Of a stretch of 64,000 nucleotides of DNA, positions 1-64,000 are shown piece after piece. Origin of the DNA: Fidelibacterota bacterium 408169 (lineage in GTDB: Bacteria > Fidelibacterota > Marinisomatia > Marinisomatales > TCS55); the NCBI GenBank assembly GCA_002256485.1, contig NNSG01000002.1:248001-312000 (forward strand). The letters run 5' to 3'. Positions within the stretch are counted from its first letter, which is position 1. Each line of letters opens with the position of its first letter. The translations under genes and the position numbers were made by a program. The notes beneath the pieces were generated by a model. The model saw only the letters and a list, made by a program, of their open reading frames with translations, had not been told where the DNA came from and did not search any database.

Positions 1-429
1 GAAAACCATATTCACAATACACTGGCCAGAGTGAGTCAAAAGGCATTATTTGATGAACTGGATAATAAGCAATCCTTTATTGAGCAAATGCTAAAGCCTT
101 TTAGCAGAGACTTGCCAATTGGTTACAGCACGTTATTAAGTAATGCAACTGACGTTTATGAAGAGGAGTTGGAATTGACAAGTGATTTGCAGGATGATCA
201 ATTTGAATATCGGGTACTATTGCCCGGAGTCATTACTTCTACCAATGCGGATACCATTTCCGGTGATACATTAAAGTGGTCATTCGGACTACAGGATTAT
301 ATTAACGATGATTATGTGATTGAGGCAGCATCCGTTGTGTATTCACCACAACGTATTCAAGCTACAGTTCTTATCACTGCTGGATTATTCTTAATAATTT
401 TATTTTTAGTTTACAAACGGAGAAAGTAA
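1..429 (+). CDS. membrane-anchored protein, 3' part only (starts outside window)
   Basis: The frame is open to the left edge: the ten codons before the GTG at 31 have no stop, so that GTG is probably an internal Val and the true start lies outside. What is visible is an acidic soluble stretch, then one hydrophobic segment (about 361-411) and a basic KRRK tail, consistent with a single-pass protein anchored at its C-terminus with a short cytoplasmic end. The next gene starts 1 bp after the stop, so the two are probably co-transcribed. I do not recognise a family. Confidence 0.6.
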   Translation, partial: ENHIHNTLARVSQKALFDELDNKQSFIEQMLKPFSRDLPIGYSTLLSNATDVYEEELELTSDLQDDQFEYRVLLPGVITSTNADTISGDTLKWSFGLQDYINDDYVIEAASVVYSPQRIQATVLITAGLFLIILFLVYKRRK

Positions 430-430
430 A

Positions 431-847
431 ATGAAAAAACTGATTTTATTACTTCTTCCATTATTGATTTTTGCCAAACCAAAATTTAATGATGCTGATT
501 TAAAATCCATGACACCACGATATTTTCATCGCAACCATTCAGCTCCAAAATTGTTAGGCGTTAATATTTATAAAACCAGGCAAGGGCGTGTGTATCAAGT
601 AGATATAAAAGTTGATCGTAATCGTGCAAATGAAGATTTGGAGTTTGCTTATTCTGCATTAACAAATATGGGACAATATGCCAAAAAACAGTTCAACCAG
701 TTTATTGTTGTTATACACAGCGAAGTTCGCGGTGAACCACCCCTAGTATGTATAGGTAAAGCAAAATGCAGCATTGACTGTTTCATTCACCAAAAAGTCA
801 GCTATGAAAAGTGGTATAAGGACTGTATTTATTTTAAGGAATTGTAG
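431..847 (+). CDS. small exported protein, unknown function
   Basis: The 138-residue product opens with a clear Sec signal peptide (MKKLILLLLPLLIFA, cleavage near residues 15-16). The mature part is basic and has four Cys clustered in the C-terminal third (VCIGKAKCSIDC and a later KDC), which may form disulfides in the periplasm. It sits 1 bp downstream of the partial membrane protein and probably shares its transcript. A hairpin about 10 bp after the stop may end the unit. No family recognised. Confidence 0.6.
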   Translation: MKKLILLLLPLLIFAKPKFNDADLKSMTPRYFHRNHSAPKLLGVNIYKTRQGRVYQVDIKVDRNRANEDLEFAYSALTNMGQYAKKQFNQFIVVIHSEVRGEPPLVCIGKAKCSIDCFIHQKVSYEKWYKDCIYFKEL

Positions 848-855
848 AAGTACAG

Positions 856-876
856 AAAGTTATAGACATAACTTTT
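856..876 (+). terminator. possible weak terminator hairpin
   Basis: A perfect 8-bp stem (AAAGTTAT / ATAACTTT) with the 4-nt loop AGAC lies 9 bp after the upstream stop codon. It is AT-rich and not followed by a long T run, so termination is plausible but not certain. Confidence 0.35.
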
Positions 877-994
877 GAGAGAGTGAAAAAACATAAGAAT
901 TGTATTAGTATTTATTTTGATTATTGTTTACAATTTTCCATTAAAATTATATACCTTTTAAACAACTCTCTAACAATACTTAAAAACCATTACT

Positions 995-2473
995 ATGCAA
1001 AAAGTCAATAATTCTCTTAACCTATTATCCAAAGTTGCGGCAGATTTTATCGGTCTGGATACAGTTTATAAAACCGCAGATGGTGAAAAAAGTCGCCGTA
1101 TTTATTTGGATTCCACAGCTTCAACACTAATGATGGGTGTAGCCCATGATGCCTTGGAAGCTTTTTATGACCATTATGCAAATACACACAGTGTGCTGCA
1201 TTTTTCTGCGCGCATATCTACAGATTTATATTATTGGGCTCATGATAGAATTCTTTCCTTTTTGAAGGCTGACCCCGATTCCTATGCATGTTTTTTCACT
1301 GGAAGTGGAACTACAGCAGGGATTAACCGCCTAGCCCGTGTATTTCGCGATAACAGACCCGATAGAGATACCGCTCTAGTTTCTTTAATGGAACATCATT
1401 CTAATGATCTTCCTCATCGCAAGCATATGAATAAAGTTATCCATTTACCACTGGATAATCACCAAGGTCAACCAGGATGCATTAATCTTGAAGCCCTTGA
1501 GTTTGAATTAAGCAAAAACAGTGAAAAAGTAAATTATGTAGCAGTAACCGGGGTAAGCAATGTAACAGGTATTATTAATCCCATTCATGACGTTGCGGAA
1601 ATGGCTCATGAATACGGAGCCTTGGTATTAGTAGACGGAGCCCAGGCGGTTGCCCATATGCCTGTGCAAATGGCTGGTCATAAAAATCCAAATAGAAATA
1701 TAGATGCATTCGTTTTTTCAGGTCATAAAACTTATGTCCCCGGATCCCCCGGAGTTGTAGTCTGTAGAAAGGATATTTTATTAAATATTGAACCTGAAGA
1801 AGTGGGCGGTGGAATGGTGGAAAATGTATACATTGACCGTTACGAAATTAAAAAATCGTTTCCAGACAGGGAAGAAGCAGGAACTCCAAATATTCCGGGA
1901 GCAATAAGTCTCGCTGTAGCAATTGATGTTTTGGATCGCATCGGAATGCAAAAAATCTATGAGGAAGAAGAAGAACTAATATTAATTGCCATGAAGAAAA
2001 TGAAGGAAATACAGGATATTCTCATTTATGGGGAGCCAGATTGCAATGTATGCCCCAGGGTAGCCTCTATTTCTTTTAATATTAAAGGTATGGATCATGG
2101 CCTTGTTGCGGCTATATTGAATGATTACCATAATATTGCTGTTCGAAATGAATGTTTTTGTGCCCACCCATATGTAAAAGAAATGATTTTAGATCATCTG
2201 TTGGAAGCAACAGAATATGTTGAGGAAGAGAATTTTGAAGAGGAGTTTAAGTTGAAATCCGGTATGGTTCGTGCTTCTTTTGGTCTTTATAATTCCCTGT
2301 CGGATGTCAATGCTTTAGCAGATGCCTTAATGGATATTGTTACAAATAAGGAAAAATATTCTGCAATTTACCATGTAGATGTCAATGGTGAATATCGTCA
2401 TAATTCATTTTGTGCTGAAAAAGAAAATCACTTTTCTGTTACGAATTTTATTGATCAATATTTTAATAAATAA
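995..2473 (+). CDS. cysteine desulfurase-like aminotransferase class V enzyme
   Basis: PLP-dependent class V aminotransferase fold, 492 residues. Visible landmarks are the cofactor loop GSGTTAGI (about 103-110), an EHHSND motif (133-138) typical of SufS/NifS-type enzymes, the cofactor Asp in VLVDGAQ (D214), and the Schiff-base Lys in FSGHK (K245). C389 in FCAHP aligns with the sulfur-carrying Cys of the SufS motif (H-C-A-x-P), so desulfurase or selenocysteine-lyase chemistry is possible. It is longer than SufS (about 400 residues) because of extra N- and C-terminal stretches. No suf or isc genes are nearby, so the sulfur acceptor and physiological role are unknown. Confidence 0.75.
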   Translation: MQKVNNSLNLLSKVAADFIGLDTVYKTADGEKSRRIYLDSTASTLMMGVAHDALEAFYDHYANTHSVLHFSARISTDLYYWAHDRILSFLKADPDSYACFFTGSGTTAGINRLARVFRDNRPDRDTALVSLMEHHSNDLPHRKHMNKVIHLPLDNHQGQPGCINLEALEFELSKNSEKVNYVAVTGVSNVTGIINPIHDVAEMAHEYGALVLVDGAQAVAHMPVQMAGHKNPNRNIDAFVFSGHKTYVPGSPGVVVCRKDILLNIEPEEVGGGMVENVYIDRYEIKKSFPDREEAGTPNIPGAISLAVAIDVLDRIGMQKIYEEEEELILIAMKKMKEIQDILIYGEPDCNVCPRVASISFNIKGMDHGLVAAILNDYHNIAVRNECFCAHPYVKEMILDHLLEATEYVEEENFEEEFKLKSGMVRASFGLYNSLSDVNALADALMDIVTNKEKYSAIYHVDVNGEYRHNSFCAEKENHFSVTNFIDQYFNK

Positions 2474-2482
2474 TCATCCGTT

Positions 2483-5518
<3,036 letters not shown>

Positions 5519-5522
<4 letters not shown>

Positions 5523-6709
5523 AATATATTTCCGTCATCTTATTTATACAGTTTTTGTTCTCTAACGAACTTAATCTTTCGTCAATTAAAATTGCCGATG
5601 GATTTTCCAAGCCGGTTTATGTATGCCAAGCCCCGGGTGACAATGAGCGACTATTTGTGTTGGAGCAAAAAGGGATTATAAAAATTATTGAAAATGGAAA
5701 AAAGAGCCGAAAACCATTTGTTGACATTCGCGATCGAGTCCATAATCCAGTTATGCCGGGAGATGAAAGGGGCCTTCTCGGATTAGCTTTTCATCCTGAC
5801 TATCAATCAAATGGCTTTGTTTTTATTAATTACATTGATGAAGATGATAATACCATTATTTCAAGATTTTCTGTCAGTGAACATCCAGACAAATTGGACA
5901 CTGATTCTGAAAAAATCTTAATGAAAATAAAACAGCCTTTTTCCAATCATAACGGTGGACATATGGTTTTTGGTCCCGATAATTATCTATATATTTCTGT
6001 TGGTGATGGTGGGAAATGGGGTGATCCTTTTAATAATGCTCAAAACCTGGAATCACTATTTGGTAAAATTCTGCGTCTCGATGTAAAAAATGGTGATCCA
6101 TATACTATACCAGATGATAATCCATTTATAAACTTGGAAAATGCAAAGGAAGAAATCTGGCTTTACGGACTAAGAAATGTTTGGCGATTTTCATTTGATC
6201 GTGAAACGGGTGATATTTATCTAGGAGACGTTGGCCAGGATATGTGGGAGGAAATCGATTTTTTATCCGCTAAAGATGCTGGTGGACAAAATTTTGGTTG
6301 GAGCGTAATGGAGGGTAACCACTGCTACAACCCAAAAGAAGATTGTGATACAACCGGTGTTTTACCCATTTTTGAATATCCAAATGATGCGAATTATATG
6401 AAAACATTGGTGGGGATGGATGAGCCAAATGTAGATGGTTGTTCAGTTACCGGAGGATATGTATATCGCGGTTCTGCAATCCCAAGTTTACAGGGGACGT
6501 ATTTCTTTGCTGATTACTGTTCAGGCAACATTTGGACTTTTAAAGAAAAAAATGGAAAAGCCACTGAATTTCAAAACAGAACTGAAGAAATCAATTTGGG
6601 TGGAGGTGATTTCACAAACTATATTTCATCTTTTGGAGAAGACAATGATGGTGAATTATATATTATAGATTATAACGGTGCTGTATATAAAATTGTAGGG
6701 AAAATATAA
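5519..6709 (+). CDS. PQQ-type glucose/sorbosone dehydrogenase-like beta-propeller
   Basis: A 396-residue exported protein (signal peptide residues 1-16) of the soluble glucose/sorbosone dehydrogenase (GSDH) superfamily, a six-bladed beta-propeller. Family landmarks are the ERGLLGLAFHPDY segment, the HNGGHMVFGPD segment carrying the catalytic-type His, the GDGG metal-loop sequence, GLRNVWRFSFD and GDVGQD. Bacterial members usually oxidise sugars with PQQ in the periplasm, though some are not enzymes. No PQQ synthesis genes are in the window. The ATG overlaps the preceding gene by 4 bp, and the gene converges with the cytochrome cluster, stops only 3 bp apart. Confidence 0.85.
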
Positions 6710-6712
6710 ATT

Positions 6713-7945
6713 TTATTTTTTCATTCTTCTAATTTTTATTCCCAAAACCACCACTAAAAACGTAATGATCAATGAAAAGTAGAATAGTCCCTTCCGGCGA
6801 AAACCCAATTCGTTTAGACTGGCCTGAGCTCCCAATATTGCTGCTTGGGCAGCTTTAAATCCCGGGGCAGCATTTGTATCTACATATGCTGTGCTGAAAC
6901 TATGAATATTCGTTCGGGTATGAATTAGTACTTTTCGAGCTTCTTCCAGATCAAAGAATAATTCACTGACAATCATCCCTTTATTCTCTGCTGAATCTAT
7001 GATGCTATGTGCAAGTTTTAGATTTTCTTTCAGGCTATCAATAATTGTATAAAAATGGTCAGCCATTATTTTTGCTGATCCGCCGTCGAGGTGACATTTT
7101 ATACATACAGAATTTTCTGACCAATCTAAAAAACTATCATCAGGTTTCAACACAGCATGATTTTCATGGCATGCTTCACATTGCCCAAATCCTTCTTTTG
7201 ATAATTCAGAAAAGAGATGACTTTTCTGAAATAAATCACGGTTATTCACATGGCAAGTACCGCAAATATCCTTCACATGAACAACATCAGGTGGTGCTGC
7301 GCCATGATTTCCATGGCAATCATTGCAGGCTGGAGCAGTGATGTCTTCCTTCTCCAGCAATGCAACTCCATGTACAGATTTTTTGAATTGACTTAACTGG
7401 TCAATTGGGAGTCCTGAATCTTTCATATATTGCCCATCTGCATGACATTGAGCGCACGTAACAGGAACATTTAATGCATAAACAATAGAACGAGGATCCT
7501 GTACTGGTAAAATATCATGATAGCTGTGACAATCCGAACATACAGCAGCTTTTTGATTCCCTTTTACCAATGATTTTCCATGTTCACTTGTTAAATATTG
7601 ACTTACTTGATCTGTCTTTATCGAAGCTGAAAACATTCTCATATATTGTGGATCACTATGACACTTTCCACACATATCCAGCTGGTCTTGTTTTTCCATA
7701 TCAGCCAGAAAATTATCTACATCCCACATGGCTTCATCTTCATCATCAAATGCTTCCGGATCACCACCATGGCAGTCTGCACAACCTACTTCTTTCTGGG
7801 CGTGTATTCCAGACAAGTACTTAGCAACTATTTTATCACTCTCATCCCGTTCTTCGTCTAATTCTGAATGACAGGAAATACAACTATCTTCCGCAGATAA
7901 AGTTGTTATCAACATTAGGAGAAAAATGACATAGAAGCGCATCAT
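6713..7945 (-). CDS. nonaheme c-type cytochrome, membrane anchored
   Basis: The product has nine CxxCH heme-binding motifs (CISCH, CADCH, CGKCH, CSDCH, CAQCH, CNDCH, CGTCH, CEACH, CIKCH), an N-terminal signal peptide and a C-terminal membrane helix followed by KIRRMKK. It therefore faces the periplasm and is anchored by its tail. I start it at the ATG at 7945, which overlaps the cytochrome b stop by 4 bp (ATGA) and gives a clean signal peptide; a start at 8005 would add residues encoded inside cytochrome b. As last gene of the Rieske/cytochrome b unit it probably exchanges electrons with that complex, in the role of cytochrome c1 or f. Partner and direction of flow are inferred. Confidence 0.9.
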   Translation of the reverse strand: MMRFYVIFLLMLITTLSAEDSCISCHSELDEERDESDKIVAKYLSGIHAQKEVGCADCHGGDPEAFDDEDEAMWDVDNFLADMEKQDQLDMCGKCHSDPQYMRMFSASIKTDQVSQYLTSEHGKSLVKGNQKAAVCSDCHSYHDILPVQDPRSIVYALNVPVTCAQCHADGQYMKDSGLPIDQLSQFKKSVHGVALLEKEDITAPACNDCHGNHGAAPPDVVHVKDICGTCHVNNRDLFQKSHLFSELSKEGFGQCEACHENHAVLKPDDSFLDWSENSVCIKCHLDGGSAKIMADHFYTIIDSLKENLKLAHSIIDSAENKGMIVSELFFDLEEARKVLIHTRTNIHSFSTAYVDTNAAPGFKAAQAAILGAQASLNELGFRRKGLFYFSLIITFLVVVLGIKIRRMKK

Positions 7946-9009
7946 ACTAAATACCCCCAAATTGTTAAGATAATTATATATACCACTAAAAATATTCCAA
8001 ACCAAGTCCAGAACCGTGATCGAATTCCCATATGAGATTTTTTATCTAAGAAGGGGACAAAAAACCAGATTAATCCTCCTACTCCAAAAAGCATAACTCC
8101 AAATAACTCACCTTCTAAAAATAATACATGGGCGGGAATCATTTTTAAAGTCTGGAACATAAACATAAAATACCATTCCGGACGAATACCTGCGGGCGCT
8201 GAAACAAGTGGATTTGCTTTCTGACCTAATTCCCAAGGAAAAAATACTGCTAATAGTGCAATGATATTCAATACAATCAGCCACACCATAAAATCGCGCA
8301 AAACAAAATCGGGGAAAAAGGGAATTGTTTTTCGCTTTTCTTCCGGAATTTTCTCAATTTCCGGTGGTACGCTCATCCCTTGGAATTGCACCATCATAAG
8401 ATGCATGACCAATAATACAGTAAAAATGCCTGGGAGAATGGCAATATGAATTCCGTAAAAACGGGTTAGAGTTGCACCTGTAACTTCATCACCTGCTCGT
8501 AGAACTCGTAACATGAATTCACCAACCCATGGAATAGCTCCTGCAATATCCGATCCAACTTTTGTTGCAAAATAGGCTAATTCATTCCAAGGTAATAAAT
8601 ATCCTGAGAACCCAAAAGCGAGCCCTAAAACCAATAATAGCATTCCTGTAATCCAAGTCATTTCTCTTGGTTTACGATATGCTTTTGCAAAAAATACTGT
8701 AAACATGTGAAAAAAGACAAACAGGATAAACAAATTTGCTGACCAGCTGTGAATCTCTCTAATGAGCCATCCAAATTCTACTTTACTAACGATGAACTTT
8801 ACACTTTCAAAAGCAGTTTCTGCTCCAGGTTGGTAATACAAAACGAGAAGAATTCCTGTCACAAGCTGAATTGCAAAAAGAAAAAGTGAAACACCTCCTA
8901 AATAATACCAAACAGTTCCATAAAAAATAGGAACACGTTTTTTCTTCGCAAATTTAATTGCATCATCCAGTTCCAATCGTTCATTAATCCATTGATAAAA
9001 TTTGCTCAT
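7942..9009 (-). CDS. cytochrome b of a b6/bc-type quinol complex
   Basis: A 355-residue multi-pass protein combining the cytochrome b6 and subunit IV parts in one chain. The heme-ligand histidines are H87 and H101 (13 residues between) and H188 and H203 (14 between); the second spacing matches b6-type rather than mitochondrial bc1-type proteins. The quinol-site motif PEWY is at 277-280. The Cys near position 35 that binds the extra heme in cytochrome b6 is replaced by Tyr (YYLGG). It lies between the Rieske gene (4-bp overlap) and a nonaheme cytochrome (4-bp overlap), so the three probably form a quinol:cytochrome oxidoreductase in the inner membrane. Confidence 0.95.
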   Translation of the reverse strand: MSKFYQWINERLELDDAIKFAKKKRVPIFYGTVWYYLGGVSLFLFAIQLVTGILLVLYYQPGAETAFESVKFIVSKVEFGWLIREIHSWSANLFILFVFFHMFTVFFAKAYRKPREMTWITGMLLLVLGLAFGFSGYLLPWNELAYFATKVGSDIAGAIPWVGEFMLRVLRAGDEVTGATLTRFYGIHIAILPGIFTVLLVMHLMMVQFQGMSVPPEIEKIPEEKRKTIPFFPDFVLRDFMVWLIVLNIIALLAVFFPWELGQKANPLVSAPAGIRPEWYFMFMFQTLKMIPAHVLFLEGELFGVMLFGVGGLIWFFVPFLDKKSHMGIRSRFWTWFGIFLVVYIIILTIWGYLV

Positions 9010-9452
9010 GCTAACTCTTGTTTCGTTATAATAACTTTATCATCTTTCAATGTAACATTAAACTGTCCCAACGGCCGAGGAGGAGGGCCGGAAATATTTC
9101 TTCCTTCTACATCATAAAATCCATTGTGACATGCGCACCAAATTTGTTCAGTATCCGTTTTAAATTGAACTGTACAATCCAGATGAGTACATGTTGCTTC
9201 CAATGCTTTGAAGTCACCATTCTTTTTTCGTAGTACAATTACAGGAATTCGCCCCATGCGAATAATTTTTGATGACCCTTTTGGAAAATCAGAAAATGTT
9301 CCCGCTTCAATTTGATTGATGTTTAATTCCGGCGCATCTGGTGGAATCATATATTTGAAGACTGGATAAAAAATACTGGCAAACCAGGCAGTCAGCCCGC
9401 CCCGTAAAAGCCAATCAATAAATGATCTTCTGCTTTGTTTATTTTTCGCCAA
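9006..9452 (-). CDS. Rieske 2Fe-2S protein
   Basis: A 148-residue Rieske subunit. The first box CTHLDC gives ligands C88 and H90; the second box CACH gives C106 and H109; C93 and C108 are placed for the usual stabilising disulfide. The N-terminus has a twin-arginine-like motif (SRRSFIDWL) before a hydrophobic anchor, as expected for a Tat-exported, membrane-held Rieske protein. It overlaps the cytochrome b start by 4 bp and lies 2 bp after the c554-like gene. It should carry one electron from quinol at the PEWY site to the cluster's c-type hemes. Confidence 0.95.
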   Translation of the reverse strand: MAKNKQSRRSFIDWLLRGGLTAWFASIFYPVFKYMIPPDAPELNINQIEAGTFSDFPKGSSKIIRMGRIPVIVLRKKNGDFKALEATCTHLDCTVQFKTDTEQIWCACHNGFYDVEGRNISGPPPRPLGQFNVTLKDDKVIITKQELA

Positions 9453-9454
9453 AA

Positions 9455-10063
9455 TTATTTCGATTTGTATTTTGTTTTCTTTGATTCACGAAAACCATCA
9501 GGATACGGATGTTGAATTTCATGAAGCTTTTCTTCAAATTTAAATCCAGCAAAATTTGGGCTTTTTTCATTGTGACATTGCTTACAAGTGTCTTCTGTTG
9601 GAATGGTATACCCCAGTTTTGTCCCAGAAATATCTCCGTAAAAAATAGCTTCCATTTTAGTCTTTGATTTATATTTACTGCCCGGTCCATGACATGCTTC
9701 ACAGCCAACCCCTTGTAAGCCTGTCATACGTTTTACTTCCTTTGTGGGTTTCCCTTTGTCAGTTATTTGAGACCAAAATTCATCACCCTTAATTTCATAT
9801 CCTCCATTATCAAATCCTGTAACATGGCAACGAACACATTCTGGCGTTTCCCATGGATTGGTGTTTATTCCAAGTCCAATTGCTGTTTCAATTGCTTCTG
9901 GTGTTTTTAATGTTTCAAAGGCATTAGCATGTTTTGAATTTTCCCAAACTTTATATTGGGCACCACTTAATTTCTTTTTATGGCAGGATTTGCATTTTTT
10001 ACTACCAACATATTCTTGTCCAAATAATATTGTCAGCATTAGAAAGAATACTATTTTTTTCAT
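9455..10063 (-). CDS. cytochrome c554-like tetraheme protein
   Basis: A 202-residue exported protein with four CxxCH motifs (CKSCH, CVRCH, CEACH, CKQCH) and a signal peptide ending near FGQ. The pattern KKCKSCHK, then W..SKHA.AFETL, then CVRCHVTGFDNGGYEI, then GVGCEACHGPG matches cytochrome c554 of ammonia oxidisers, which takes electrons from hydroxylamine oxidoreductase. The gene immediately upstream encodes a HAO-like octaheme protein, matching the classical hao/c554 pairing. The basic C-terminus is short. The substrate of the pair here is not known. Confidence 0.88.
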   Translation of the reverse strand: MKKIVFFLMLTILFGQEYVGSKKCKSCHKKKLSGAQYKVWENSKHANAFETLKTPEAIETAIGLGINTNPWETPECVRCHVTGFDNGGYEIKGDEFWSQITDKGKPTKEVKRMTGLQGVGCEACHGPGSKYKSKTKMEAIFYGDISGTKLGYTIPTEDTCKQCHNEKSPNFAGFKFEEKLHEIQHPYPDGFRESKKTKYKSK

Positions 10064-10094
10064 TGATATTGCTCTGTTATTTATTAAATAATAA

Positions 10095-10120
10095 GAATGC
10101 CTTACCGAAGTAAGGCATTC
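10095..10120 (-). terminator. intercistronic hairpin (attenuator or terminator)
   Basis: A perfect 11-bp stem (GAATGCCTTAC / GTAAGGCATTC) with a 4-nt loop lies between the octaheme gene and the c554-like gene. In the direction of transcription it is followed by TTATTATTTAATA, T-rich but interrupted. It may partly terminate, or protect the upstream transcript end, so the octaheme protein could be made in excess over the downstream genes. Confidence 0.6.
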
Positions 10121-10150
10121 AAATTACGATATAATTACTATTCCTATAAT

Positions 10151-11422
10151 TTACTTAAATAGTTTGGAGAAAAATCCTTCATTATCTTCACGAATTTCAG
10201 TTGCCATGTGTTTAATTTCGGTCAAATCCATAACCATTTCATTCCAGCCATACCATAATGTATAATCTGGATTATTGTGAAATGCGCCTTGGAATAAGCG
10301 CATACGGTGTTTCAAATGCATGACAAATAACGTTTGTTCAATAGGCGTTGGAGCATCATGAAAGGCAAGCAAATCAGGGAAATCATATGCATAATTTTCC
10401 GGTTTATCCAACAATCCTTCTTTATAAAGATCAGCAATAATTCGAATCGCTTCGGCTAGTAATTCATCTCCTCTACGGATGATTTCATCTCCTTTTTCTA
10501 ACTCACTTCGAGCAAAATTCTCTGAGTGGCACTGGGAACAGGTTTGGATCATTTTATTGCGTTCCACGTCAAAAGCTTCTGCGCTCAAACGAGCGACGTC
10601 AGCACCGGCTACAACATCTAACCTTCCCGTAGGATTTCCATCGGGATCCAGCACACCCAAAGCTTGAAGAATTGTTACTCGATTTGCCCACCATTCATCA
10701 CTTTCACCTGGATAAGGAGCTAATCCGTTTGTCCTAACCGCTAAGAATCCCCAAGCTGTTCTAACCTCATGATTCCCCTCTTGCATATGACATGTCTGGC
10801 ATGTGGGAGCTGAAGATTCTTCGGGTAAAATACCATTCTGTTTCAACAAATACCGAACTCCATGTTTCGAAGAAGAATACATTTCCCACTGGGGGTGGTC
10901 GAAACCCATATGGCATGTTTGGCATGCTTGAGGTTGACGAGCTTCTTCCAGTGAAAATATATGACGTGTATGACAGGCATCGCAGGAAGCATAACCAAAT
11001 GTATGCCCGTCTGATTTTAATTGTTTTATCTCATCTTCACCTTTTAATCCAATTTTATGACACCCGCCGCATCCTTTTCCCCCATCAATTAATTCCATGG
11101 GTTTAAAGTGAGTTGTGGGCATTGCTTTCATTGCTGCCCAGGCAAGAGAATGTTTCCCTTTTTTGTATTGTTCTACTTGATCTTCATGGCAGGAAGCGCA
11201 AGTTTCAGCCGTTGGGATTTCTGTATTAGCGAAATCATCCATTGTAATGTGATCTTCACCATGGCAGGCAGCACAATCTACCTCTTCATTAAAATGTTTA
11301 CTAATTTTCCAGTCATTTACGACACCAGGCGATATCTTTGTGTGGCATTGAACACACGTATCAACAGCATTTACTACAGTCACCACGAGGAAGAAGAATG
11401 ATATTACTATTATCCGTTTCAT
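10151..11422 (-). CDS. octaheme cytochrome c, hydroxylamine-oxidoreductase-like
   Basis: A 423-residue exported protein with eight CxxCH motifs (CVQCH, CAACH, CASCH, CGGCH, CDACH, CQTCH, CQTCH, CSQCH) and a signal peptide ending near VNA. Heme number and spacing, the YSSSKHGVRYLL segment, the PTCQTCHMQEG.HEVRTAWG segment and the long helical C-terminus after the last heme match the HAO/octaheme family. Members oxidise hydroxylamine or hydrazine, or work reductively on nitrite or hydroxylamine. I cannot see with confidence the Tyr that cross-links to the catalytic heme in true HAO, so a reductive role is possible. A good Shine-Dalgarno (AGGAGAAAACA before ATG) suggests strong expression. Confidence 0.85.
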   Translation of the reverse strand: MKRIIVISFFFLVVTVVNAVDTCVQCHTKISPGVVNDWKISKHFNEEVDCAACHGEDHITMDDFANTEIPTAETCASCHEDQVEQYKKGKHSLAWAAMKAMPTTHFKPMELIDGGKGCGGCHKIGLKGEDEIKQLKSDGHTFGYASCDACHTRHIFSLEEARQPQACQTCHMGFDHPQWEMYSSSKHGVRYLLKQNGILPEESSAPTCQTCHMQEGNHEVRTAWGFLAVRTNGLAPYPGESDEWWANRVTILQALGVLDPDGNPTGRLDVVAGADVARLSAEAFDVERNKMIQTCSQCHSENFARSELEKGDEIIRRGDELLAEAIRIIADLYKEGLLDKPENYAYDFPDLLAFHDAPTPIEQTLFVMHLKHRMRLFQGAFHNNPDYTLWYGWNEMVMDLTEIKHMATEIREDNEGFFSKLFK

Positions 11423-11627
11423 TGTTTTCTCCTATGTATGTTTTAATCGTATTGAAAGAATATATTATTTCAAAAGTATAAAGAATTTAACTAACTATAT
11501 TGGGATATATCAATCCCATTATACTAATTTAATCATAAAATAATAATTTTAAGTTAGATAATTAGACCGTATCAGAATTCGGCTACATCATTTAACTTTG
11601 TCATTCAATTTAGGAGAAATTACACGT
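11423..11627 (+). promoter_or_regulatory. divergent intergenic region with dyad
   Basis: This 205-bp spacer separates the octaheme cytochrome gene (leftward) from the ABC-transporter unit (rightward), so it must hold both promoters. A dyad TGGGAT-ATATCA-ATCCCA (11501-11518) is the only clear symmetric site and could be an operator. The rightward gene has an AGGAG at 11612-11616. I cannot assign -35/-10 boxes with confidence in such AT-rich sequence. Confidence 0.4.
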
Positions 11628-11948
11628 ATGATGAAAATAGAAGAAATTGTTGATGACATTGTTTTACTCATTCTTTCAGAACATGATCCATTAAAAGAGC
11701 TGGGCATAGATCAAAACAAACTTTTTGCTAAAGTTGTGGGTTATGACGAAAATGGTGTTTGGATTGAAAATCCAGATTTTCAATTACCCGATCCATCCCA
11801 AAAAAAACCAAAAGCGTATAGGTCTGTGACTGTTTCTATACTAATTCCATGGGCGTACCTTTCTTCCATTGTTCATTTTCCCAATGTGGAGGGGTTTGAT
11901 TTTCCAAGCCCTTTTAATTCAAAAATAGGGTTTGAACTAGAAAATTGA
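11628..11948 (+). CDS. small protein of unknown function ahead of an ABC transporter
   Basis: I start this 106-residue protein at the ATG at 11628 because AGGAG (11612-11616) lies 11 bp upstream; the TTG at 11598 has no such signal. No signal peptide. The sequence is acidic with alternating hydrophobics (MMKIEEIVDDIVLLIL near the start), then a segment predicted to be beta-rich. The stop overlaps the TTG start of the ABC ATPase by 4 bp, so it is translationally coupled to the transporter. Family not recognised. Confidence 0.65.
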   Translation: MMKIEEIVDDIVLLILSEHDPLKELGIDQNKLFAKVVGYDENGVWIENPDFQLPDPSQKKPKAYRSVTVSILIPWAYLSSIVHFPNVEGFDFPSPFNSKIGFELEN

Positions 11949-12868
11949 ACAATCCTGCTGTTCATATTTCTGGTCTTCATAAATCTTATGAAGATACAAT
12001 GGCTCTTTGTGGGGTTGATCTGACAATTGAAGATGGCCAGTTTTACGGTTTGTTGGGACCAAACGGTGCAGGTAAAACAACCACAATTCATATTTTAACC
12101 GGCTTGGTAATAAAGAATCAAGGTGTTACAGAAATTTATGGAAAAGATACGGTTAAAGATTTTCGTTTTACCCGCTCACAACTTGGAATAGCTCATCAGG
12201 AATTGCCCATAGATTGGTTTTTCCCTCTTGAAAAATTGCTCTATTTCCATGCCGGTTATTATGGTATAACTCAAAAAAATGCAAAACCACGTGTTGAAGA
12301 ATTATTAGTACGTTTAGGACTGGAGGATAAACGTTCGGCGAGATTACGTCAATTATCCGGAGGGATGAAACGCCGTTATCAGTTGGCAAAAGCATTGGTT
12401 CATGATCCAAAAATTATCATTCTGGACGAACCTACTGCTGGAGTTGATGTAGAACTTCGTCATGAACTTTGGGATTATTTGCGAGAGCTCCATCAAAACG
12501 GAAAAACCATTTTACTTACCACCCATTATATTGAAGAAGCTGAATTACTCTGCGAAAAAGTAGGTATAATTGATAAGGGAAAAATCATTAAAGAAGGATC
12601 TCCAGGAGATCTAACCAGGGATTTAGGGAAAGCTGGAATAAATGTTCATTACACCGGCTGGAATGATGAATTGAACGATGCCTTATCTGATTTTTCATTC
12701 ATACTTGAAGATAACCGACTTCACTTCACTGTTCGCGATCCTGAAGAAGTCATGGCCAGTATTATCCAAATTTTATCAAATCACGGATGTCATATTCATA
12801 GCGTTTCCACAGAAAAATCTTCATTGGAAGATGTGTTTTTGAGTCTAACAGGGAAAGGAATCAATTGA
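11945..12868 (+). CDS. ABC transporter ATP-binding protein
   Basis: A 307-residue ATPase of the ABC-2 exporter type. Walker A is GPNGAGKTT (38-46), the signature is LSGGMKRR (137-144), Walker B is IIILDEPTAG with D161 and E162, and the switch His is in LLTTHYIEEAE. The C-terminal 80 residues form the regulatory extension common in drug- and polysaccharide-type ABC-2 exporters. The start is TTG overlapping the previous stop (TTGA). It overlaps the permease gene by 4 bp, so the pair forms one transporter in the inner membrane. Substrate unknown. Confidence 0.93.
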   Translation: MNNPAVHISGLHKSYEDTMALCGVDLTIEDGQFYGLLGPNGAGKTTTIHILTGLVIKNQGVTEIYGKDTVKDFRFTRSQLGIAHQELPIDWFFPLEKLLYFHAGYYGITQKNAKPRVEELLVRLGLEDKRSARLRQLSGGMKRRYQLAKALVHDPKIIILDEPTAGVDVELRHELWDYLRELHQNGKTILLTTHYIEEAELLCEKVGIIDKGKIIKEGSPGDLTRDLGKAGINVHYTGWNDELNDALSDFSFILEDNRLHFTVRDPEEVMASIIQILSNHGCHIHSVSTEKSSLEDVFLSLTGKGIN

Positions 12869-13638
12869 TGAGAAGTATGAATTGGGTTGGATTGTATACT
12901 CTGACAAGGAGAGAAGTGGGGCGATTTTTTTCAGTCTACCGGCAAACGGTTTTACCTGGACTCATTTCATCGGGATTATATATTTTAATCTTTGGTTTTA
13001 CTCTTGAACAACGCATTAGAGAAATCGATGGTGTCCCATATACACTTTTTATCCTACCTGGACTGATTATGATGAACACGCTCACCAATGCCAGTTCCAA
13101 TGCCTCCTCATCCATGCTGCAGATGAAACTCCTGCAGCAACTTCCGGATATTCTTACAGCTCCTTTATCAAGCTTGGAACTTTCTCTAGCATATACCATC
13201 GGTGGTGCCGTCCGGGGTATGGTAAATGGAATATTGGTTTTGCTCTTGGGAGTTTTTCTTATAGATATGCCAGTCCAACAACCACTGGCCACCATTGGAT
13301 TTATTTTTCTTGTTTCCTGGGCATTTTCAAGCATGGGTCTATTGCTGGGTCAATTAGCCGATACATGGGATCAACTTGCCATGATGCAGAATTTCTTTTT
13401 AACACCCTTGAGTTTTTTAGGTGGCATTTTTTATTCCATTCATATGTTACCGGATTGGGCTCAGAAATTATCATTGATAAATCCAATATATTATATGATT
13501 AATGGCATTCGCTATACAGTACTTGGAGTCTTTGATTCACCCCCCTTAAACAGTTTTCTCATGGCGCTTTTCATGACAGTATTATTTACAACTGCTGCAA
13601 TTTTGTTAATGAAAAGCGGTAAAAAAATTAAACAATGA
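12865..13638 (+). CDS. ABC-2 type transporter permease
   Basis: A 257-residue membrane protein with about six hydrophobic helices and the ABC-2 pattern: a first helix near residues 25-45, then an amphipathic loop (TNASSNASSSMLQMKLLQQLPDIL, described rather than fully conserved) preceding APLSSLEL, and the Gly-Gly-Ile-Phe turn in LSFLGGIFYS before the last helices, as in NodJ/DrrB-like permeases. Overlaps of 4 bp with both neighbours place it in one operon with the ATPase and the next exported protein. Confidence 0.9.
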   Translation: MMRSMNWVGLYTLTRREVGRFFSVYRQTVLPGLISSGLYILIFGFTLEQRIREIDGVPYTLFILPGLIMMNTLTNASSNASSSMLQMKLLQQLPDILTAPLSSLELSLAYTIGGAVRGMVNGILVLLLGVFLIDMPVQQPLATIGFIFLVSWAFSSMGLLLGQLADTWDQLAMMQNFFLTPLSFLGGIFYSIHMLPDWAQKLSLINPIYYMINGIRYTVLGVFDSPPLNSFLMALFMTVLFTTAAILLMKSGKKIKQ

Positions 13639-14318
13639 AACTTATATTATTATTTCTTGCTATCGCTCTGGTGTCTGGCGCAGAAGATATGAATTCAGCC
13701 GTTTGGTCCCAATACGCCCGCGGTGGATTATCCCATGATCGGGGAGTAAACGGCGGGCATGGTTATTATCGAATCAATCGCAAAACAGCAACCTCTTTCA
13801 GGGATTTACGTTTTTTTGGATATGGGCTGGGAAACGATTCTTATATTTACTTGCGTTATAAAAGTAGTTCTAAATATTCACCCCATGGAAAATTATATAA
13901 TTTCACAACTGCATCGTATAAGAAAAATACACGGGCCGATTTGGCTATGCGTTACCACTTCAACCAAGGGTTTGGGTATTTTATGAATAAATACAAGAAC
14001 GGGCATGTGACTGGGGAATTGGGTCATGCTTATGATATGTCTGACTTTCTCAACGATACTCGAAAAACATCTTACTTAAAGAGTGGGGTTTTTTGGGATC
14101 ATGATTTGTGGGAAATTAAGACCAAGTTGGAAATAGAATGGTTCAAGCAAATAAGTGATGTGGTGACTGACGATTTATCACGTATTCAGATTTTTGCTGA
14201 AATATCGTATCAATTAACTAATTCACTTTCATTCATTATGGGATTTGAACAAGATTACTACACTTCAAACAATCAGATTCCCCTATCATATTATTTTTCC
14301 TTGGGTTGGCAGAAGTAA
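13635..14318 (+). CDS. predicted outer-membrane barrel protein
   Basis: A 227-residue protein with a signal peptide (MKLILLFLAIALVSGAE) and a mature part of alternating aromatic and polar residues ending in aromatic-rich SYYFSLGWQK, typical of a small outer-membrane beta-barrel. The pattern is loosely like DUF481/YdiY-type proteins, which I cannot confirm. The 4-bp overlap with the permease gene suggests a role linked to the ABC exporter. Confidence 0.6.
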   Translation: MKLILLFLAIALVSGAEDMNSAVWSQYARGGLSHDRGVNGGHGYYRINRKTATSFRDLRFFGYGLGNDSYIYLRYKSSSKYSPHGKLYNFTTASYKKNTRADLAMRYHFNQGFGYFMNKYKNGHVTGELGHAYDMSDFLNDTRKTSYLKSGVFWDHDLWEIKTKLEIEWFKQISDVVTDDLSRIQIFAEISYQLTNSLSFIMGFEQDYYTSNNQIPLSYYFSLGWQK

Positions 14319-14385
14319 TTCTGTGATATTCGACACAAACATAAATTTCAAATCATTTTAAATTTACGGTTAGCTTAAACGAATT

Positions 14386-15825
14386 ATGATTAAACACATC
14401 GTCTTCTATTTCCTTTTTAATTTCTCTTTTCTTGTTTCCCAAGCAATCGCTCCTGAGGTTACAGATGAAAAGAAGCGCCTGCTAGTATTAACTGCTGACG
14501 AATCTAAACCTGACGATGCATTAGATCGTAAAATCTCAAAAATCGTTGCTGAAACGGCTTCCAGTCTCGGACGTTATGAAGTCATTGATCGTAATCAATT
14601 AGAGTCCATCATAAATGAACAAGCTCTACAGCAGACGGGAATTATTGCTGAAAGTGATATTATTAAACTGGGTGGCATTGCTTCTGCAAAAGAAGCCATG
14701 AAAGTCCAGATTACCCTTTATAGCCAAAAGGGTGTACCTCCTGAAGACGATGATGACGACGACGACGATGACCGTGGTTTTTGGGAAATGGTCGTTTATG
14801 AATCAGTCAAGGGTGCTATTCGTTTAGCAACAACTCCAAAAGAAGAAGAACCCTATGCCAACAACATGGAAACAATTATTCATGCTGATATCATATTTCT
14901 GGATATAGAATCAGGTAAAACATTAAACACTTTCCCAATCAGCGCTATGCATACCGGGGGAAGTCGAGGCGAATCTTTATCCAAAGCATTAACAATCGTA
15001 CGTTGGAACGTTTCCCGGTCATTGAGAGAATTATATACGATTACTTCAGAAGTTTTAGATGTGGACGGAAGCAATGTTACTTTGTATCTAGGATCAGAAA
15101 TGGGAGTTAAAAAAGGAATTGTGTATGAAATTTCCCGTTTGGATAAAAAGAAAAAATTAAGAGATCGTGAAGTTATTATACCCGGTAAATCTGTCGGTTT
15201 GGTTAGAATAGACAGGGTAAGCGAAGATGCAAGCACAGGAAAAATTGTGCGAAAATGGGGACGAGTTAAAGAAGGCTATAAAGCAGTGGAAATGATACAT
15301 CCGCCTACAGTAGCATCTGGATTATACATTTCTTACAACTTAGAAAGATCGGGGTTAGACCGGGGAGGTGTTTCCTTTCAATTAAAACCCTTCAGCCGTT
15401 GGTCATTCAATGGTTTTTTGGGGGGTGGTAATATTATTGACAGCCGCAACAGACGTGACGGAATGTTGATGTTTGGCGGAGGGTTTATTTATCGTTTTCT
15501 CTATACACCAAAGTTCAATTTGTGTGCTACAGCTGATATCCCGTTTAATCTCGTATTTCGCAGTGATGATGAGGGACATAATGTTTCTACAATGTTAATA
15601 TCTTCTCAACTTGGTTTACAAACTGAAATAATGCTGAACCGTAAACTGGATATCGTTTTCCAGGCGGGTGTTAGCAGTCCAGGTGTGCATGGAAATTGGC
15701 AGTATACCAAAGGGGATGGGGACGACTCCAAATCATTCGATGCGGAATGGAATAATTTTGAACCGACGCTGGATGCTTCAGGGATGTATGTGAATATTAG
15801 TATTAGGTTTTTAAATATAGATTAA
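14386..15825 (+). CDS. CsgG-like outer-membrane protein with Asp run
   Basis: A 479-residue exported protein (signal peptide about residues 1-19). Its N-terminal half resembles the CsgG/curli-secretion and LpoB-type fold: LLVLTADESKPDD, then ISKIVAETASSLGRYEVIDRNQLESIINEQ, and later a TALTIVRWNVSRSLRELY-like helix. An uninterrupted run of nine Asp (14749-14775 region) sits in a loop. The C-terminal third looks like beta strands of a barrel ending MYVNISIRFLNID. A role in outer-membrane assembly or secretion is inferred. It converges with the next gene, stops overlapping by 4 bp. Confidence 0.65.
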   Translation: MIKHIVFYFLFNFSFLVSQAIAPEVTDEKKRLLVLTADESKPDDALDRKISKIVAETASSLGRYEVIDRNQLESIINEQALQQTGIIAESDIIKLGGIASAKEAMKVQITLYSQKGVPPEDDDDDDDDDRGFWEMVVYESVKGAIRLATTPKEEEPYANNMETIIHADIIFLDIESGKTLNTFPISAMHTGGSRGESLSKALTIVRWNVSRSLRELYTITSEVLDVDGSNVTLYLGSEMGVKKGIVYEISRLDKKKKLRDREVIIPGKSVGLVRIDRVSEDASTGKIVRKWGRVKEGYKAVEMIHPPTVASGLYISYNLERSGLDRGGVSFQLKPFSRWSFNGFLGGGNIIDSRNRRDGMLMFGGGFIYRFLYTPKFNLCATADIPFNLVFRSDDEGHNVSTMLISSQLGLQTEIMLNRKLDIVFQAGVSSPGVHGNWQYTKGDGDDSKSFDAEWNNFEPTLDASGMYVNISIRFLNID

Positions 15826-17039
15826 TCTTTTAGTACATCACGTATTTTCTCAAGTTTCCCATCAATTTTTTCATAGGGTTCAAACCCCAAAATTTCTGCA
15901 ATTAGTGGATAGATATGAATATTTTCAATTGTCGGTCTTGAATAGCCATCCTTGAACGCCGGTCCATCTGCGATAAAAAGAGCATGCATACTGCGTAATT
16001 CATTATCATAACCGTGAGTACCGCCTTGCAAAAATTTCAAACTTAATTTATCAGCTCCATAATATTTTTTATCCAATATATACCAACCTTCATCTGCCAC
16101 CAGAAGAACATCTTTTATGCGATAGTGATTTTTAAAATGATAACGATCGGGAATTTCATCTTTTTTATACACACTTAAATGAGGAATGGATTTCAGTTTA
16201 GCTATGATGTGATCCAACTTTAGTTGTTTTTTGCTGTAAAGAAACGCGTATGGACCTGAACTTTCTTGGGTAATGCCCTTTAGATTCACATAATCTGTTA
16301 AATCGATTGCTCGTTTTGGGCTGATTGCAGCCATGCCATGATCTGCCACTACAATGATATTCAATTTAGAGTAAATATCTAGTGTTTCCATTGTAGACAT
16401 TATATTGCCCATTAGACTATCCAACGATTCAACCATTGATTTCGCTTCTGCAGACCGTGGACCATACTGATGGCCAGCTCCGTCAGGTTCATGAAAATAT
16501 AGTGTTATTAAGTGAGGTCTTTTTTCTTCCGGAAGGCTGAACCATTTTGCTACGGAATCGATTCGGGCGTTGAAAGGAAAATTGTGATCATATTTTTTCC
16601 AGATGCTGGAATGGGCTCCCCCAATAGGTGCTTCGGTACCCACCCAAAAATATGATGCAGTTTTCATTCCCTGTTTTTCAGCTGTTACCCAAATAGGCTC
16701 GCCACCATAAAAACGAGCATCTTGCACTTTTGATCGATCACTAAGTGTATAAAGTTCATTCAGTTTATTATCGTAAAAATGATTTCCTATTAATCCATGA
16801 TTTTCAATATACATACCGGTAGCAATACTGTAATGATTAGGAAATGTCTTGGATACAAAGACCGGTTTTAAACCATCTGCTTTTACACCTTGTTGTGCTA
16901 AACGGTCAAAGTTTGGTGTATCATACCAATCGAGGTAGTCAGCCCTGAAACCGTCAAAAGAGATTAACAGTACGTACGAATCTTTTGGGGCATTGCTAAA
17001 AAGGAATGTTAATAGAAATAAATGAAGATATTTTTTCAT
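15822..17039 (-). CDS. nucleotide pyrophosphatase/phosphodiesterase (NPP) family enzyme
   Basis: A 405-residue exported member of the alkaline phosphatase superfamily, type I phosphodiesterase/NPP branch. D29 in SFDGFRADYL is the first metal ligand, and the nucleophile is T65 in VSKTFPNHYSIATG. Further ligands are in EPDGAGHQYGP, VADHGMA and GGTHGYDNE, so the two-metal site is complete. It would cleave phosphodiester or pyrophosphate bonds of nucleotides or lipids in the periplasm. A signal peptide ends near residue 15. It lies 2 bp after the neighbouring minus-strand gene, so the two probably form an operon. Confidence 0.9.
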   Translation of the reverse strand: MKKYLHLFLLTFLFSNAPKDSYVLLISFDGFRADYLDWYDTPNFDRLAQQGVKADGLKPVFVSKTFPNHYSIATGMYIENHGLIGNHFYDNKLNELYTLSDRSKVQDARFYGGEPIWVTAEKQGMKTASYFWVGTEAPIGGAHSSIWKKYDHNFPFNARIDSVAKWFSLPEEKRPHLITLYFHEPDGAGHQYGPRSAEAKSMVESLDSLMGNIMSTMETLDIYSKLNIIVVADHGMAAISPKRAIDLTDYVNLKGITQESSGPYAFLYSKKQLKLDHIIAKLKSIPHLSVYKKDEIPDRYHFKNHYRIKDVLLVADEGWYILDKKYYGADKLSLKFLQGGTHGYDNELRSMHALFIADGPAFKDGYSRPTIENIHIYPLIAEILGFEPYEKIDGKLEKIRDVLKD

Positions 17040-17041
17040 TC

Positions 17042-18007
17042 TTAATTGTTAGGGACAAACCCTAATAATGAACCGGGGAACTTATCCGTTGCTATCAAAA
17101 ATCCTTTTTTATCCAATCTAACAAGTCCTTCCCAGTTTCTTGAACCATCTTCTTCCAACTCAATTTCAATCGGTTCATGGCCTGAAAATTTGATGGATCC
17201 ATCGAATAATTTAAATTCGATCAAGCGTTCAACAGCTTCAGACTTTTGATGTGATTTTCCTTCCCCATATCTTTCTGATATGGTATCTTTTGCAGGTTTA
17301 AGTCTCTTTTTGTCCCCGGGCCATAAATAATTAATTGCCCAAAATCTATTTTCTGCATCAAGTCTGCTTACGTCAGTTATACGATACTCTAAATGAGGAT
17401 GATCAATCTTTGAAACTGTTCGATTCTCTGACACAACAGGCTGCCATGCAGAATCACGAATGTTTATTCCATTGGCTTCATAAAATAGAATAATATTTTT
17501 TCCATCCACCAAAACACTTTCAAAGGTCATGTTATTTATTTGAACCGGCATAGGAATTTCTAATGGTTCTTGATCGGCTATCTTTGCTACTCTCGTTTTT
17601 GGATCAATGACACCCCAGGCAATATATCCATGCATGTCACCCTCATGTTTTGCCTCCAGAGTAACCACAAATTGGTCATCAAAAAACGCAATAGATTCAA
17701 ATCCTTCAAAGCCAGGAATTAGTTTTGAATAATCCGGAGTTATAAATGGTGTTTGCCTTGGTTCGATCGGTTTAGGTTTTTTTGATTGAATAGATGAATA
17801 TAGTTCATCTTTTGAAATCATAAATAAATACCCACCCAAATTCTCCGGCAAGAGGACTAGGTCATCCCCATACCAATCCAAACCTGAAATTTCCTGTTTT
17901 GGGTTCGTTATTAACCCTGATAAAGGAATATTCCTGTGTTTCATTTCTTGTGAACTTATAAGAGAAATGACAAATATTATTATCGGGAATAAATGTGTTG
18001 GTTTCAT
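17042..18007 (-). CDS. exported propeller-like protein, possible phytase/esterase-like
   Basis: I start at the ATG at 18007 because it gives a clean signal peptide (MKPTHLFPIIIFVISLISS); the upstream ATG at 18058 adds 17 residues of no clear role. The 321-residue product has an N-terminal SGLDWYGDDLVLLPENLGG and later GFESIAFFDDQFVVTLEAK, a pattern of the esterase-like/phytase-like or SdiA-regulated propellers, plus a closing NWEGLVRLDKKGFLIATDK strand. The family is suggested, not certain. It precedes the NPP-type phosphodiesterase gene by 2 bp, which would fit joint phosphate scavenging. Confidence 0.6.
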   Translation of the reverse strand: MKPTHLFPIIIFVISLISSQEMKHRNIPLSGLITNPKQEISGLDWYGDDLVLLPENLGGYLFMISKDELYSSIQSKKPKPIEPRQTPFITPDYSKLIPGFEGFESIAFFDDQFVVTLEAKHEGDMHGYIAWGVIDPKTRVAKIADQEPLEIPMPVQINNMTFESVLVDGKNIILFYEANGINIRDSAWQPVVSENRTVSKIDHPHLEYRITDVSRLDAENRFWAINYLWPGDKKRLKPAKDTISERYGEGKSHQKSEAVERLIEFKLFDGSIKFSGHEPIEIELEEDGSRNWEGLVRLDKKGFLIATDKFPGSLLGFVPNN

Positions 18008-18114
18008 AAAATAATATGCAAATATGTTTAGAAAATGGAAATTACCGTTCGGAAACATAAAATAGAATGCATACTTAATCCGTTATATTTTTTCTTAACT
18101 TTTTAAACGTATTT

Positions 18115-18741
18115 ATGGAAAATTTTCGCCATCAAATGGTACTTCAACAGATTCAAAATCGCGGGATAAAAGACAAAAATATAATTTATGCCATGCGTAC
18201 AGTTCCCAGGCATCTTTTTGTAAATGATGATTTACAAAGCGAAGCATACAATGACGGTCCATTGCCTATCGGTTTTGATCAAACCATCAGTCAGCCTTAC
18301 ATCGTGGCGTTTATGACGGAAGTCTTAAAAGTAGAACAGCGTCATTCCGTTTTGGAAATAGGAACAGGCTGTGGTTATCAGTCTGCCGTTTTATCTTTAT
18401 TAGCCAAACATGTTATTTCACTGGAACGTATTAAAGAATTGGCAGAATCTGCTCAATATCGACTTAAAAAGTTGGGTTATACAAATGTGGATGTTATCAA
18501 TGCTAACGGTTGGAATGGGTATAAACAAAACGCTCCTTATGATAGAATAATCGTTACCGCTGGAGCAAAAACGATCCCAAAACCCTTAATAAACCAATTA
18601 GCCAATGGTGGCATCATGGTCATCCCCGTTGGAAAAATAATGTTCAGTCAAACGCTTCGAATTATAAGTAAAGACAGCAATGGAAACGTTAATAAAGAAA
18701 TATCTTTGCCTGTCAGGTTTGTACAATTAGTCAATAAATGA
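18115..18741 (+). CDS. pcm: protein-L-isoaspartate O-methyltransferase
   Basis: Repairs isoaspartyl residues in aged proteins with S-adenosylmethionine. The 208-residue length is normal. Landmarks are the N-terminal MVLQQIQNRGI segment, PRHLFV, the substrate loop PIGFDQTISQPYIVAFMTE, SAM motif I LEIGTGCGYQSAVL, and the later DRIIVTAGA. It overlaps the following gene by 4 bp. Confidence 0.95.
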   Translation: MENFRHQMVLQQIQNRGIKDKNIIYAMRTVPRHLFVNDDLQSEAYNDGPLPIGFDQTISQPYIVAFMTEVLKVEQRHSVLEIGTGCGYQSAVLSLLAKHVISLERIKELAESAQYRLKKLGYTNVDVINANGWNGYKQNAPYDRIIVTAGAKTIPKPLINQLANGGIMVIPVGKIMFSQTLRIISKDSNGNVNKEISLPVRFVQLVNK

Positions 18742-21485
18742 AAAATATATTATTAATATTAATCCTATTATTACCCCTTCGTGGCTCAAGTTCAGAGTTA
18801 TCAAAACCCGACCATTACGGACCCGTTTCAATAAAAAGTGTTAAAGTTGAATTTGGAGAAGAAAGTATAATTCATTTTGATGATGAATTGGGTTCAGCCC
18901 ATAGAATTATCCCCCAAAACGATCCACATGATCAGGAATTAGATTTTCAGCGTCGCTCCATAAAATATATTGATGAAAACCCGGATATATTCAGAACACC
19001 CGAGGATGAAATCAAACTTGAGGTTCATGAAAAATATGGACATGTAGATTATGTTATTTTCCGCCAAACATTCGAACACATTCCTGTTTACCAATCGCGA
19101 ATAGATTTTCGATATAGTAAAAATAAGCTTGTGTGGTTTGGTGCAGATACATATCCGGACATAGATATTAACGCAACCCCAAGCATTGATAGCGATATGG
19201 CTCTCCTTTTAGCTGAAGGAGAAATAGAATTTGATTCGGGCAATAAAGATTTTGTTATGAATGTACCTGAACTGTTTATTTATGCACACAGTCTCGGAGA
19301 ATATCAGCTGGCTTGGCGGGTAGGGCTCTTTGTTCATCATAGGGATTCAAACCGTTTTGAGCGTTCTGTAAGTAATTTTTTGATTTGGGTAGATGCTCAT
19401 AGCGGTGAAATCTTTTCTATCTTTGATCGGGTGGAAGAGTTGGAGATACAGGGAATTATTACAGGGATGGTAAAGGATGTTCCCTACGGTATAGAAACGC
19501 TACGCCCCCTTGAGGATGTGAAAGTCGTTGTGGCGAATGTGGGTAATACGTACACAGATGAAAATGGATATTACACTATTGAAGCTGGAACCACACCACA
19601 GCAAGTTTCTGTTGAGTTTTTAGGAAATTGGTTGAACGTGAATGCCAATAATGTCAACGATGCGTATGTAGCATCAACGGTCACGCCAGGTGATACATTT
19701 AACGTACACTTTTCCAATCTCAATTCCATTGCCGGTGAACGGGATACCTATTTTCATGCAAATGTAATTCATGACTGGATCAAAGATATCGATTCTTCTT
19801 TTTCAGGCGCAGATTACATTATGCCTGCGGCTGTGAATATCGATGATAATTGCAATGCATATTGGGATGGGACGGGAATTAATATGTATTCTGCCGGTGG
19901 GGGCTGCAGCGCAACCGATCAAATGGCTGATGTAATTTATCACGAGTACCAACATGGAATAACACAATTTGCCTATGATCCATTTGATTCACCTTACAGT
20001 TCGGGAATGGGTGAAGGATTAAGTGATTATTCAGCCATGACTCTGCGCAATTCTCCATGCTTGGGAGATGCATTCTTTGGTACACAGGGCGAATGCTTGA
20101 GAGATGGAGAAAACACACTTCAATATCCTGGTGACGAATGTGGTGGAAGTGTTCATTGTCTAGGACAATTATCCATGGGTTCTCTTTGGCAAATGCGAAA
20201 AAATCTTATAACTACTTTTGGTGATACAGCCACTGCTGCGGCTCATTCTGATTCACTGTTCCGTTTTGCTATGGCGGGAAGGCCTTATACAGTTCCGGAC
20301 CTTTTAATTGAAATATTAACCGCGGATGATAATGATGGAAATATCATGAACGGAACACCTTATTTTCAGGAAATTATAGACGGTTTCGATCAGCACAGTG
20401 TTCCATCACCCTTGCCGGAATTTGGCATTATCCATGCACCCATACAAAATATGGAAACAGTGGTTGAGCCTATTACAATTGAAGCTATTATTCTTTCAAT
20501 TAATCAGACAATTTCCACAGCCGAATTAGTTTACTCATTCGGAGCTGGAACGATTACCACAGCATTAACTCCCGGAACAGGTTCAAACGAATATTTCGGC
20601 ATAATTCCTCCCCAACCGCCGGGAACTGTTATAATGTATTATATTCATGCAGTAGATGGTGATGGCAATGAATATTTTTCACCTTCGACCGCTCCTGATA
20701 TTCAGCATTTCTTTTTAATCGGAAATACTTTGTCTTTCCCAGCATTATTTACGGATGACAGCGAAGCCGATCAAGGTTGGACTCTGGGCATTCCATCAGA
20801 CAGTGCTTCTGCCGGTATTTGGGTTAGGGAAGATCCCAACGGTACAACAAATAACGGCCAGCCATTACAACCTGAAGATGACCACACATTTGATGGTATT
20901 ACTGCTTTTGTCACAGGGAATGCTCCCTTTGACGGAACCAATGCCGGAGACGATGACGTGGATGATGGTGCAACCACATTAGTAACACCTACGATGAATT
21001 TACTTGGCGCTGTTAATCCTGTGTTTAGTTATTGGCGGTGGTATTCCAATAACCTGGGGAATGCACCCAATGCAGATGACTGGGTGGTACAGGTCACTGG
21101 TGATGGTCAAAATTGGTTTGACTTGGAACGGACTAGCCAGTCTGAAGCATCATGGGTTTATAAACAATTTTTATTGAGTCAATATATAGAAATGTCAGAT
21201 CAGGTACAGGTGCGTTTTATTGCGGATGACAGCGGCGATGGATCTTTGGTAGAAGCTGCGGTGGATGATGTATTTGTATTAAATGGCATTAGTGTAAATC
21301 TCATATTTGGAGATGTGGATTTCGATGGGGAAGTTTCCATAAATGATGTGCTGCAAATTGTTGATTATATTTTTGGAGCTATTCAGCCAAACGGAATTCA
21401 AGTATATGTTGCTGATCTTAATCAAGACGGTAATTTAAATGTGATCGATGCCCTGGTACTTATTCAGATGATTTTGAATCCTTAA
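18738..21485 (+). CDS. M36-like (fungalysin) metalloprotease with C-terminal dockerin
   Basis: A 915-residue exported protein. It has a signal peptide (about 1-20), an FTP/PepSY-type propeptide (about 90-240), a small CarboxypepD-regulatory-like beta-sandwich (about 245-300), then a gluzincin domain with H402-EYQ-H406 and the downstream Glu E426 in GEGLSDY, as in family M36. A long beta-sandwich stretch follows, and the last 60 residues form a type I dockerin with two Ca-binding loops (DVDFDGEVSINDV and DLNQDGNLNVIDA). It would be a secreted protease; the dockerin may attach it to a cohesin-bearing partner or act as a calcium-stabilised tail. The start overlaps pcm by 4 bp. Confidence 0.85.
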   Translation: MKNILLILILLLPLRGSSSELSKPDHYGPVSIKSVKVEFGEESIIHFDDELGSAHRIIPQNDPHDQELDFQRRSIKYIDENPDIFRTPEDEIKLEVHEKYGHVDYVIFRQTFEHIPVYQSRIDFRYSKNKLVWFGADTYPDIDINATPSIDSDMALLLAEGEIEFDSGNKDFVMNVPELFIYAHSLGEYQLAWRVGLFVHHRDSNRFERSVSNFLIWVDAHSGEIFSIFDRVEELEIQGIITGMVKDVPYGIETLRPLEDVKVVVANVGNTYTDENGYYTIEAGTTPQQVSVEFLGNWLNVNANNVNDAYVASTVTPGDTFNVHFSNLNSIAGERDTYFHANVIHDWIKDIDSSFSGADYIMPAAVNIDDNCNAYWDGTGINMYSAGGGCSATDQMADVIYHEYQHGITQFAYDPFDSPYSSGMGEGLSDYSAMTLRNSPCLGDAFFGTQGECLRDGENTLQYPGDECGGSVHCLGQLSMGSLWQMRKNLITTFGDTATAAAHSDSLFRFAMAGRPYTVPDLLIEILTADDNDGNIMNGTPYFQEIIDGFDQHSVPSPLPEFGIIHAPIQNMETVVEPITIEAIILSINQTISTAELVYSFGAGTITTALTPGTGSNEYFGIIPPQPPGTVIMYYIHAVDGDGNEYFSPSTAPDIQHFFLIGNTLSFPALFTDDSEADQGWTLGIPSDSASAGIWVREDPNGTTNNGQPLQPEDDHTFDGITAFVTGNAPFDGTNAGDDDVDDGATTLVTPTMNLLGAVNPVFSYWRWYSNNLGNAPNADDWVVQVTGDGQNWFDLERTSQSEASWVYKQFLLSQYIEMSDQVQVRFIADDSGDGSLVEAAVDDVFVLNGISVNLIFGDVDFDGEVSINDVLQIVDYIFGAIQPNGIQVYVADLNQDGNLNVIDALVLIQMILNP

Positions 21486-21494
21486 ATATCAAAA

Positions 21495-21625
21495 GAGGAT
21501 TCTTCACAATTATACATTCTTAAAAAATACGTGTCATCCTGATTCGCCTTTAGACGAAGAAGAATCTTAAGTATCATTGTTACCTAAAATGTTTGAGATT
21601 CTTCACTTCGTTTAGAATGTCATTG
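21495..21625. repeat. imperfect inverted-repeat element
   Basis: Between two converging genes lies an imperfect inverted repeat: the left arm (about 21532-21569) reads GTCATCCTGA...GACGAAGAAGAATCTTAA, and the right arm (about 21595-21625), read on the other strand, has AATGACATTCTAAACGAAGTGAAGAATCTCAA. A further GATTCTTCAC copy at about 21499 may be a third decayed arm. It resembles the short dispersed repeats of FCB genomes (my recollection) and may act as a bidirectional terminator. Confidence 0.6.
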
Positions 21626-21671
21626 TTTTTTATATATTTACACTATAGAAAAAATTGGGTGTGAAGCGTTT

Positions 21672-24623
21672 TTAAAAAGGATTTACCAACGTTAGTCGAA
21701 AATAATTAATCGGAATTTTCTCATCTTGCCACCGGTTAAAATCCTGGGCAGTTCCATAAGCTATGAGAAAACCCAACACATTTACACGCAGTTCATAACC
21801 GCCGGTGAATAGCCAATCCTCTTTTTCTTTATCCGAAAACCAGACATTTCCAAAATCTAAAAATGCAGCAACTGATGCCTGTGCAGACCCAACTCGTGAT
21901 TCAAGTGTTCCAAAAACCAGCCGATCACCCAACCGCCAGTCATTCCAGCCCCGCAAATGAACAACCTCATCCGTACCTAAAACATTGTTACCACCTATAT
22001 AGATTGGTGTATCATTCGTAATCGCCGGCATATCTTGGGGCGGTGGTTTATCACCCAACATGGTTACTGATTTTATTCGGCCGAATAGAACAAAAGGACT
22101 TTTCTTATGAGGTAGAAAATTGATAAAGGCATCGGTTGTAATCCGTGTATAATCAAAATCTCCGAACAAACTGGAATTTGAATGATCTATTAATAATTGA
22201 AATCCATGTCCTTGTTTGGGTATCATAAAATTTTGCTTATGAGGCCTTCGATCCAGAAATGTATAGGATAAACTTATTAATCCTTCCTTCCCGGAAACAG
22301 GCATGGGTAAATAACGGGTTGTATCCAACGAAATATATTCATCCGTAACAGGATCAATGTCCCGGATAACAATTGCATCCCTGTCTGTGAATTTTAATCC
22401 TGCTTCAAACGAATGATTGGAAGACATGTTATTACCTGTGTTATATGGTAAAATTGTATTCAATGCAAGACTGGTATTTTCTTCGAGCAAGCCCCATTTT
22501 GAACGGTCGTAAGGTCTGGCTAACACATCTAATTCTGAAGCAAACGTAACAAACCACATGGGACCACCCATTGCATTAACATATTGCAGCAGCATGCGGT
22601 GAGTACCGTTTTCCGTAAAATCAACAAGTCCAAGCCCAAAAAAAATATGTCGGCTCATGGCATCCGCCCATTGAGTTATACCAAGTATCTCGTAACCCAA
22701 TGGTAACACTAATGTTGTCATATGTTTAATCCCAAGCAAGGGTGTATAATCATGTGTTTCTACAATATTCACATCTTTCTTTGGATGTATATCCTCCAGC
22801 AAAACCTCGGGCCCGGCACTGCGCCAATCGGTGTAATGATCTCTTAAAATAAGTTCTTTTGTCGTTATATCACGATGAGGATTCACATTTACTATTCGTA
22901 CCGTATCTACGTCTGGAAGAGTCCTTGCCATAATCGTACTGTCTACAGGCGACCATTGTGCAGCCCAAACAGCATCGCCCACATCGGACACTTGTTTCGA
23001 TTCGCCGGTAGCAATATTCACTGTATGAATATTGGGCGTTGAACCGGCATGAGACGTATAGGAAACAAAGTCCCCGCCGGGGTGCCACACAGGATTATAG
23101 TCCGCTGCAGGATTATCCGTCAATTGACTGACCTCCCCGCTTGCCAAGTCCAAAATGTGCAAATCCAAGTTGGCTTGTTGATCTGCCATGGCAAATACAA
23201 TGGAATTCCCATCAGGAGAAAAGTGGGGGTTAACGATCTGGGTGTCATAATCGTATTGAGTAATCTGCTGCTGGTCCGTTCCGTCTGAATTCATGAGAAA
23301 TAGGTTCGCCACACTGTTTTCATGGGTTACATATACAATTTGATTTCCATCGGGAGACCAATCGGGATATGTTGCTCGTTTAGAATGAGTTAACCATGTT
23401 GATTCTTCTTTATCGAGGTCATAAACCTTTATATCATTTATCATGGACTGATATTCACCAAAATGGTATTTTGCATACGCTAGTTTGCGGCCATCAGGTG
23501 ACCAATTTAAATATGCATGAAACTTTCCATAATCCACTTCATTTTTATCCCAGATGACTATGGGCTTGGGCTTTTTCTTCTTTTTTTCCTCTTTTTTGTC
23601 CTTGCCGAATAATTTTGCAATAAATCCAGGTTCTTTATCCTTTTCCTTTTCCAGCGCTTCTTGCCTTTTTTCCCGCTGTTTACGCTCTTTGGTTGTATCT
23701 CGTTGCAGAACATATAAGGACATGTCCCTTTGACCTTCATCATCTAATCCTGAAATGGCTATCTGTGTGCTATCTTGATGAAATGAAAAACCGGCTACTT
23801 TTTTCACCGGAAGGGTGACCACTTTACCAATTTCTTCGATTGCTTCCTTCTGTGCGCGATAGCCATAATAATAAGTATTCATATGGCGACGCCAGTCTTC
23901 ATTGAACTGATTGACGGTGATACCGGTATGTTTTTTGAACGCATTCTCAAAATTAAATAGACCAAATGTAGTTCGTTCAGATAATGTATTAACGATTGTT
24001 GAATCGCCGAACCGGTCAGACCAATAAAGGAGTTTGGAATAACCATCGTGATGGGGATCCATTTCATCCATTTTATTTTTAAGGATGTGGAATTTATGAT
24101 TCAACTCCGATCGATAGGGGCGCCAGCGTTCCGTTTCATATTCTGCCAAACCTTCCACCACCCAACCAGGGATTTTTGACAATAAAAATGACCAAGGCTC
24201 AGGCATCCATGTTTTGACTTTATGAAAAAAGACAATATGTTGGAGTTCATGGGACAACACTTGGTAGAGCCATTTTTCATCCTCCAGCCAGATGGCGGCA
24301 TCATTCTGATCCACCCAAATAAAGGTCGTATACGTCCACAAAGCAAAACCATTCATTATCTCATCTTCCGTTGTAAAAATGATATCAATTATGGGGATGC
24401 TTTCCATGTCCAATTGTTTTAACAGTGTTGGTCGAACTTGTTCTGCCATGGAAGCACCTTCAAGAGCAATGTCCTCAATCCCCTGGTGATGATGGATGCG
24501 AAAATGTTCTGTTTCGATGGTGGTCCAATCCAATTCGCCGTGGGTTCTGCCCGTCCATTGCCATGTTTGCGCCCAGCTAAAAGATAGAATAAAAAGTAAT
24601 GCTATTCGGTGTGTTATTTTCAT
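21672..24623 (-). CDS. zinc-peptidase / TolB-propeller / outer-membrane barrel fusion
   Basis: A 983-residue exported protein with three parts. Residues 20 to about 280 carry a gluzincin-type peptidase site, H125-ELQ-H129 with EGLAE (157-161), like the peptidase MA-type domain. Residues about 260-600 contain WSPDG, FSPDG and WHPGG repeats of a TolB-type beta-propeller, interrupted by a Lys/Glu-rich linker (about 300-350). The C-terminal 350 residues resemble a bacterial surface antigen barrel and end in LTLVNPF, a typical outer-membrane C-terminal signature. It is probably anchored in the outer membrane with the peptidase exposed. Substrate unknown. Confidence 0.8.
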   Translation of the reverse strand: MKITHRIALLFILSFSWAQTWQWTGRTHGELDWTTIETEHFRIHHHQGIEDIALEGASMAEQVRPTLLKQLDMESIPIIDIIFTTEDEIMNGFALWTYTTFIWVDQNDAAIWLEDEKWLYQVLSHELQHIVFFHKVKTWMPEPWSFLLSKIPGWVVEGLAEYETERWRPYRSELNHKFHILKNKMDEMDPHHDGYSKLLYWSDRFGDSTIVNTLSERTTFGLFNFENAFKKHTGITVNQFNEDWRRHMNTYYYGYRAQKEAIEEIGKVVTLPVKKVAGFSFHQDSTQIAISGLDDEGQRDMSLYVLQRDTTKERKQREKRQEALEKEKDKEPGFIAKLFGKDKKEEKKKKKPKPIVIWDKNEVDYGKFHAYLNWSPDGRKLAYAKYHFGEYQSMINDIKVYDLDKEESTWLTHSKRATYPDWSPDGNQIVYVTHENSVANLFLMNSDGTDQQQITQYDYDTQIVNPHFSPDGNSIVFAMADQQANLDLHILDLASGEVSQLTDNPAADYNPVWHPGGDFVSYTSHAGSTPNIHTVNIATGESKQVSDVGDAVWAAQWSPVDSTIMARTLPDVDTVRIVNVNPHRDITTKELILRDHYTDWRSAGPEVLLEDIHPKKDVNIVETHDYTPLLGIKHMTTLVLPLGYEILGITQWADAMSRHIFFGLGLVDFTENGTHRMLLQYVNAMGGPMWFVTFASELDVLARPYDRSKWGLLEENTSLALNTILPYNTGNNMSSNHSFEAGLKFTDRDAIVIRDIDPVTDEYISLDTTRYLPMPVSGKEGLISLSYTFLDRRPHKQNFMIPKQGHGFQLLIDHSNSSLFGDFDYTRITTDAFINFLPHKKSPFVLFGRIKSVTMLGDKPPPQDMPAITNDTPIYIGGNNVLGTDEVVHLRGWNDWRLGDRLVFGTLESRVGSAQASVAAFLDFGNVWFSDKEKEDWLFTGGYELRVNVLGFLIAYGTAQDFNRWQDEKIPINYFRLTLVNPF

Positions 24624-24759
24624 TAAGTGTTTTTCCTTATTTCGATAATTAAATTCTATTTAGGACAAAGATGGGCAAGTTAGGTTGTCAAAAAATTGTA
24701 ATAAGTGATTAATGTTCCATTGACAGTTTGGTATCATTCATAAACAATTTAACTTTAAA

Positions 24760-25389
24760 TCATGTGCGTAATTTAATTCCATTTTCAGCAAGTTCTATTG
24801 ATGTACTTTCATGATTATTGTAGAGAATTGTTTTAAACCCCAGTTTCTCTGCCTGTTCAACATTTACTTCAACATCATCAATTAATATCGATTCTTCCGG
24901 CTTTGCACCTGCTAACTCCAACACTTTTAGAAAAATTTCTGCATTTGGTTTCCTGCAGCCAAGATCAAATGAATAAAATGCATGAGTGACATTTTCTTGA
25001 AAACTGAATCGACTCTTCACTTCATGCTTAATGTGCCGGGGATTGGTATTGGATAGCAGATAAACATTATATGATTGTATTAACAGAGGAAGTAGTTCTA
25101 CTGTTTCTGTTTCTGCTACAATCAGTTTAGTCCAGCCCCGCCAGAAATCATCTTCTTTCAGGCAGTTAGGTTGGGGAAGACTGTCTTTCACTGCCCGGAA
25201 AAATTCATGATCGGTTAATTTGCCTATTTCGTATTGCTCATGAATTTCATGGGGGAAATGATCTTTGAGATCATCAATTGACAGATCGGTACAATCGCTC
25301 CAATATTGTAATGACCTCACATGGTCGATTTCCAGCAATACGCCGCCGATGTCAAAGAAGATATGTTTGATTATTCCATTTTTTACCAT
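24760..25389 (-). CDS. HAD-family hydrolase (YihX-like)
   Basis: A 209-residue haloacid-dehalogenase superfamily hydrolase, probably acting on a small phosphorylated metabolite. Motif I is FFDIGGVL with nucleophile D13; the second Asp of the usual DxD is Gly, as in the YihX (alpha-D-glucose-1-phosphatase) branch. Motif II is LLSNTNP, motif III the Lys in CRKPNAEIF, and motif IV LIDDVEVNV. The helical cap follows motif I (type C1). The ORF overlaps the AlkA-like gene by 7 bp. Specificity cannot be read from sequence. Confidence 0.88.
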   Translation of the reverse strand: MVKNGIIKHIFFDIGGVLLEIDHVRSLQYWSDCTDLSIDDLKDHFPHEIHEQYEIGKLTDHEFFRAVKDSLPQPNCLKEDDFWRGWTKLIVAETETVELLPLLIQSYNVYLLSNTNPRHIKHEVKSRFSFQENVTHAFYSFDLGCRKPNAEIFLKVLELAGAKPEESILIDDVEVNVEQAEKLGFKTILYNNHESTSIELAENGIKLRT

Positions 25390-25994
25390 TCAAAGGGTCC
25401 TTCTACCAAGCGCCACATATACCAAGATGCCAACGTGCGAAACGGTCGCCAGGGCTCGGCTGTCTTGAGCATGAATTCTTTTAGGGGTAGTTTATCCAGT
25501 TTGCAATAAAGCATCATTCCTTTTTGAATTCCCAAATCAGTAACCGGCAAAATGTCCGGTCGCTGCAATGTAAACATGAGGAACATTTCTGCTGTCCAAG
25601 GTCCTACACCTTTGATGGCAGTGAGGCAGCCAAACACATCTTCGTCACCTAACTCATCCAGATTATTTGGAATTGAACCGTTGGAAAATGCCTCCGCAAT
25701 ATTGTGGACATAAGATGCTTTTTGGTTGGACAAACCGACAGAGCGAAGTTCTTCATGCTTTTTATTTAAAACGTTTTGAGGTGTGGGGTATGTATTGCCT
25801 TCAAATAAATTTTTAAATCGTTCATAAATAGTGGAGGCTGCTTTTCCGCTTAATTGCTGGTAGACTATGGCTCTAACCAATGCTTCAAAATAATTTGATT
25901 CCTTGCGAAATCCCGGCTTTTCAAATTCGTTTATCAGACGAGCCATTTTCTTGTCCGCTTTTTTTAAATAATTTAAACCTTTATCAATATTCAT
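25383..25994 (-). CDS. AlkA-like DNA-3-methyladenine glycosylase II
   Basis: Removes alkylated bases from DNA. I start at the ATG at 25994, which overlaps the upstream methyltransferase stop by 4 bp (ATGA); the in-frame GTG at 26003 is less likely. The 203-residue product has the helix-hairpin-helix motif (LTAIKGVGPWTAEMFLMF), the ALVRAIVYQQLSGKAA helix and the catalytic Asp in PVTDLGIQKG. It lacks the N-terminal domain of E. coli AlkA, as is common in short bacterial and archaeal relatives. Confidence 0.9.
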   Translation of the reverse strand: MNIDKGLNYLKKADKKMARLINEFEKPGFRKESNYFEALVRAIVYQQLSGKAASTIYERFKNLFEGNTYPTPQNVLNKKHEELRSVGLSNQKASYVHNIAEAFSNGSIPNNLDELGDEDVFGCLTAIKGVGPWTAEMFLMFTLQRPDILPVTDLGIQKGMMLYCKLDKLPLKEFMLKTAEPWRPFRTLASWYMWRLVEGPFEW

Positions 25995-26731
25995 TTTCCG
26001 CACACGTATATCTGTAATTGACTTTCGGAGCTTAATGGAGTTTTTTCATAATCGCTGTATTTTCCCCTGATTACTAAACCAGCGTCTGTTAATAATCTGT
26101 CCATTGTATCAGGAAAAATCATGTGCATATCAAAACTAAATAATTCAGGCTCATCTTTGCCTTCATAATTGAAATACCATTGAATGTGGTTGATCTGGGT
26201 TTCATTATCATATTCGTTTATTTCACTCACAATACAATGATCTCTACCTGGCATATCAAATTCCATAACATAATATCTTTGTTTATCTCTATATAGAAAA
26301 AGAGGATCGGGAATAAAAGTATCGATCAAAAAGGTACCATCATTCGTTAAATGTTTTTTAACGCTCTGGAAAAATGACAAGACATCTCTTTCATTCATTA
26401 AATGAAAAATGGAATTGAAACCGATGAAAATGAATTGGAACTTTTGATCAAGTTCAAAACTTCGCATATCACCTTCTAACATTGTTGCATTTTCACCAAA
26501 TTGCGCTAATTTATTTTTTGCATACTTAACAAAAGCTGGGCTGGATTCAATTCCGGTATAGGCATGACCTTGTTTCAAAATAGGCAATGCCAACCGTCCT
26601 GTTCCGGCACCAAGTTCGAGTACGGGACCACCGAATTCATCAGCTGCATTGGCAATAAATTCTATATCATTCGTTTTCCATGTGTTTGCTGCATCATAGA
26701 GCCTTGGATCGGAATAAATATCTTTAATCAA
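25991..26731 (-). CDS. class I SAM-dependent methyltransferase
   Basis: A 246-residue methyltransferase with SAM motif I VLELGAGTGRLALPIL (about 36-51), acidic motif II EGDMRSFEL, and FIFIGFNSIFHLM as motif IV, matching the 'methyltransf_25' type. The substrate is not evident. It is first in an operon with the AlkA-like glycosylase and the HAD hydrolase, all linked by short overlaps; no functional link is obvious. Confidence 0.85.
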   Translation of the reverse strand: MIKDIYSDPRLYDAANTWKTNDIEFIANAADEFGGPVLELGAGTGRLALPILKQGHAYTGIESSPAFVKYAKNKLAQFGENATMLEGDMRSFELDQKFQFIFIGFNSIFHLMNERDVLSFFQSVKKHLTNDGTFLIDTFIPDPLFLYRDKQRYYVMEFDMPGRDHCIVSEINEYDNETQINHIQWYFNYEGKDEPELFSFDMHMIFPDTMDRLLTDAGLVIRGKYSDYEKTPLSSESQLQIYVCGK

Positions 26732-26840
26732 AATTGTCTTCTTGGTTCTTTCTATAATATAACCAATAGATAATTTTAATATGTAATACTTTAAGCATAT
26801 TTATTTTTTGTTTACCCTGTTCTTTCATTTTGTCTCCTTG

Positions 26841-26969
26841 GGAAATTTTATCTAATAAATCGAGGTGGAGTAAAGGATTAGAATGATTTAGTGTTTGAAT
26901 CCCCGATGAACATCGGGGATAAGTTTTAAATCATTCCCTGAACGACACCGCAGATAGATAAAATTTTCC
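26841..26969. repeat. nested palindromic repeat, possible MITE-like element
   Basis: Three concentric pairs can be read. Outermost, GGGAAATTTTATCT (26841-26854) pairs with AGATAAAATTTTCC (26956-26969), with one mismatch. Inside, GAATGATTTA (26881-26890) pairs with TAAATCATTC (26927-26936). Innermost, ATCCCCGAT (26899-26907) pairs with ATCGGGGAT (26912-26920). This could fold as a long cruciform or stem of about 130 nt. It encodes nothing; a palindromic repeat or dead miniature transposon is possible. Confidence 0.65.
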
Positions 26970-26994
26970 ACAGCGACTGTTTCTTTTGTAGCTG

Positions 26995-27015
26995 TTTTCT
27001 TTGCGTCAAAGAAAA
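26995..27015 (-). terminator. hairpin downstream of M24 peptidase gene
   Basis: A perfect 9-bp stem TTTTCTTTG / CAAAGAAAA with the 3-nt loop CGT, about 52 bp beyond the stop of the peptidase gene. The stem is AT-rich; its own arm gives a short T run in the leftward direction. Termination is plausible but weakly supported. Confidence 0.4.
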
Positions 27016-27066
27016 GAGCGATGTTGAATTATAAGATCAGGGTTTAAACCTTCTTTCATTAAATCG

Positions 27067-28149
27067 TTAGGTAAGCACCACCAATTCCTTGGTGGTTTTA
27101 TTTAACACCTCACAGCTGTCTTCATTAATAATTACATCATCTTCAATACGCACTCCGCCCCAGCCTGCTAAATATATTCCCGGTTCAATCGTGACAACAT
27201 TATTCGTTTCCAGCGTTTGTGTGCTTAATTGACTCAATCGAGGTTCTGTATGAATTTCCAACCCAAGTCCATGACCTGTTCCATGGTTGAAATATTCACC
27301 ATAACCTTTTTCAGTTATATAGTCCCGGGTGATGTTATCCACTTCCTTACATTTCATTCCCGCTTTGGCTGCATCGCATCCCGCCTGCTGAGCGTCTTTA
27401 ACAGTATTATATATTTCACGGTGTTTATCCGATGCTTCTCCCACCACTGGAGTTCGTGTCATATCTGCATGATATCCCGCATATTTCGCTGCAGCATCGA
27501 TGACAATAAAGTCTCCTTTTTCAAAGGGCCTATCTCCCGGTACCGCATGGGGTAATGCACTATTCGAACCGCCTGCAACAATGGGAGAATACGCCTCACC
27601 ATCGCTTTCCTGGCGATATCGTGTAACCAGTTGAATTGCTACTTCCTTTTCAGTTGTACCAATTTTGAGCATAGGTATAATTTCTTCATAAATGGCATCT
27701 GTAATTTCCACAGCTGTTCTAATTGCATCCAGCTCTGATTGATCTTTTACTGCTTGGAGGTTTTCCATAAGCATAGATGTGGATTCCCAATTAACATTTG
27801 AAAATGTGCCCTGCATTGCTTTGAATTGACTTACACTTGTATGATCACCTTCAAACCCTAGCGTTAATCCATTTGGTATCAAATTATTTTTGTCTAATAT
27901 GGAAATATGTGTACCAAAATCAATAAATCGATCTAATCCCTTCACTTGATCTTTAGACTGTACATCGTAACGTCCATCAGAAATAAAGTATGAACCATCA
28001 GTTGTAATTAGGCAGGAAGCTGCAGATCCGGAAAACCCACATAAATAACGGATGCTTGTTAGGTTTGTAAGCAGAATGCCATCCACACCCATTTCAGCCA
28101 GTTTATTCTTTAAATTACTTTGTCGCTTGGTAAATATGTGTTCATTCAT
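27067..28149 (-). CDS. M24-family Xaa-Pro aminopeptidase
   Basis: A 360-residue creatinase-fold metallopeptidase that removes N-terminal residues before proline or cleaves Xaa-Pro dipeptides. The N-terminal domain (about 1-130) is followed by the pita-bread domain. All five metal ligands are visible: Asp in VIDAAAKY and HADMTRT, His in GTGHGLGLEIH, Glu in TIEPGIYL and Glu in GVRIEDDVII. It lies just 1 bp downstream of the TPR protein gene, so it belongs to the same leftward unit. Confidence 0.93.
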   Translation of the reverse strand: MNEHIFTKRQSNLKNKLAEMGVDGILLTNLTSIRYLCGFSGSAASCLITTDGSYFISDGRYDVQSKDQVKGLDRFIDFGTHISILDKNNLIPNGLTLGFEGDHTSVSQFKAMQGTFSNVNWESTSMLMENLQAVKDQSELDAIRTAVEITDAIYEEIIPMLKIGTTEKEVAIQLVTRYRQESDGEAYSPIVAGGSNSALPHAVPGDRPFEKGDFIVIDAAAKYAGYHADMTRTPVVGEASDKHREIYNTVKDAQQAGCDAAKAGMKCKEVDNITRDYITEKGYGEYFNHGTGHGLGLEIHTEPRLSQLSTQTLETNNVVTIEPGIYLAGWGGVRIEDDVIINEDSCEVLNKTTKELVVLT

Positions 28150-28150
28150 A

Positions 28151-28786
28151 TTATTCTTTTAACATTTCTAAAATTTCTTGTTTTTCACTTTTAATGCGTT
28201 TTTTATCTGCACCTTTTTTCTCTAATATATCCAAAACAGTTAACGCTTGATAGTGAAGACCTTGATTGCGCAAAACTGTAACCATTGTAAATGTCGCCAA
28301 CCTGGGGCTTATTTCTATACTATCAAATTGTTTTTGGGGATTTACTTTTTTAACCTTTTTCTTTTTTGTTCTTTGGAGTGGTTTTTTTGCTGTTTTTTTC
28401 CCCACCCAATCATGAGCTGTTTTGTTGCTCGGATCCCATTTCAATATTTGCTGCCATGTTTTATAAAGGATGGTTTCCGAACGATCTAATTCAGTTTGTA
28501 TTTCAGCCAAATTTGTAGCTGCTTGTAAATGTATTGTTCCATTTTTTAATACAGATTTAAAGGATTGTTCAGCTTTCTTGAGTTCCCCATCTATCCGATC
28601 TGTTTTACCCAAAATAAAGAGTCCATCTGCATTCTCCGGATGGTATTCCAAACCAATCTCACAAACTTTTCGAGCACGGTCCAAATCACCATCTTTAAAA
28701 TAATGTTCTGCTAGGACAGAAAATAAATGAGTTTCAAAATTATCAGCAAAATGAAGCTCCATGGCTGTACGGCTGGATAAATCCAT
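28151..28786 (-). CDS. TPR-repeat protein
   Basis: A 211-residue protein with two or three tetratricopeptide repeats (about 15-105; for example HYFKDGDLDRARKVCEIGLEYHPENA), then a Lys-rich linker (KKTAKKPLQRTKKKKVKK) and a helical end. I start at the ATG at 28786, 2 bp after the stop of the upstream gene; a further upstream start at 28813 would overlap it. No signal peptide. Likely a scaffold; partner unknown. Confidence 0.75.
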   Translation of the reverse strand: MDLSSRTAMELHFADNFETHLFSVLAEHYFKDGDLDRARKVCEIGLEYHPENADGLFILGKTDRIDGELKKAEQSFKSVLKNGTIHLQAATNLAEIQTELDRSETILYKTWQQILKWDPSNKTAHDWVGKKTAKKPLQRTKKKKVKKVNPQKQFDSIEISPRLATFTMVTVLRNQGLHYQALTVLDILEKKGADKKRIKSEKQEILEMLKE

Positions 28787-28788
28787 AT

Positions 28789-29193
28789 TTAGCGACGATT
28801 GGTCTGGACCCAATCTGAAATATAATCGATAGTTTCCTGAACAGGCGTACCGGGACCAAATAATTTACCTACTCCCACACTGGCCAATGCTGTCATATCT
28901 TTTTCAGGAATAATGCCGCCTCCTGTGAGGAGTACATCATCTAATCCTTTTTCCTTCATTAATTCCATCACTTTAGTAAAGATAGTCATATGAGCATTAT
29001 TCAGGCTGGATAGGGCAATAACATCCGCATCCTCCTGGAGAGCTGCTGATACGATCATTTCCGGTGTCTGGCGTAATCCAAGATAAATCACTTCCATACC
29101 GGTATCTCGATAAGCCGACGCCAAAACCTTGATCCCGCGATCGTGACCATCCAGTCCTGGTTTAGCCATTAATATTCTGATTTTTCGTTTCAT
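28789..29193 (-). CDS. cobalamin-binding methylmalonyl-CoA mutase small-subunit-like protein
   Basis: A 134-residue stand-alone B12-binding domain of the methylmalonyl-CoA mutase C-terminal type. The D-x-H-x2-G motif that places His below the cobalt is DGHDRG (H17), with LSSLNNAHM and the [12 protein letters not shown] loop that hold the nucleotide tail. In bacteria such proteins pair with a separate large subunit; none is in this window, so it must work in trans. The gene precedes the TPR gene by 2 bp. Confidence 0.93.
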
Positions 29194-29266
29194 AGTCTTT
29201 ATCTCGTTATCTGGAAAATTACAACTCTATTAGTGTTGGTTTCAGCCAAATTCCGATTTTAGATTT

Positions 29267-29719
29267 TTACAAATTAGTTTTTTTACTATCCAATACAATC
29301 GTAACAGGACCCTCGTTCTGGATATTCACTTTCATCATGGCACCAAATTCTCCCGATTGGATTGGAACGCCTTGATTTCTCAACTTTTTCATAAAATCTT
29401 CATAGAATGCATTAGCCTTTTCCGGTGGAGCTGCGTGAATAAAACTCGGCCGGCGGCCTTTTTGTGTTTCCGCGCATAATGTAAATTGGCTTATCACCAA
29501 GGCCGATCCGTGTACATCTTTAACAGATAAATTCATTTTACAATTTTCATCATTGAAAATTCGTAAGGAGGAAATTTTGTTTACCAGATAATCAGTATCA
29601 TTTTCTTCATCATTACCCATTACACCCAATAAGATGACAAGTCCTTGATCAATGTGTCCAACGACATTATTTTCAATCGTTACGTTTGCGGATGTTACTC
29701 GTTGTATAACGGCGATCAA
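29267..29719 (-). CDS. dtd: D-aminoacyl-tRNA deacylase
   Basis: Hydrolyses D-aminoacyl-tRNA and mischarged glycyl-tRNA. The 150-residue length is normal. Landmarks are the N-terminal IAVIQRVTSANVTIE, the active-site SQFTLCAET with the adjacent KGRRPSF segment, and the cross-subunit Gly-cisPro motif in NEGPVTIVLD. It overlaps the dnaE stop region by 4 bp, placing it downstream of dnaE in the same transcript. Confidence 0.95.
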   Translation of the reverse strand: MIAVIQRVTSANVTIENNVVGHIDQGLVILLGVMGNDEENDTDYLVNKISSLRIFNDENCKMNLSVKDVHGSALVISQFTLCAETQKGRRPSFIHAAPPEKANAFYEDFMKKLRNQGVPIQSGEFGAMMKVNIQNEGPVTIVLDSKKTNL

Positions 29720-32700
29720 TTAGAAACCCAGACGTTATCTTTACCATATACATCTCTGAGCTTTTTAATGAATTCCCGTCCGGACGAAACTCGAATATTG
29801 TGTGCAAATATGCGCTGATCTTTTCCTCCATTGCCCGACATATGGAACATTAATCCGCAACTGCCGTGATATTTTTGTGCCAATGTATTAAAATCATCCA
29901 CATCTTTTGGGTTCATTTGATCAAGCTCAAATTTTATATTCACATGCTTGGCATAAAAATCACGGGCTTTTTCCAAAGCAACAATCTCATCTGCAATGAT
30001 TTTAAGATCACTGAAATCAGACGTGTCTGTAGGTCGGCCGCTTACAAAAACAATTTCATCATTATCCAATAAATCTTTAAACTTATCAAATACAGAACTA
30101 AAGGTAAGTATTTCGGCTTGACCGCCAAGACATTCTAATTTGAAAAACGCCATTTGATTGTTCTTGCGGTCAAAATGAAGTCTGAATTCCTGAATAGATC
30201 CGCCAATTCGGACAGTGTCTAACTTTAGTTCTTCTATATTTTCAGAGAAATCAAAATTACTGAATTCCTCTAAGTCTTCAGCGTACTTCAATAAAGGATG
30301 GCCTGAAAGATATAAGCCCAAAACTTCTTTTTCTTTTTGCAAAGAAACGCTGTCTGTCCAACTCTCAGCACTAACTAATTCCGGAATCATGGATGATTCT
30401 CCATTAGATGCCTGGCCAAAAAGATCCACTTGATTGCGTTGCCTGTTTTCCTGGATTTGCTGACCATACCTCAAAGAAATATCAATGGTTGCAAACTTAT
30501 CTGCTCGTGTTCCAGCTAAACTATCCATGGCTCCGGCCATTATTAAGCTTTCCAATACTCTTTTATTAACCGCTCGCAAATCCACACGAGATGTAAAATC
30601 AAATAAAGACTCAAAGGGACCATCTTTATCACGAGTTGCCAGTATATGCTCCAGTGCTTTTGATCCAACATTTTTAATGGCATTTAGTCCAAAAGAAATT
30701 GTTTTTTTATCCACCGGGCGAAAATTTATATCAGACACATTAACATCCGGTGCATCCACAGACATTTTTTGCTTTCTGCATTCGTTAATCAAAATTACTA
30801 CACGGTCAATATTGGACATTTCGCTGGTCAGGTTTGCAGCCATAAATTCCGCCGGATAATGGGTCTTGAGCCAAGCCGTCTGGTAAGCCACATATGCATA
30901 AGCGGTAGAGTGACTTTTGTTAAACCCATATTCCGCAAATTTTTCAATAAGGGCATAAATTTCTTCGGCCGTTTTACGGCCGATATCATTCTCTTGGGCT
31001 CCTTCAACAAACTTTACTTTCATCTCGTCCATGAGTTTTTTAATCTTTTTACCCATGGCACGGCGCATGATATCCGCTTCAGCGAGAGTAAATTTGGCAA
31101 TCTCGTGAGCAATCTGCATCACCTGCTCCTGGTAAACAATAATACCGTAGGTTTCGTTTAATATATGCTCCAGTGCAGGATGGATATAAGTAATCTTTTT
31201 CTTGCCATGCTTGCGCTTAATAAAATTATCAATATTTTCCATGGGCCCTGGTCGATACAAAGCATTCATGGCAATTAGGTCTTCGATTTGTGTGGGTCTC
31301 AATTTTTTCAGAAATTCTCGCATTCCAGAAGATTCAAACTGAAAAACGCCAATTGTCATACCCTTTGCAAACAATTTATATACCTTTGGATCTTCCATAT
31401 CAATCTTGGAGATATCCACTTTTTCACCTCGATTAATCAACAGTTTCAAGGTGTGATCAATAACCGTCAAATTTCGGAGGCCTAAAAAATCCATTTTTAG
31501 TAAGCCCAAGTCTTCCAGGCCTTTCATATCATACTGACTGGTAATATCGCCTGTATTGGATTTGAAAAGGGGAGTGTAATCTGTCAGGTCTCCTGGTGTA
31601 ACCACAACGCCTGCAGCGTGAGTGGACGCGTGGCGATTCATGCCTTCAAGCGTGAGCGCATGTTCAATTAATTCCTTATATCGTCCGTCGGCGGCTTCCC
31701 GCATTTCAGGATTTTGTTTCAGTGCCTGATCTAATGTTACAAACGGTCCAACAGGAATCATTTTGGCAACTTTATCTACGTCGCCGAACGAAAAACCCAG
31801 CACACGTCCTACATCACGCACAGCCTGACGGGCTTTCATTTTTCCGAACGTAATGATTTGCGTAACAGAATTATCACCATATTGCTGTTTGATATAATCG
31901 ATAACTTCACCACGGCGCTCGATGCAAAAATCAATATCAATATCCGGCATGCTGATTCGGTTCGGATTTAAAAATCGTTCAAAAAGCAAATCGTGTTTCA
32001 TGGGATCTATGGTCGTGATATCCAGCGCATAAGATGCCAGGCTTCCGGCAGCAGACCCTCGACCCGGCCCAACAGGAATACCGTTGTCTTTTGCATATTT
32101 AACAAAATCCATGGTAATGAGAAAATACCCGGCGAATCCCATTTTTTTAATTACACCCAATTCATGATCCAAACGACCTTGTAGGTCCGGTGTTATATCT
32201 CCATAAATGTTTCGAACACCATCTTCACATAAATAACGTAAATAATCATCCGGATCTTGAGATTGAGCATCATCAGGGATTGGGAATGTAGGCAGATGAT
32301 AATCACTCATGGGTAATTCTAAATCGATACTGTCTGCAATTTTTCGTGTATTTTCCAGGGCATCAGGAAACTCCTTGAACAAATCATACATTTCATCTTG
32401 GCTTTTGAAATAGAACTCTGGGGTTGCATAGCGCAGGCGATTGGGATCATCTCTTTCCTTCCCCGTTCCTAAACAAATATGCACATCATGGGCTTCCGAG
32501 TGTTCCCGCTTGGCATAATGGGCATCGTTTGTGGCTACCAATGGTAAGTCCAATTCCCTTGCCAATTTTGTAATGAGCTCAACATTACGTTTTTCCTCAT
32601 CAATACCATGGTTTTGAATTTCCAGGTAATACCGCCCCTGAAACATTTCTGCATACTCTAAGGCTGATTCTTTCGCTCCTTCCCAATTATCATTTAATAA

Positions 32701-33147
32701 TTTTTCCGTTACTTCTCCTTTTAAACACCCGGAAGAACAAATTAATCCTTCACTGTGTTCTTTGAGTAATTCCTTGTCTACACGCGGGCGATAATAAAAC
32801 CCTTCCAAATAGCCATGGGTAACTAACTTCATCAAGTTACGGTAACCGGTAATATTCTGGGCTAGTAAAATAAGGTGATTATTTCCCCAGCCGCCTTCCG
32901 CCCTTGGTTTCTTGTCAAAACGGCTGCCATGTGCAACATATATCTCACAGCCGATGATGGGTTTTACTCCTGCGTTTTTTGCAGATTTATAATAGGGAAT
33001 TACACTGAACATATTGCCATGTTCTGTGAGTGCCACCGAATCCATCTTCAAATCATCTATGGTATTAACCAGCGTCTGCACGGTTTGAGCTCCGTCTAAA
33101 AGACTGTAATCAGAATGGTTGTGTAGATGGACGAATTCAGCGGACAT
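29716..33147 (-). CDS. dnaE: DNA polymerase III alpha subunit
   Basis: Main replicative polymerase subunit, 1143 residues, normal for DnaE1. It starts with a PHP domain (HLHNHSDYSLLDGAQ) whose metal ligands look largely intact. The palm has GPGRGSAAGSL and the catalytic Asp pair in MPDIDIDFC; YQEQVMQIA and GFNKSHSTAYA of the fingers are present. A helix-hairpin-helix and OB domain lie in the C-terminal third (IRIGGSIQEFRL), with a short tail. It overlaps the prenyltransferase gene by 11 bp and dtd by 4 bp. Confidence 0.97.
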   Translation of the reverse strand: MSAEFVHLHNHSDYSLLDGAQTVQTLVNTIDDLKMDSVALTEHGNMFSVIPYYKSAKNAGVKPIIGCEIYVAHGSRFDKKPRAEGGWGNNHLILLAQNITGYRNLMKLVTHGYLEGFYYRPRVDKELLKEHSEGLICSSGCLKGEVTEKLLNDNWEGAKESALEYAEMFQGRYYLEIQNHGIDEEKRNVELITKLARELDLPLVATNDAHYAKREHSEAHDVHICLGTGKERDDPNRLRYATPEFYFKSQDEMYDLFKEFPDALENTRKIADSIDLELPMSDYHLPTFPIPDDAQSQDPDDYLRYLCEDGVRNIYGDITPDLQGRLDHELGVIKKMGFAGYFLITMDFVKYAKDNGIPVGPGRGSAAGSLASYALDITTIDPMKHDLLFERFLNPNRISMPDIDIDFCIERRGEVIDYIKQQYGDNSVTQIITFGKMKARQAVRDVGRVLGFSFGDVDKVAKMIPVGPFVTLDQALKQNPEMREAADGRYKELIEHALTLEGMNRHASTHAAGVVVTPGDLTDYTPLFKSNTGDITSQYDMKGLEDLGLLKMDFLGLRNLTVIDHTLKLLINRGEKVDISKIDMEDPKVYKLFAKGMTIGVFQFESSGMREFLKKLRPTQIEDLIAMNALYRPGPMENIDNFIKRKHGKKKITYIHPALEHILNETYGIIVYQEQVMQIAHEIAKFTLAEADIMRRAMGKKIKKLMDEMKVKFVEGAQENDIGRKTAEEIYALIEKFAEYGFNKSHSTAYAYVAYQTAWLKTHYPAEFMAANLTSEMSNIDRVVILINECRKQKMSVDAPDVNVSDINFRPVDKKTISFGLNAIKNVGSKALEHILATRDKDGPFESLFDFTSRVDLRAVNKRVLESLIMAGAMDSLAGTRADKFATIDISLRYGQQIQENRQRNQVDLFGQASNGESSMIPELVSAESWTDSVSLQKEKEVLGLYLSGHPLLKYAEDLEEFSNFDFSENIEELKLDTVRIGGSIQEFRLHFDRKNNQMAFFKLECLGGQAEILTFSSVFDKFKDLLDNDEIVFVSGRPTDTSDFSDLKIIADEIVALEKARDFYAKHVNIKFELDQMNPKDVDDFNTLAQKYHGSCGLMFHMSGNGGKDQRIFAHNIRVSSGREFIKKLRDVYGKDNVWVSN

Positions 33148-33982
33148 AATTATCGATGAAAAAGGCCATTAATCCTGCAATAGTACTGAATTTTAATACC
33201 TCGGAAAATTGTTTCGCATGCTTTATTGCGGGCGATTTTAGAAACGAAAATACAATGATTGTCAAAGGTATTTCCACTCCTAAAACAAGGATAATCAAAT
33301 AAGGAAAACCATAATAATTTTTGAAAAATGGAATTAACGCTACTCCGCCAATTATACATGCTGCAGAAATAGCAACTCTAGCTGATTTTTCTAACCCGGC
33401 TTTTACAGGAAATGTGTTTAATCCTGCCTGTGCGTCGCCTTCAATATCGGCCATATCCTTAACCAGTTCTCGTACAAAAGTGAGACCAAAAGCCAAACAT
33501 GCAGGAATAATCATTATATTTATTTGTTCATAAGCTGCGCCGGAAAAAATGAATGCAAGTCCCAATATTATAGCTACTGTAGCATTACCGATCAATGGTG
33601 TTCCTTTAAGGAATTTGCTGTAAACTATCATGATGGGAAGAGCTAAACCAACGGCAATGAATTGTGCCAAATGATTTAACGTTAATGTCAACACGCTGCC
33701 TATTACGAATAAAATTATTGCCATATACAAAGCTGTTCTTTTTTTCACATGTCCCATCACCAAAGGACGGCTGGGACGATTTATAACATCCGTTTTATAA
33801 TCCAATACATCATTGTATGCATTGGCGGCAGCATTATAACACACCACAACAAGTATAGTTATTAAAAGTGTTTTTGTATCATTTATTCCATTCATAATAC
33901 TGGCACACACTACCATGGTAAAAATGGATATCACTAAATTTAAAGGGCGTAATAATTTAATATGCTGCGACAAATTCTTCAT
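33137..33982 (-). CDS. UbiA-family prenyltransferase
   Basis: A 281-residue inner-membrane protein with eight or nine helices that attaches an isoprenoid chain to an acceptor. Both Asp-rich diphosphate-binding motifs are present: NDVLDYKTDVINRP and DMADIEGD. The first has the NDxxDxxxDxxNxPxRP form of geranylgeranylglycerol-phosphate-synthase-like and chlorophyll-synthase-like members, so the acceptor is uncertain (quinone ring, heme or lipid). No quinone genes are adjacent; it is linked by 4-bp overlap to prmC. Confidence 0.88.
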   Translation of the reverse strand: MKNLSQHIKLLRPLNLVISIFTMVVCASIMNGINDTKTLLITILVVVCYNAAANAYNDVLDYKTDVINRPSRPLVMGHVKKRTALYMAIILFVIGSVLTLTLNHLAQFIAVGLALPIMIVYSKFLKGTPLIGNATVAIILGLAFIFSGAAYEQINIMIIPACLAFGLTFVRELVKDMADIEGDAQAGLNTFPVKAGLEKSARVAISAACIIGGVALIPFFKNYYGFPYLIILVLGVEIPLTIIVFSFLKSPAIKHAKQFSEVLKFSTIAGLMAFFIDNYVR

Positions 33983-34842
33983 ACAACTTGAACTTTGAGG
34001 ATACGATCATCTGTATTATAATCAGCAATAAGTTCCAAATGTTCAAAACCGTTTCTTTCAAAACATTTCTTCACTTTTTGTGGATGGTTGCCAAGTCCTA
34101 CTTCCATAATGAGCCAACCACCGGGGGAAACCCATTTCTTTGCTGAATCAGCTAAGTGTTGATAAAATAATAAACCGTTTCCATTATCCGTTAATGCCAA
34201 ATTCGGTTCATGATCTCGGATTTCTTTTGTGAGGGTAACCATTTCTTTTTTCGGAATATAAGGTGGATTCATCAATAAGCCATCGTATATAGGTTTAGGT
34301 GGATTGTATCTCAAAAAATCTGTTTGTAAAAATTGAACATTGGCCACATTATTTATTGAGGCATTTTCTTCAGCAATTACCAATGCAGCTCTGGAGATAT
34401 CCAAACCAAGTACAGTCGCGGCTGGTATTTCATCTGCGACTGAAATAGCAATACACCCGGATCCTGTCCCAATGTCTACTATATGAGGGCTTTTTAATTC
34501 TTGGAGTGAATAAATGGCCACATCCACCAAACGTTCTGTTTCTTGCCGGGGGATTAGTACGGATGTATTAACATTAAATCGGCGGCCATAAAATTCTGTC
34601 CAACCGGTTATATACTGCGCCGGAACACCCTGTATACGGCTGCTGATCCAATGTTCAAAAAGTGCACTCTGCTGTTTAGTTAACTCATTTTCCTTTATGT
34701 ATAATTCAGATTTTGTACAGTTTAATAGTGAAGATAAAAGCCACTCAGCTTCTTGGGTATTATCTTCCAAGGTAAGTGCAAGTTCAGCTGTTGACCACTT
34801 CAACCAATTGTTGATTTGACCATCTTGGGGAACGGAAGCCAC
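33979..34842 (-). CDS. prmC: release factor glutamine methyltransferase
   Basis: Methylates the Gln of the GGQ motif of peptide-chain release factors. The 287-residue length is normal. It has an N-terminal helical domain (about 1-85), RFNVNTSVLIPRQETE, SAM motif I IDIGTGSGCIAIS, and the catalytic NPPY in LLMNPPYIP. It follows prfA directly, the classic pairing with its substrate. Confidence 0.95.
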   Translation of the reverse strand: MASVPQDGQINNWLKWSTAELALTLEDNTQEAEWLLSSLLNCTKSELYIKENELTKQQSALFEHWISSRIQGVPAQYITGWTEFYGRRFNVNTSVLIPRQETERLVDVAIYSLQELKSPHIVDIGTGSGCIAISVADEIPAATVLGLDISRAALVIAEENASINNVANVQFLQTDFLRYNPPKPIYDGLLMNPPYIPKKEMVTLTKEIRDHEPNLALTDNGNGLLFYQHLADSAKKWVSPGGWLIMEVGLGNHPQKVKKCFERNGFEHLELIADYNTDDRILKVQVV

Positions 34843-35904
34843 TTAATTGTCAGCCAGTCGTTCCTGTTGTTCCGCCAATTTCAACTGTTCAATTAATTCA
34901 GAAATATCACCATCTAAAACAGCATCAAGATTATATGCTGTATAATTAATACGGTGATCTGTAATCCGTCCTTGTGAAAAATTATATGTCCGAATCTTTG
35001 CAGACCTATCCCCGGTGGATACCATAGATTTTCGAGCATCAGCCCGTTCTTTAGCCAAGCGTTCCTGCTCTTGAGCCAAAAGTCTTGAGCGCAGTACTTT
35101 CATAGCCAATAGACGATTCTGATGCTGGGATTTTTCATCTTGGCACGAAACAACTAAACCAGAAGGTAAATGCGTTATACGGATAGCCGATTCAGTTTTA
35201 TTAACGTGCTGACCTCCGGCGCCACTGGCGCGGAATGTATCAATTTTCAAATCGCCTTCATTAATGTCGATTTCAGCTTCTTCTGCTTCAGGTAGAACGG
35301 CTACTGTTGCAGCTGATGTATGAACGCGACCTCCGGCTTCTGTTTTTGGAATGCGTTGAACACGATGAACTCCGCTCTCAAATTTCATCAATCCATAAGC
35401 TCCTTTACCCGTAATTGAAAAAATAACCTCTTTATATCCACCAATCCCTGTATCATTCATTTCCATAATTTCTCGAGTCCAGTTGTTACGTTCAGCATAG
35501 CGGGAATATAACCGAAACAAATCAGCTGCAAATAAAGCTGCCTCTTCACCGCCTGTTCCTGCTCTTATTTCAACAATTGTATTTTTATCATCATTAGGAT
35601 CTTTTGGAATTAGCATAAATTTTAAATCACTTTCCAGTGTGTCCATTTTTACCTTTAATTCAGATAATTCTTCCTGAGCTATCTCCTTCAACTCTGCATC
35701 ATTACCGTTAAGAATATCTTCATCATCTGCTATTTGTTTTAGAACATCTAGATATTCCCTACCTTTCAAAACGATGGGAGATAATTGGCTGTGTTCCTTC
35801 GCAGTTACTTTTAATTTATTCTGGTCATTCATTACCACAGGATCAGCTAATAGTTCGCTTAATTTTTCTTGACGGGAGATAATTGTTTTTATCTTATCTT
35901 TCAA
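34843..35904 (-). CDS. prfA: peptide chain release factor 1
   Basis: Recognises UAA and UAG stop codons and releases the finished protein. The 353-residue length is normal. The codon-reading tripeptide lies in RIPKTEAGG (PKT at 186-188, corresponding to PxT of RF1), and the catalytic GGQ at 230-232 in [10 protein letters not shown] is the site methylated by PrmC, encoded immediately downstream. It overlaps the DUF1385 gene by 4 bp. Confidence 0.96.
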
Positions 35905-36839
35905 CCAATGGCCTCTGCTGTATATTCTTTACCAACCATTTTTTCATATTTTTCACCAAAGGCTTTTTGCAACGCTGTAATAGCTACCGCCACCATTTTA
36001 TCTTCAGGAGGTTGTGTTGTAATTCGCTGTAACCATAATCCCGGGGCTCTTAACGCGCGAAAGAATAATGATTCATCTTTCCGTGCTGTAATTTTAATGA
36101 TTTCGTAGGAAATTCCTGCAACTAGGGGCATGAGAGGTAAATGAAATGCCAAGCGATGAAAAATGGTAATTTCACCAAAAATGGCCATGACAATTGTATC
36201 TATCAAAGCAAATACAAGTATGGCAGATAAAAGGACAATAAATAAAAAACTTGTTCCACAACGAGGATGATAGGTAGAAAAAGATTGTGCATTAGCAACG
36301 TTAACGTCTTTACCTGATTCAAAATTGAACACAACACGATGTTCCGCTCCATGATATCTAAATAAGCGTTTAACATCTTTCATCAACGAAATGGCAAGTA
36401 AATACAGAATGAAGAAAGTTATACGAAACAACCCAGAAACCAAGTTAAACGCTAATGCTTCCTTTTCTATATCCATCAACCAAGTAGTCAAAGCTAAAGG
36501 GGCGATTAGAAACATTCCTACTGCTAATAAAATAGCAAATAAGGTTGTAAAAAAATTCGCCAGTTTACCGGGTTGTTTTTCTGCTTCTTCAGGCATGGCG
36601 ATATCTGCCGACCACTGTAAGGTTTTCATACCCATTTTCATGGATTCAAATAAAGCCATCATCCCCCGTAAGATAGGTTGTTTCCAAAATCCTGATATTT
36701 CTATTCGGGAAGTAAAATCATGTTTATCTACATGCACCGTTCCTTCCGGATCGCGAACAGCCGTCGCATAAGCGCCAGGGACGCGCATCATAACACCTTC
36801 AATGACGGCCTGACCGCCAACAAGAATCGATGGTTTCAT
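35901..36839 (-). CDS. DUF1385 (YqhQ-like) membrane protein
   Basis: A member of the DUF1385 family: [13 protein letters not shown] near the start is the family hallmark, followed by several membrane helices and the [13 protein letters not shown] and [11 protein letters not shown] segments, whose His and Cys may bind a ligand. I start at the ATG at 36839, matching usual family starts; the ATG at 36863 would add eight residues and abut the rpmE terminator. Function unknown; pairing with prfA and rpmE is common in Gram-positives and FCB bacteria (from memory). Confidence 0.88.
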
Positions 36840-36864
36840 TAGTGTTAATAATAAATGTTTCATA

Positions 36865-36911
36865 TATAAAAAAATGGCTCCAAAAAGGATATACCTACTC
36901 CCGGAGCCATT
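36865..36911 (-). terminator. rho-independent terminator of rpmE
   Basis: A perfect 9-bp stem AATGGCTCC / GGAGCCATT (36903-36911 with 36873-36881) with a 21-nt loop, followed leftward by a run of seven T residues, about 16 bp after the rpmE stop. The T run on the other side (TTTTTT at 36914-36919) makes it look bidirectional. Confidence 0.8.
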
Positions 36912-36926
36912 ATGTTTTTTGTATAG

Positions 36927-37133
36927 TTACTGGGCTGATTTGGCGTATTTTGCCTTGAATTTTTCAATTCGCCCAGCTGTATCCACTAGTTTCTGTTTCC
37001 CGGAAAAGAATGGATGGCAGACTGAACAAATTTCAATCCGTTGGTCACCTAAAGTACTGTACACTTCGAATGAATGACCACAGGCACAATGAACCTTACC
37101 AAGTTTATAATCGGGATGTATTCCCTGTTTCAT
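36927..37133 (-). CDS. rpmE: 50S ribosomal protein L31
   Basis: A 68-residue L31 of the zinc-containing type: KQGIHPDY at the start, then the paired Cys in HCACGH and [12 protein letters not shown], giving the four-Cys zinc site, and [12 protein letters not shown]. The start has a good AGGAG about 8 bp upstream. It lies between the aminotransferase gene and a strong terminator, so it ends that transcript. Confidence 0.97.
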
Positions 37134-37147
37134 AATAAAACTCCTTT

Positions 37148-38359
37148 TTATATCAATTTTTCTAAAGCGCTTGCCACCTTCGAAATACCGCGCTTAATCG
37201 TTTCTTTATCAGTGGCACACGAAAATCTTATATGCCCCGGTGCACCAAAACCATCTCCAGGCACCGTGACTACAGCCTCCGAATTTAATATATAATCACT
37301 CAGGTCGAAAGAATCCTGAATAACTTTTCCATTGGCTTGTTTACCCAAGTAATTTGAAAAATTTGGAAACGTATAAAAAGCACCTCCCGGCACCGCACAG
37401 GATACTCCAGGGATATCATTTAACAGTTGTACCATCAAATCCCGCCGTTCCATAAATTTCAAACGCATATCTTCTACGGGCTGCTGATCTCCTGTAAGTG
37501 CGGCTATCCCGGCTCGTTGACCGATAGAATTAGCGCATGATGTTGCTTGGCCCTGAATCTTACTCATTGCCTTTATAATAGTTTGATCCCCAGCCGCATA
37601 ACCAATTCGCCAGCCTGTCATAGCATATGTTTTAGAAAGACTTAAACACGTGATCACTCTAGCGCCGATATTTTGGTCACGGTTTAGTTTTTCGGTACTA
37701 ATAAATTCGCCATCAAACACAAGGCGCTCATAACATTCATCAGAAATCACTGTCCAATCATGTTTTACAGCAAATTTAAGTAACCGAACAAGAGCTTCTG
37801 CGCTCCAAAGGCCCCCGGTTGGGTTTGATGGTGAATTAACAATAACTCCTTTTATAGCAGATGTTATCTTTTTTTCAAGATCAGCAAAATCTGCTTCAAA
37901 CTGTTTATCCGGAAGTGTATCTACTAAAATGGGTTCTGCATCGGCAAGACGTACAAATTCAGGAAAAGACACCCAGTATGGTGAAAAGACAACTACTTCA
38001 TCACCCTTATCAAACAACACTTGGCAGGCGTTGTATAAACTTTGTTTTTCACCATTGGAAACGAGGATTTCAGTTGGTTCATAATCCAAACCATTTTCCA
38101 ATTTCAATTTATCACAAATGGCTTGACGCAGTTCAATCATTCCCGGACCGGCAGTATATTTTGTAAACCCTTCATCCATAGCAGCTTGCCCGGCAGCAAT
38201 GATATGATCTGGAGTATTGAAATCAGGTTCGCCAACGCTGAAGTTAATTACATCTATTCCCTGGGATCGCATTTCTGCTGCCTTAGAAGCCATTTCCAAG
38301 GTAAACGAAGGCTTAACCCGTGCAACACGGGATGCTAGTTTTACAGTTTGGGATGCCAC
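37148..38359 (-). CDS. class I aspartate aminotransferase
   Basis: A 403-residue PLP enzyme of aminotransferase family I-gamma (subgroup Ib aspartate aminotransferases). The Schiff-base Lys is K243 in [16 protein letters not shown]175 is in NSPSNPTGG, the cofactor-binding Asp is D207 in ISDECY, and the substrate-carboxylate Arg is in the closing IRFSCA segment. It would interconvert aspartate and oxaloacetate, or act on prephenate in some members. The start is GTG directly abutting the previous stop, with no gap. Confidence 0.92.
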
Positions 38360-39358
38360 TTAGAGTTCGTGCTGTTTTTTGTGAAATTCAGGGCTGTTGA
38401 ATTTATCATCTTCTGAATTGGAAGTTTCTTTTTTAGGCTGCTTTTGTTTTTTAGGCTTTTTAACCATTGGTTGTTCTTCCTCTTCAATTTCAAATTCTTC
38501 GGAAAGTACTTTTTTTGCGCTCTTTTTAGGTTGACGTTTATTAACTTTGTGACGTTTTGGTTTTGGAACATCTTCTACAGAAACCCCCTCCAAGTCTGAT
38601 TCAGCCATTGCGTTAGATATAGATTCTTCTCCATCCTCTGCTTGTCCTTTCAAGCTTTCTTCATCAAACGAGAATGATTGGGGATTAAACATACCATATA
38701 CTGCGCCATAACCTCGGGTAATACCATTGCCAATACCCAAATAATTTGGTAATAGAAAATTGGTTCTGAATTCACCTGAAAACGCTCCCCAATTACGTTC
38801 ATCTACCGGTTTGGGGAACATGGATGTGAGGTTCACTTTTGTAAATATTTTTTCTTGTAGTTCTACTCCCATCTCCCGGGATAAAAAGACAATATTTTGA
38901 CCCAGTAAGCGATTCAAAAACCCAACACGTTCCATATTATTCAAAAATCGATAGCGACTTCCAGTGGTTTGATTCAGCGCTACCCACGGTGTCAACAACC
39001 GATAGCGAATCAATCTGTCCACAGGTCTAAACTGATCATCTTTTACGTCCACTTCCGTATCAAAGACTTGAAAAGTTATATTTCCAAAATCCAGGATATC
39101 CAAATGTTTGGCTATATCAACAATAGGATCTACCCCTTCATTTATACCAATCATGTATACTTGCTCATTCAGTATTTTTATTTGAACACGAGGGTATAAA
39201 AACCGGTTTCGATATGTACCATCCATCATAGGGACTATTTCTAAATCAGGATATTGGCGCATAAATACACCTTTTACCTGATATGGTGTTTTTCTAACAG
39301 GTTTATCAGTTATTACTCGAGCAATAACTGTCCGAATTGTAGGACTGCTATATTCCAT
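38360..39358 (-). CDS. Cas6/RAMP-like protein with charged tail, orphan
   Basis: A 332-residue protein. Residues 1 to about 225 form a folded part with beta-strand segments (FLYPRVQIKILNEQVYMIGI; FGNITFQVFD). It ends in GIGNGITRGYG (208-218), an exact G-h-G-x5-G-h-G glycine-rich loop as found in RAMP proteins such as Cas6. His residues are few in this domain (one near 85), so a typical Cas6 active site is not obvious. Residues 230-332 are a Lys/Glu-rich, probably disordered tail. No CRISPR array or cas gene is near; it sits between rho and the aminotransferase. RNA binding is inferred; function unknown. Confidence 0.5.
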   Translation of the reverse strand: MEYSSPTIRTVIARVITDKPVRKTPYQVKGVFMRQYPDLEIVPMMDGTYRNRFLYPRVQIKILNEQVYMIGINEGVDPIVDIAKHLDILDFGNITFQVFDTEVDVKDDQFRPVDRLIRYRLLTPWVALNQTTGSRYRFLNNMERVGFLNRLLGQNIVFLSREMGVELQEKIFTKVNLTSMFPKPVDERNWGAFSGEFRTNFLLPNYLGIGNGITRGYGAVYGMFNPQSFSFDEESLKGQAEDGEESISNAMAESDLEGVSVEDVPKPKRHKVNKRQPKKSAKKVLSEEFEIEEEEQPMVKKPKKQKQPKKETSNSEDDKFNSPEFHKKQHEL

Positions 39359-39420
39359 ATATATACCTCTTACACTTGTTTATAATTGAAAAGTGCTACA
39401 CCTTTCACTGGAAATTAAAC

Positions 39421-40668
39421 CTATTGGTTCATTGTTTCCATAAATTCTTCATTTGATTTAGTTCGCTTCATTCGTTCATGCATGAACTGCATTGCCTCAA
39501 TAACATTCATCTCGTTTAGCAGTTTACGCAATATCCACATTCGAGCCAATGTTTTCTTATCCAGCAATAATTCTTCTTTTCTTGTCCCCGAGCGAATGAT
39601 GTCAAAGGAAGGGTAAATCCTGCGATCACTCAAACGCCTATCTAACACCAGTTCCATATTTCCAGTTCCCTTAAACTCTTCGAAAATGACTTCATCCATA
39701 CGACTGCCTGTATCAATTAGAGCTGTAGATACAATAGTAAGGCTGCCACTTTCCACAGTATTGCGAGCTGCACCAAAAAATTGCTTTGGTTTTTTCAACG
39801 CATTGGAATCAACTCCACCTGAAAGAATCTTACCACTATGTGGGATTACTGCATTATGAGCCCTCCCCAAACGGGTTAAACTGTCCAGGAGAATAACTAC
39901 ATCATCACCATATTCTACCATACGCCTTGCTTTTTGAAGAACCATGTCAGCGACAGCAACGTGGCGTTCAGGCGGTTCATCAAATGTTGAGCTAACCACT
40001 TCAGCCTCTACATGACGCTTCATATCTGTCACTTCTTCAGGTCGTTCATCAATCAGTAAAATGATTAATTTTACATTTGAATGATTTTTCAAAACAGAAT
40101 TAGCAATTTTTTGCAGTAATATTGTTTTACCTGTTTTTGGCTGGGCAACAATCAACCCTCGCTGTCCTTTGCCTATAGGTGAAACAAGATCCATTATTCG
40201 AGTAGACAAATCTTTTGGATCTGATTCAAGGTTGAATTTTTTTTCAGGATACAGTGGTGTCAGGTTATCAAAAAGAATTGCCTGTTTAACTTTTTCCGGG
40301 CTTTTATCATTGACCGTTTCCATTTTTAATAGCGCATAAAACCGTTCTTTCTCCTTGGGTTTACGAATCTGTCCATAAATGGAATGACCTGTTCGAAGCC
40401 CAAATCGTTTAATTTGGGATGGGCTTACGTAAATATCATCGGGACCGGGTAAATAATTAAAGTCTGGACTACGTAAAAAACCGTAGCCTTCCTTTAACAC
40501 TTCCAGAACACCTTTGGCGTGTAATACGCCTTCTTTTTCATTTTGTGTTTCAAGTATTTTGACAATCAATTCCTGTTTATTCAAACCGGAAAATCCTGGG
40601 ATTTCCAGCTCATGGGCCTTTTTTGCCAATTCCTTGATGTTTAATGATTGTAGTTGATTAACATCCAT
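39421..40668 (-). CDS. rho: transcription termination factor Rho
   Basis: A hexameric RNA-dependent ATPase that ends transcription. The 415-residue length is normal. The N-terminal helical Rho-N domain ([21 protein letters not shown]) is followed by the RNA-binding cold-shock-like domain ([22 protein letters not shown]), Walker A in AQPKTGKT, Walker B in [16 protein letters not shown], and the Q/R loops. A terminator lies upstream of it, after folC, so rho has its own promoter in the short spacer between them. No unusual insertion in the RNA-binding domain is seen. Confidence 0.97.
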
Positions 40669-40722
40669 ATATAAATAACTCCAATAGAATATGTACTAAT
40701 GTTTAATTGTTGAAATCTGTTT

Positions 40723-40753
40723 TAAAAAAAGATGCCCCTGCGGGAGCAGGTGC
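40723..40753 (-). terminator. rho-independent terminator after folC
   Basis: Read leftward from the folC stop, GCACCTGC-TCCC-GCAGGGGC forms an 8-bp stem with one mismatch, followed by ATCTTTTTTT. It is a well-formed terminator that closes the amidase-murI-folC unit and lies just upstream of the rho promoter region. Confidence 0.85.
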
Positions 40754-40773
40754 TTACGACACTGGAAATTACT

Positions 40774-42039
40774 CTAAATCATTCCAGAGTCAAAGGAAAA
40801 TTGAAAATGCTCAAAAACAGGTTCAGCTATGTAATGGGAACCAAAAATTACTCCTGGATAATCGTCGTGCAAGCAGGATGCAAAGTCTTTTATTCGTTTT
40901 ATAGGCGTTGCCTCTATTCCAAGTTTACTTAACTTTGATGACAATGCCACAGATCTCATTAGCAATCCTTTTTCATCATCAACAACAAACAGTTTTTCAA
41001 AATGACCACGAATAGCGTTTGCAATAAGATCAATTTCCTTCTCTTCTTTAAGAGCACATAATCCAATTGGCTTTTTCCTGAAGATTTGATTTGTTGCTTT
41101 TAGAAGAGATTTTATGCCGTCTTCGTTATGTGCCACATCATAAATTATATACGGTTCACGAGATAACACTTGAAATCTACCGGGCCAAACGGCATTTTGT
41201 AAACCGGTTCTAATGTGATTTTCAGAAATTTCTCCACTTAAATGATTTATTACTGCAATAGCCAAAGTTGCATTCTGTGCTTGATGTTCACCCAAAAGGG
41301 ATAATTGATAGTGTGAACCACCGTGATAAAAAACTGTTCCTTCGGTTGAAACAGTACAATTTTCAGGTGAATCAACAAATGAAACCTGAGTATTCATGTC
41401 TTTGGCTTTTTGAACTAATATTTCATGTACAGGTTTTTCCTGTCGGGTGGTAATTACAGGAATGCTTTCTTTAATAATTCCTGCTTTTTCCAAAGCAACG
41501 TTTTTTAAATTATTCCCCAGCAAATCACGATGGTCAAGGCTCACGGGAGTAATTACAACCGTTTCAGGAGTAATAACATTGGTAGAATCCAAGCGTCCTC
41601 CTAATCCAGTCTCTATCACAGCAATGTCAACTTTTTCCTTTTCGAAATACCAGAATGCCATGGCAGATGTCGTTTCAAAAAATGTGCTCTCGATGCGCTG
41701 AATATCATCAGAAAATAATTGCATGAATTCAACGATTTTTTCATCAGCAATGGGAATTCCATTTATTCGAATTCTCTCATTAAATCGTAATAAATGCGGT
41801 GATGTATACAATCCAATTTTTAACCTGGAGATACGCAAAATTGAATCTATTAATGCTGCAGTTGATCCCTTGCCATTGGTACCTGCCAAGTGAATAAATT
41901 TTAAGCGATTATGAGGATTGTTGCAGGCGTCAAGTAATTGATAAGTATGTTCCAACCCTGTTTTAATTCCCAAGCGCTGCAAACTGTATAAATCCTGTAA
42001 AAGAGAATGAAAATCAGATGTCATGGACGGTTTGGACAT
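40774..42039 (-). CDS. folC: folylpolyglutamate synthase / dihydrofolate synthase
   Basis: Adds glutamate to (dihydro)folate, and in many bacteria also makes dihydrofolate from dihydropteroate. The 421-residue Mur-ligase-type enzyme has the P-loop HLAGTNGKGSTAALI (about 50-64), the ETGLGGRLDSTN segment, LDHRDLLG with the His that binds metal, and the YDVAHNEDG segment of the C-terminal domain. It overlaps murI by 26 bp, so coupling is likely. Confidence 0.94.
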   Translation of the reverse strand: MSKPSMTSDFHSLLQDLYSLQRLGIKTGLEHTYQLLDACNNPHNRLKFIHLAGTNGKGSTAALIDSILRISRLKIGLYTSPHLLRFNERIRINGIPIADEKIVEFMQLFSDDIQRIESTFFETTSAMAFWYFEKEKVDIAVIETGLGGRLDSTNVITPETVVITPVSLDHRDLLGNNLKNVALEKAGIIKESIPVITTRQEKPVHEILVQKAKDMNTQVSFVDSPENCTVSTEGTVFYHGGSHYQLSLLGEHQAQNATLAIAVINHLSGEISENHIRTGLQNAVWPGRFQVLSREPYIIYDVAHNEDGIKSLLKATNQIFRKKPIGLCALKEEKEIDLIANAIRGHFEKLFVVDDEKGLLMRSVALSSKLSKLGIEATPIKRIKDFASCLHDDYPGVIFGSHYIAEPVFEHFQFSFDSGMI

Positions 42040-42817
42040 GATCCATGGGGGAACCTAAAAATCGTTGGCCAACATCCTCAAATCGCATTGGGATATCTGT
42101 TACATAACACATCAACGTTCCTTTTTCATCGCCATCATACAGTTGATTTGTTTCCAACAAACTCTCCTTAACTGCTCTGGCAACTGCTGCAGCTGAATCA
42201 ATTAATATTGTATCATTATTTACCTGATTTGCGATTACATCTTTTAATAGAGGATAGTGAGTACAGCCCAAAATAAGTGTATCTATCTCATTATTATTCA
42301 ATGGTAATAAATAATGCTTTACAATTGAATTAGTTACTTCACCTTCCAACCAGCCTTCTTCAGCCAAAGGGACCAATAATGGGCACGCTTGTGAACTCGT
42401 TTTTATATCTACATTTAATCCTTGTAGCGCTTTTTCATACGCCTTGGATGAAACGGTTGCCACAGTTCCAATAATACCAATATGATCATTTTTTGTTGCT
42501 TTAATTGCTTCTGCTGCTCCCGGATTTATTACTCCAATAACTGGTAATATGCAATGCTGTTGTAATTCATCTAAGGCTAAAGCTGAAGCGGTATTGCAGG
42601 CTACAACAATCATTTTTGCATTATGCTTCATTAAAAAATCAGCGATTTCAAGGGAATATTCTTTGATCAATTCGCGACTTTTATTTCCGTATGGTACTCG
42701 AGCAGTATCACCAAAATAGACAATTGATTCATTAGGTAAAAGTGTTTGTAACGCTTTGGCGACCGTCAAGCCTCCCAGTCCAGAATCAAAAACTCCAATG
42801 GGTCGTGAATCTGCCAT
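42014..42817 (-). CDS. murI: glutamate racemase
   Basis: Makes D-glutamate for peptidoglycan. The 267-residue length is normal. The two catalytic Cys are C74 in VACNTAS and C185 in LGCTHYPL, and VFDSGLGGLTV lies near the N-terminus. The stop overlaps the start of folC by 26 bp and the gene touches the amidase gene by 1 bp, forming a cell-wall gene set. Confidence 0.96.
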   Translation of the reverse strand: MADSRPIGVFDSGLGGLTVAKALQTLLPNESIVYFGDTARVPYGNKSRELIKEYSLEIADFLMKHNAKMIVVACNTASALALDELQQHCILPVIGVINPGAAEAIKATKNDHIGIIGTVATVSSKAYEKALQGLNVDIKTSSQACPLLVPLAEEGWLEGEVTNSIVKHYLLPLNNNEIDTLILGCTHYPLLKDVIANQVNNDTILIDSAAAVARAVKESLLETNQLYDGDEKGTLMCYVTDIPMRFEDVGQRFLGSPMDHVQTVHDI

Positions 42818-44304
42818 TAACCTTCAGCCAATAATTCTTCACGAAGGGATCGAAATTTTACAATAGCACTAAAAATCCCTTCCGCAATTTTTTGACGATA
42901 AGATGCCTGTTTTAAATGTTTTTCTTCCGTTGGATTCGACAGGAATCCTGTTTCAATTAAAACGTTTGGCATACTGGCTCCTATCAAAACCACGAACCCT
43001 GCCTGTTTCACCCCGCGGTTTGGGGAATTCAACCGGTTACCAAGCTCTTTTTGGATAAAAGCCGCTAGTTCTTCACTCTCCTTCAAAAACATGGATTGTG
43101 CCATAGTGGCTATAATAAGATTTTCACCTGTTAATTCTTTATATTTATCTCCACTGTGTTCTTCAAGCTTAATAACGGCATTTTCCCTGGAAGCCAATGC
43201 AATTGCATCGTCTGATTTCCCTTGTTTGAGTAAATATGATTCAAAACCTCTTGCTGTTCGATTGGGATTGCTATTAGCGTGAATACTGACAAATATTTTA
43301 CCATTGCTTTCATTGGCTATTTTAGTACGTTTCCAAAGGGGAATAAAAATATCTTCTTCCCTTGTATAAACAACATTAATATTTGTTTTCTTCTCCAAAA
43401 GCAAGCCCAAACGCTTACTTATATCCAATACAATATCTTTTTCTCTGGTACCGTTTCTTCCAACTGTACCACCATCTTTGCCTCCGTGACCAGCATCCAG
43501 CACAACCGTATCTAATCTCCAACGATTGCGCAATACACGTGTACGATCTGCGCTCTTATCAAATGGTGTGCGTAGTGTAATTACAATTGTGTTGGGGTCA
43601 GGGCTTTGGAATACTTCATGACCTATGATACTTGAACGTAAACGTATCGCTATTTGAGCCGATTCCGAAAATTGGTTTGCAGTCACTTTAGCAACCACTC
43701 CTCGAGTATCGGTTTTGTTGATTCGTGTTGTATCTACAATGCCATCTTGAATGGTTAAATAAAACCAACCATTATCATGTTCAAATGAACTAATATGTCC
43801 TTCTAAAAACCTTTCTCTGGTATAAATGGTTAAAATTGTGCCGTTTGTTTTTTGTTCAATATCAAGATCTGTAATATTGAACTTCACAACATCAATATCC
43901 AGTCGTTGTTTTATGGGATCATAAGTTAATCCTGGTAAAACAGTTTGCTTTAAGATGTTAAAAATATGAACAGCGGGGAGATAAATATCATCGTCTTTAC
44001 CTTTGGCGAAGACTGGCATATGATATACTTCTTCATCCACGAGAATATAACTGGAATTACTGGAAATTTTGATGCGAGTATCAGAAAAATACAAAACCAT
44101 CTTCATACGCTCTTTGTTTATAAACGGAAGGCGTGAAGTCAAAACTCTGGATAAATCATTTGCAGAAACATACGTTACATTCGAATTATCTAATATTTGC
44201 AGTTCATTTTCTTTTTGGTTAACTCTATTGACAACCAGAATATTGGCTGTCAAGTGAACATTCAAGAAGAATGATAGAATTATGATTTTATAAAACGTAA
44301 ACAT
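42817..44304 (-). CDS. N-acetylmuramoyl-L-alanine amidase (AmiC-type)
   Basis: A 495-residue exported zinc amidase that cuts the stem peptide from peptidoglycan during cell separation. It has a signal peptide (about 1-20), a copper-amine-oxidase-N-like segment and an AMIN domain (about 40-250), then the amidase_3 domain from about 265. Zinc ligands are H273 in LDAGHGGKDGG, E288 in TREKDI and the His in VSIHANSN; the catalytic Glu is in LIETGFLSN. Unlike E. coli AmiC the N-terminus is longer. It precedes murI, overlapping by 1 bp. Confidence 0.93.
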   Translation of the reverse strand: MFTFYKIIILSFFLNVHLTANILVVNRVNQKENELQILDNSNVTYVSANDLSRVLTSRLPFINKERMKMVLYFSDTRIKISSNSSYILVDEEVYHMPVFAKGKDDDIYLPAVHIFNILKQTVLPGLTYDPIKQRLDIDVVKFNITDLDIEQKTNGTILTIYTRERFLEGHISSFEHDNGWFYLTIQDGIVDTTRINKTDTRGVVAKVTANQFSESAQIAIRLRSSIIGHEVFQSPDPNTIVITLRTPFDKSADRTRVLRNRWRLDTVVLDAGHGGKDGGTVGRNGTREKDIVLDISKRLGLLLEKKTNINVVYTREEDIFIPLWKRTKIANESNGKIFVSIHANSNPNRTARGFESYLLKQGKSDDAIALASRENAVIKLEEHSGDKYKELTGENLIIATMAQSMFLKESEELAAFIQKELGNRLNSPNRGVKQAGFVVLIGASMPNVLIETGFLSNPTEEKHLKQASYRQKIAEGIFSAIVKFRSLREELLAEG

Positions 44305-44348
44305 AAGTGGTAAATTATAATATCGAAGTTAACTCTGGCAATAATACC

Positions 44349-46142
44349 CTAGAAAATTATTTGGATTGCTAACGCATATCGTTGGTCTGCTGTTCCAGAA
44401 AAATTCATGGATTTCCATGCAGACCTCCAGCGCATATATATCTGGTAGTTGTTTGTGCTCTTCATCTTAATTTTAAGGCCTAACAATTGTTTATTATCTG
44501 ATACAGCCAAACTGCGCATTTCTCCGGGAAGATTCATGTCCCAAAAATAGACCCTTCCATTATAATCATCAACATTAGCTGTAATCCAGCTTCCTGTAAT
44601 GACAAAGTTAGATATTTTCCAATTAAACCATGTTTCAACTCCTAACCCCTGAGATTCATCGTTATAAAATGTTGAATTAATTTGCCAACGTACCCCTAAA
44701 TTTTTAGTCGCTTGATACTGGTATTGACCTTTAGCTGTTGTGCAATTAATATCGTAATCGATTTTATTTGGAAAATAAATTTGAGTCGTTTGCAATTGGT
44801 TACTCTTCCTTAATTGAGTTTTGAAACGATGTTTTTTATTATGCCATTGCCACCGTATACCTGATTCATATTTTATATTATTGATGGTTGTTATTGTGTT
44901 ATCAGCAATTTTTTCAGCTATATCGCTATACAATGAAATAATATGTTTTTCAAATTTTAACTGTACATTCTGAAAGATTCCTTTTTCACCCTCTTCCTGT
45001 CCTTGCCATTCTGAAAAAGGTTGTGTTCTATACGTTCTGAAATTAGTTGGATAATAACGTAGGGATATTAGGTATTTTATTGAACCGTTACTAAATAAAG
45101 TTCCTACCAATATAGCCGCTGACGAATGATTATTTAAGGCAGTTTCTCCAAACCAATGCAAATCATTTTGTCTGCCAAACGTAAAAATGGATACCGACCT
45201 GTGCTGAATCTTGCCACCTTCATTATCTTCCACACTTTGTGCATTCAATAAAACACCTAACTGATATTGGGTATGATCGTTATTCCACATAACTGTCGCT
45301 GCATTTTCAACTAATTGATTTTGCTTTAACAAGTCGTTTTGGGTTAAATGAAGACCTGTTTTATCCAATTTGATTTCCTCACCCGACAAGTAGCCATCCT
45401 GAAAAGTTCTACCCAACGAATATGTAAATTTACCATATTGAGTTTGCTGTTCACCTCCAATCCCCCGTGTACTCCAATATTCATTGCTTGAACGATAGCC
45501 CTTTATTCCTTTCCCATGGCGTGGAAGTGTATTTATAGTCTCAAATCCTTTATGAACCGAAGTTGAACGCCAAGCAACCAATCCATAACCTCCTATCAAC
45601 TGGTGGTCACCTGCAATGAAATTCATATGCGAGGAATTCCATTTTAAAAAAATACTATTATGATCAATGATATGTAGTTCGCCTGGATCTTTTTCGAGAA
45701 GAATTCCAAAGTCATAATTTCCGAAACTACCAATTGCCCGCCAATCATGGCGAATGCCATCCTGAAATGATATTTTCTCCTTAATGGATAATTTCAATTG
45801 ATTCCTAACAACTATTTGAATGCTATTAATCAGTTGTTGAGTTGCGTTTGATAAATGGATGTTTGATTTAAGATCATTCATATCTTTTGCTTTAAGAATT
45901 ATATCTAGATCTGACACAGGTAAAACAGATGTCCCCGCCAATATTGAGACAACATCAGCATAAGCAACAGGTGTGTTGATTAAGTGTTGAATATCAGTCA
46001 AATCTTCTTCAGGGATGGATGACTCTGCGTCATACCCCAATAAGACAAACCAATCTTCAGCAGAATGAATTTTTTCAGTGGATGGTAAGCCCCACACCAA
46101 ACCAGTGAGACAAATCCAAATGACTATGTGATGATACCGCAT
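44349..46142 (-). CDS. outer-membrane barrel with N-terminal helix-hairpin region
   Basis: A 597-residue exported protein (signal peptide MRYHHIVIWICLTGLVWG). Residues 20 to about 120 are helical and resemble the ComEA-like helix-hairpin segments seen at the N-terminus of barrel proteins in Bacteroidota. From about 135 on, alternating polar and aromatic strands (for example SIFLKWNSSHMNFIAGDHQ, FTYSLGRTF) build a large beta-barrel ending RYALAIQIIF. Its start lies inside the neighbouring gene, a 68-bp overlap. Function unknown. Confidence 0.7.
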   Translation of the reverse strand: MRYHHIVIWICLTGLVWGLPSTEKIHSAEDWFVLLGYDAESSIPEEDLTDIQHLINTPVAYADVVSILAGTSVLPVSDLDIILKAKDMNDLKSNIHLSNATQQLINSIQIVVRNQLKLSIKEKISFQDGIRHDWRAIGSFGNYDFGILLEKDPGELHIIDHNSIFLKWNSSHMNFIAGDHQLIGGYGLVAWRSTSVHKGFETINTLPRHGKGIKGYRSSNEYWSTRGIGGEQQTQYGKFTYSLGRTFQDGYLSGEEIKLDKTGLHLTQNDLLKQNQLVENAATVMWNNDHTQYQLGVLLNAQSVEDNEGGKIQHRSVSIFTFGRQNDLHWFGETALNNHSSAAILVGTLFSNGSIKYLISLRYYPTNFRTYRTQPFSEWQGQEEGEKGIFQNVQLKFEKHIISLYSDIAEKIADNTITTINNIKYESGIRWQWHNKKHRFKTQLRKSNQLQTTQIYFPNKIDYDINCTTAKGQYQYQATKNLGVRWQINSTFYNDESQGLGVETWFNWKISNFVITGSWITANVDDYNGRVYFWDMNLPGEMRSLAVSDNKQLLGLKIKMKSTNNYQIYMRWRSAWKSMNFSGTADQRYALAIQIIF

Positions 46143-46929
46143 AATTGATATTTAAATGTTTATAAAATATTTCTACACCTGCTGTTGTCTGGTCCGGAGA
46201 TGAAGCATGCCCTGTATGAATTACTACCCATGGTAAGAGTTTAAATCCTCCTCCAAACTTCAATCGGCTTTCAAATAAAGTGTCTTGTTCCCACTCCATG
46301 ACTACCTTTGCTTTTGGTGTTGGATTATATACCAACGCTGAAACAATGACTTGAGGGATAACATCCTTTGATTGACCTATAGTTGGTCCATTTATATTTC
46401 GCCATATTCCTCTCCATTTTAAAGTTTCATTCAACTCCAGCCGCCACCCGATATTGACTCCCAAACTACTGGCCCCGCCATAATTTTTAATTTGTAAATC
46501 ATAGGCCATTAGTCCCATACCAATATTTAATTTATCCGATAGTTTCCTGCCCAATGCTAAACACCAGATTGTTTCACCATACAGCTTATTTCCAAGAAAG
46601 CTGGCTCCTACAGCAATAAACCCTTTTTTAAATGGCTGTGCTATTGCTGTGCTATGGTGCCGAAGGAGATTTAACCCAAACCTTTTACCGGATGAAATAG
46701 CAACGTTTCTTTTTCTAAACGCTGTAACACTCGCTGGGTCTGAAAACACACCTATTGCATTTGCATATATATTGACATTGAGCAGACCGGATCCAACGGC
46801 AGCAGGATTGGTAGGATAATGTTCAAATGCTGCTGATAAATATGTACTAACGTACAATGAAAACGTAACCAACGTCGCTTTCCGGAATAAAATTTTAATT
46901 GTTTTTATCTTTTGTTCAGAAAAACACAC
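46075..46929 (-). CDS. outer-membrane barrel protein, PorV/FadL-like pattern
   Basis: A 284-residue protein whose N-terminus has a hydrophobic signal-like segment (ATLVTFSLYVSTYLSAAF, about 18-35). The mature part starts HYPTNPAAVGSG and is rich in short strands (AVGASFLGNKLYG, LNIGMGLMAYDL), typical of UPF0164/PorV-type barrels of FCB bacteria. It ends SHWFGVGLTIH. Its 3' end overlaps the next barrel gene by 68 bp, so the two are co-translated and may form one complex. A T9SS role is possible because PorV is a T9SS subunit, but this is not shown. Confidence 0.65.
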   Translation of the reverse strand: MCFSEQKIKTIKILFRKATLVTFSLYVSTYLSAAFEHYPTNPAAVGSGLLNVNIYANAIGVFSDPASVTAFRKRNVAISSGKRFGLNLLRHHSTAIAQPFKKGFIAVGASFLGNKLYGETIWCLALGRKLSDKLNIGMGLMAYDLQIKNYGGASSLGVNIGWRLELNETLKWRGIWRNINGPTIGQSKDVIPQVIVSALVYNPTPKAKVVMEWEQDTLFESRLKFGGGFKLLPWVVIHTGHASSPDQTTAGVEIFYKHLNINYAVSSHSHLDLSHWFGVGLTIH

Positions 46930-47000
46930 AGCATTTTAAATTATTTAATTTGGTAAAAATAATATTAAAAGAATTCTTTTCAATAAGACTCATGTAAACA

Positions 47001-47027
47001 ACTGCGCCCCGTCAAGCGGGGCGCAGT
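47001..47027 (-). terminator. strong GC-rich terminator
   Basis: A perfect 10-bp stem ACTGCGCCCC / GGGGCGCAGT with a 7-nt loop, very GC-rich compared with its surroundings, 26 bp after the stop of the 70-residue protein. Leftward it is followed by TGTTTACA. It marks the end of the small-protein unit. Confidence 0.75.
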
Positions 47028-47052
47028 AAGTAAAATGGATATTGGTTGTGAA

Positions 47053-47265
47053 TTACTTTTTGGAGTTCATAGCAACGAGAAAAATCAGTGCCAACAGACC
47101 TGCAAGGCCCGCATCACCAAATTGTCCCATTATTCTACCAACTCCTGCAATCACGCCAAATGGATCGTCAAATAAAATTCCTATGACGATACCGAGGACC
47201 ACCAGCGTTTTCAGCAGGTCGGTTATTTTGGCTATCCATTCATTTACGCTGTCAAAAGCATTCAT
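47053..47265 (-). CDS. small hydrophobic membrane protein, paralog A
   Basis: A 70-residue protein: an amphipathic N-terminus (MNAFDSVNEWIAKITDLLK), a membrane helix (about 19-35), a D-P-x-G-V turn (DDPFGV) and a second hydrophobic segment GDAGLAGLLALIFLVAM, ending NSKK. A perfect AGGAGG about 6 bp upstream of the ATG suggests heavy translation. It shares layout and C-terminus with the upstream 68-residue protein. A strong terminator follows. I do not recognise the family. Confidence 0.75.
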   Translation of the reverse strand: MNAFDSVNEWIAKITDLLKTLVVLGIVIGILFDDPFGVIAGVGRIMGQFGDAGLAGLLALIFLVAMNSKK

Positions 47266-47288
47266 ATTTCCTCCTATGATGAGGTTAG

Positions 47289-47337
47289 CAGGACATAGGG
47301 TTTCGATTTTATAAAAGAAACCCTATTAGTTATCCTG
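47289..47337 (-). promoter_or_regulatory. hairpin between the two small membrane protein genes
   Basis: TAGGGTTTC / GAAACCCTA (47296-47304 with 47317-47325) and an outer CAGGA / TCCTG pair (47289-47293 with 47333-47337) can form a two-part stem between the genes. No T run follows, so it may be an RNA-stability or translation-control element of the downstream gene rather than a terminator. Confidence 0.5.
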
Positions 47338-47344
47338 TTAATTA

Positions 47345-47551
47345 TCACACCATCGATACGAGAAATAGCAGTGCTAATAAGCCAGCTAATCCGCCATCTA
47401 GAAATGTATTTACCAGATCGACTACACCACCAACAGGATCAAACCCTGTTGAGTATAGGATATTAGCAAAAACAAAGAATACAATTAAGCCTTTAATTAG
47501 ACTTACGATTCCTGAGATGACGCTATTGACAGTTGAACTCACATCAGCCAT
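47345..47551 (-). CDS. small hydrophobic membrane protein, paralog B
   Basis: A 68-residue protein with the same architecture as the neighbouring 70-residue one: an amphipathic start, a helix near 17-33 (GLIVFFVFANIL), a FDPVGGVVDLV turn and a C-terminal DGGLAGLLALLFLVSMV segment. The ATG at 47551 is preceded by a perfect AGGAGG with good spacing. A TTGACA -35 element lies about 125 bp upstream. The pair is probably a tandem duplication with divergence. Family unknown. Confidence 0.75.
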   Translation of the reverse strand: MADVSSTVNSVISGIVSLIKGLIVFFVFANILYSTGFDPVGGVVDLVNTFLDGGLAGLLALLFLVSMV

Positions 47552-47653
47552 GATGTTCCTCCTTGGTTTGGTTATTAGTAAAAACGGAGACAGTCCGCCC
47601 CCGGTTGGTATGTTCTTCGTTTAGATTTGACTTATATACCTTCAAATCACTTG

Positions 47654-47681
47654 AATTTAAGCACAATTCGATATTTGTCAA
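47654..47681 (-). promoter_or_regulatory. putative sigma70-type promoter for small-protein pair
   Basis: Read leftward, TTGACA (47681-47676) is followed after 16 nt by TAAATT (47659-47654), a 4/6 match to the -10 box. It would make an untranslated leader of about 95 nt before the ATG at 47551. The -35 is a perfect consensus, which is unusual in this AT-rich window. Confidence 0.45.
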
Positions 47682-47724
47682 CATTTTTATTATAATAAGT
47701 AAATATTGTGTTGAATTTCCTTTT

Positions 47725-48630
47725 TCACCGACGATAAACCGTTCTTGCGCCCCGAATGACCGCATCAATAACCAGATACCTAGACAGCCAATAACTATTG
47801 CAAAAATGACGTGTTTTTGACACCAAAAAACGTACGATAGGATTAAATAGTAGATATCCTTTTATTGATATTATCCACTGTCCTCCTAACTCTGTTTTAT
47901 ACTGGGGAAATTGCTCTAATAACGACGGTAGATTTGTTTTTCCATAGCCATACATCAAATTACAATAATCATTTAATTCACGGGGATGGTGATGTTCACA
48001 AGTTGCAGAAAACGAAAAACGCAAACCATCTGGATATGCTTCCCAAAGTCGTATTGCCAGTTCGGTATCTTCTCCTCCGTATGATATAATATTTTCATCA
48101 AAAAACTCAATAACATCAAAAACTGAACGCTTCAAGGATGTATTATTCAGTAAAAAATAGGGGAATCGAATTGGTGTTCCCTCCTCAAAACGACGAGCGC
48201 CTCTTCGCGGATCATATAAATAACTATCAAGCTCGTTGGGTTTGTTTCCCTGTGGAAGTTGTGAATCACCAATAACACCCACAACATCATTGTTCCTTAA
48301 TATACTTAAATGATTAGAAACCCAATTTGGTTGAACAGTCATATCGCTATCCAGAAAAATAATAACCTCTCCAGTTCCCGATTTTATCCCTGTGTTACGG
48401 GCTGCAGACAAACCTCTGTTCTTTTCATGATGAATTATATTTATATGTTGATGATGTAAAAATGTATCCAATATTTCTCCAGTTGCATCTGTAGATCCAT
48501 CATTAATCAGGTATATATAAATTTTATTTTCATCGTATTGCTGTTTTAATAATCTGGATACGCATTGTTCAATTACATGAGCAACATTGTAACAAGGGAC
48601 CACAATGTCTACTGAAGGTGACCAATTCAA
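47725..48630 (-). CDS. family 2 glycosyltransferase
   Basis: A 301-residue GT-A enzyme that transfers a sugar from a nucleotide-sugar donor. It has VDIVVPCYNVA at the start, NDGSTDATGEILD (donor binding), the metal-binding DSD in FLDSDMTV, and an ED-type acceptor motif in GGEDTELAIRL. A late C-terminal extension lies near residues 250-300. It overlaps the next gene by 4 bp (ATGA), so the two glycosyltransferases are coupled in a surface-polysaccharide region. Confidence 0.92.
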   Translation of the reverse strand: MNWSPSVDIVVPCYNVAHVIEQCVSRLLKQQYDENKIYIYLINDGSTDATGEILDTFLHHQHINIIHHEKNRGLSAARNTGIKSGTGEVIIFLDSDMTVQPNWVSNHLSILRNNDVVGVIGDSQLPQGNKPNELDSYLYDPRRGARRFEEGTPIRFPYFLLNNTSLKRSVFDVIEFFDENIISYGGEDTELAIRLWEAYPDGLRFSFSATCEHHHPRELNDYCNLMYGYGKTNLPSLLEQFPQYKTELGGQWIISIKGYLLFNPIVRFLVSKTRHFCNSYWLSRYLVIDAVIRGARTVYRR

Positions 48631-49712
48631 ACAAAACCTCTTTCCATGTAATAGCTATATAAAACTTCAGATGTATTATGTAAATCATGATATTTAATTA
48701 TCCATTCACGGCTTTTTATTCTATGTTCCATGATCTTTCCCGGATTTGTTACTAATCCTTCCAACGTTTCTTTTAAGTTGTTTCCATTTACATTTACAAA
48801 GGGGTGGTCTGGAATAAATTCAATGTATTCATTCACCAGTTCTGTTACACAGCATAGCCCCATAGACATTGCTTCAACGGAATTCATCCCATATCCCCAG
48901 CCGCCACGGTTATGAATCTGGTCGATTAAAATATCGCATGATTGTTTAATTTTTTGGGTTTCATCATGAGGCATATTTTCAATTAACACAAATTCTACAT
49001 TTTTCCTTTCAGCTAGTTTTTCACAGATGGGTATTATTGTTTCACTGCCCTTATAATAACGATTTGTAGGGCTGTGACATATTCTTATTGTATCCTTGGT
49101 TTTGAAAGTTGGTAGATGTTGTTTTGTATTAAAAGGCAAAAACAGATATTGTATATCAGGGTGTTTTTTTAATAAATCAAGTTCGCTGGTTACGTTGAGG
49201 TTGCTGGCTTTATTTATAGCAGGGATCACTCCTCTAGTGCGTAAATCTTGACCATGATATGTACATACAATTGGTTTTCCAGCTTTTTGTAATCTTTTCA
49301 CAAAACGACCATCGCGGTAAAACTCCAACCCCCAATCCAAGTGAATTATGTCATACTCCAGTAAACCGTATTCTTTAATTACTTTTTCAACTTTGAAACT
49401 CCAGAACCAGTCACGGAATTGAAAATATTTCTTTTCCACAAACGAGTTCGGTTTCCACACGGGTGGGCAGCCTTCTTTTTCCTGGTAATCTCCTTTTCCT
49501 CCTCGTGTTAGTTTATAATATTGATGACGGCTTTTCATATACAATGGATTAGCATTTACCAACGGTAGGTTCAAGCAAATTCCTGGGTCATAATCGTGTT
49601 TTGTTTGATATAAGGTGATGAATGTGCATTCATTCCCTCGGGCTTCATGAGCCTGTTTCCAGAGACTTAATGTTCCAACTGTATTTTCAGGAGCAATGAT
49701 TAATATTCTCAA
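48627..49712 (-). CDS. glycosyltransferase, GT-B-like
   Basis: A 361-residue protein with an N-terminal MRILIIAPENT strand-turn and a C-terminal half holding DILIDQIHNRGGWGYGMNSVEAMSMGLCCVTE, the E-x7-E-like donor-site region of GT-B (group 1) glycosyltransferases. The first domain is divergent and no family number can be given. It sits between a GT2 gene (4-bp overlap) and a small upstream gene, in a polysaccharide assembly cluster. Confidence 0.8.
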   Translation of the reverse strand: MRILIIAPENTVGTLSLWKQAHEARGNECTFITLYQTKHDYDPGICLNLPLVNANPLYMKSRHQYYKLTRGGKGDYQEKEGCPPVWKPNSFVEKKYFQFRDWFWSFKVEKVIKEYGLLEYDIIHLDWGLEFYRDGRFVKRLQKAGKPIVCTYHGQDLRTRGVIPAINKASNLNVTSELDLLKKHPDIQYLFLPFNTKQHLPTFKTKDTIRICHSPTNRYYKGSETIIPICEKLAERKNVEFVLIENMPHDETQKIKQSCDILIDQIHNRGGWGYGMNSVEAMSMGLCCVTELVNEYIEFIPDHPFVNVNGNNLKETLEGLVTNPGKIMEHRIKSREWIIKYHDLHNTSEVLYSYYMERGFV

Positions 49713-49723
49713 TATAATAAACC

Positions 49724-49945
49724 TTATATTGTTTTCTTTTTGAAAATAAATGCATGATCATCAAAACTGTCAGAATAACTGAACATGCCCCAAAATTTAT
49801 GATATACAAATTCAAATAATGTATCAATTAATAATTTCTTTGTCCGATCAAAATATATGGGATAACCATACACCAGTTTTGCCCATAGTCCATAAGACCC
49901 CTTGCGAAATCTTTTTAATCTTAAATTTTTTCCATTTCGAATCAT
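49724..49945 (-). CDS. small protein, possibly a remnant of a polysaccharide-cluster gene
   Basis: A 73-residue basic protein (MIRNGKNLRLKRFRKGSYGLW at the start) ending DSFDDHAFIFKKKTI. That ending resembles the last strand of SAM-methyltransferases, but no SAM motif is present. It may be a real small protein or the 3' remnant of a larger gene. It lies 11 bp upstream of the glycosyltransferase gene on the same strand. Confidence 0.4.
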   Translation of the reverse strand: MIRNGKNLRLKRFRKGSYGLWAKLVYGYPIYFDRTKKLLIDTLFEFVYHKFWGMFSYSDSFDDHAFIFKKKTI

Positions 49946-50082
49946 TTTATTTCTTATTGAAATCCCTATCTAATATTTTTACTATTGAAATGTATAATAC
50001 GCTCATAATTGTACTGTACTGCTTTGGTATATAATCTGTAATGTCCAATAAAATTAATACACTTTAATGATATGATAATTCT

Positions 50083-51828
50083 ATGAAGCAGCAAAAAATA
50101 ATTCCTCAAATTTTTACGTTATTTAAATCCACTTTTGACAATGTGCATTTATTTGGCATATTAGGAATAATTTTTGCTCATACATTTTTTCTCATAGAAA
50201 TTGTTGAATTTGTTGGATTTAATTTTTTTCGAATTATTTTTTCAATCGTTGCTTTGACAAATTTCAGTTTACTTCTTTTTTCTATATTTCAGAATTACCA
50301 TCTACGGATTTTCGGAACAGCTGTCTATCTTTTATTATTATGGTCAAATGTACTCCATTTTAGATATTTTGGTTCCACGATGCATCTTGGTACATTGTTA
50401 AATATAGGATTTCTACCGGTTCTTGGGTCACAAATTATGTACCTAATTCAATGGATAGATATTGTCTATTTATTATCGTTAATTGCTGGAATCTTCTTCT
50501 TTAAAAAATCAAAAAAAACATATATAACTAATCGTATTTCTGCAATATCATTTTTCGCCGGAGTGTGGTTGTTTTTACAAGTTTTTCTTTATTATGCAAC
50601 AACACAAAGCCCGATTAACTCTGCCAAAAAATACAACGAACCATTTACCCGGTGGAATGTCTACAGAGAAATCCGTTTTGATAGTCGTGACCATACCGGC
50701 AGCGTATTGTATTTCGGTTTTATCTGGACATACGGGATTGATCTCTACCGGATCAACAAAAATCCGGAACTAGCAGTAGAAATTCCAGAATCAAATTTTA
50801 CTATTACTATCCCTGAAAATAAAAAAAGGAATATTATTGCTATTCAAGTCGAATCTCTCGATAATAATGTGATTCATCACATTGTGGATGATAAACCGAT
50901 TATGCCTTTTTTAAACCATCTAACACAGCATTCAATATATTTTTCAAAAATATTTGCCCAGCATACTAGTGTGGGCGGTACGTCTGATGCGGAGTTTTGT
51001 GTACTTACTTCCCAATATCCTTTGGGCCATAAAGGCACTTTTTTCGCTATTGGTTTAGAGCGACTTCCTGCCATTCCCGTTATTATGAATAATAATAAAT
51101 ACACGACATTAGCATTTCACGGAAATAGTGGTTCCTTTTTTAACCGTAAACAAGGTTTGTTAAATCTTGGGTTCCAACAAACATATTTCAAAAAAGATTT
51201 CACCATAAACGATCCTGACAAATGGCATGCCTTGAAAGACATGGGTTTCTTACTTCAGGTTCAACAAAATCTTGCTGATATAGACACTCCCTACTTTGCT
51301 TACATTCTAACATTAACCAGTCATACACCGTTTGACCTCATTGATGAAAAAGATTATGTGAGCGAATATCCTGCAGAAGATCCGGTTGTGAAAAATTATT
51401 TGAATTCCATGGCCTATGTAGATTCAGCTTTGGAAAAATTCATAACGACTATACATCAAATTGACCCTAATTCGCTTATCATTCTTTTTGGAGATCACTG
51501 CGCTAATATCAATGAACCAGAATATGCTTCCTACTCGATTAAAGGACTGGAGCCTATTCCTTTTTTCATATTAGATCCTATGAATCAATCGAATAAAGTT
51601 ATATCCGTTGCCGGAACAACCATTGATTTTGGACCTACATTATTTGATTACCTTGGAATAGATATTCCAGAGTTTTGGCAGGGAAAATCACTGTTCGATA
51701 AACATAATAAAAATACATTCATTCTTAATTCACCATACTATTTTGATAGGCAAAATAATATGCAAAAAATATCGGATCAGCCAGTTGATAATGAGGAAAT
51801 GTACAGAATACAGAATTATATTTGGTAA
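50083..51828 (+). CDS. LtaS-like phosphoglycerol transferase (sulfatase fold)
   Basis: A 581-residue protein with five or so N-terminal membrane helices (about 20-170) and an extracytoplasmic sulfatase-type catalytic domain from about 245. The nucleophile is T300 in SVGGTSDAEF; metal ligands are E257 in QVESLD and the Asp/His in ILFGDHCAN. This is the arrangement of lipoteichoic-acid synthases and of OpgB/MdoB-type phosphoglycerol transferases that decorate periplasmic or surface glycans. Because the host looks Gram-negative, the second role is more likely. It is the only rightward gene in the polysaccharide region. Confidence 0.88.
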   Translation: MKQQKIIPQIFTLFKSTFDNVHLFGILGIIFAHTFFLIEIVEFVGFNFFRIIFSIVALTNFSLLLFSIFQNYHLRIFGTAVYLLLLWSNVLHFRYFGSTMHLGTLLNIGFLPVLGSQIMYLIQWIDIVYLLSLIAGIFFFKKSKKTYITNRISAISFFAGVWLFLQVFLYYATTQSPINSAKKYNEPFTRWNVYREIRFDSRDHTGSVLYFGFIWTYGIDLYRINKNPELAVEIPESNFTITIPENKKRNIIAIQVESLDNNVIHHIVDDKPIMPFLNHLTQHSIYFSKIFAQHTSVGGTSDAEFCVLTSQYPLGHKGTFFAIGLERLPAIPVIMNNNKYTTLAFHGNSGSFFNRKQGLLNLGFQQTYFKKDFTINDPDKWHALKDMGFLLQVQQNLADIDTPYFAYILTLTSHTPFDLIDEKDYVSEYPAEDPVVKNYLNSMAYVDSALEKFITTIHQIDPNSLIILFGDHCANINEPEYASYSIKGLEPIPFFILDPMNQSNKVISVAGTTIDFGPTLFDYLGIDIPEFWQGKSLFDKHNKNTFILNSPYYFDRQNNMQKISDQPVDNEEMYRIQNYIW

Positions 51829-51831
51829 AAA

Positions 51832-52938
51832 CTATTTGAGTAGAGTTGTATATATGTCAAACAATTGTTTTTCCTGAGCTTCCCAGTAAAATTTTTCAAG
51901 AAAGGAATTGTAGCCATTTAACTTATAAGTAGAATATGCTTCCCTATTTTCAAACATGTTCATAATTCCTTCAGCCAACGAATGATGGGAATCAGGTTCT
52001 ACGCAAATACCACAGTTGACGCTTTCAATATATTTTCTGGAGGGAGGGAGATCAAAAGAAACAATCGGAAGTTTGCACGCACTATACTCAAACATTTTGA
52101 TTACAATATTATTGCGGAATTTGTCAATATTATAAAAGGGTAAAAGCCCGATTCTACTTTGTGCTATTCTATTGGGTATTTCCAAATGAGGTATTGAGGC
52201 AGAAATATTAACATTGCTTGTTAAGCCATATTGTTCTAGTAGTCGATGACTTAATTCTTCTTCAGCAGGATATGAAAAATGGCCAACTAAATCCAAATAA
52301 GCTTCCGGATATTTTTCCGCAACTAATTTCATAGCTTCAATCATCAAAAACAACCCTCTTTCCTTGCGCAATTGTCCATGATGAACACAGGAAAATGGTC
52401 TACGAGAAACAGAATCTAAATCAATGGAAAATATTTCCTGATTAGGATAATTATAGATTAGTGTACATGGCCCTTTAGCACTGTAATAATCAAACAACCA
52501 ATCGTCGCTGGCAATGAAATGATCCATTTTGGAAAGAAACCAATTCTCATATTGACGTATTCCAAACCCCAGTAATTGAGGCAGGGGTACAGGTTTTCTT
52601 GAAAATTCTCTGTACATGGCACGCCAATCTTCCGCAGGATCATAAATTACTTTTACACTAGTATTATATTTGTATTTAACTGCGGGAGAAAGCAATAGCG
52701 GTTCTGTGACCTGAACAATCTCCGGTTTAATCATTTTGAGTTGTTCAATGATCCATAATGAGTTACTCACCGGCGATGTATTGTCGTTTCCTATAATTGC
52801 AACACCGTCAATCTCTTCTGAAGAAACGCGTGGATTAATTATCGATACATCAGATATTTTATTAAGAGATCTTGCCAGTTTATAATAAATACGATCATCG
52901 TATGGATTTGGATTTGATGTTAAAAGACAGATTTTCAT
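51832..52938 (-). CDS. family 4-type glycosyltransferase
   Basis: A 368-residue GT-B glycosyltransferase. The C-terminal domain has FSCVHHGQLRKERGLFLMIEAM, NVNISASIPHLEIPNRIAQSRIGLLPF and the EYSACKLPIVSFDLP donor-site loop of group 1 enzymes, where a first Glu and a later Glu bind the nucleotide sugar. It shares a transcript with the flippase gene upstream (4-bp overlap) and is probably part of O-antigen or exopolysaccharide assembly. Confidence 0.88.
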   Translation of the reverse strand: MKICLLTSNPNPYDDRIYYKLARSLNKISDVSIINPRVSSEEIDGVAIIGNDNTSPVSNSLWIIEQLKMIKPEIVQVTEPLLLSPAVKYKYNTSVKVIYDPAEDWRAMYREFSRKPVPLPQLLGFGIRQYENWFLSKMDHFIASDDWLFDYYSAKGPCTLIYNYPNQEIFSIDLDSVSRRPFSCVHHGQLRKERGLFLMIEAMKLVAEKYPEAYLDLVGHFSYPAEEELSHRLLEQYGLTSNVNISASIPHLEIPNRIAQSRIGLLPFYNIDKFRNNIVIKMFEYSACKLPIVSFDLPPSRKYIESVNCGICVEPDSHHSLAEGIMNMFENREAYSTYKLNGYNSFLEKFYWEAQEKQLFDIYTTLLK

Positions 52939-54377
52939 TTTTTGAATTTGAATTTTGATCGAATATAGTGTTTTTCATTTTCTGTGAAAAAATTGAAAAT
53001 CAACAACAGAATTGGATACAAAACAATGTTACTTAATCCAATAACCCAATTTTCGCCGGTAATTTCCCAGAAAAGAAAAAGGATTCCTGAAATAATTGTA
53101 ATGATTAGTACACGCTTCCTTTCCCACGTTAAAGGATAAAAGCCCTTGATGACATAATATTGTAAAACAACCATAACACTATAACCAAGTAACGTAGCCA
53201 CTGCAGCCGATTTATATCCATATTTCGGTATAAGTATAAAATTTGCCGCAATGTTTATGAGCGCCGCTATTCCGTTCAATATAGGAATCCAACCGTTTTT
53301 CTTCTTGATATAAATTCCCGGAAGCTGCACAAGAAATACTCCTAGAAAAATATAAGCAAGAAGCACTATCGGAACTATGCTCAGGCTGTCCCAGTAAACG
53401 GGATTTATTATCGAATTACTGCCAACAGGAATTTGAACTAAATATTCAATAAAGAATGATAAAAAGAGAAAAAGAAAAGATGTAACTAATAGAAAATATG
53501 TTCCAGCTCGTGCAAACAATTGAGGCGCATCTTCCTTATCTGCTTGCCCTAAAAAATAAGGCTGCCAAGCAAACTTGAATGCCATGACTATGATCAGCAT
53601 AAAAATTCCAAGACGATAACTAGCGCTGTAAAGTCCAACAGCCTTTTCGTCAACCAGCCAATTAATCATATAACGGTCAATTAGTTCATTGAGGATACTG
53701 GCAAGACCTGAAGGAATGTACGGTAGGGCAAAAATGAACAGCCCTTTCCACCATTCAGGGTTGAAGCGAAATTCAATCGTTTTTATAATTTTGGGGACGA
53801 TCAGTAAAAAAGTTAACCCTGATGCAATAAGATTGCTAATAAAGATATAATCAATGCTTAACTGCTGTATTCCTATCCACCAGATATTCAGACCCAAAAC
53901 AATAATCACATGAGCTAATTCCAGAAAGACAAAATGATACGGTTTATTCTCCAATCGCAGTAACACTTTCGGCAACGCAATCAACGTATCAAAAGCCAGT
54001 ATTCCAATGGCAAGTTGAATTAGTTTAGTATACTTGATTCCGACCGTTAATGTGGCAAGATTTTGTGAAACAAAATACATAAGACTACCCAACAGCAATG
54101 TCGACATAAGAAGCCAAATAAAACTGGTGGAAAAAATAGTTTTTTTATTTTCTTCTGTTTTTTCCAGACCTTGAAAACGCATGTATGCTACGTCCATTCC
54201 ATGAGTGAAAAGGATATTCGCAAACGCAATAAAAGCATAAATGAGGGAAACAACACCATATTCTTCGGGTGCTAAACGATGTGTATATAGGGGCAATAAA
54301 AGAAAATTGATAAAGCGAGTTATAAAATGACCGAAGCCATAGACAATACTTTGTTTTCCGAGTTGGATTAAAGACAT
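52935..54377 (-). CDS. polysaccharide flippase (Wzx/MATE-like)
   Basis: A 480-residue inner-membrane protein with 12-14 helices, beginning with SIVYGFGHFITRFINFLLLPLYTHRL, the hallmark start of polysaccharide-biosynthesis flippases, followed by APEEYGVVSL. It would move lipid-linked glycan units across the membrane. It lies directly between a FemAB-like gene and a glycosyltransferase gene; overlap with the latter is 4 bp. Confidence 0.93.
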   Translation of the reverse strand: MSLIQLGKQSIVYGFGHFITRFINFLLLPLYTHRLAPEEYGVVSLIYAFIAFANILFTHGMDVAYMRFQGLEKTEENKKTIFSTSFIWLLMSTLLLGSLMYFVSQNLATLTVGIKYTKLIQLAIGILAFDTLIALPKVLLRLENKPYHFVFLELAHVIIVLGLNIWWIGIQQLSIDYIFISNLIASGLTFLLIVPKIIKTIEFRFNPEWWKGLFIFALPYIPSGLASILNELIDRYMINWLVDEKAVGLYSASYRLGIFMLIIVMAFKFAWQPYFLGQADKEDAPQLFARAGTYFLLVTSFLFLFLSFFIEYLVQIPVGSNSIINPVYWDSLSIVPIVLLAYIFLGVFLVQLPGIYIKKKNGWIPILNGIAALINIAANFILIPKYGYKSAAVATLLGYSVMVVLQYYVIKGFYPLTWERKRVLIITIISGILFLFWEITGENWVIGLSNIVLYPILLLIFNFFTENEKHYIRSKFKFKK

Positions 54378-54395
54378 AAAAATAAAATGAAATGT

Positions 54396-55358
54396 TTACA
54401 ATTTGATTTCCAGTGTATCCCGATATTGCCCACTGGCACCAAAATTTTCTTTAAAACGAGCTAAACCCAAATTGGGTTCTTCGTTTACAGTAAAAATACC
54501 AAAATCAAATACACTATATTTCTTCTGAATTGCCCATTCGAAAATTTTGTAGAACAATAAATTAATCGGACGGACATCCTGGTAAACTTTGTCATGACTA
54601 ATATAAAACGCCAATACCGCATTTTCCGTTGTAATAAAGTTTACGACACCGGCGACCATTTTCTCCTTTATATATGCACCAAACAAATTGATTTTATCAG
54701 GAAAAATTTCTTTAAGGTATAAAAGTTCATCTAATGTATGTGTAGGTTTTACATCATGGCGAATACTCAAATTCTTTTCAAGAATTTCGTAGAACGTAGC
54801 AAAATCATCTGTTTGTTTTACAATCACTCCCGATTTTTCAGCTTTACGGACGGCAGTACGATGAGTCGATTTAAATTTGGTTAAATTTTCATCAATTGAT
54901 TTTTCTAAAAACAGAATGCTGGAAATTTCTCTTTTTGCATACTGAAAACCATTTTTCTGAAGTGCAAAATCAATATAATGAGAAAGGCGTTTGCTGTAAA
55001 TCGTGGGTGGCTGTGTTAGTTTTATTCCATTGATGTTTTCTCTTTTTGAATATTCTATTAATTGTTCTACCATTTCCAACGCATCTGCAAAGGCTAGTCC
55101 CACCGGAACCACAAACGAACCGACAGAAGCACCAGGATGAGATACCAATATGCGTCTATTTTCAGTTTCAATAATAGCTGCAGGAAAAACACCAACTAGT
55201 TTTCCTTTTTTGTAAAACTCTAGACTATGATCATTAAAGCGTCCTTTATGATGATAGTTTAAAAATTGACGTGAATGAAATAACGTGCCATTATTTGCCG
55301 AGGAAACGAAGTTATCCCACGCCGGAGAATTGTTATTGAATCGTTTAACAGTAATCAT
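54396..55358 (-). CDS. FemAB-like GNAT acyl/aminoacyl transferase
   Basis: A 320-residue protein of the FemAB/GNAT_6 type: NNGTLFHSRQFLNYHHKGRF near the start, a first GNAT domain, then FLEKSIDENLTKFKSTHRTAVRKAEKSGV before the second domain (described by position, about 150-185), and an FDFGIFTVNEEPNLGLARFKENFG closing motif. Members attach amino acids or acyl groups to cell-wall or surface glycans; some are found with exosortase systems. It sits in the polysaccharide cluster and may modify the glycan. Confidence 0.82.
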   Translation of the reverse strand: MITVKRFNNNSPAWDNFVSSANNGTLFHSRQFLNYHHKGRFNDHSLEFYKKGKLVGVFPAAIIETENRRILVSHPGASVGSFVVPVGLAFADALEMVEQLIEYSKRENINGIKLTQPPTIYSKRLSHYIDFALQKNGFQYAKREISSILFLEKSIDENLTKFKSTHRTAVRKAEKSGVIVKQTDDFATFYEILEKNLSIRHDVKPTHTLDELLYLKEIFPDKINLFGAYIKEKMVAGVVNFITTENAVLAFYISHDKVYQDVRPINLLFYKIFEWAIQKKYSVFDFGIFTVNEEPNLGLARFKENFGASGQYRDTLEIKL

Positions 55359-55475
55359 ACGAAAAATTCAAACGAAAATTAGGGGGAGATGTTTCCAGAA
55401 ACAAATCCTGATTGATTTACGTTTGCAACGATAAAATCAACTTTCTAACTTGTTTACCTAATTTAAGGATATTTC

Positions 55476-56753
55476 ATGTCGGATTCTCATATAACACACA
55501 TTCACGCTCGGGAAATACTGGATTCCCGCGGCAATCCAACCGTTGAAGTTGATATACAATTAAATGACGGCAGTTTTGGTCGGGCAGCCGTTCCATCCGG
55601 AGCTTCCACTGGGGAACACGAAGCGGTTGAATTACGCGATGGCGGAGTTCGATACATGGGTAAAGGTACACAACAGGCCGTTCAAAATGTAAATGAAACA
55701 ATAGGCCCCGCATTAAATGGCCAAGATGCGCTGGATCAACGCATCATAGATAATGTGATGATTGAGTTAGACGGTACTGATAATAAGTCCAAACTTGGAG
55801 CAAATGCGATCTTGGGAGTGTCCATGGCTACAGCAAAAGCAGCAGCAGACCATAAAGGGTTGCCTCTATTTCAATCCTTAGGCGATGAAACTGCTTCAAC
55901 TTTACCCATCCCCATGATGAATATTTTGAACGGAGGTAGCCATGCGGATAACAATGTAGATATCCAGGAATTCATGGTATTTCCTATTGGCGCAGAATTA
56001 TTTTCTCAGGCGTTGCAGATGGGAACCGAAATTTTCCATAATCTAAAATCTGTACTTAAAGCGAAAGGATTAAATACTGCCGTGGGAGATGAAGGTGGTT
56101 TTGCTCCCAACCTTCGCAGCAATGAAGAAGCAATAGAAGTTATTTTAGAAGCGATTGAAAAAACCGGCTATTCATCCGGAAAAAATATTTTTCTGGCATT
56201 GGATGTTGCAGCGAGTGAAATATATAAAAATGGAGCATATCATTTAGATTCAGAAAATAAAGTTTTGTCTGCAGAAGAAATGGTTAGTTATTATAAAGAC
56301 CTTTTGAATAAATATCCAATTGTATCTATAGAAGATGGTCTCGATGAAAATGATTGGAGCGGATGGCAGAAAATGAATGCTGAATTAGGTGATAGCATTC
56401 AAATTGTTGGCGATGATTTAACCGTAACTAACATCCCCCGATTACAACAGGCTATAGATGAAAAATCCATGAATGCTATTTTGATTAAATTGAATCAAAT
56501 TGGGACGGTGAGTGAAACAATTGACACCATCGCTTTAGCCAAAGCAAATAATTATGGTACAATTATTTCCCATCGTTCTGGTGAAACAGAAGATACAATC
56601 ATTGCGGATTTTGCAATCGCTATGAATGCGGGGCAGATTAAGACTGGATCTGCTTCCCGGACAGATCGGATTTGTAAATATAACCAACTCTTGCGAATCG
56701 AAGAAACATTAGGCAATAGAGCAAATTTTCCTGGAAAAGAGGTTTTGGGTTAA
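55476..56753 (+). CDS. eno: enolase
   Basis: Converts 2-phosphoglycerate to phosphoenolpyruvate in glycolysis. The 425-residue length is normal. Signatures are [32 protein letters not shown], the metal-binding [10 protein letters not shown] and [14 protein letters not shown], the catalytic [13 protein letters not shown] and the [10 protein letters not shown] motif. AAGGA lies about 8 bp before the ATG. A gene for an FtsB/DivIC-like protein follows 2 bp later, a common pairing in bacteria. Confidence 0.98.
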
Positions 56754-56755
56754 TA

Positions 56756-57106
56756 ATGAGACGTTATTCCTCTATGCAGCGAAAACGCAAGAAACGGCCA
56801 AACCAAGCTCTTGAACTCCAAAAAAAACTGGTTCGTGCTGTATTAATTCTTGGTGCTATAGTACTATTAATCATATTCTTTTTTGGCGATCACGGCGTCT
56901 ATCAGCTTTATCGCTTACAGCAAGAAAGATCTGAAATTCAGCAAGCTATTGTTAAATTGAGAGATGAGAAACTGAAATTGGAGGCTGAAAAAACACGGTT
57001 GGAAACAGACTTTGAATATATTGAACAACTAGCTCGGGAAAAATACCGTATGGCAAAACCAGGGGAAAAAGTTTTTAAGGTTGTGCCGAAAAATGCAGGT
57101 GAGTAA
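56756..57106 (+). CDS. FtsB/DivIC-like septum formation protein
   Basis: A 116-residue protein: a basic cytoplasmic N-terminus (RRYSSMQRKRKKRP), one membrane helix (about 32-48), a coiled coil (LYRLQQERSEIQQAIVKLRDEK and on) and a YIEQLAREKYRMAKPGEKVF end that is the family's hallmark. It would bind FtsL and help recruit the divisome. Its place just after eno is the usual one. Confidence 0.9.
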   Translation: MRRYSSMQRKRKKRPNQALELQKKLVRAVLILGAIVLLIIFFFGDHGVYQLYRLQQERSEIQQAIVKLRDEKLKLEAEKTRLETDFEYIEQLAREKYRMAKPGEKVFKVVPKNAGE

Positions 57107-57128
57107 GCTGGTTTTTTGTATCGAGTGG

Positions 57129-57707
57129 TTAGAATCCTAAATTATAATATACTCGATCTCCATTTAATTTACCGGTGCAAATCAATTCAACATTTTTTGG
57201 TTTTGATTTGAAATCATAAACCAATTCAGCTGTGACTGATGCATTAGGTTTAATAATAGCAAGACCTTGGTGCTTTCCTTCAAATGGATTTAACTCACCT
57301 TTATTTTCTCCCTTGCCAATAACTTTCACAAAAGCCATAGCTGAAAAATCTAGTTCTTTTTTTACATGAGCATTTTTTATTTGAAGGGATATTTTTATCC
57401 TTTTTCCTTCTTGTGTTGCTTTTAAAAGTGTGTATTTTGCATTATCCGCTATCTGTTCCACCCCAACGAAATGTGATATCCGACCTTCTTCAAGAGACTC
57501 AATGGGAATATAAAACTCAATTGTCGCTTTTATGAATTCCCCGGATTTATCTTTTTTTAGTTTTATTAACTCTACGCCGGGATATAATTGTCCAATAGAT
57601 ACCGTTTTTGATTCTTTAGGCAAAGAAAATATTTCTGTTTTTTTGATTGTTTCTGTTTCTTGAGCTAAAATAAATATTGGTACAAGAATGATAAATAAAT
57701 TTTTCAT
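57129..57707 (-). CDS. exported protein of unknown function
   Basis: A 192-residue protein with a signal peptide (MKNLFIILVPIFILAQE). The mature part is beta-rich, Lys-rich and has no recognisable motif. It lies 6 bp downstream of the motB-like gene on the same strand, so it may belong to the motAB unit. It converges with the FtsB-like gene; 22 bp separate the stops. Confidence 0.6.
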   Translation of the reverse strand: MKNLFIILVPIFILAQETETIKKTEIFSLPKESKTVSIGQLYPGVELIKLKKDKSGEFIKATIEFYIPIESLEEGRISHFVGVEQIADNAKYTLLKATQEGKRIKISLQIKNAHVKKELDFSAMAFVKVIGKGENKGELNPFEGKHQGLAIIKPNASVTAELVYDFKSKPKNVELICTGKLNGDRVYYNLGF

Positions 57708-57713
57708 AATGTA

Positions 57714-58439
57714 TTAGAGTGTAAGAGTGTTGGTCTTTATAAAAGCGTCCAGATAAATTTCAACTCTTCGATTTTTTGCTCTGGCCTCTTCAACATCTAA
57801 TCTGTTTTTTCCAACTGTATTCATATTAACAACCGGGCGATATTCCCCGTAACCCATTGCGGAAAATTTATTTTCGGATATCCGAGAAAATTCACTTAAC
57901 AGTTTTACAATATTTAACGCCCGGGCAGTAGATAAATCCCAGTTACTAACAAAATTCTTATTATCAGGAAGGGGCAAATCATCCGTATGCCCTTCACATC
58001 GGATTTCTACATTTAAAAATCCACCTCGTTTTTCGATGGCTTCCAGTAATTTATTATAATTTGGATCATCATCTACATTTAAGACTTTTGATACACGTAT
58101 AATGCCCCCTATTTGCTGTAATAGTGGATAAACCATTTTTTGTACTTCAGCGTCCATAGACTGGAATAGTTTACCGCTTGCCATGGTAATTTTTACCCCT
58201 TTTGTCACCCGCTCTACTGCTACATAAGACGATTCCACGCTTTCCTTCAGTTCTTCATACGTTTGGTCCAAAAGCAAGTTAATGACTCGGTCAATGTGTT
58301 TTTCTGCATCGTTCAAAATAACGAGCAGTAGAATAAAAAAAGTTAAAAGTAATGTAACCATATCTGCATATGTCATTGCCCATGAAGTGCTTTTTGCCCG
58401 TGCTTCTTGAGCAGAAACAGCAATTGATTTTTCTAACAA
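57714..58439 (-). CDS. MotB-like stator protein with OmpA domain
   Basis: A 241-residue inner-membrane protein with one helix carrying the proton-binding Asp D26 in TYADMVTLLLTFFILL, the MotB plug type, then a periplasmic OmpA/MotB peptidoglycan-binding domain (about 115-235) with EIRCEGHTDD, NWDLSTARA and RRVEIYL. With the MotA-like protein encoded 3 bp upstream it should form an ion-driven stator. The window has no flagellar genes, so the rotor is unknown: gliding, secretion-linked motor or a distant flagellar set are options. Confidence 0.92.
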   Translation of the reverse strand: MLEKSIAVSAQEARAKSTSWAMTYADMVTLLLTFFILLLVILNDAEKHIDRVINLLLDQTYEELKESVESSYVAVERVTKGVKITMASGKLFQSMDAEVQKMVYPLLQQIGGIIRVSKVLNVDDDPNYNKLLEAIEKRGGFLNVEIRCEGHTDDLPLPDNKNFVSNWDLSTARALNIVKLLSEFSRISENKFSAMGYGEYRPVVNMNTVGKNRLDVEEARAKNRRVEIYLDAFIKTNTLTL

Positions 58440-58442
58440 AGT

Positions 58443-59258
58443 TTACGCCTCTGTTTGCCGCTCTGTTCGAGGAACAAATGTCATTAATTTTTCTCTGATG
58501 AGTATCGGATGATCTTTTTTATGAATACTGATTATACCTTCCACAACTATATTTTTCAGCATCATTTCATTTTCCGATTTTCTTTTCAGTTTTCCTCCAA
58601 TGGGCAGAAAAAGAAGGTTCGCAAGTAAAACACCATAAAATGTTGTTATAAGAGCCAATCCCATTCCAGAAAGTAATTGTGCAAATTTCTGGGCAACGTC
58701 AAAGGCCATGGTATTAATTTCCTGGCCATTGCCAGCACCGGAAAAATTATTCATCATTATAATCAAACCAATGATCGTTCCCAACATTCCAAAAGCAGGA
58801 GCATAAGCACCCATATAAAAGAATATTTCTTGTCCCATGGAATGCCGTCTTTCAATATTACTCAATTCAAGACGTAAATATGTGCGCAATAATCCGGAGT
58901 CTCTCTCGTTTATAGCTAATTCAATACCATTCCGTAAAAAAGTATCCTCAATTTTGGGTAAATCTGCTTCCAGAGCAAGAACACCGTTTTTACGTGCTTT
59001 TTCAGCCTTTTCCACGATTTGTTCAATCATATTTTGATAATCGTACTCTTCACTGGTAAAAACATTTTTCGCTACTCTAAAAATGTTCATAACATGCTTC
59101 AAAGGATAATTTACCAATGTAGCGGAAAATGTTCCTCCAACTACAATTAGAATTGAATTAAGGTTAAAAAACCAGAAAAGATCACCGCCGTTGCGTACAA
59201 CACCAACTGCAATTATCGCCATCCCGGCTAAAAGTCCGATAGCTGTTCCAAAATCCAT
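58443..59258 (-). CDS. MotA-like stator protein
   Basis: A 271-residue inner-membrane protein of the MotA/TolQ/ExbB family with four helices. The first two (AIGLLAGMAIIAVGVV; LNSILIVVGGTFSATLVNYP) and the last two (APAFGMLGTIIGLIIMM; LLSGMGLALITTFYGVLLANLLFLP) frame a cytoplasmic domain. The long cytoplasmic loop after helix 2 (about 60-145) and the paired MotB-like gene favour MotA over TolQ/ExbB. Confidence 0.92.
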   Translation of the reverse strand: MDFGTAIGLLAGMAIIAVGVVRNGGDLFWFFNLNSILIVVGGTFSATLVNYPLKHVMNIFRVAKNVFTSEEYDYQNMIEQIVEKAEKARKNGVLALEADLPKIEDTFLRNGIELAINERDSGLLRTYLRLELSNIERRHSMGQEIFFYMGAYAPAFGMLGTIIGLIIMMNNFSGAGNGQEINTMAFDVAQKFAQLLSGMGLALITTFYGVLLANLLFLPIGGKLKRKSENEMMLKNIVVEGIISIHKKDHPILIREKLMTFVPRTERQTEA

Positions 59259-59383
59259 ATATTTTCCTTGGCTTAACTAAATATTATTACCAAAAACCCT
59301 TTTTGTTCTATTTTAAGTTAAGAAATATTTTATGTGGAATGGGTTGAAATTGTTTAATTAAATAGATATACTGTTTAGGACAA

Positions 59384-61534
59384 ATGAGCACATTTTTGAA
59401 TATAACTGGTGTTTTTGCTGTAAATCTCTTGCAAAAGATTAAAATTCTTATATTAATTAAATTTACATTGAGTATTGGATGGAGTCTTTCTACTGGTGAT
59501 ATTGCATTTACTGCCTTCAACGCTGATGGTGATGATGATTTCGCAATTGTTGCTTTAGCAGATATCCCCGCTAACACGACAATCTATTTTTCCGATAATG
59601 AACCCAACAGTGATGGAACAGGATTCCTAGATTATAATGAGGGACAAATAAAATGGGCAACAGGCGGTTCAACAATTAGTTCCGGAACAATAGTTGTTTT
59701 TACTGATACTAACAGTGATGCAAATTCATCCTTTGGTGCTTCGACGGGTACATTAAGCGATCCTTTTGGAAGAGATCCTAATTTATCAGCTGACGGAGAT
59801 GCTCTTTACGCCGTAGAGGGAAGCGATAATGGATCAGCGATTACAGTATCTGCATGGTTGGCCGGAATCCAAAATGGATCCGGCAATGAAGGCAGTAATT
59901 TTAGTCAAACTGGACTAACAACAGGATCAACTTTCATTGATTTTTACAGTTCTGGGAGCCCGGATGGTGGATATTATTCTGGAGATAGACAGGGACAATC
60001 TTCATTTTCAGGATATTTAACTCTTTTAGGTGACAATTCAAAATGGACCACTGAAACCTCCACCGGTGAAAATATATTACCTATTTCAACGATAGCATTT
60101 TCTTTAGGTATAACCATTTCTGGTTCTTCTAATCATTTCCGCATGATGTCGAGTCCGGTGGCTGGACAAATCTACAGCGATTTGCTTGCAGAACTCTGGA
60201 CACAAGGAATGACTAGTGCAGACGTAACCAGCGGGGATGCAAATGTGTGGACATATGATGGTTCGAATTGGAATGCTTTGAACGATATAACTGGTTCAGG
60301 TAGTGGAGCCAGTTTAACTGCAGGGCAAGGGTTTTTAGTATATGTGTTTGCAGATACAGACAATGATGGTACGGATGATTTACCTGTAACATTGAGTGTA
60401 AGTGGGACAGAAAATAGTTCCAGTGCTACCGTACCCAGTTCCGGTTCAATCGCCGATACAGTATGGGAGTTGGCTGGTAATCCCTATGCATCTACTATTG
60501 ATTGGGATTTGGTAACCCAAACAAATGTAACTACTTCTGCTTATGTATGGGATAGTCAGGCAAGCACTCCTGCTTATATAAGTTGGAATGGGTCAGCTGG
60601 AAGTTTAACAGATGGGCTCATTGCACCTTATCAAGGTTTTTTTATTCAAGGTTCCGGAGGATCAGGTTCCATTACCATAGAGACGGCTGATAAATCTTCT
60701 GTTGCTGGTTCCTTCTACAAAACCATGAATGATAACACAGGAAGTATACGTTTTTCCATTTCATCCGGAAATTATAGTGATGAGACATTTTTGTCTTTTA
60801 CAAACGGTGGAGTAGAAGGCATGGATAATTCCGATGCGTATAAACTGCTTCCCATGACACCAAGTGAGCGGATAGTTGGATTAACCTATACAGAAGGAAA
60901 CGGGTTGGATATTAACAATCTTCCATATATTCATGATGGCTTGATTGATATTCCTTTAGATTTAATGTCTTTAACGGTGGACGCTGATTATAATTTTGTG
61001 ACCAATGAAGAAGCTATAACCTTGAATTGGGATTTATCCAACTTACCTGAAACAGTCATTGGACTAACTTTAACAAAGAATAGTACAAATGAAACAACTG
61101 ATCTGTTACAATCAGACAATATTACAGTAACTACTCAGGCCAAGGGTAGTTTCCCCGCCTATGGTTCAGGCGGTGTGAATATATATCCACAAGTGGGGGA
61201 AAGTCAGTTTACTTTCACTGTACAGTACAGTGCATTATCCTCTAATGAAGAATCCATTTATCCGAAAGAATTTGCCATGCATCAAGCATACCCAAATCCT
61301 TTTAATCCAACAACAAGAATTTCCTTTGATGTTCCTGTTAATTCAACAAATCTAACATCTCTACAGATATTCAACATTAAAGGCCAATTAGTGGAAACGC
61401 TCGTGGAGGATAAATTTTCCGCCGGAACACACACCATTCAATGGAATTCAGTGAATATTTCATCCGGTGTTTACATTGTTCAGATGAAAGCAGGAGAAAA
61501 AGTATTCAATCAGAAAATAACGTTTATAAAGTAG
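59384..61534 (+). CDS. T9SS-secreted surface protein with C-terminal sorting domain
   Basis: A 716-residue protein with an N-terminal signal segment (about 15-35). Its N-terminal domain (GDIAFTAFNADGDDDFAIVAL and on, about 36-200) is a beta-rich domain seen in many Por-secreted proteins, then a Gly/Ser-rich middle part. The last 85 residues are a type A T9SS sorting domain: AYPNPFNPTTRISFDVP, LQIFNIKGQLVETL, HTIQWNS and SGVYIVQMKAG. It would be exported by T9SS and placed on the surface or released. The exosortase locus follows immediately. Confidence 0.9.
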   Translation: MSTFLNITGVFAVNLLQKIKILILIKFTLSIGWSLSTGDIAFTAFNADGDDDFAIVALADIPANTTIYFSDNEPNSDGTGFLDYNEGQIKWATGGSTISSGTIVVFTDTNSDANSSFGASTGTLSDPFGRDPNLSADGDALYAVEGSDNGSAITVSAWLAGIQNGSGNEGSNFSQTGLTTGSTFIDFYSSGSPDGGYYSGDRQGQSSFSGYLTLLGDNSKWTTETSTGENILPISTIAFSLGITISGSSNHFRMMSSPVAGQIYSDLLAELWTQGMTSADVTSGDANVWTYDGSNWNALNDITGSGSGASLTAGQGFLVYVFADTDNDGTDDLPVTLSVSGTENSSSATVPSSGSIADTVWELAGNPYASTIDWDLVTQTNVTTSAYVWDSQASTPAYISWNGSAGSLTDGLIAPYQGFFIQGSGGSGSITIETADKSSVAGSFYKTMNDNTGSIRFSISSGNYSDETFLSFTNGGVEGMDNSDAYKLLPMTPSERIVGLTYTEGNGLDINNLPYIHDGLIDIPLDLMSLTVDADYNFVTNEEAITLNWDLSNLPETVIGLTLTKNSTNETTDLLQSDNITVTTQAKGSFPAYGSGGVNIYPQVGESQFTFTVQYSALSSNEESIYPKEFAMHQAYPNPFNPTTRISFDVPVNSTNLTSLQIFNIKGQLVETLVEDKFSAGTHTIQWNSVNISSGVYIVQMKAGEKVFNQKITFIK

Positions 61535-61542
61535 AGTTCATC

Positions 61543-61719
61543 ATGAAACAATATATTACAACATCTATCCTTTTCTCGCTTCCTTTAATCTCCCTGATCT
61601 CTGCCCAACCGAGTTTTCCTGGCGCGCCCGATCAAGCACCTATCGGTGGACTTGGACTTCTGGCTGCTGCGGGAGGAGTTATGGCATTGAAAAAATTGTA
61701 TGATAAACATAAAAAATAG
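61543..61719 (+). CDS. micro-protein with PID-CTERM-like sorting signal
   Basis: A 58-residue protein (start ATG at 61543; an in-frame ATG at 61441 lies inside the T9SS gene and is unlikely). Residues 1-21 are a signal peptide ending SAQ, residues 22 to about 32 are the only exposed part, and APIGGLGLLAAAGGVMALKK (32-51) followed by LYDKHKK is a C-terminal sorting signal: a Pro-Ile-Gly-Gly turn, a hydrophobic helix and a basic tail. It resembles the PID-CTERM signals of Bacteroidota exosortase substrates (from memory). Its 3' end overlaps the exosortase gene by 20 bp, so it is the likely dedicated substrate. Confidence 0.75.
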   Translation: MKQYITTSILFSLPLISLISAQPSFPGAPDQAPIGGLGLLAAAGGVMALKKLYDKHKK

Positions 61720-62242
61720 ATTTTCACCCTTAACAGTTTTTCTCTTTAAAGCAGGAAGCGTATACGCTGCCTGGCAATTGATTTATGATCTGGTTGTCTT
61801 ACCCGATGGCAGACTGGACACATGGTTAAGTTTCACAGGCGTAAAACTCGCTGCTGCTGGTTTATCGTTTTTGGGTTGGGAGATTGAGACTGCCGACCGT
61901 TTTATTGCCTGTGTGGGAAACAGGGGGGTGGAAATTCAAAACGGCTGCAACGGCATGGATTTACTCGGTCTTTATGCCGGTTTTATTATTGCTTATTCCG
62001 GTGAGATGAGAAAAAGAGTCATGTTCATTATCGGCGGAATTGGATTAATATTTATTGCGAATGTTTTTCGCATTGCTTTTTTTGCATTATCTAATTTGTA
62101 TTTTCCTCAATATTGGGATCCGGTACACTATTATAGTTCCTATGTCTTTTTCTATCCAATTGTTTTAACATTGTGGTATCTATGGACCACCGTGAACGAT
62201 CATTCCGATATCTTTTCTGGCGGAAGCTTTGCATCAGCCTGA
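61700..62242 (+). CDS. exosortase-family protein
   Basis: A 180-residue multi-pass membrane protein with all three catalytic residues of the exosortase/archaeosortase family: C83 in QNGCNGMDLL, R124 in NVFRIAFF and H143 in DPVHYYSSY. It should cleave the sorting signal of its substrate at the outer face of the inner membrane and transfer the mature end to a recipient. The size and motifs fit the short Bacteroidota types (XrtF/XrtX-like). It overlaps the micro-protein by 20 bp and the next membrane protein by 61 bp. Confidence 0.9.
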   Translation: MINIKNRFSPLTVFLFKAGSVYAAWQLIYDLVVLPDGRLDTWLSFTGVKLAAAGLSFLGWEIETADRFIACVGNRGVEIQNGCNGMDLLGLYAGFIIAYSGEMRKRVMFIIGGIGLIFIANVFRIAFFALSNLYFPQYWDPVHYYSSYVFFYPIVLTLWYLWTTVNDHSDIFSGGSFASA

Positions 62243-62676
62243 CCGCTATCGGTCTTATTTATATATTATTTATTCGCCCTGTACAGTCCTTTGTGGTTCG
62301 AGAATTTATCCTGCCGGCTTTTGATTCTTTCATAACACCTGAAAGTGAAATCGTATCATCGCCCGGAGTGGATGAGTTTTTTCTATCATCACTATCTGAT
62401 TCATTCCCTAGAGTAAAAATCGAAGTTCCTTTTAACGGTTATTTCTGGCTGGCAATGTCCATGATATGGCCCACAAAAAACAAACAATTCGGACGGGTTG
62501 TTTGGAATTATAATTTGGTGTTATTTGCAATTATTCCCCTTTCTGCTTTGGGAATTATTCATGGCTTCACTTGGTTAGCACCTGTAGTCAATGTACACGA
62601 GAAAGTGTATAAAGCGTTGTTTTTGATCTTGGGTATTTTAGCAGTTAGAAAAACAGATGAATTGCTAAAAAATTAA
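62182..62676 (+). CDS. exosortase-associated membrane protein
   Basis: A 164-residue protein with helices near 15-35, 85-95, 108-130 and 140-158 and a periplasmic acidic loop (about 38-82, DSFITPESEIVSSPG). I start at the ATG at 62182, inside the exosortase gene; a GTG at 62173 is the alternative. No enzyme motif is seen. Its place matches the small associated membrane proteins that follow exosortases in Bacteroidota; it may help present the substrate. It converges with the rhomboid gene, stops overlapping by 4 bp. Confidence 0.7.
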   Translation: MDHRERSFRYLFWRKLCISLTAIGLIYILFIRPVQSFVVREFILPAFDSFITPESEIVSSPGVDEFFLSSLSDSFPRVKIEVPFNGYFWLAMSMIWPTKNKQFGRVVWNYNLVLFAIIPLSALGIIHGFTWLAPVVNVHEKVYKALFLILGILAVRKTDELLKN

Positions 62677-63497
62677 TCTTTTTTTCTTCCTTTTGAAAAG
62701 TCTTTACTGGCTTTATAAAGCAAATCCTTTTCTTCATCCGTAAGATTATCATAACCTGTTTCATTAATCTTATCAAGCAAGTGATCAATCTGTTGCTGCA
62801 TTTTCAACGTGTTTTGATCTTTCCTGTCTTTAATCGATATCTTGAATTCTTTTAATTGTTTATACACAGAAAATCGAATATCCTTCCAGTGCCAATAATA
62901 ACGTAAATAACCAAAACCGATTACCATTCCGGATAAATGAGTTATATGGCTGATGTTGGAGTGATTATTAAATGAGGATAAAAATGCAACTGCTCCCAGA
63001 AAAATCACAAACCATTTCACTTTAATGGGAATCATAAAATATAGGTATACAGTGCGATTGGGAAACATCATTCCATACGCCAATAAAATTCCATATATGG
63101 CACCGCTTGCACCAATTAAAACAGCATATGACTGGCCCATATTGAATAATAACCAGATGATTCCTGAACCAACACCTGTCAGAAAATAATAACGTAAAAA
63201 CTGTTTTCGTCCCCAAATGGATTCCATTTCAGAACCAAACATCCATAAAACAAACATATTAATTAAAATATGAAATATATCTCCATGAACAAACATGTAG
63301 GTCACCGGCTGCCATATCATGGGCCAGACTGTATTTGGTGACAATCCAAATATTCTGGCTAAGTCAATCTGGCTTTGTGAAATAAATTTTAATACAAATA
63401 GCCCTGCATTAATCCCGATAAGAATTTTAATCGCCTCTGTAAATATTTTGGGCTTGAAAGACATATTACCCTGTTCGGATTGAAATTGATATCTCAT
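62673..63497 (-). CDS. rhomboid-family intramembrane serine protease
   Basis: A 274-residue inner-membrane protein with six or more helices. The catalytic dyad is S131 in GASG and H187 in HLSG; the helix 2 motif HGDIFHILINM carries H76 and N80. The C-terminus is a soluble helical extension with an NETGYDNLTDEEKDLLYKASKDF segment, like the tail found on many FCB rhomboids. It is not a fused rhombosortase type but could process membrane-anchored substrates. It overlaps the next upstream gene by 4 bp. Confidence 0.93.
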   Translation of the reverse strand: MRYQFQSEQGNMSFKPKIFTEAIKILIGINAGLFVLKFISQSQIDLARIFGLSPNTVWPMIWQPVTYMFVHGDIFHILINMFVLWMFGSEMESIWGRKQFLRYYFLTGVGSGIIWLLFNMGQSYAVLIGASGAIYGILLAYGMMFPNRTVYLYFMIPIKVKWFVIFLGAVAFLSSFNNHSNISHITHLSGMVIGFGYLRYYWHWKDIRFSVYKQLKEFKISIKDRKDQNTLKMQQQIDHLLDKINETGYDNLTDEEKDLLYKASKDFSKGRKKD

Positions 63498-64000
63498 ATC
63501 AAACCTGCAGCGATTAATTTTTTATGCTGTTTGCGGTGTTTAATATTCATTAAAGGAGTTAATACTGAATAAGGAGCTTCCGGCACTTTTAATTGCGGCA
63601 TAGTATAAAGTTCCAGATTTATGCCCATATTCTCCTGTTGCTGATGTATGTTATAAACTGTGCTCACAAACAAATCTCTCGGAAGTATTCCATTGATATT
63701 CTTAAAACCATATTTTATTAGGCCATCCCTGATTATTGTTGAACAACTCCTGGTAAAAAAACTGAAATCTGTATATTTCTCCGGTTTTTTGGGATCAACA
63801 GGTGTCTGATGAATAATATCCAATTCTTCATTTAATATACTGCTTAATCGGTCTGTATCCATGCCTCTGATTCGTAATACATGGATTGACCGCATAAAAT
63901 TACGACCAAATTTATCATAATAAACTCTTCCGTCATCAAGTATCTCAAATTTACCATTAATCGGTGATGGAGCAAATTCTCCCAAAGCCGGGCGATAAAA
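63494..64000 (-). CDS. protein of unknown function, 3' part only (starts outside window)
   Basis: The frame runs off the right edge with no stop (FYRPALGEFAPSPING... going inward), so the true start lies beyond the window; the TTG at 63985 is not reliable. The visible 168 codons contain a DFSFFTRSCSTIIRDGL segment followed by GILPRDLF, which resembles the Cys-containing active-site region of DUF4105/Lnb-type papain-like domains, but this is uncertain. It is the first visible gene of a leftward unit with the rhomboid gene (4-bp overlap). Confidence 0.55.
   Translation of the reverse strand, partial: FYRPALGEFAPSPINGKFEILDDGRVYYDKFGRNFMRSIHVLRIRGMDTDRLSSILNEELDIIHQTPVDPKKPEKYTDFSFFTRSCSTIIRDGLIKYGFKNINGILPRDLFVSTVYNIHQQQENMGINLELYTMPQLKVPEAPYSVLTPLMNIKHRKQHKKLIAAGLI

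Follow-up and report, generated by a model that had tools for sequence, protein, structure and literature searches.

Exosortases are widespread, and to our knowledge no function has been assigned to those with short substrates. One such enzyme is encoded in the window, by which we mean the whole 64,000-nucleotide stretch analyzed here, directly behind a gene for a 58-residue protein. The locus raises the question of what so small a substrate is for, and with what it works.

A divergent XrtX/PID-CTERM cluster

According to a preliminary description of this DNA, overlapping genes at 61543-62676 encode an exosortase together with a dedicated micro-substrate and a membrane partner. The three genes lie there as described, but the cluster really begins upstream, with a gene at 59384-61534 for a protein bearing a type IX secretion system (T9SS) tail. 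The full cluster of this Neomarinimicrobiota genome is formed by four genes on the + strand, encoding in order the T9SS cargo, the micro-protein (61543..61719), the exosortase (61700..62242) and the membrane partner (62182..62676). The cargo stop codon is followed by an 8-bp gap and then the micro-gene start at 61543. The exosortase ATG at 61700 lies inside the micro-gene, giving the overlap of exactly 20 bp first reported, and the partner gene, starting at ATG 62182 (or GTG 62173), overlaps the exosortase gene by about 60 bp. Promoter and terminator signals within the cluster were no higher than in shuffled sequences. Convergent with the cluster, and perhaps unrelated to it, is a gene for a rhomboid-family protease with a C-terminal DUF6576 (62673-63497, - strand), whose top NCBIfam match is rhombosortase TIGR03902, far under the cut-off at 37.7 of 84 bits.

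In an NCBIfam search, the 180-residue exosortase scored 150.5 bits (E 4e-44) against XrtX (NF046081), under the curated cut-off of 170, and the next-best families reached 58.8 bits or less. TIGR04178 (58.8 bits) and PF09721 (38.4 bits) were matched above their cut-offs, the XrtF model gave only 57.4 bits (cut-off 90), and TIGR02602 (EpsH) had no match anywhere in the genome. The Cys83/Arg124/His143 triad, originally noted as intact, was checked by position and is invariant across 36 XrtX homologues. Judged by these scores, the enzyme is a divergent member of the XrtX family. The corresponding substrate model, PID_CTERM (NF046080), gave 18.8 bits on the window micro-protein (cut-off 26), 23 bits on a second copy in the genome and 26.4-30.5 bits on some relatives. 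The family searches proposed with the preliminary description do name a family for both window proteins, each below threshold. Because the XrtX and PID_CTERM scores both lie under their cut-offs, we regard the three-gene system as a variant of the known XrtX/PID-CTERM system, found in another phylum.

The micro-protein (MKQYITTSILFSLPLISLISAQPSFPGAPDQAPIGGLGLLAAAGGVMALKKLYDKHKK), a proposed XrtX substrate, has the two parts first ascribed to it, a signal peptide followed by a PID-CTERM-like tail with the form of an exosortase signal. The predicted signal peptide covers residues 1-21 (61543..61605), a cut that we infer from A21 and Q22, both invariant in 22 homologues. The predicted exposed peptide, QPSFPGAPDQAPIGGL (residues 22-37, 61606..61653), holds a PI-GG motif that lacks the Asp, and is followed by a hydrophobic helix and the basic tail KKLYDKHKK (61654..61716), typical of an exosortase CTERM signal. 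From Gln22 to PI-GG there are 12 to 15 residues, near the earlier estimate of about ten exposed. Thirteen columns are invariant in the 22 homologues (M1, A21, Q22, P26, P29, Q31, P33, I34, G36, L40, G44, A48 and K50), and in Neomarinimicrobiota conservation of the mature residues extends past the sorting motif (Q-P-x-F-P-x-x-P-x-Q). Mean pN/pS is about 0.27 for the whole protein and 0.18 for residues 22-34 (seven homologues, with synonymous sites near saturation), which indicates that it is under purifying selection. The conserved short tailed ORF on which the preliminary description had staked its proposal exists in 33 of 245 Neomarinimicrobiota genomes, in at most three copies each, and this conservation together with the low pN/pS argues that it is not a chance ORF. 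Its signal peptide, PI-GG, hydrophobic stretch and KK, the selection on it and its co-occurrence with XrtX make a role as XrtX substrate well supported, and we judge the view that it is no ordinary surface protein to be right. The Q-rule, under which signal peptidase I leaves an N-terminal Gln, was found to hold in Bacteroidetes but not to extend to the FCB group as a whole (PMC5837995), so a pyroglutamate start at Gln22 is no more than plausible here.

Two proteins in the genome bear the tail, and both are micro-proteins, the 58-residue one in the window and a 55-residue copy on contig C5; longer proteins sharing the tail, for which the preliminary description had suggested looking, were not found in this genome. 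In our Bacteroidota sample, PID-CTERM occurs in 17 of 99 genomes with one to six copies each, and the proteins recovered are nearly all micro-proteins of 49-110 residues. The very small substrate had been presented as exceptional, but with nearly all Bacteroidota PID-CTERM proteins equally small, it is the rule for the system and no oddity of the window.

The micro-protein was present in 23/23 genomes with XrtX and in 3/78 without it (Fisher p 8e-20, with kinship among the 101 related genomes ignored). Two of the three exceptional genomes are assemblies 87-89% complete, and the third holds a weak match inside a 293-residue frame. Among Bacteroidota, an XrtX-like gene was found in 19/19 PID genomes as opposed to 2/11 controls, again with genome kinship ignored. 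Physical adjacency is another matter. The expectation that a short tailed ORF always lies beside the exosortase held for every one of the 16 Neomarinimicrobiota genomes with XrtX that lie outside genus g6 and failed for the seven of g6, in which the exosortase gene is on its own and a T9SS-tail protein precedes the micro-gene; it failed also in Bacteroidota, where only two of the XrtX loci examined have such an ORF. Over all loci, XrtX is the downstream neighbor of the micro-gene in 18/74.

The membrane partner matched neither NF046082 nor any other NCBIfam family. It aligned with the protein following XrtX in genomes that we call Balneolota-like, an assignment read from their sequences (hhalign 96%, 128 columns), as opposed to 0.6% with Hymenobacter-type partners, the NF046082 type; the two Balneolota-like XrtX-following proteins that were scanned are also without an NCBIfam match. 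With low confidence, it is predicted to have a single helix at the N-terminus, then a short segment rich in strands and further helices. An AlphaFold model of it (mean pLDDT 54) was too poor for use. Of the 22 Neomarinimicrobiota loci that could be evaluated, 17 have the partner next to XrtX. The five without it are L027 and L028 (G081, G064), L025 (G045), and L019 and L022 (genus g6); what looks like the beginning of the partner gene at L027 and L028 seems to continue into a secreted protein unrelated to it. Given these loci, the partner may not be needed, or its gene may lie elsewhere.

The absence of the Asp of PIDGG, pointed out at the start, proved to be a property of the phylum: P-x-D stands at the motif in 0/42 Neomarinimicrobiota proteins as opposed to 36/39 in the Bacteroidota sample. 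Balneolota-like genomes read SQAPIDGGLSLLAAAGGAYAIKKLRDKK where the window reads DQAPI-GGLGLLAAAGGVMALKKLYDKHKK, which is shorter by a single residue at the very position of the Asp. On the enzyme side, fixed differences between the phyla include F128 (Leu in Bacteroidota), W139 (mostly Phe) and Y92 (Phe), with the Neomarinimicrobiota residue given first, and also S147/Y148. F128, W139 and Y92 are candidates for the recognition rule and nothing more, and the Asp-less motif together with these differences amounts to a natural experiment on substrate recognition.

A T9SS cargo as the upstream neighbor

The constant neighbor of the micro-gene is the T9SS cargo gene upstream of it, which the preliminary description had left unconnected. 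In the window, this cargo is 716 residues long as called (59384..61534, + strand), with a true start that may lie slightly downstream. It is laid out as a variable N-terminal domain, a conserved module of about 370 residues (60110..61243, delimited by blastp clustering and alignment) and a T9SS type A sorting domain (residues 636-712, 61289..61519). The sorting domain scores 40.5 bits with TIGR04183 (cut-off 23) and also matches PF18962. SprA (723 bits summed) and PorU (590 bits) both exceed their cut-offs in the genome, and with its tail over the cut-off and these components present, the protein belongs to the type A cargos.

Across loci harboring 81 distinct micro-proteins, the upstream neighbor has a TIGR04183 tail in 68 of 76, and the downstream neighbor in none of 75. 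As a base rate, the 2.47-Mb genome contains 62 T9SS tails over the cut-off. When tail HMMs were trained on the other phylum, they detected the upstream neighbor in 38/39 Neomarinimicrobiota and 28/38 Bacteroidota loci and the downstream neighbor in 0/38 and 0/37, respectively; some of the ten Bacteroidota loci missed upstream have Hymenobacter tails (VYPNP or LYPNP), which lie beyond the reach of the other phylum's HMM. The order is always cargo then micro-gene, mostly with a gap of 7-14 bp in Neomarinimicrobiota, and the pairing persists where the exosortase lies elsewhere. In the second pair of this genome, located close to the end of a contig (G000:C5:1-1722, L001), the micro-gene lies 9 bp after a T9SS-tail protein, is followed by a strong intrinsic terminator and has no exosortase beside it, which shows that the two-gene unit can stand alone. 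At one locus in the genus of the window (L093, G004:C60), the pair resembles that of family f7 (G064) and not that of its own genus, which suggests that the pair may have been transferred as a unit. At another locus (L152, G316), two tandem PID-CTERM micro-genes follow a single T9SS cargo.

With their tails removed, 50 of 51 cargos fell into one blastp cluster. What they have in common is the module of about 370 residues, which stands between varied N-terminal domains and the T9SS tail and for which Pfam gave no match in any of 34 members. An AlphaFold model of the cargo module and tail (mean pLDDT 42) was too poor for use. Counted from coordinates in 16 PID genomes, 36 of the 39 micro-genes that could be evaluated have the module immediately upstream. 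Module and micro-gene are near one-to-one in Neomarinimicrobiota, whereas Bacteroidota have many module-bearing T9SS proteins with no neighboring PID micro-gene. Among genomes without PID-CTERM, the module is absent in 9/12, and one of the three exceptions is a marginal match. At L082 a micro-protein stands behind a T9SS cargo that has no module. At L225 (G020:C2), a module-bearing T9SS cargo occurs in a Neomarinimicrobiota genome in which neither XrtX nor the micro-protein was found.

What the peptide may do for the cargo

The pairing points to an undescribed partnership between the exosortase and T9SS routes. We propose, with a probability of roughly 45%, that the four-gene cluster joins two sorting routes and that the XrtX-processed peptide is an anchor or assembly partner of the T9SS cargo. 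The micro-protein would be exported by Sec, and signal peptidase I would expose Gln22. By analogy with exosortases and archaeosortases, XrtX and its partner would then cut near PI-GG, so that the helix stays behind in the inner membrane, and would join the new C-terminus to an envelope molecule, either a lipid or a glycan. The product would be a proline-rich peptide of about 13-15 residues with a modified C-terminus, predicted to start pyroGlu-PSFPGAPDQAPIG... The T9SS cargo, made in step with this peptide and exported by SprA/PorU, would use the modified peptide in the outer envelope, either as an anchor or as a partner in assembly. The anchoring or assembly role is inferred from the gene pairing, and a gene neighborhood speaks to partnership, not to mechanism. 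A more general form of the proposal is that, in both Bacteroidota and Neomarinimicrobiota, a short peptide with an XrtX-modified C-terminus anchors a special class of T9SS cargos or helps to assemble them, which would bring the exosortase and PorU routes together in a single surface complex; this we consider doubtful.

The distances between micro-proteins track those of XrtX (r 0.63), whereas co-evolution of micro-protein and cargo was not significant (partial r 0.15, Mantel p 0.12). Since the micro-protein diverges in step with the enzyme and not the cargo, a generic tag produced together with the cargo fits better than a cargo-specific ligand. The lack of detected micro-cargo co-evolution, the module-bearing cargos without micro-genes and L082 all count against our proposal. 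Two of these also bear on an explanation in which nothing is anchored. The micro-protein could bind the nascent cargo module at the inner membrane as a periplasmic chaperone, with XrtX cleavage acting as a checkpoint that releases the complex for T9SS export. The invariable gene order, the short gaps in Neomarinimicrobiota and the module that the cargos share would all suit such a role, but a chaperone for the module is hard to reconcile with the missing co-evolution and with the many Bacteroidota module cargos that have no micro-gene next to them, and we think it improbable.

Equally improbable, in our estimate, is that the peptide is itself the end product, a short modified signal or matrix component that is co-expressed with T9SS surface or biofilm genes and makes no physical contact with the cargo. 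The conserved mature residues beyond the sorting motif in Neomarinimicrobiota are what one might expect of such a product, as is a micro-protein sequence that follows XrtX and not the cargo. Bacteroidota mature segments, however, differ greatly in length and sequence, unlike a signal, and co-regulation alone does not account for one cargo module being so consistent a neighbor.

The locus could also be an ordinary NCBIfam XrtX/PID-CTERM member whose T9SS neighbor reflects nothing but inherited gene order. XrtX is the best family by a wide margin and PID-CTERM micro-proteins are already modeled in NCBIfam, but the pairing recurs across paralogues, separate genome sites and two phyla while adjacency to XrtX comes and goes, and this makes inherited order a rather poor prospect. 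That the micro-protein is a pseudo-substrate or subunit holding XrtX, and not the precursor of a product, would suit the gene overlap in the window and its close relatives but is very unlikely, given that single xrtX genes are served by several micro-genes and that the micro-gene lies far from xrtX, beside a T9SS cargo, in g6, in the second copy and in most Bacteroidota.

Comparison with known systems

Our proposed partnership of peptide and cargo extends a system whose three-gene core is of a known kind; the surprising part is the cross-phylum pairing of micro-substrates with module-bearing T9SS cargos. Our literature search returned no PID-CTERM or XrtX paper in the relevant sense. In the parts of the literature on exosortases and type IX secretion that were covered, the pair is not described, the NCBIfam notes for NF046080-82 lying outside that scope.

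The closest relative is XrtX/PID-CTERM itself (NF046081, NF046080, NF046082), with which the window has in common the exosortase subfamily, micro-substrates built from a signal peptide, PI(D)GG, helix and KK, and a small membrane protein beside xrtX. It differs in that its proteins fall under the curated cut-offs, the Asp of PIDGG is deleted, the partner is a second type common to Balneolota-like genomes and not NF046082, and the micro-gene here often lies within the xrtX cluster. With PEP-CTERM/exosortase EpsH (TIGR02602, PF09721) it shares the catalytic triad, a CTERM-type signal and a membrane enzyme, but the window enzyme is short and single-domain and has micro-substrates in place of many large surface proteins. 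XrtF of Flavobacterium johnsoniae (Fjoh_1448/1449) is likewise an exosortase with an adjacent partner in a T9SS bacterium, and both proteins are needed for surface colonization and biofilm formation (PMC10936215). The targets of XrtF are described as not known (PMC12188702), whereas likely targets are identified for the window exosortase. T9SS type A cargos attached by PorU (TIGR04183, NF033707) have the tail of the upstream protein, and PorU and SprA are in the genome, but the window cargo has an exosortase micro-substrate encoded alongside it and contains a shared module that has no name. The cargo-then-micro-protein pair offers a concrete partner for XrtX, and it links two envelope sorting systems that have so far been treated apart.
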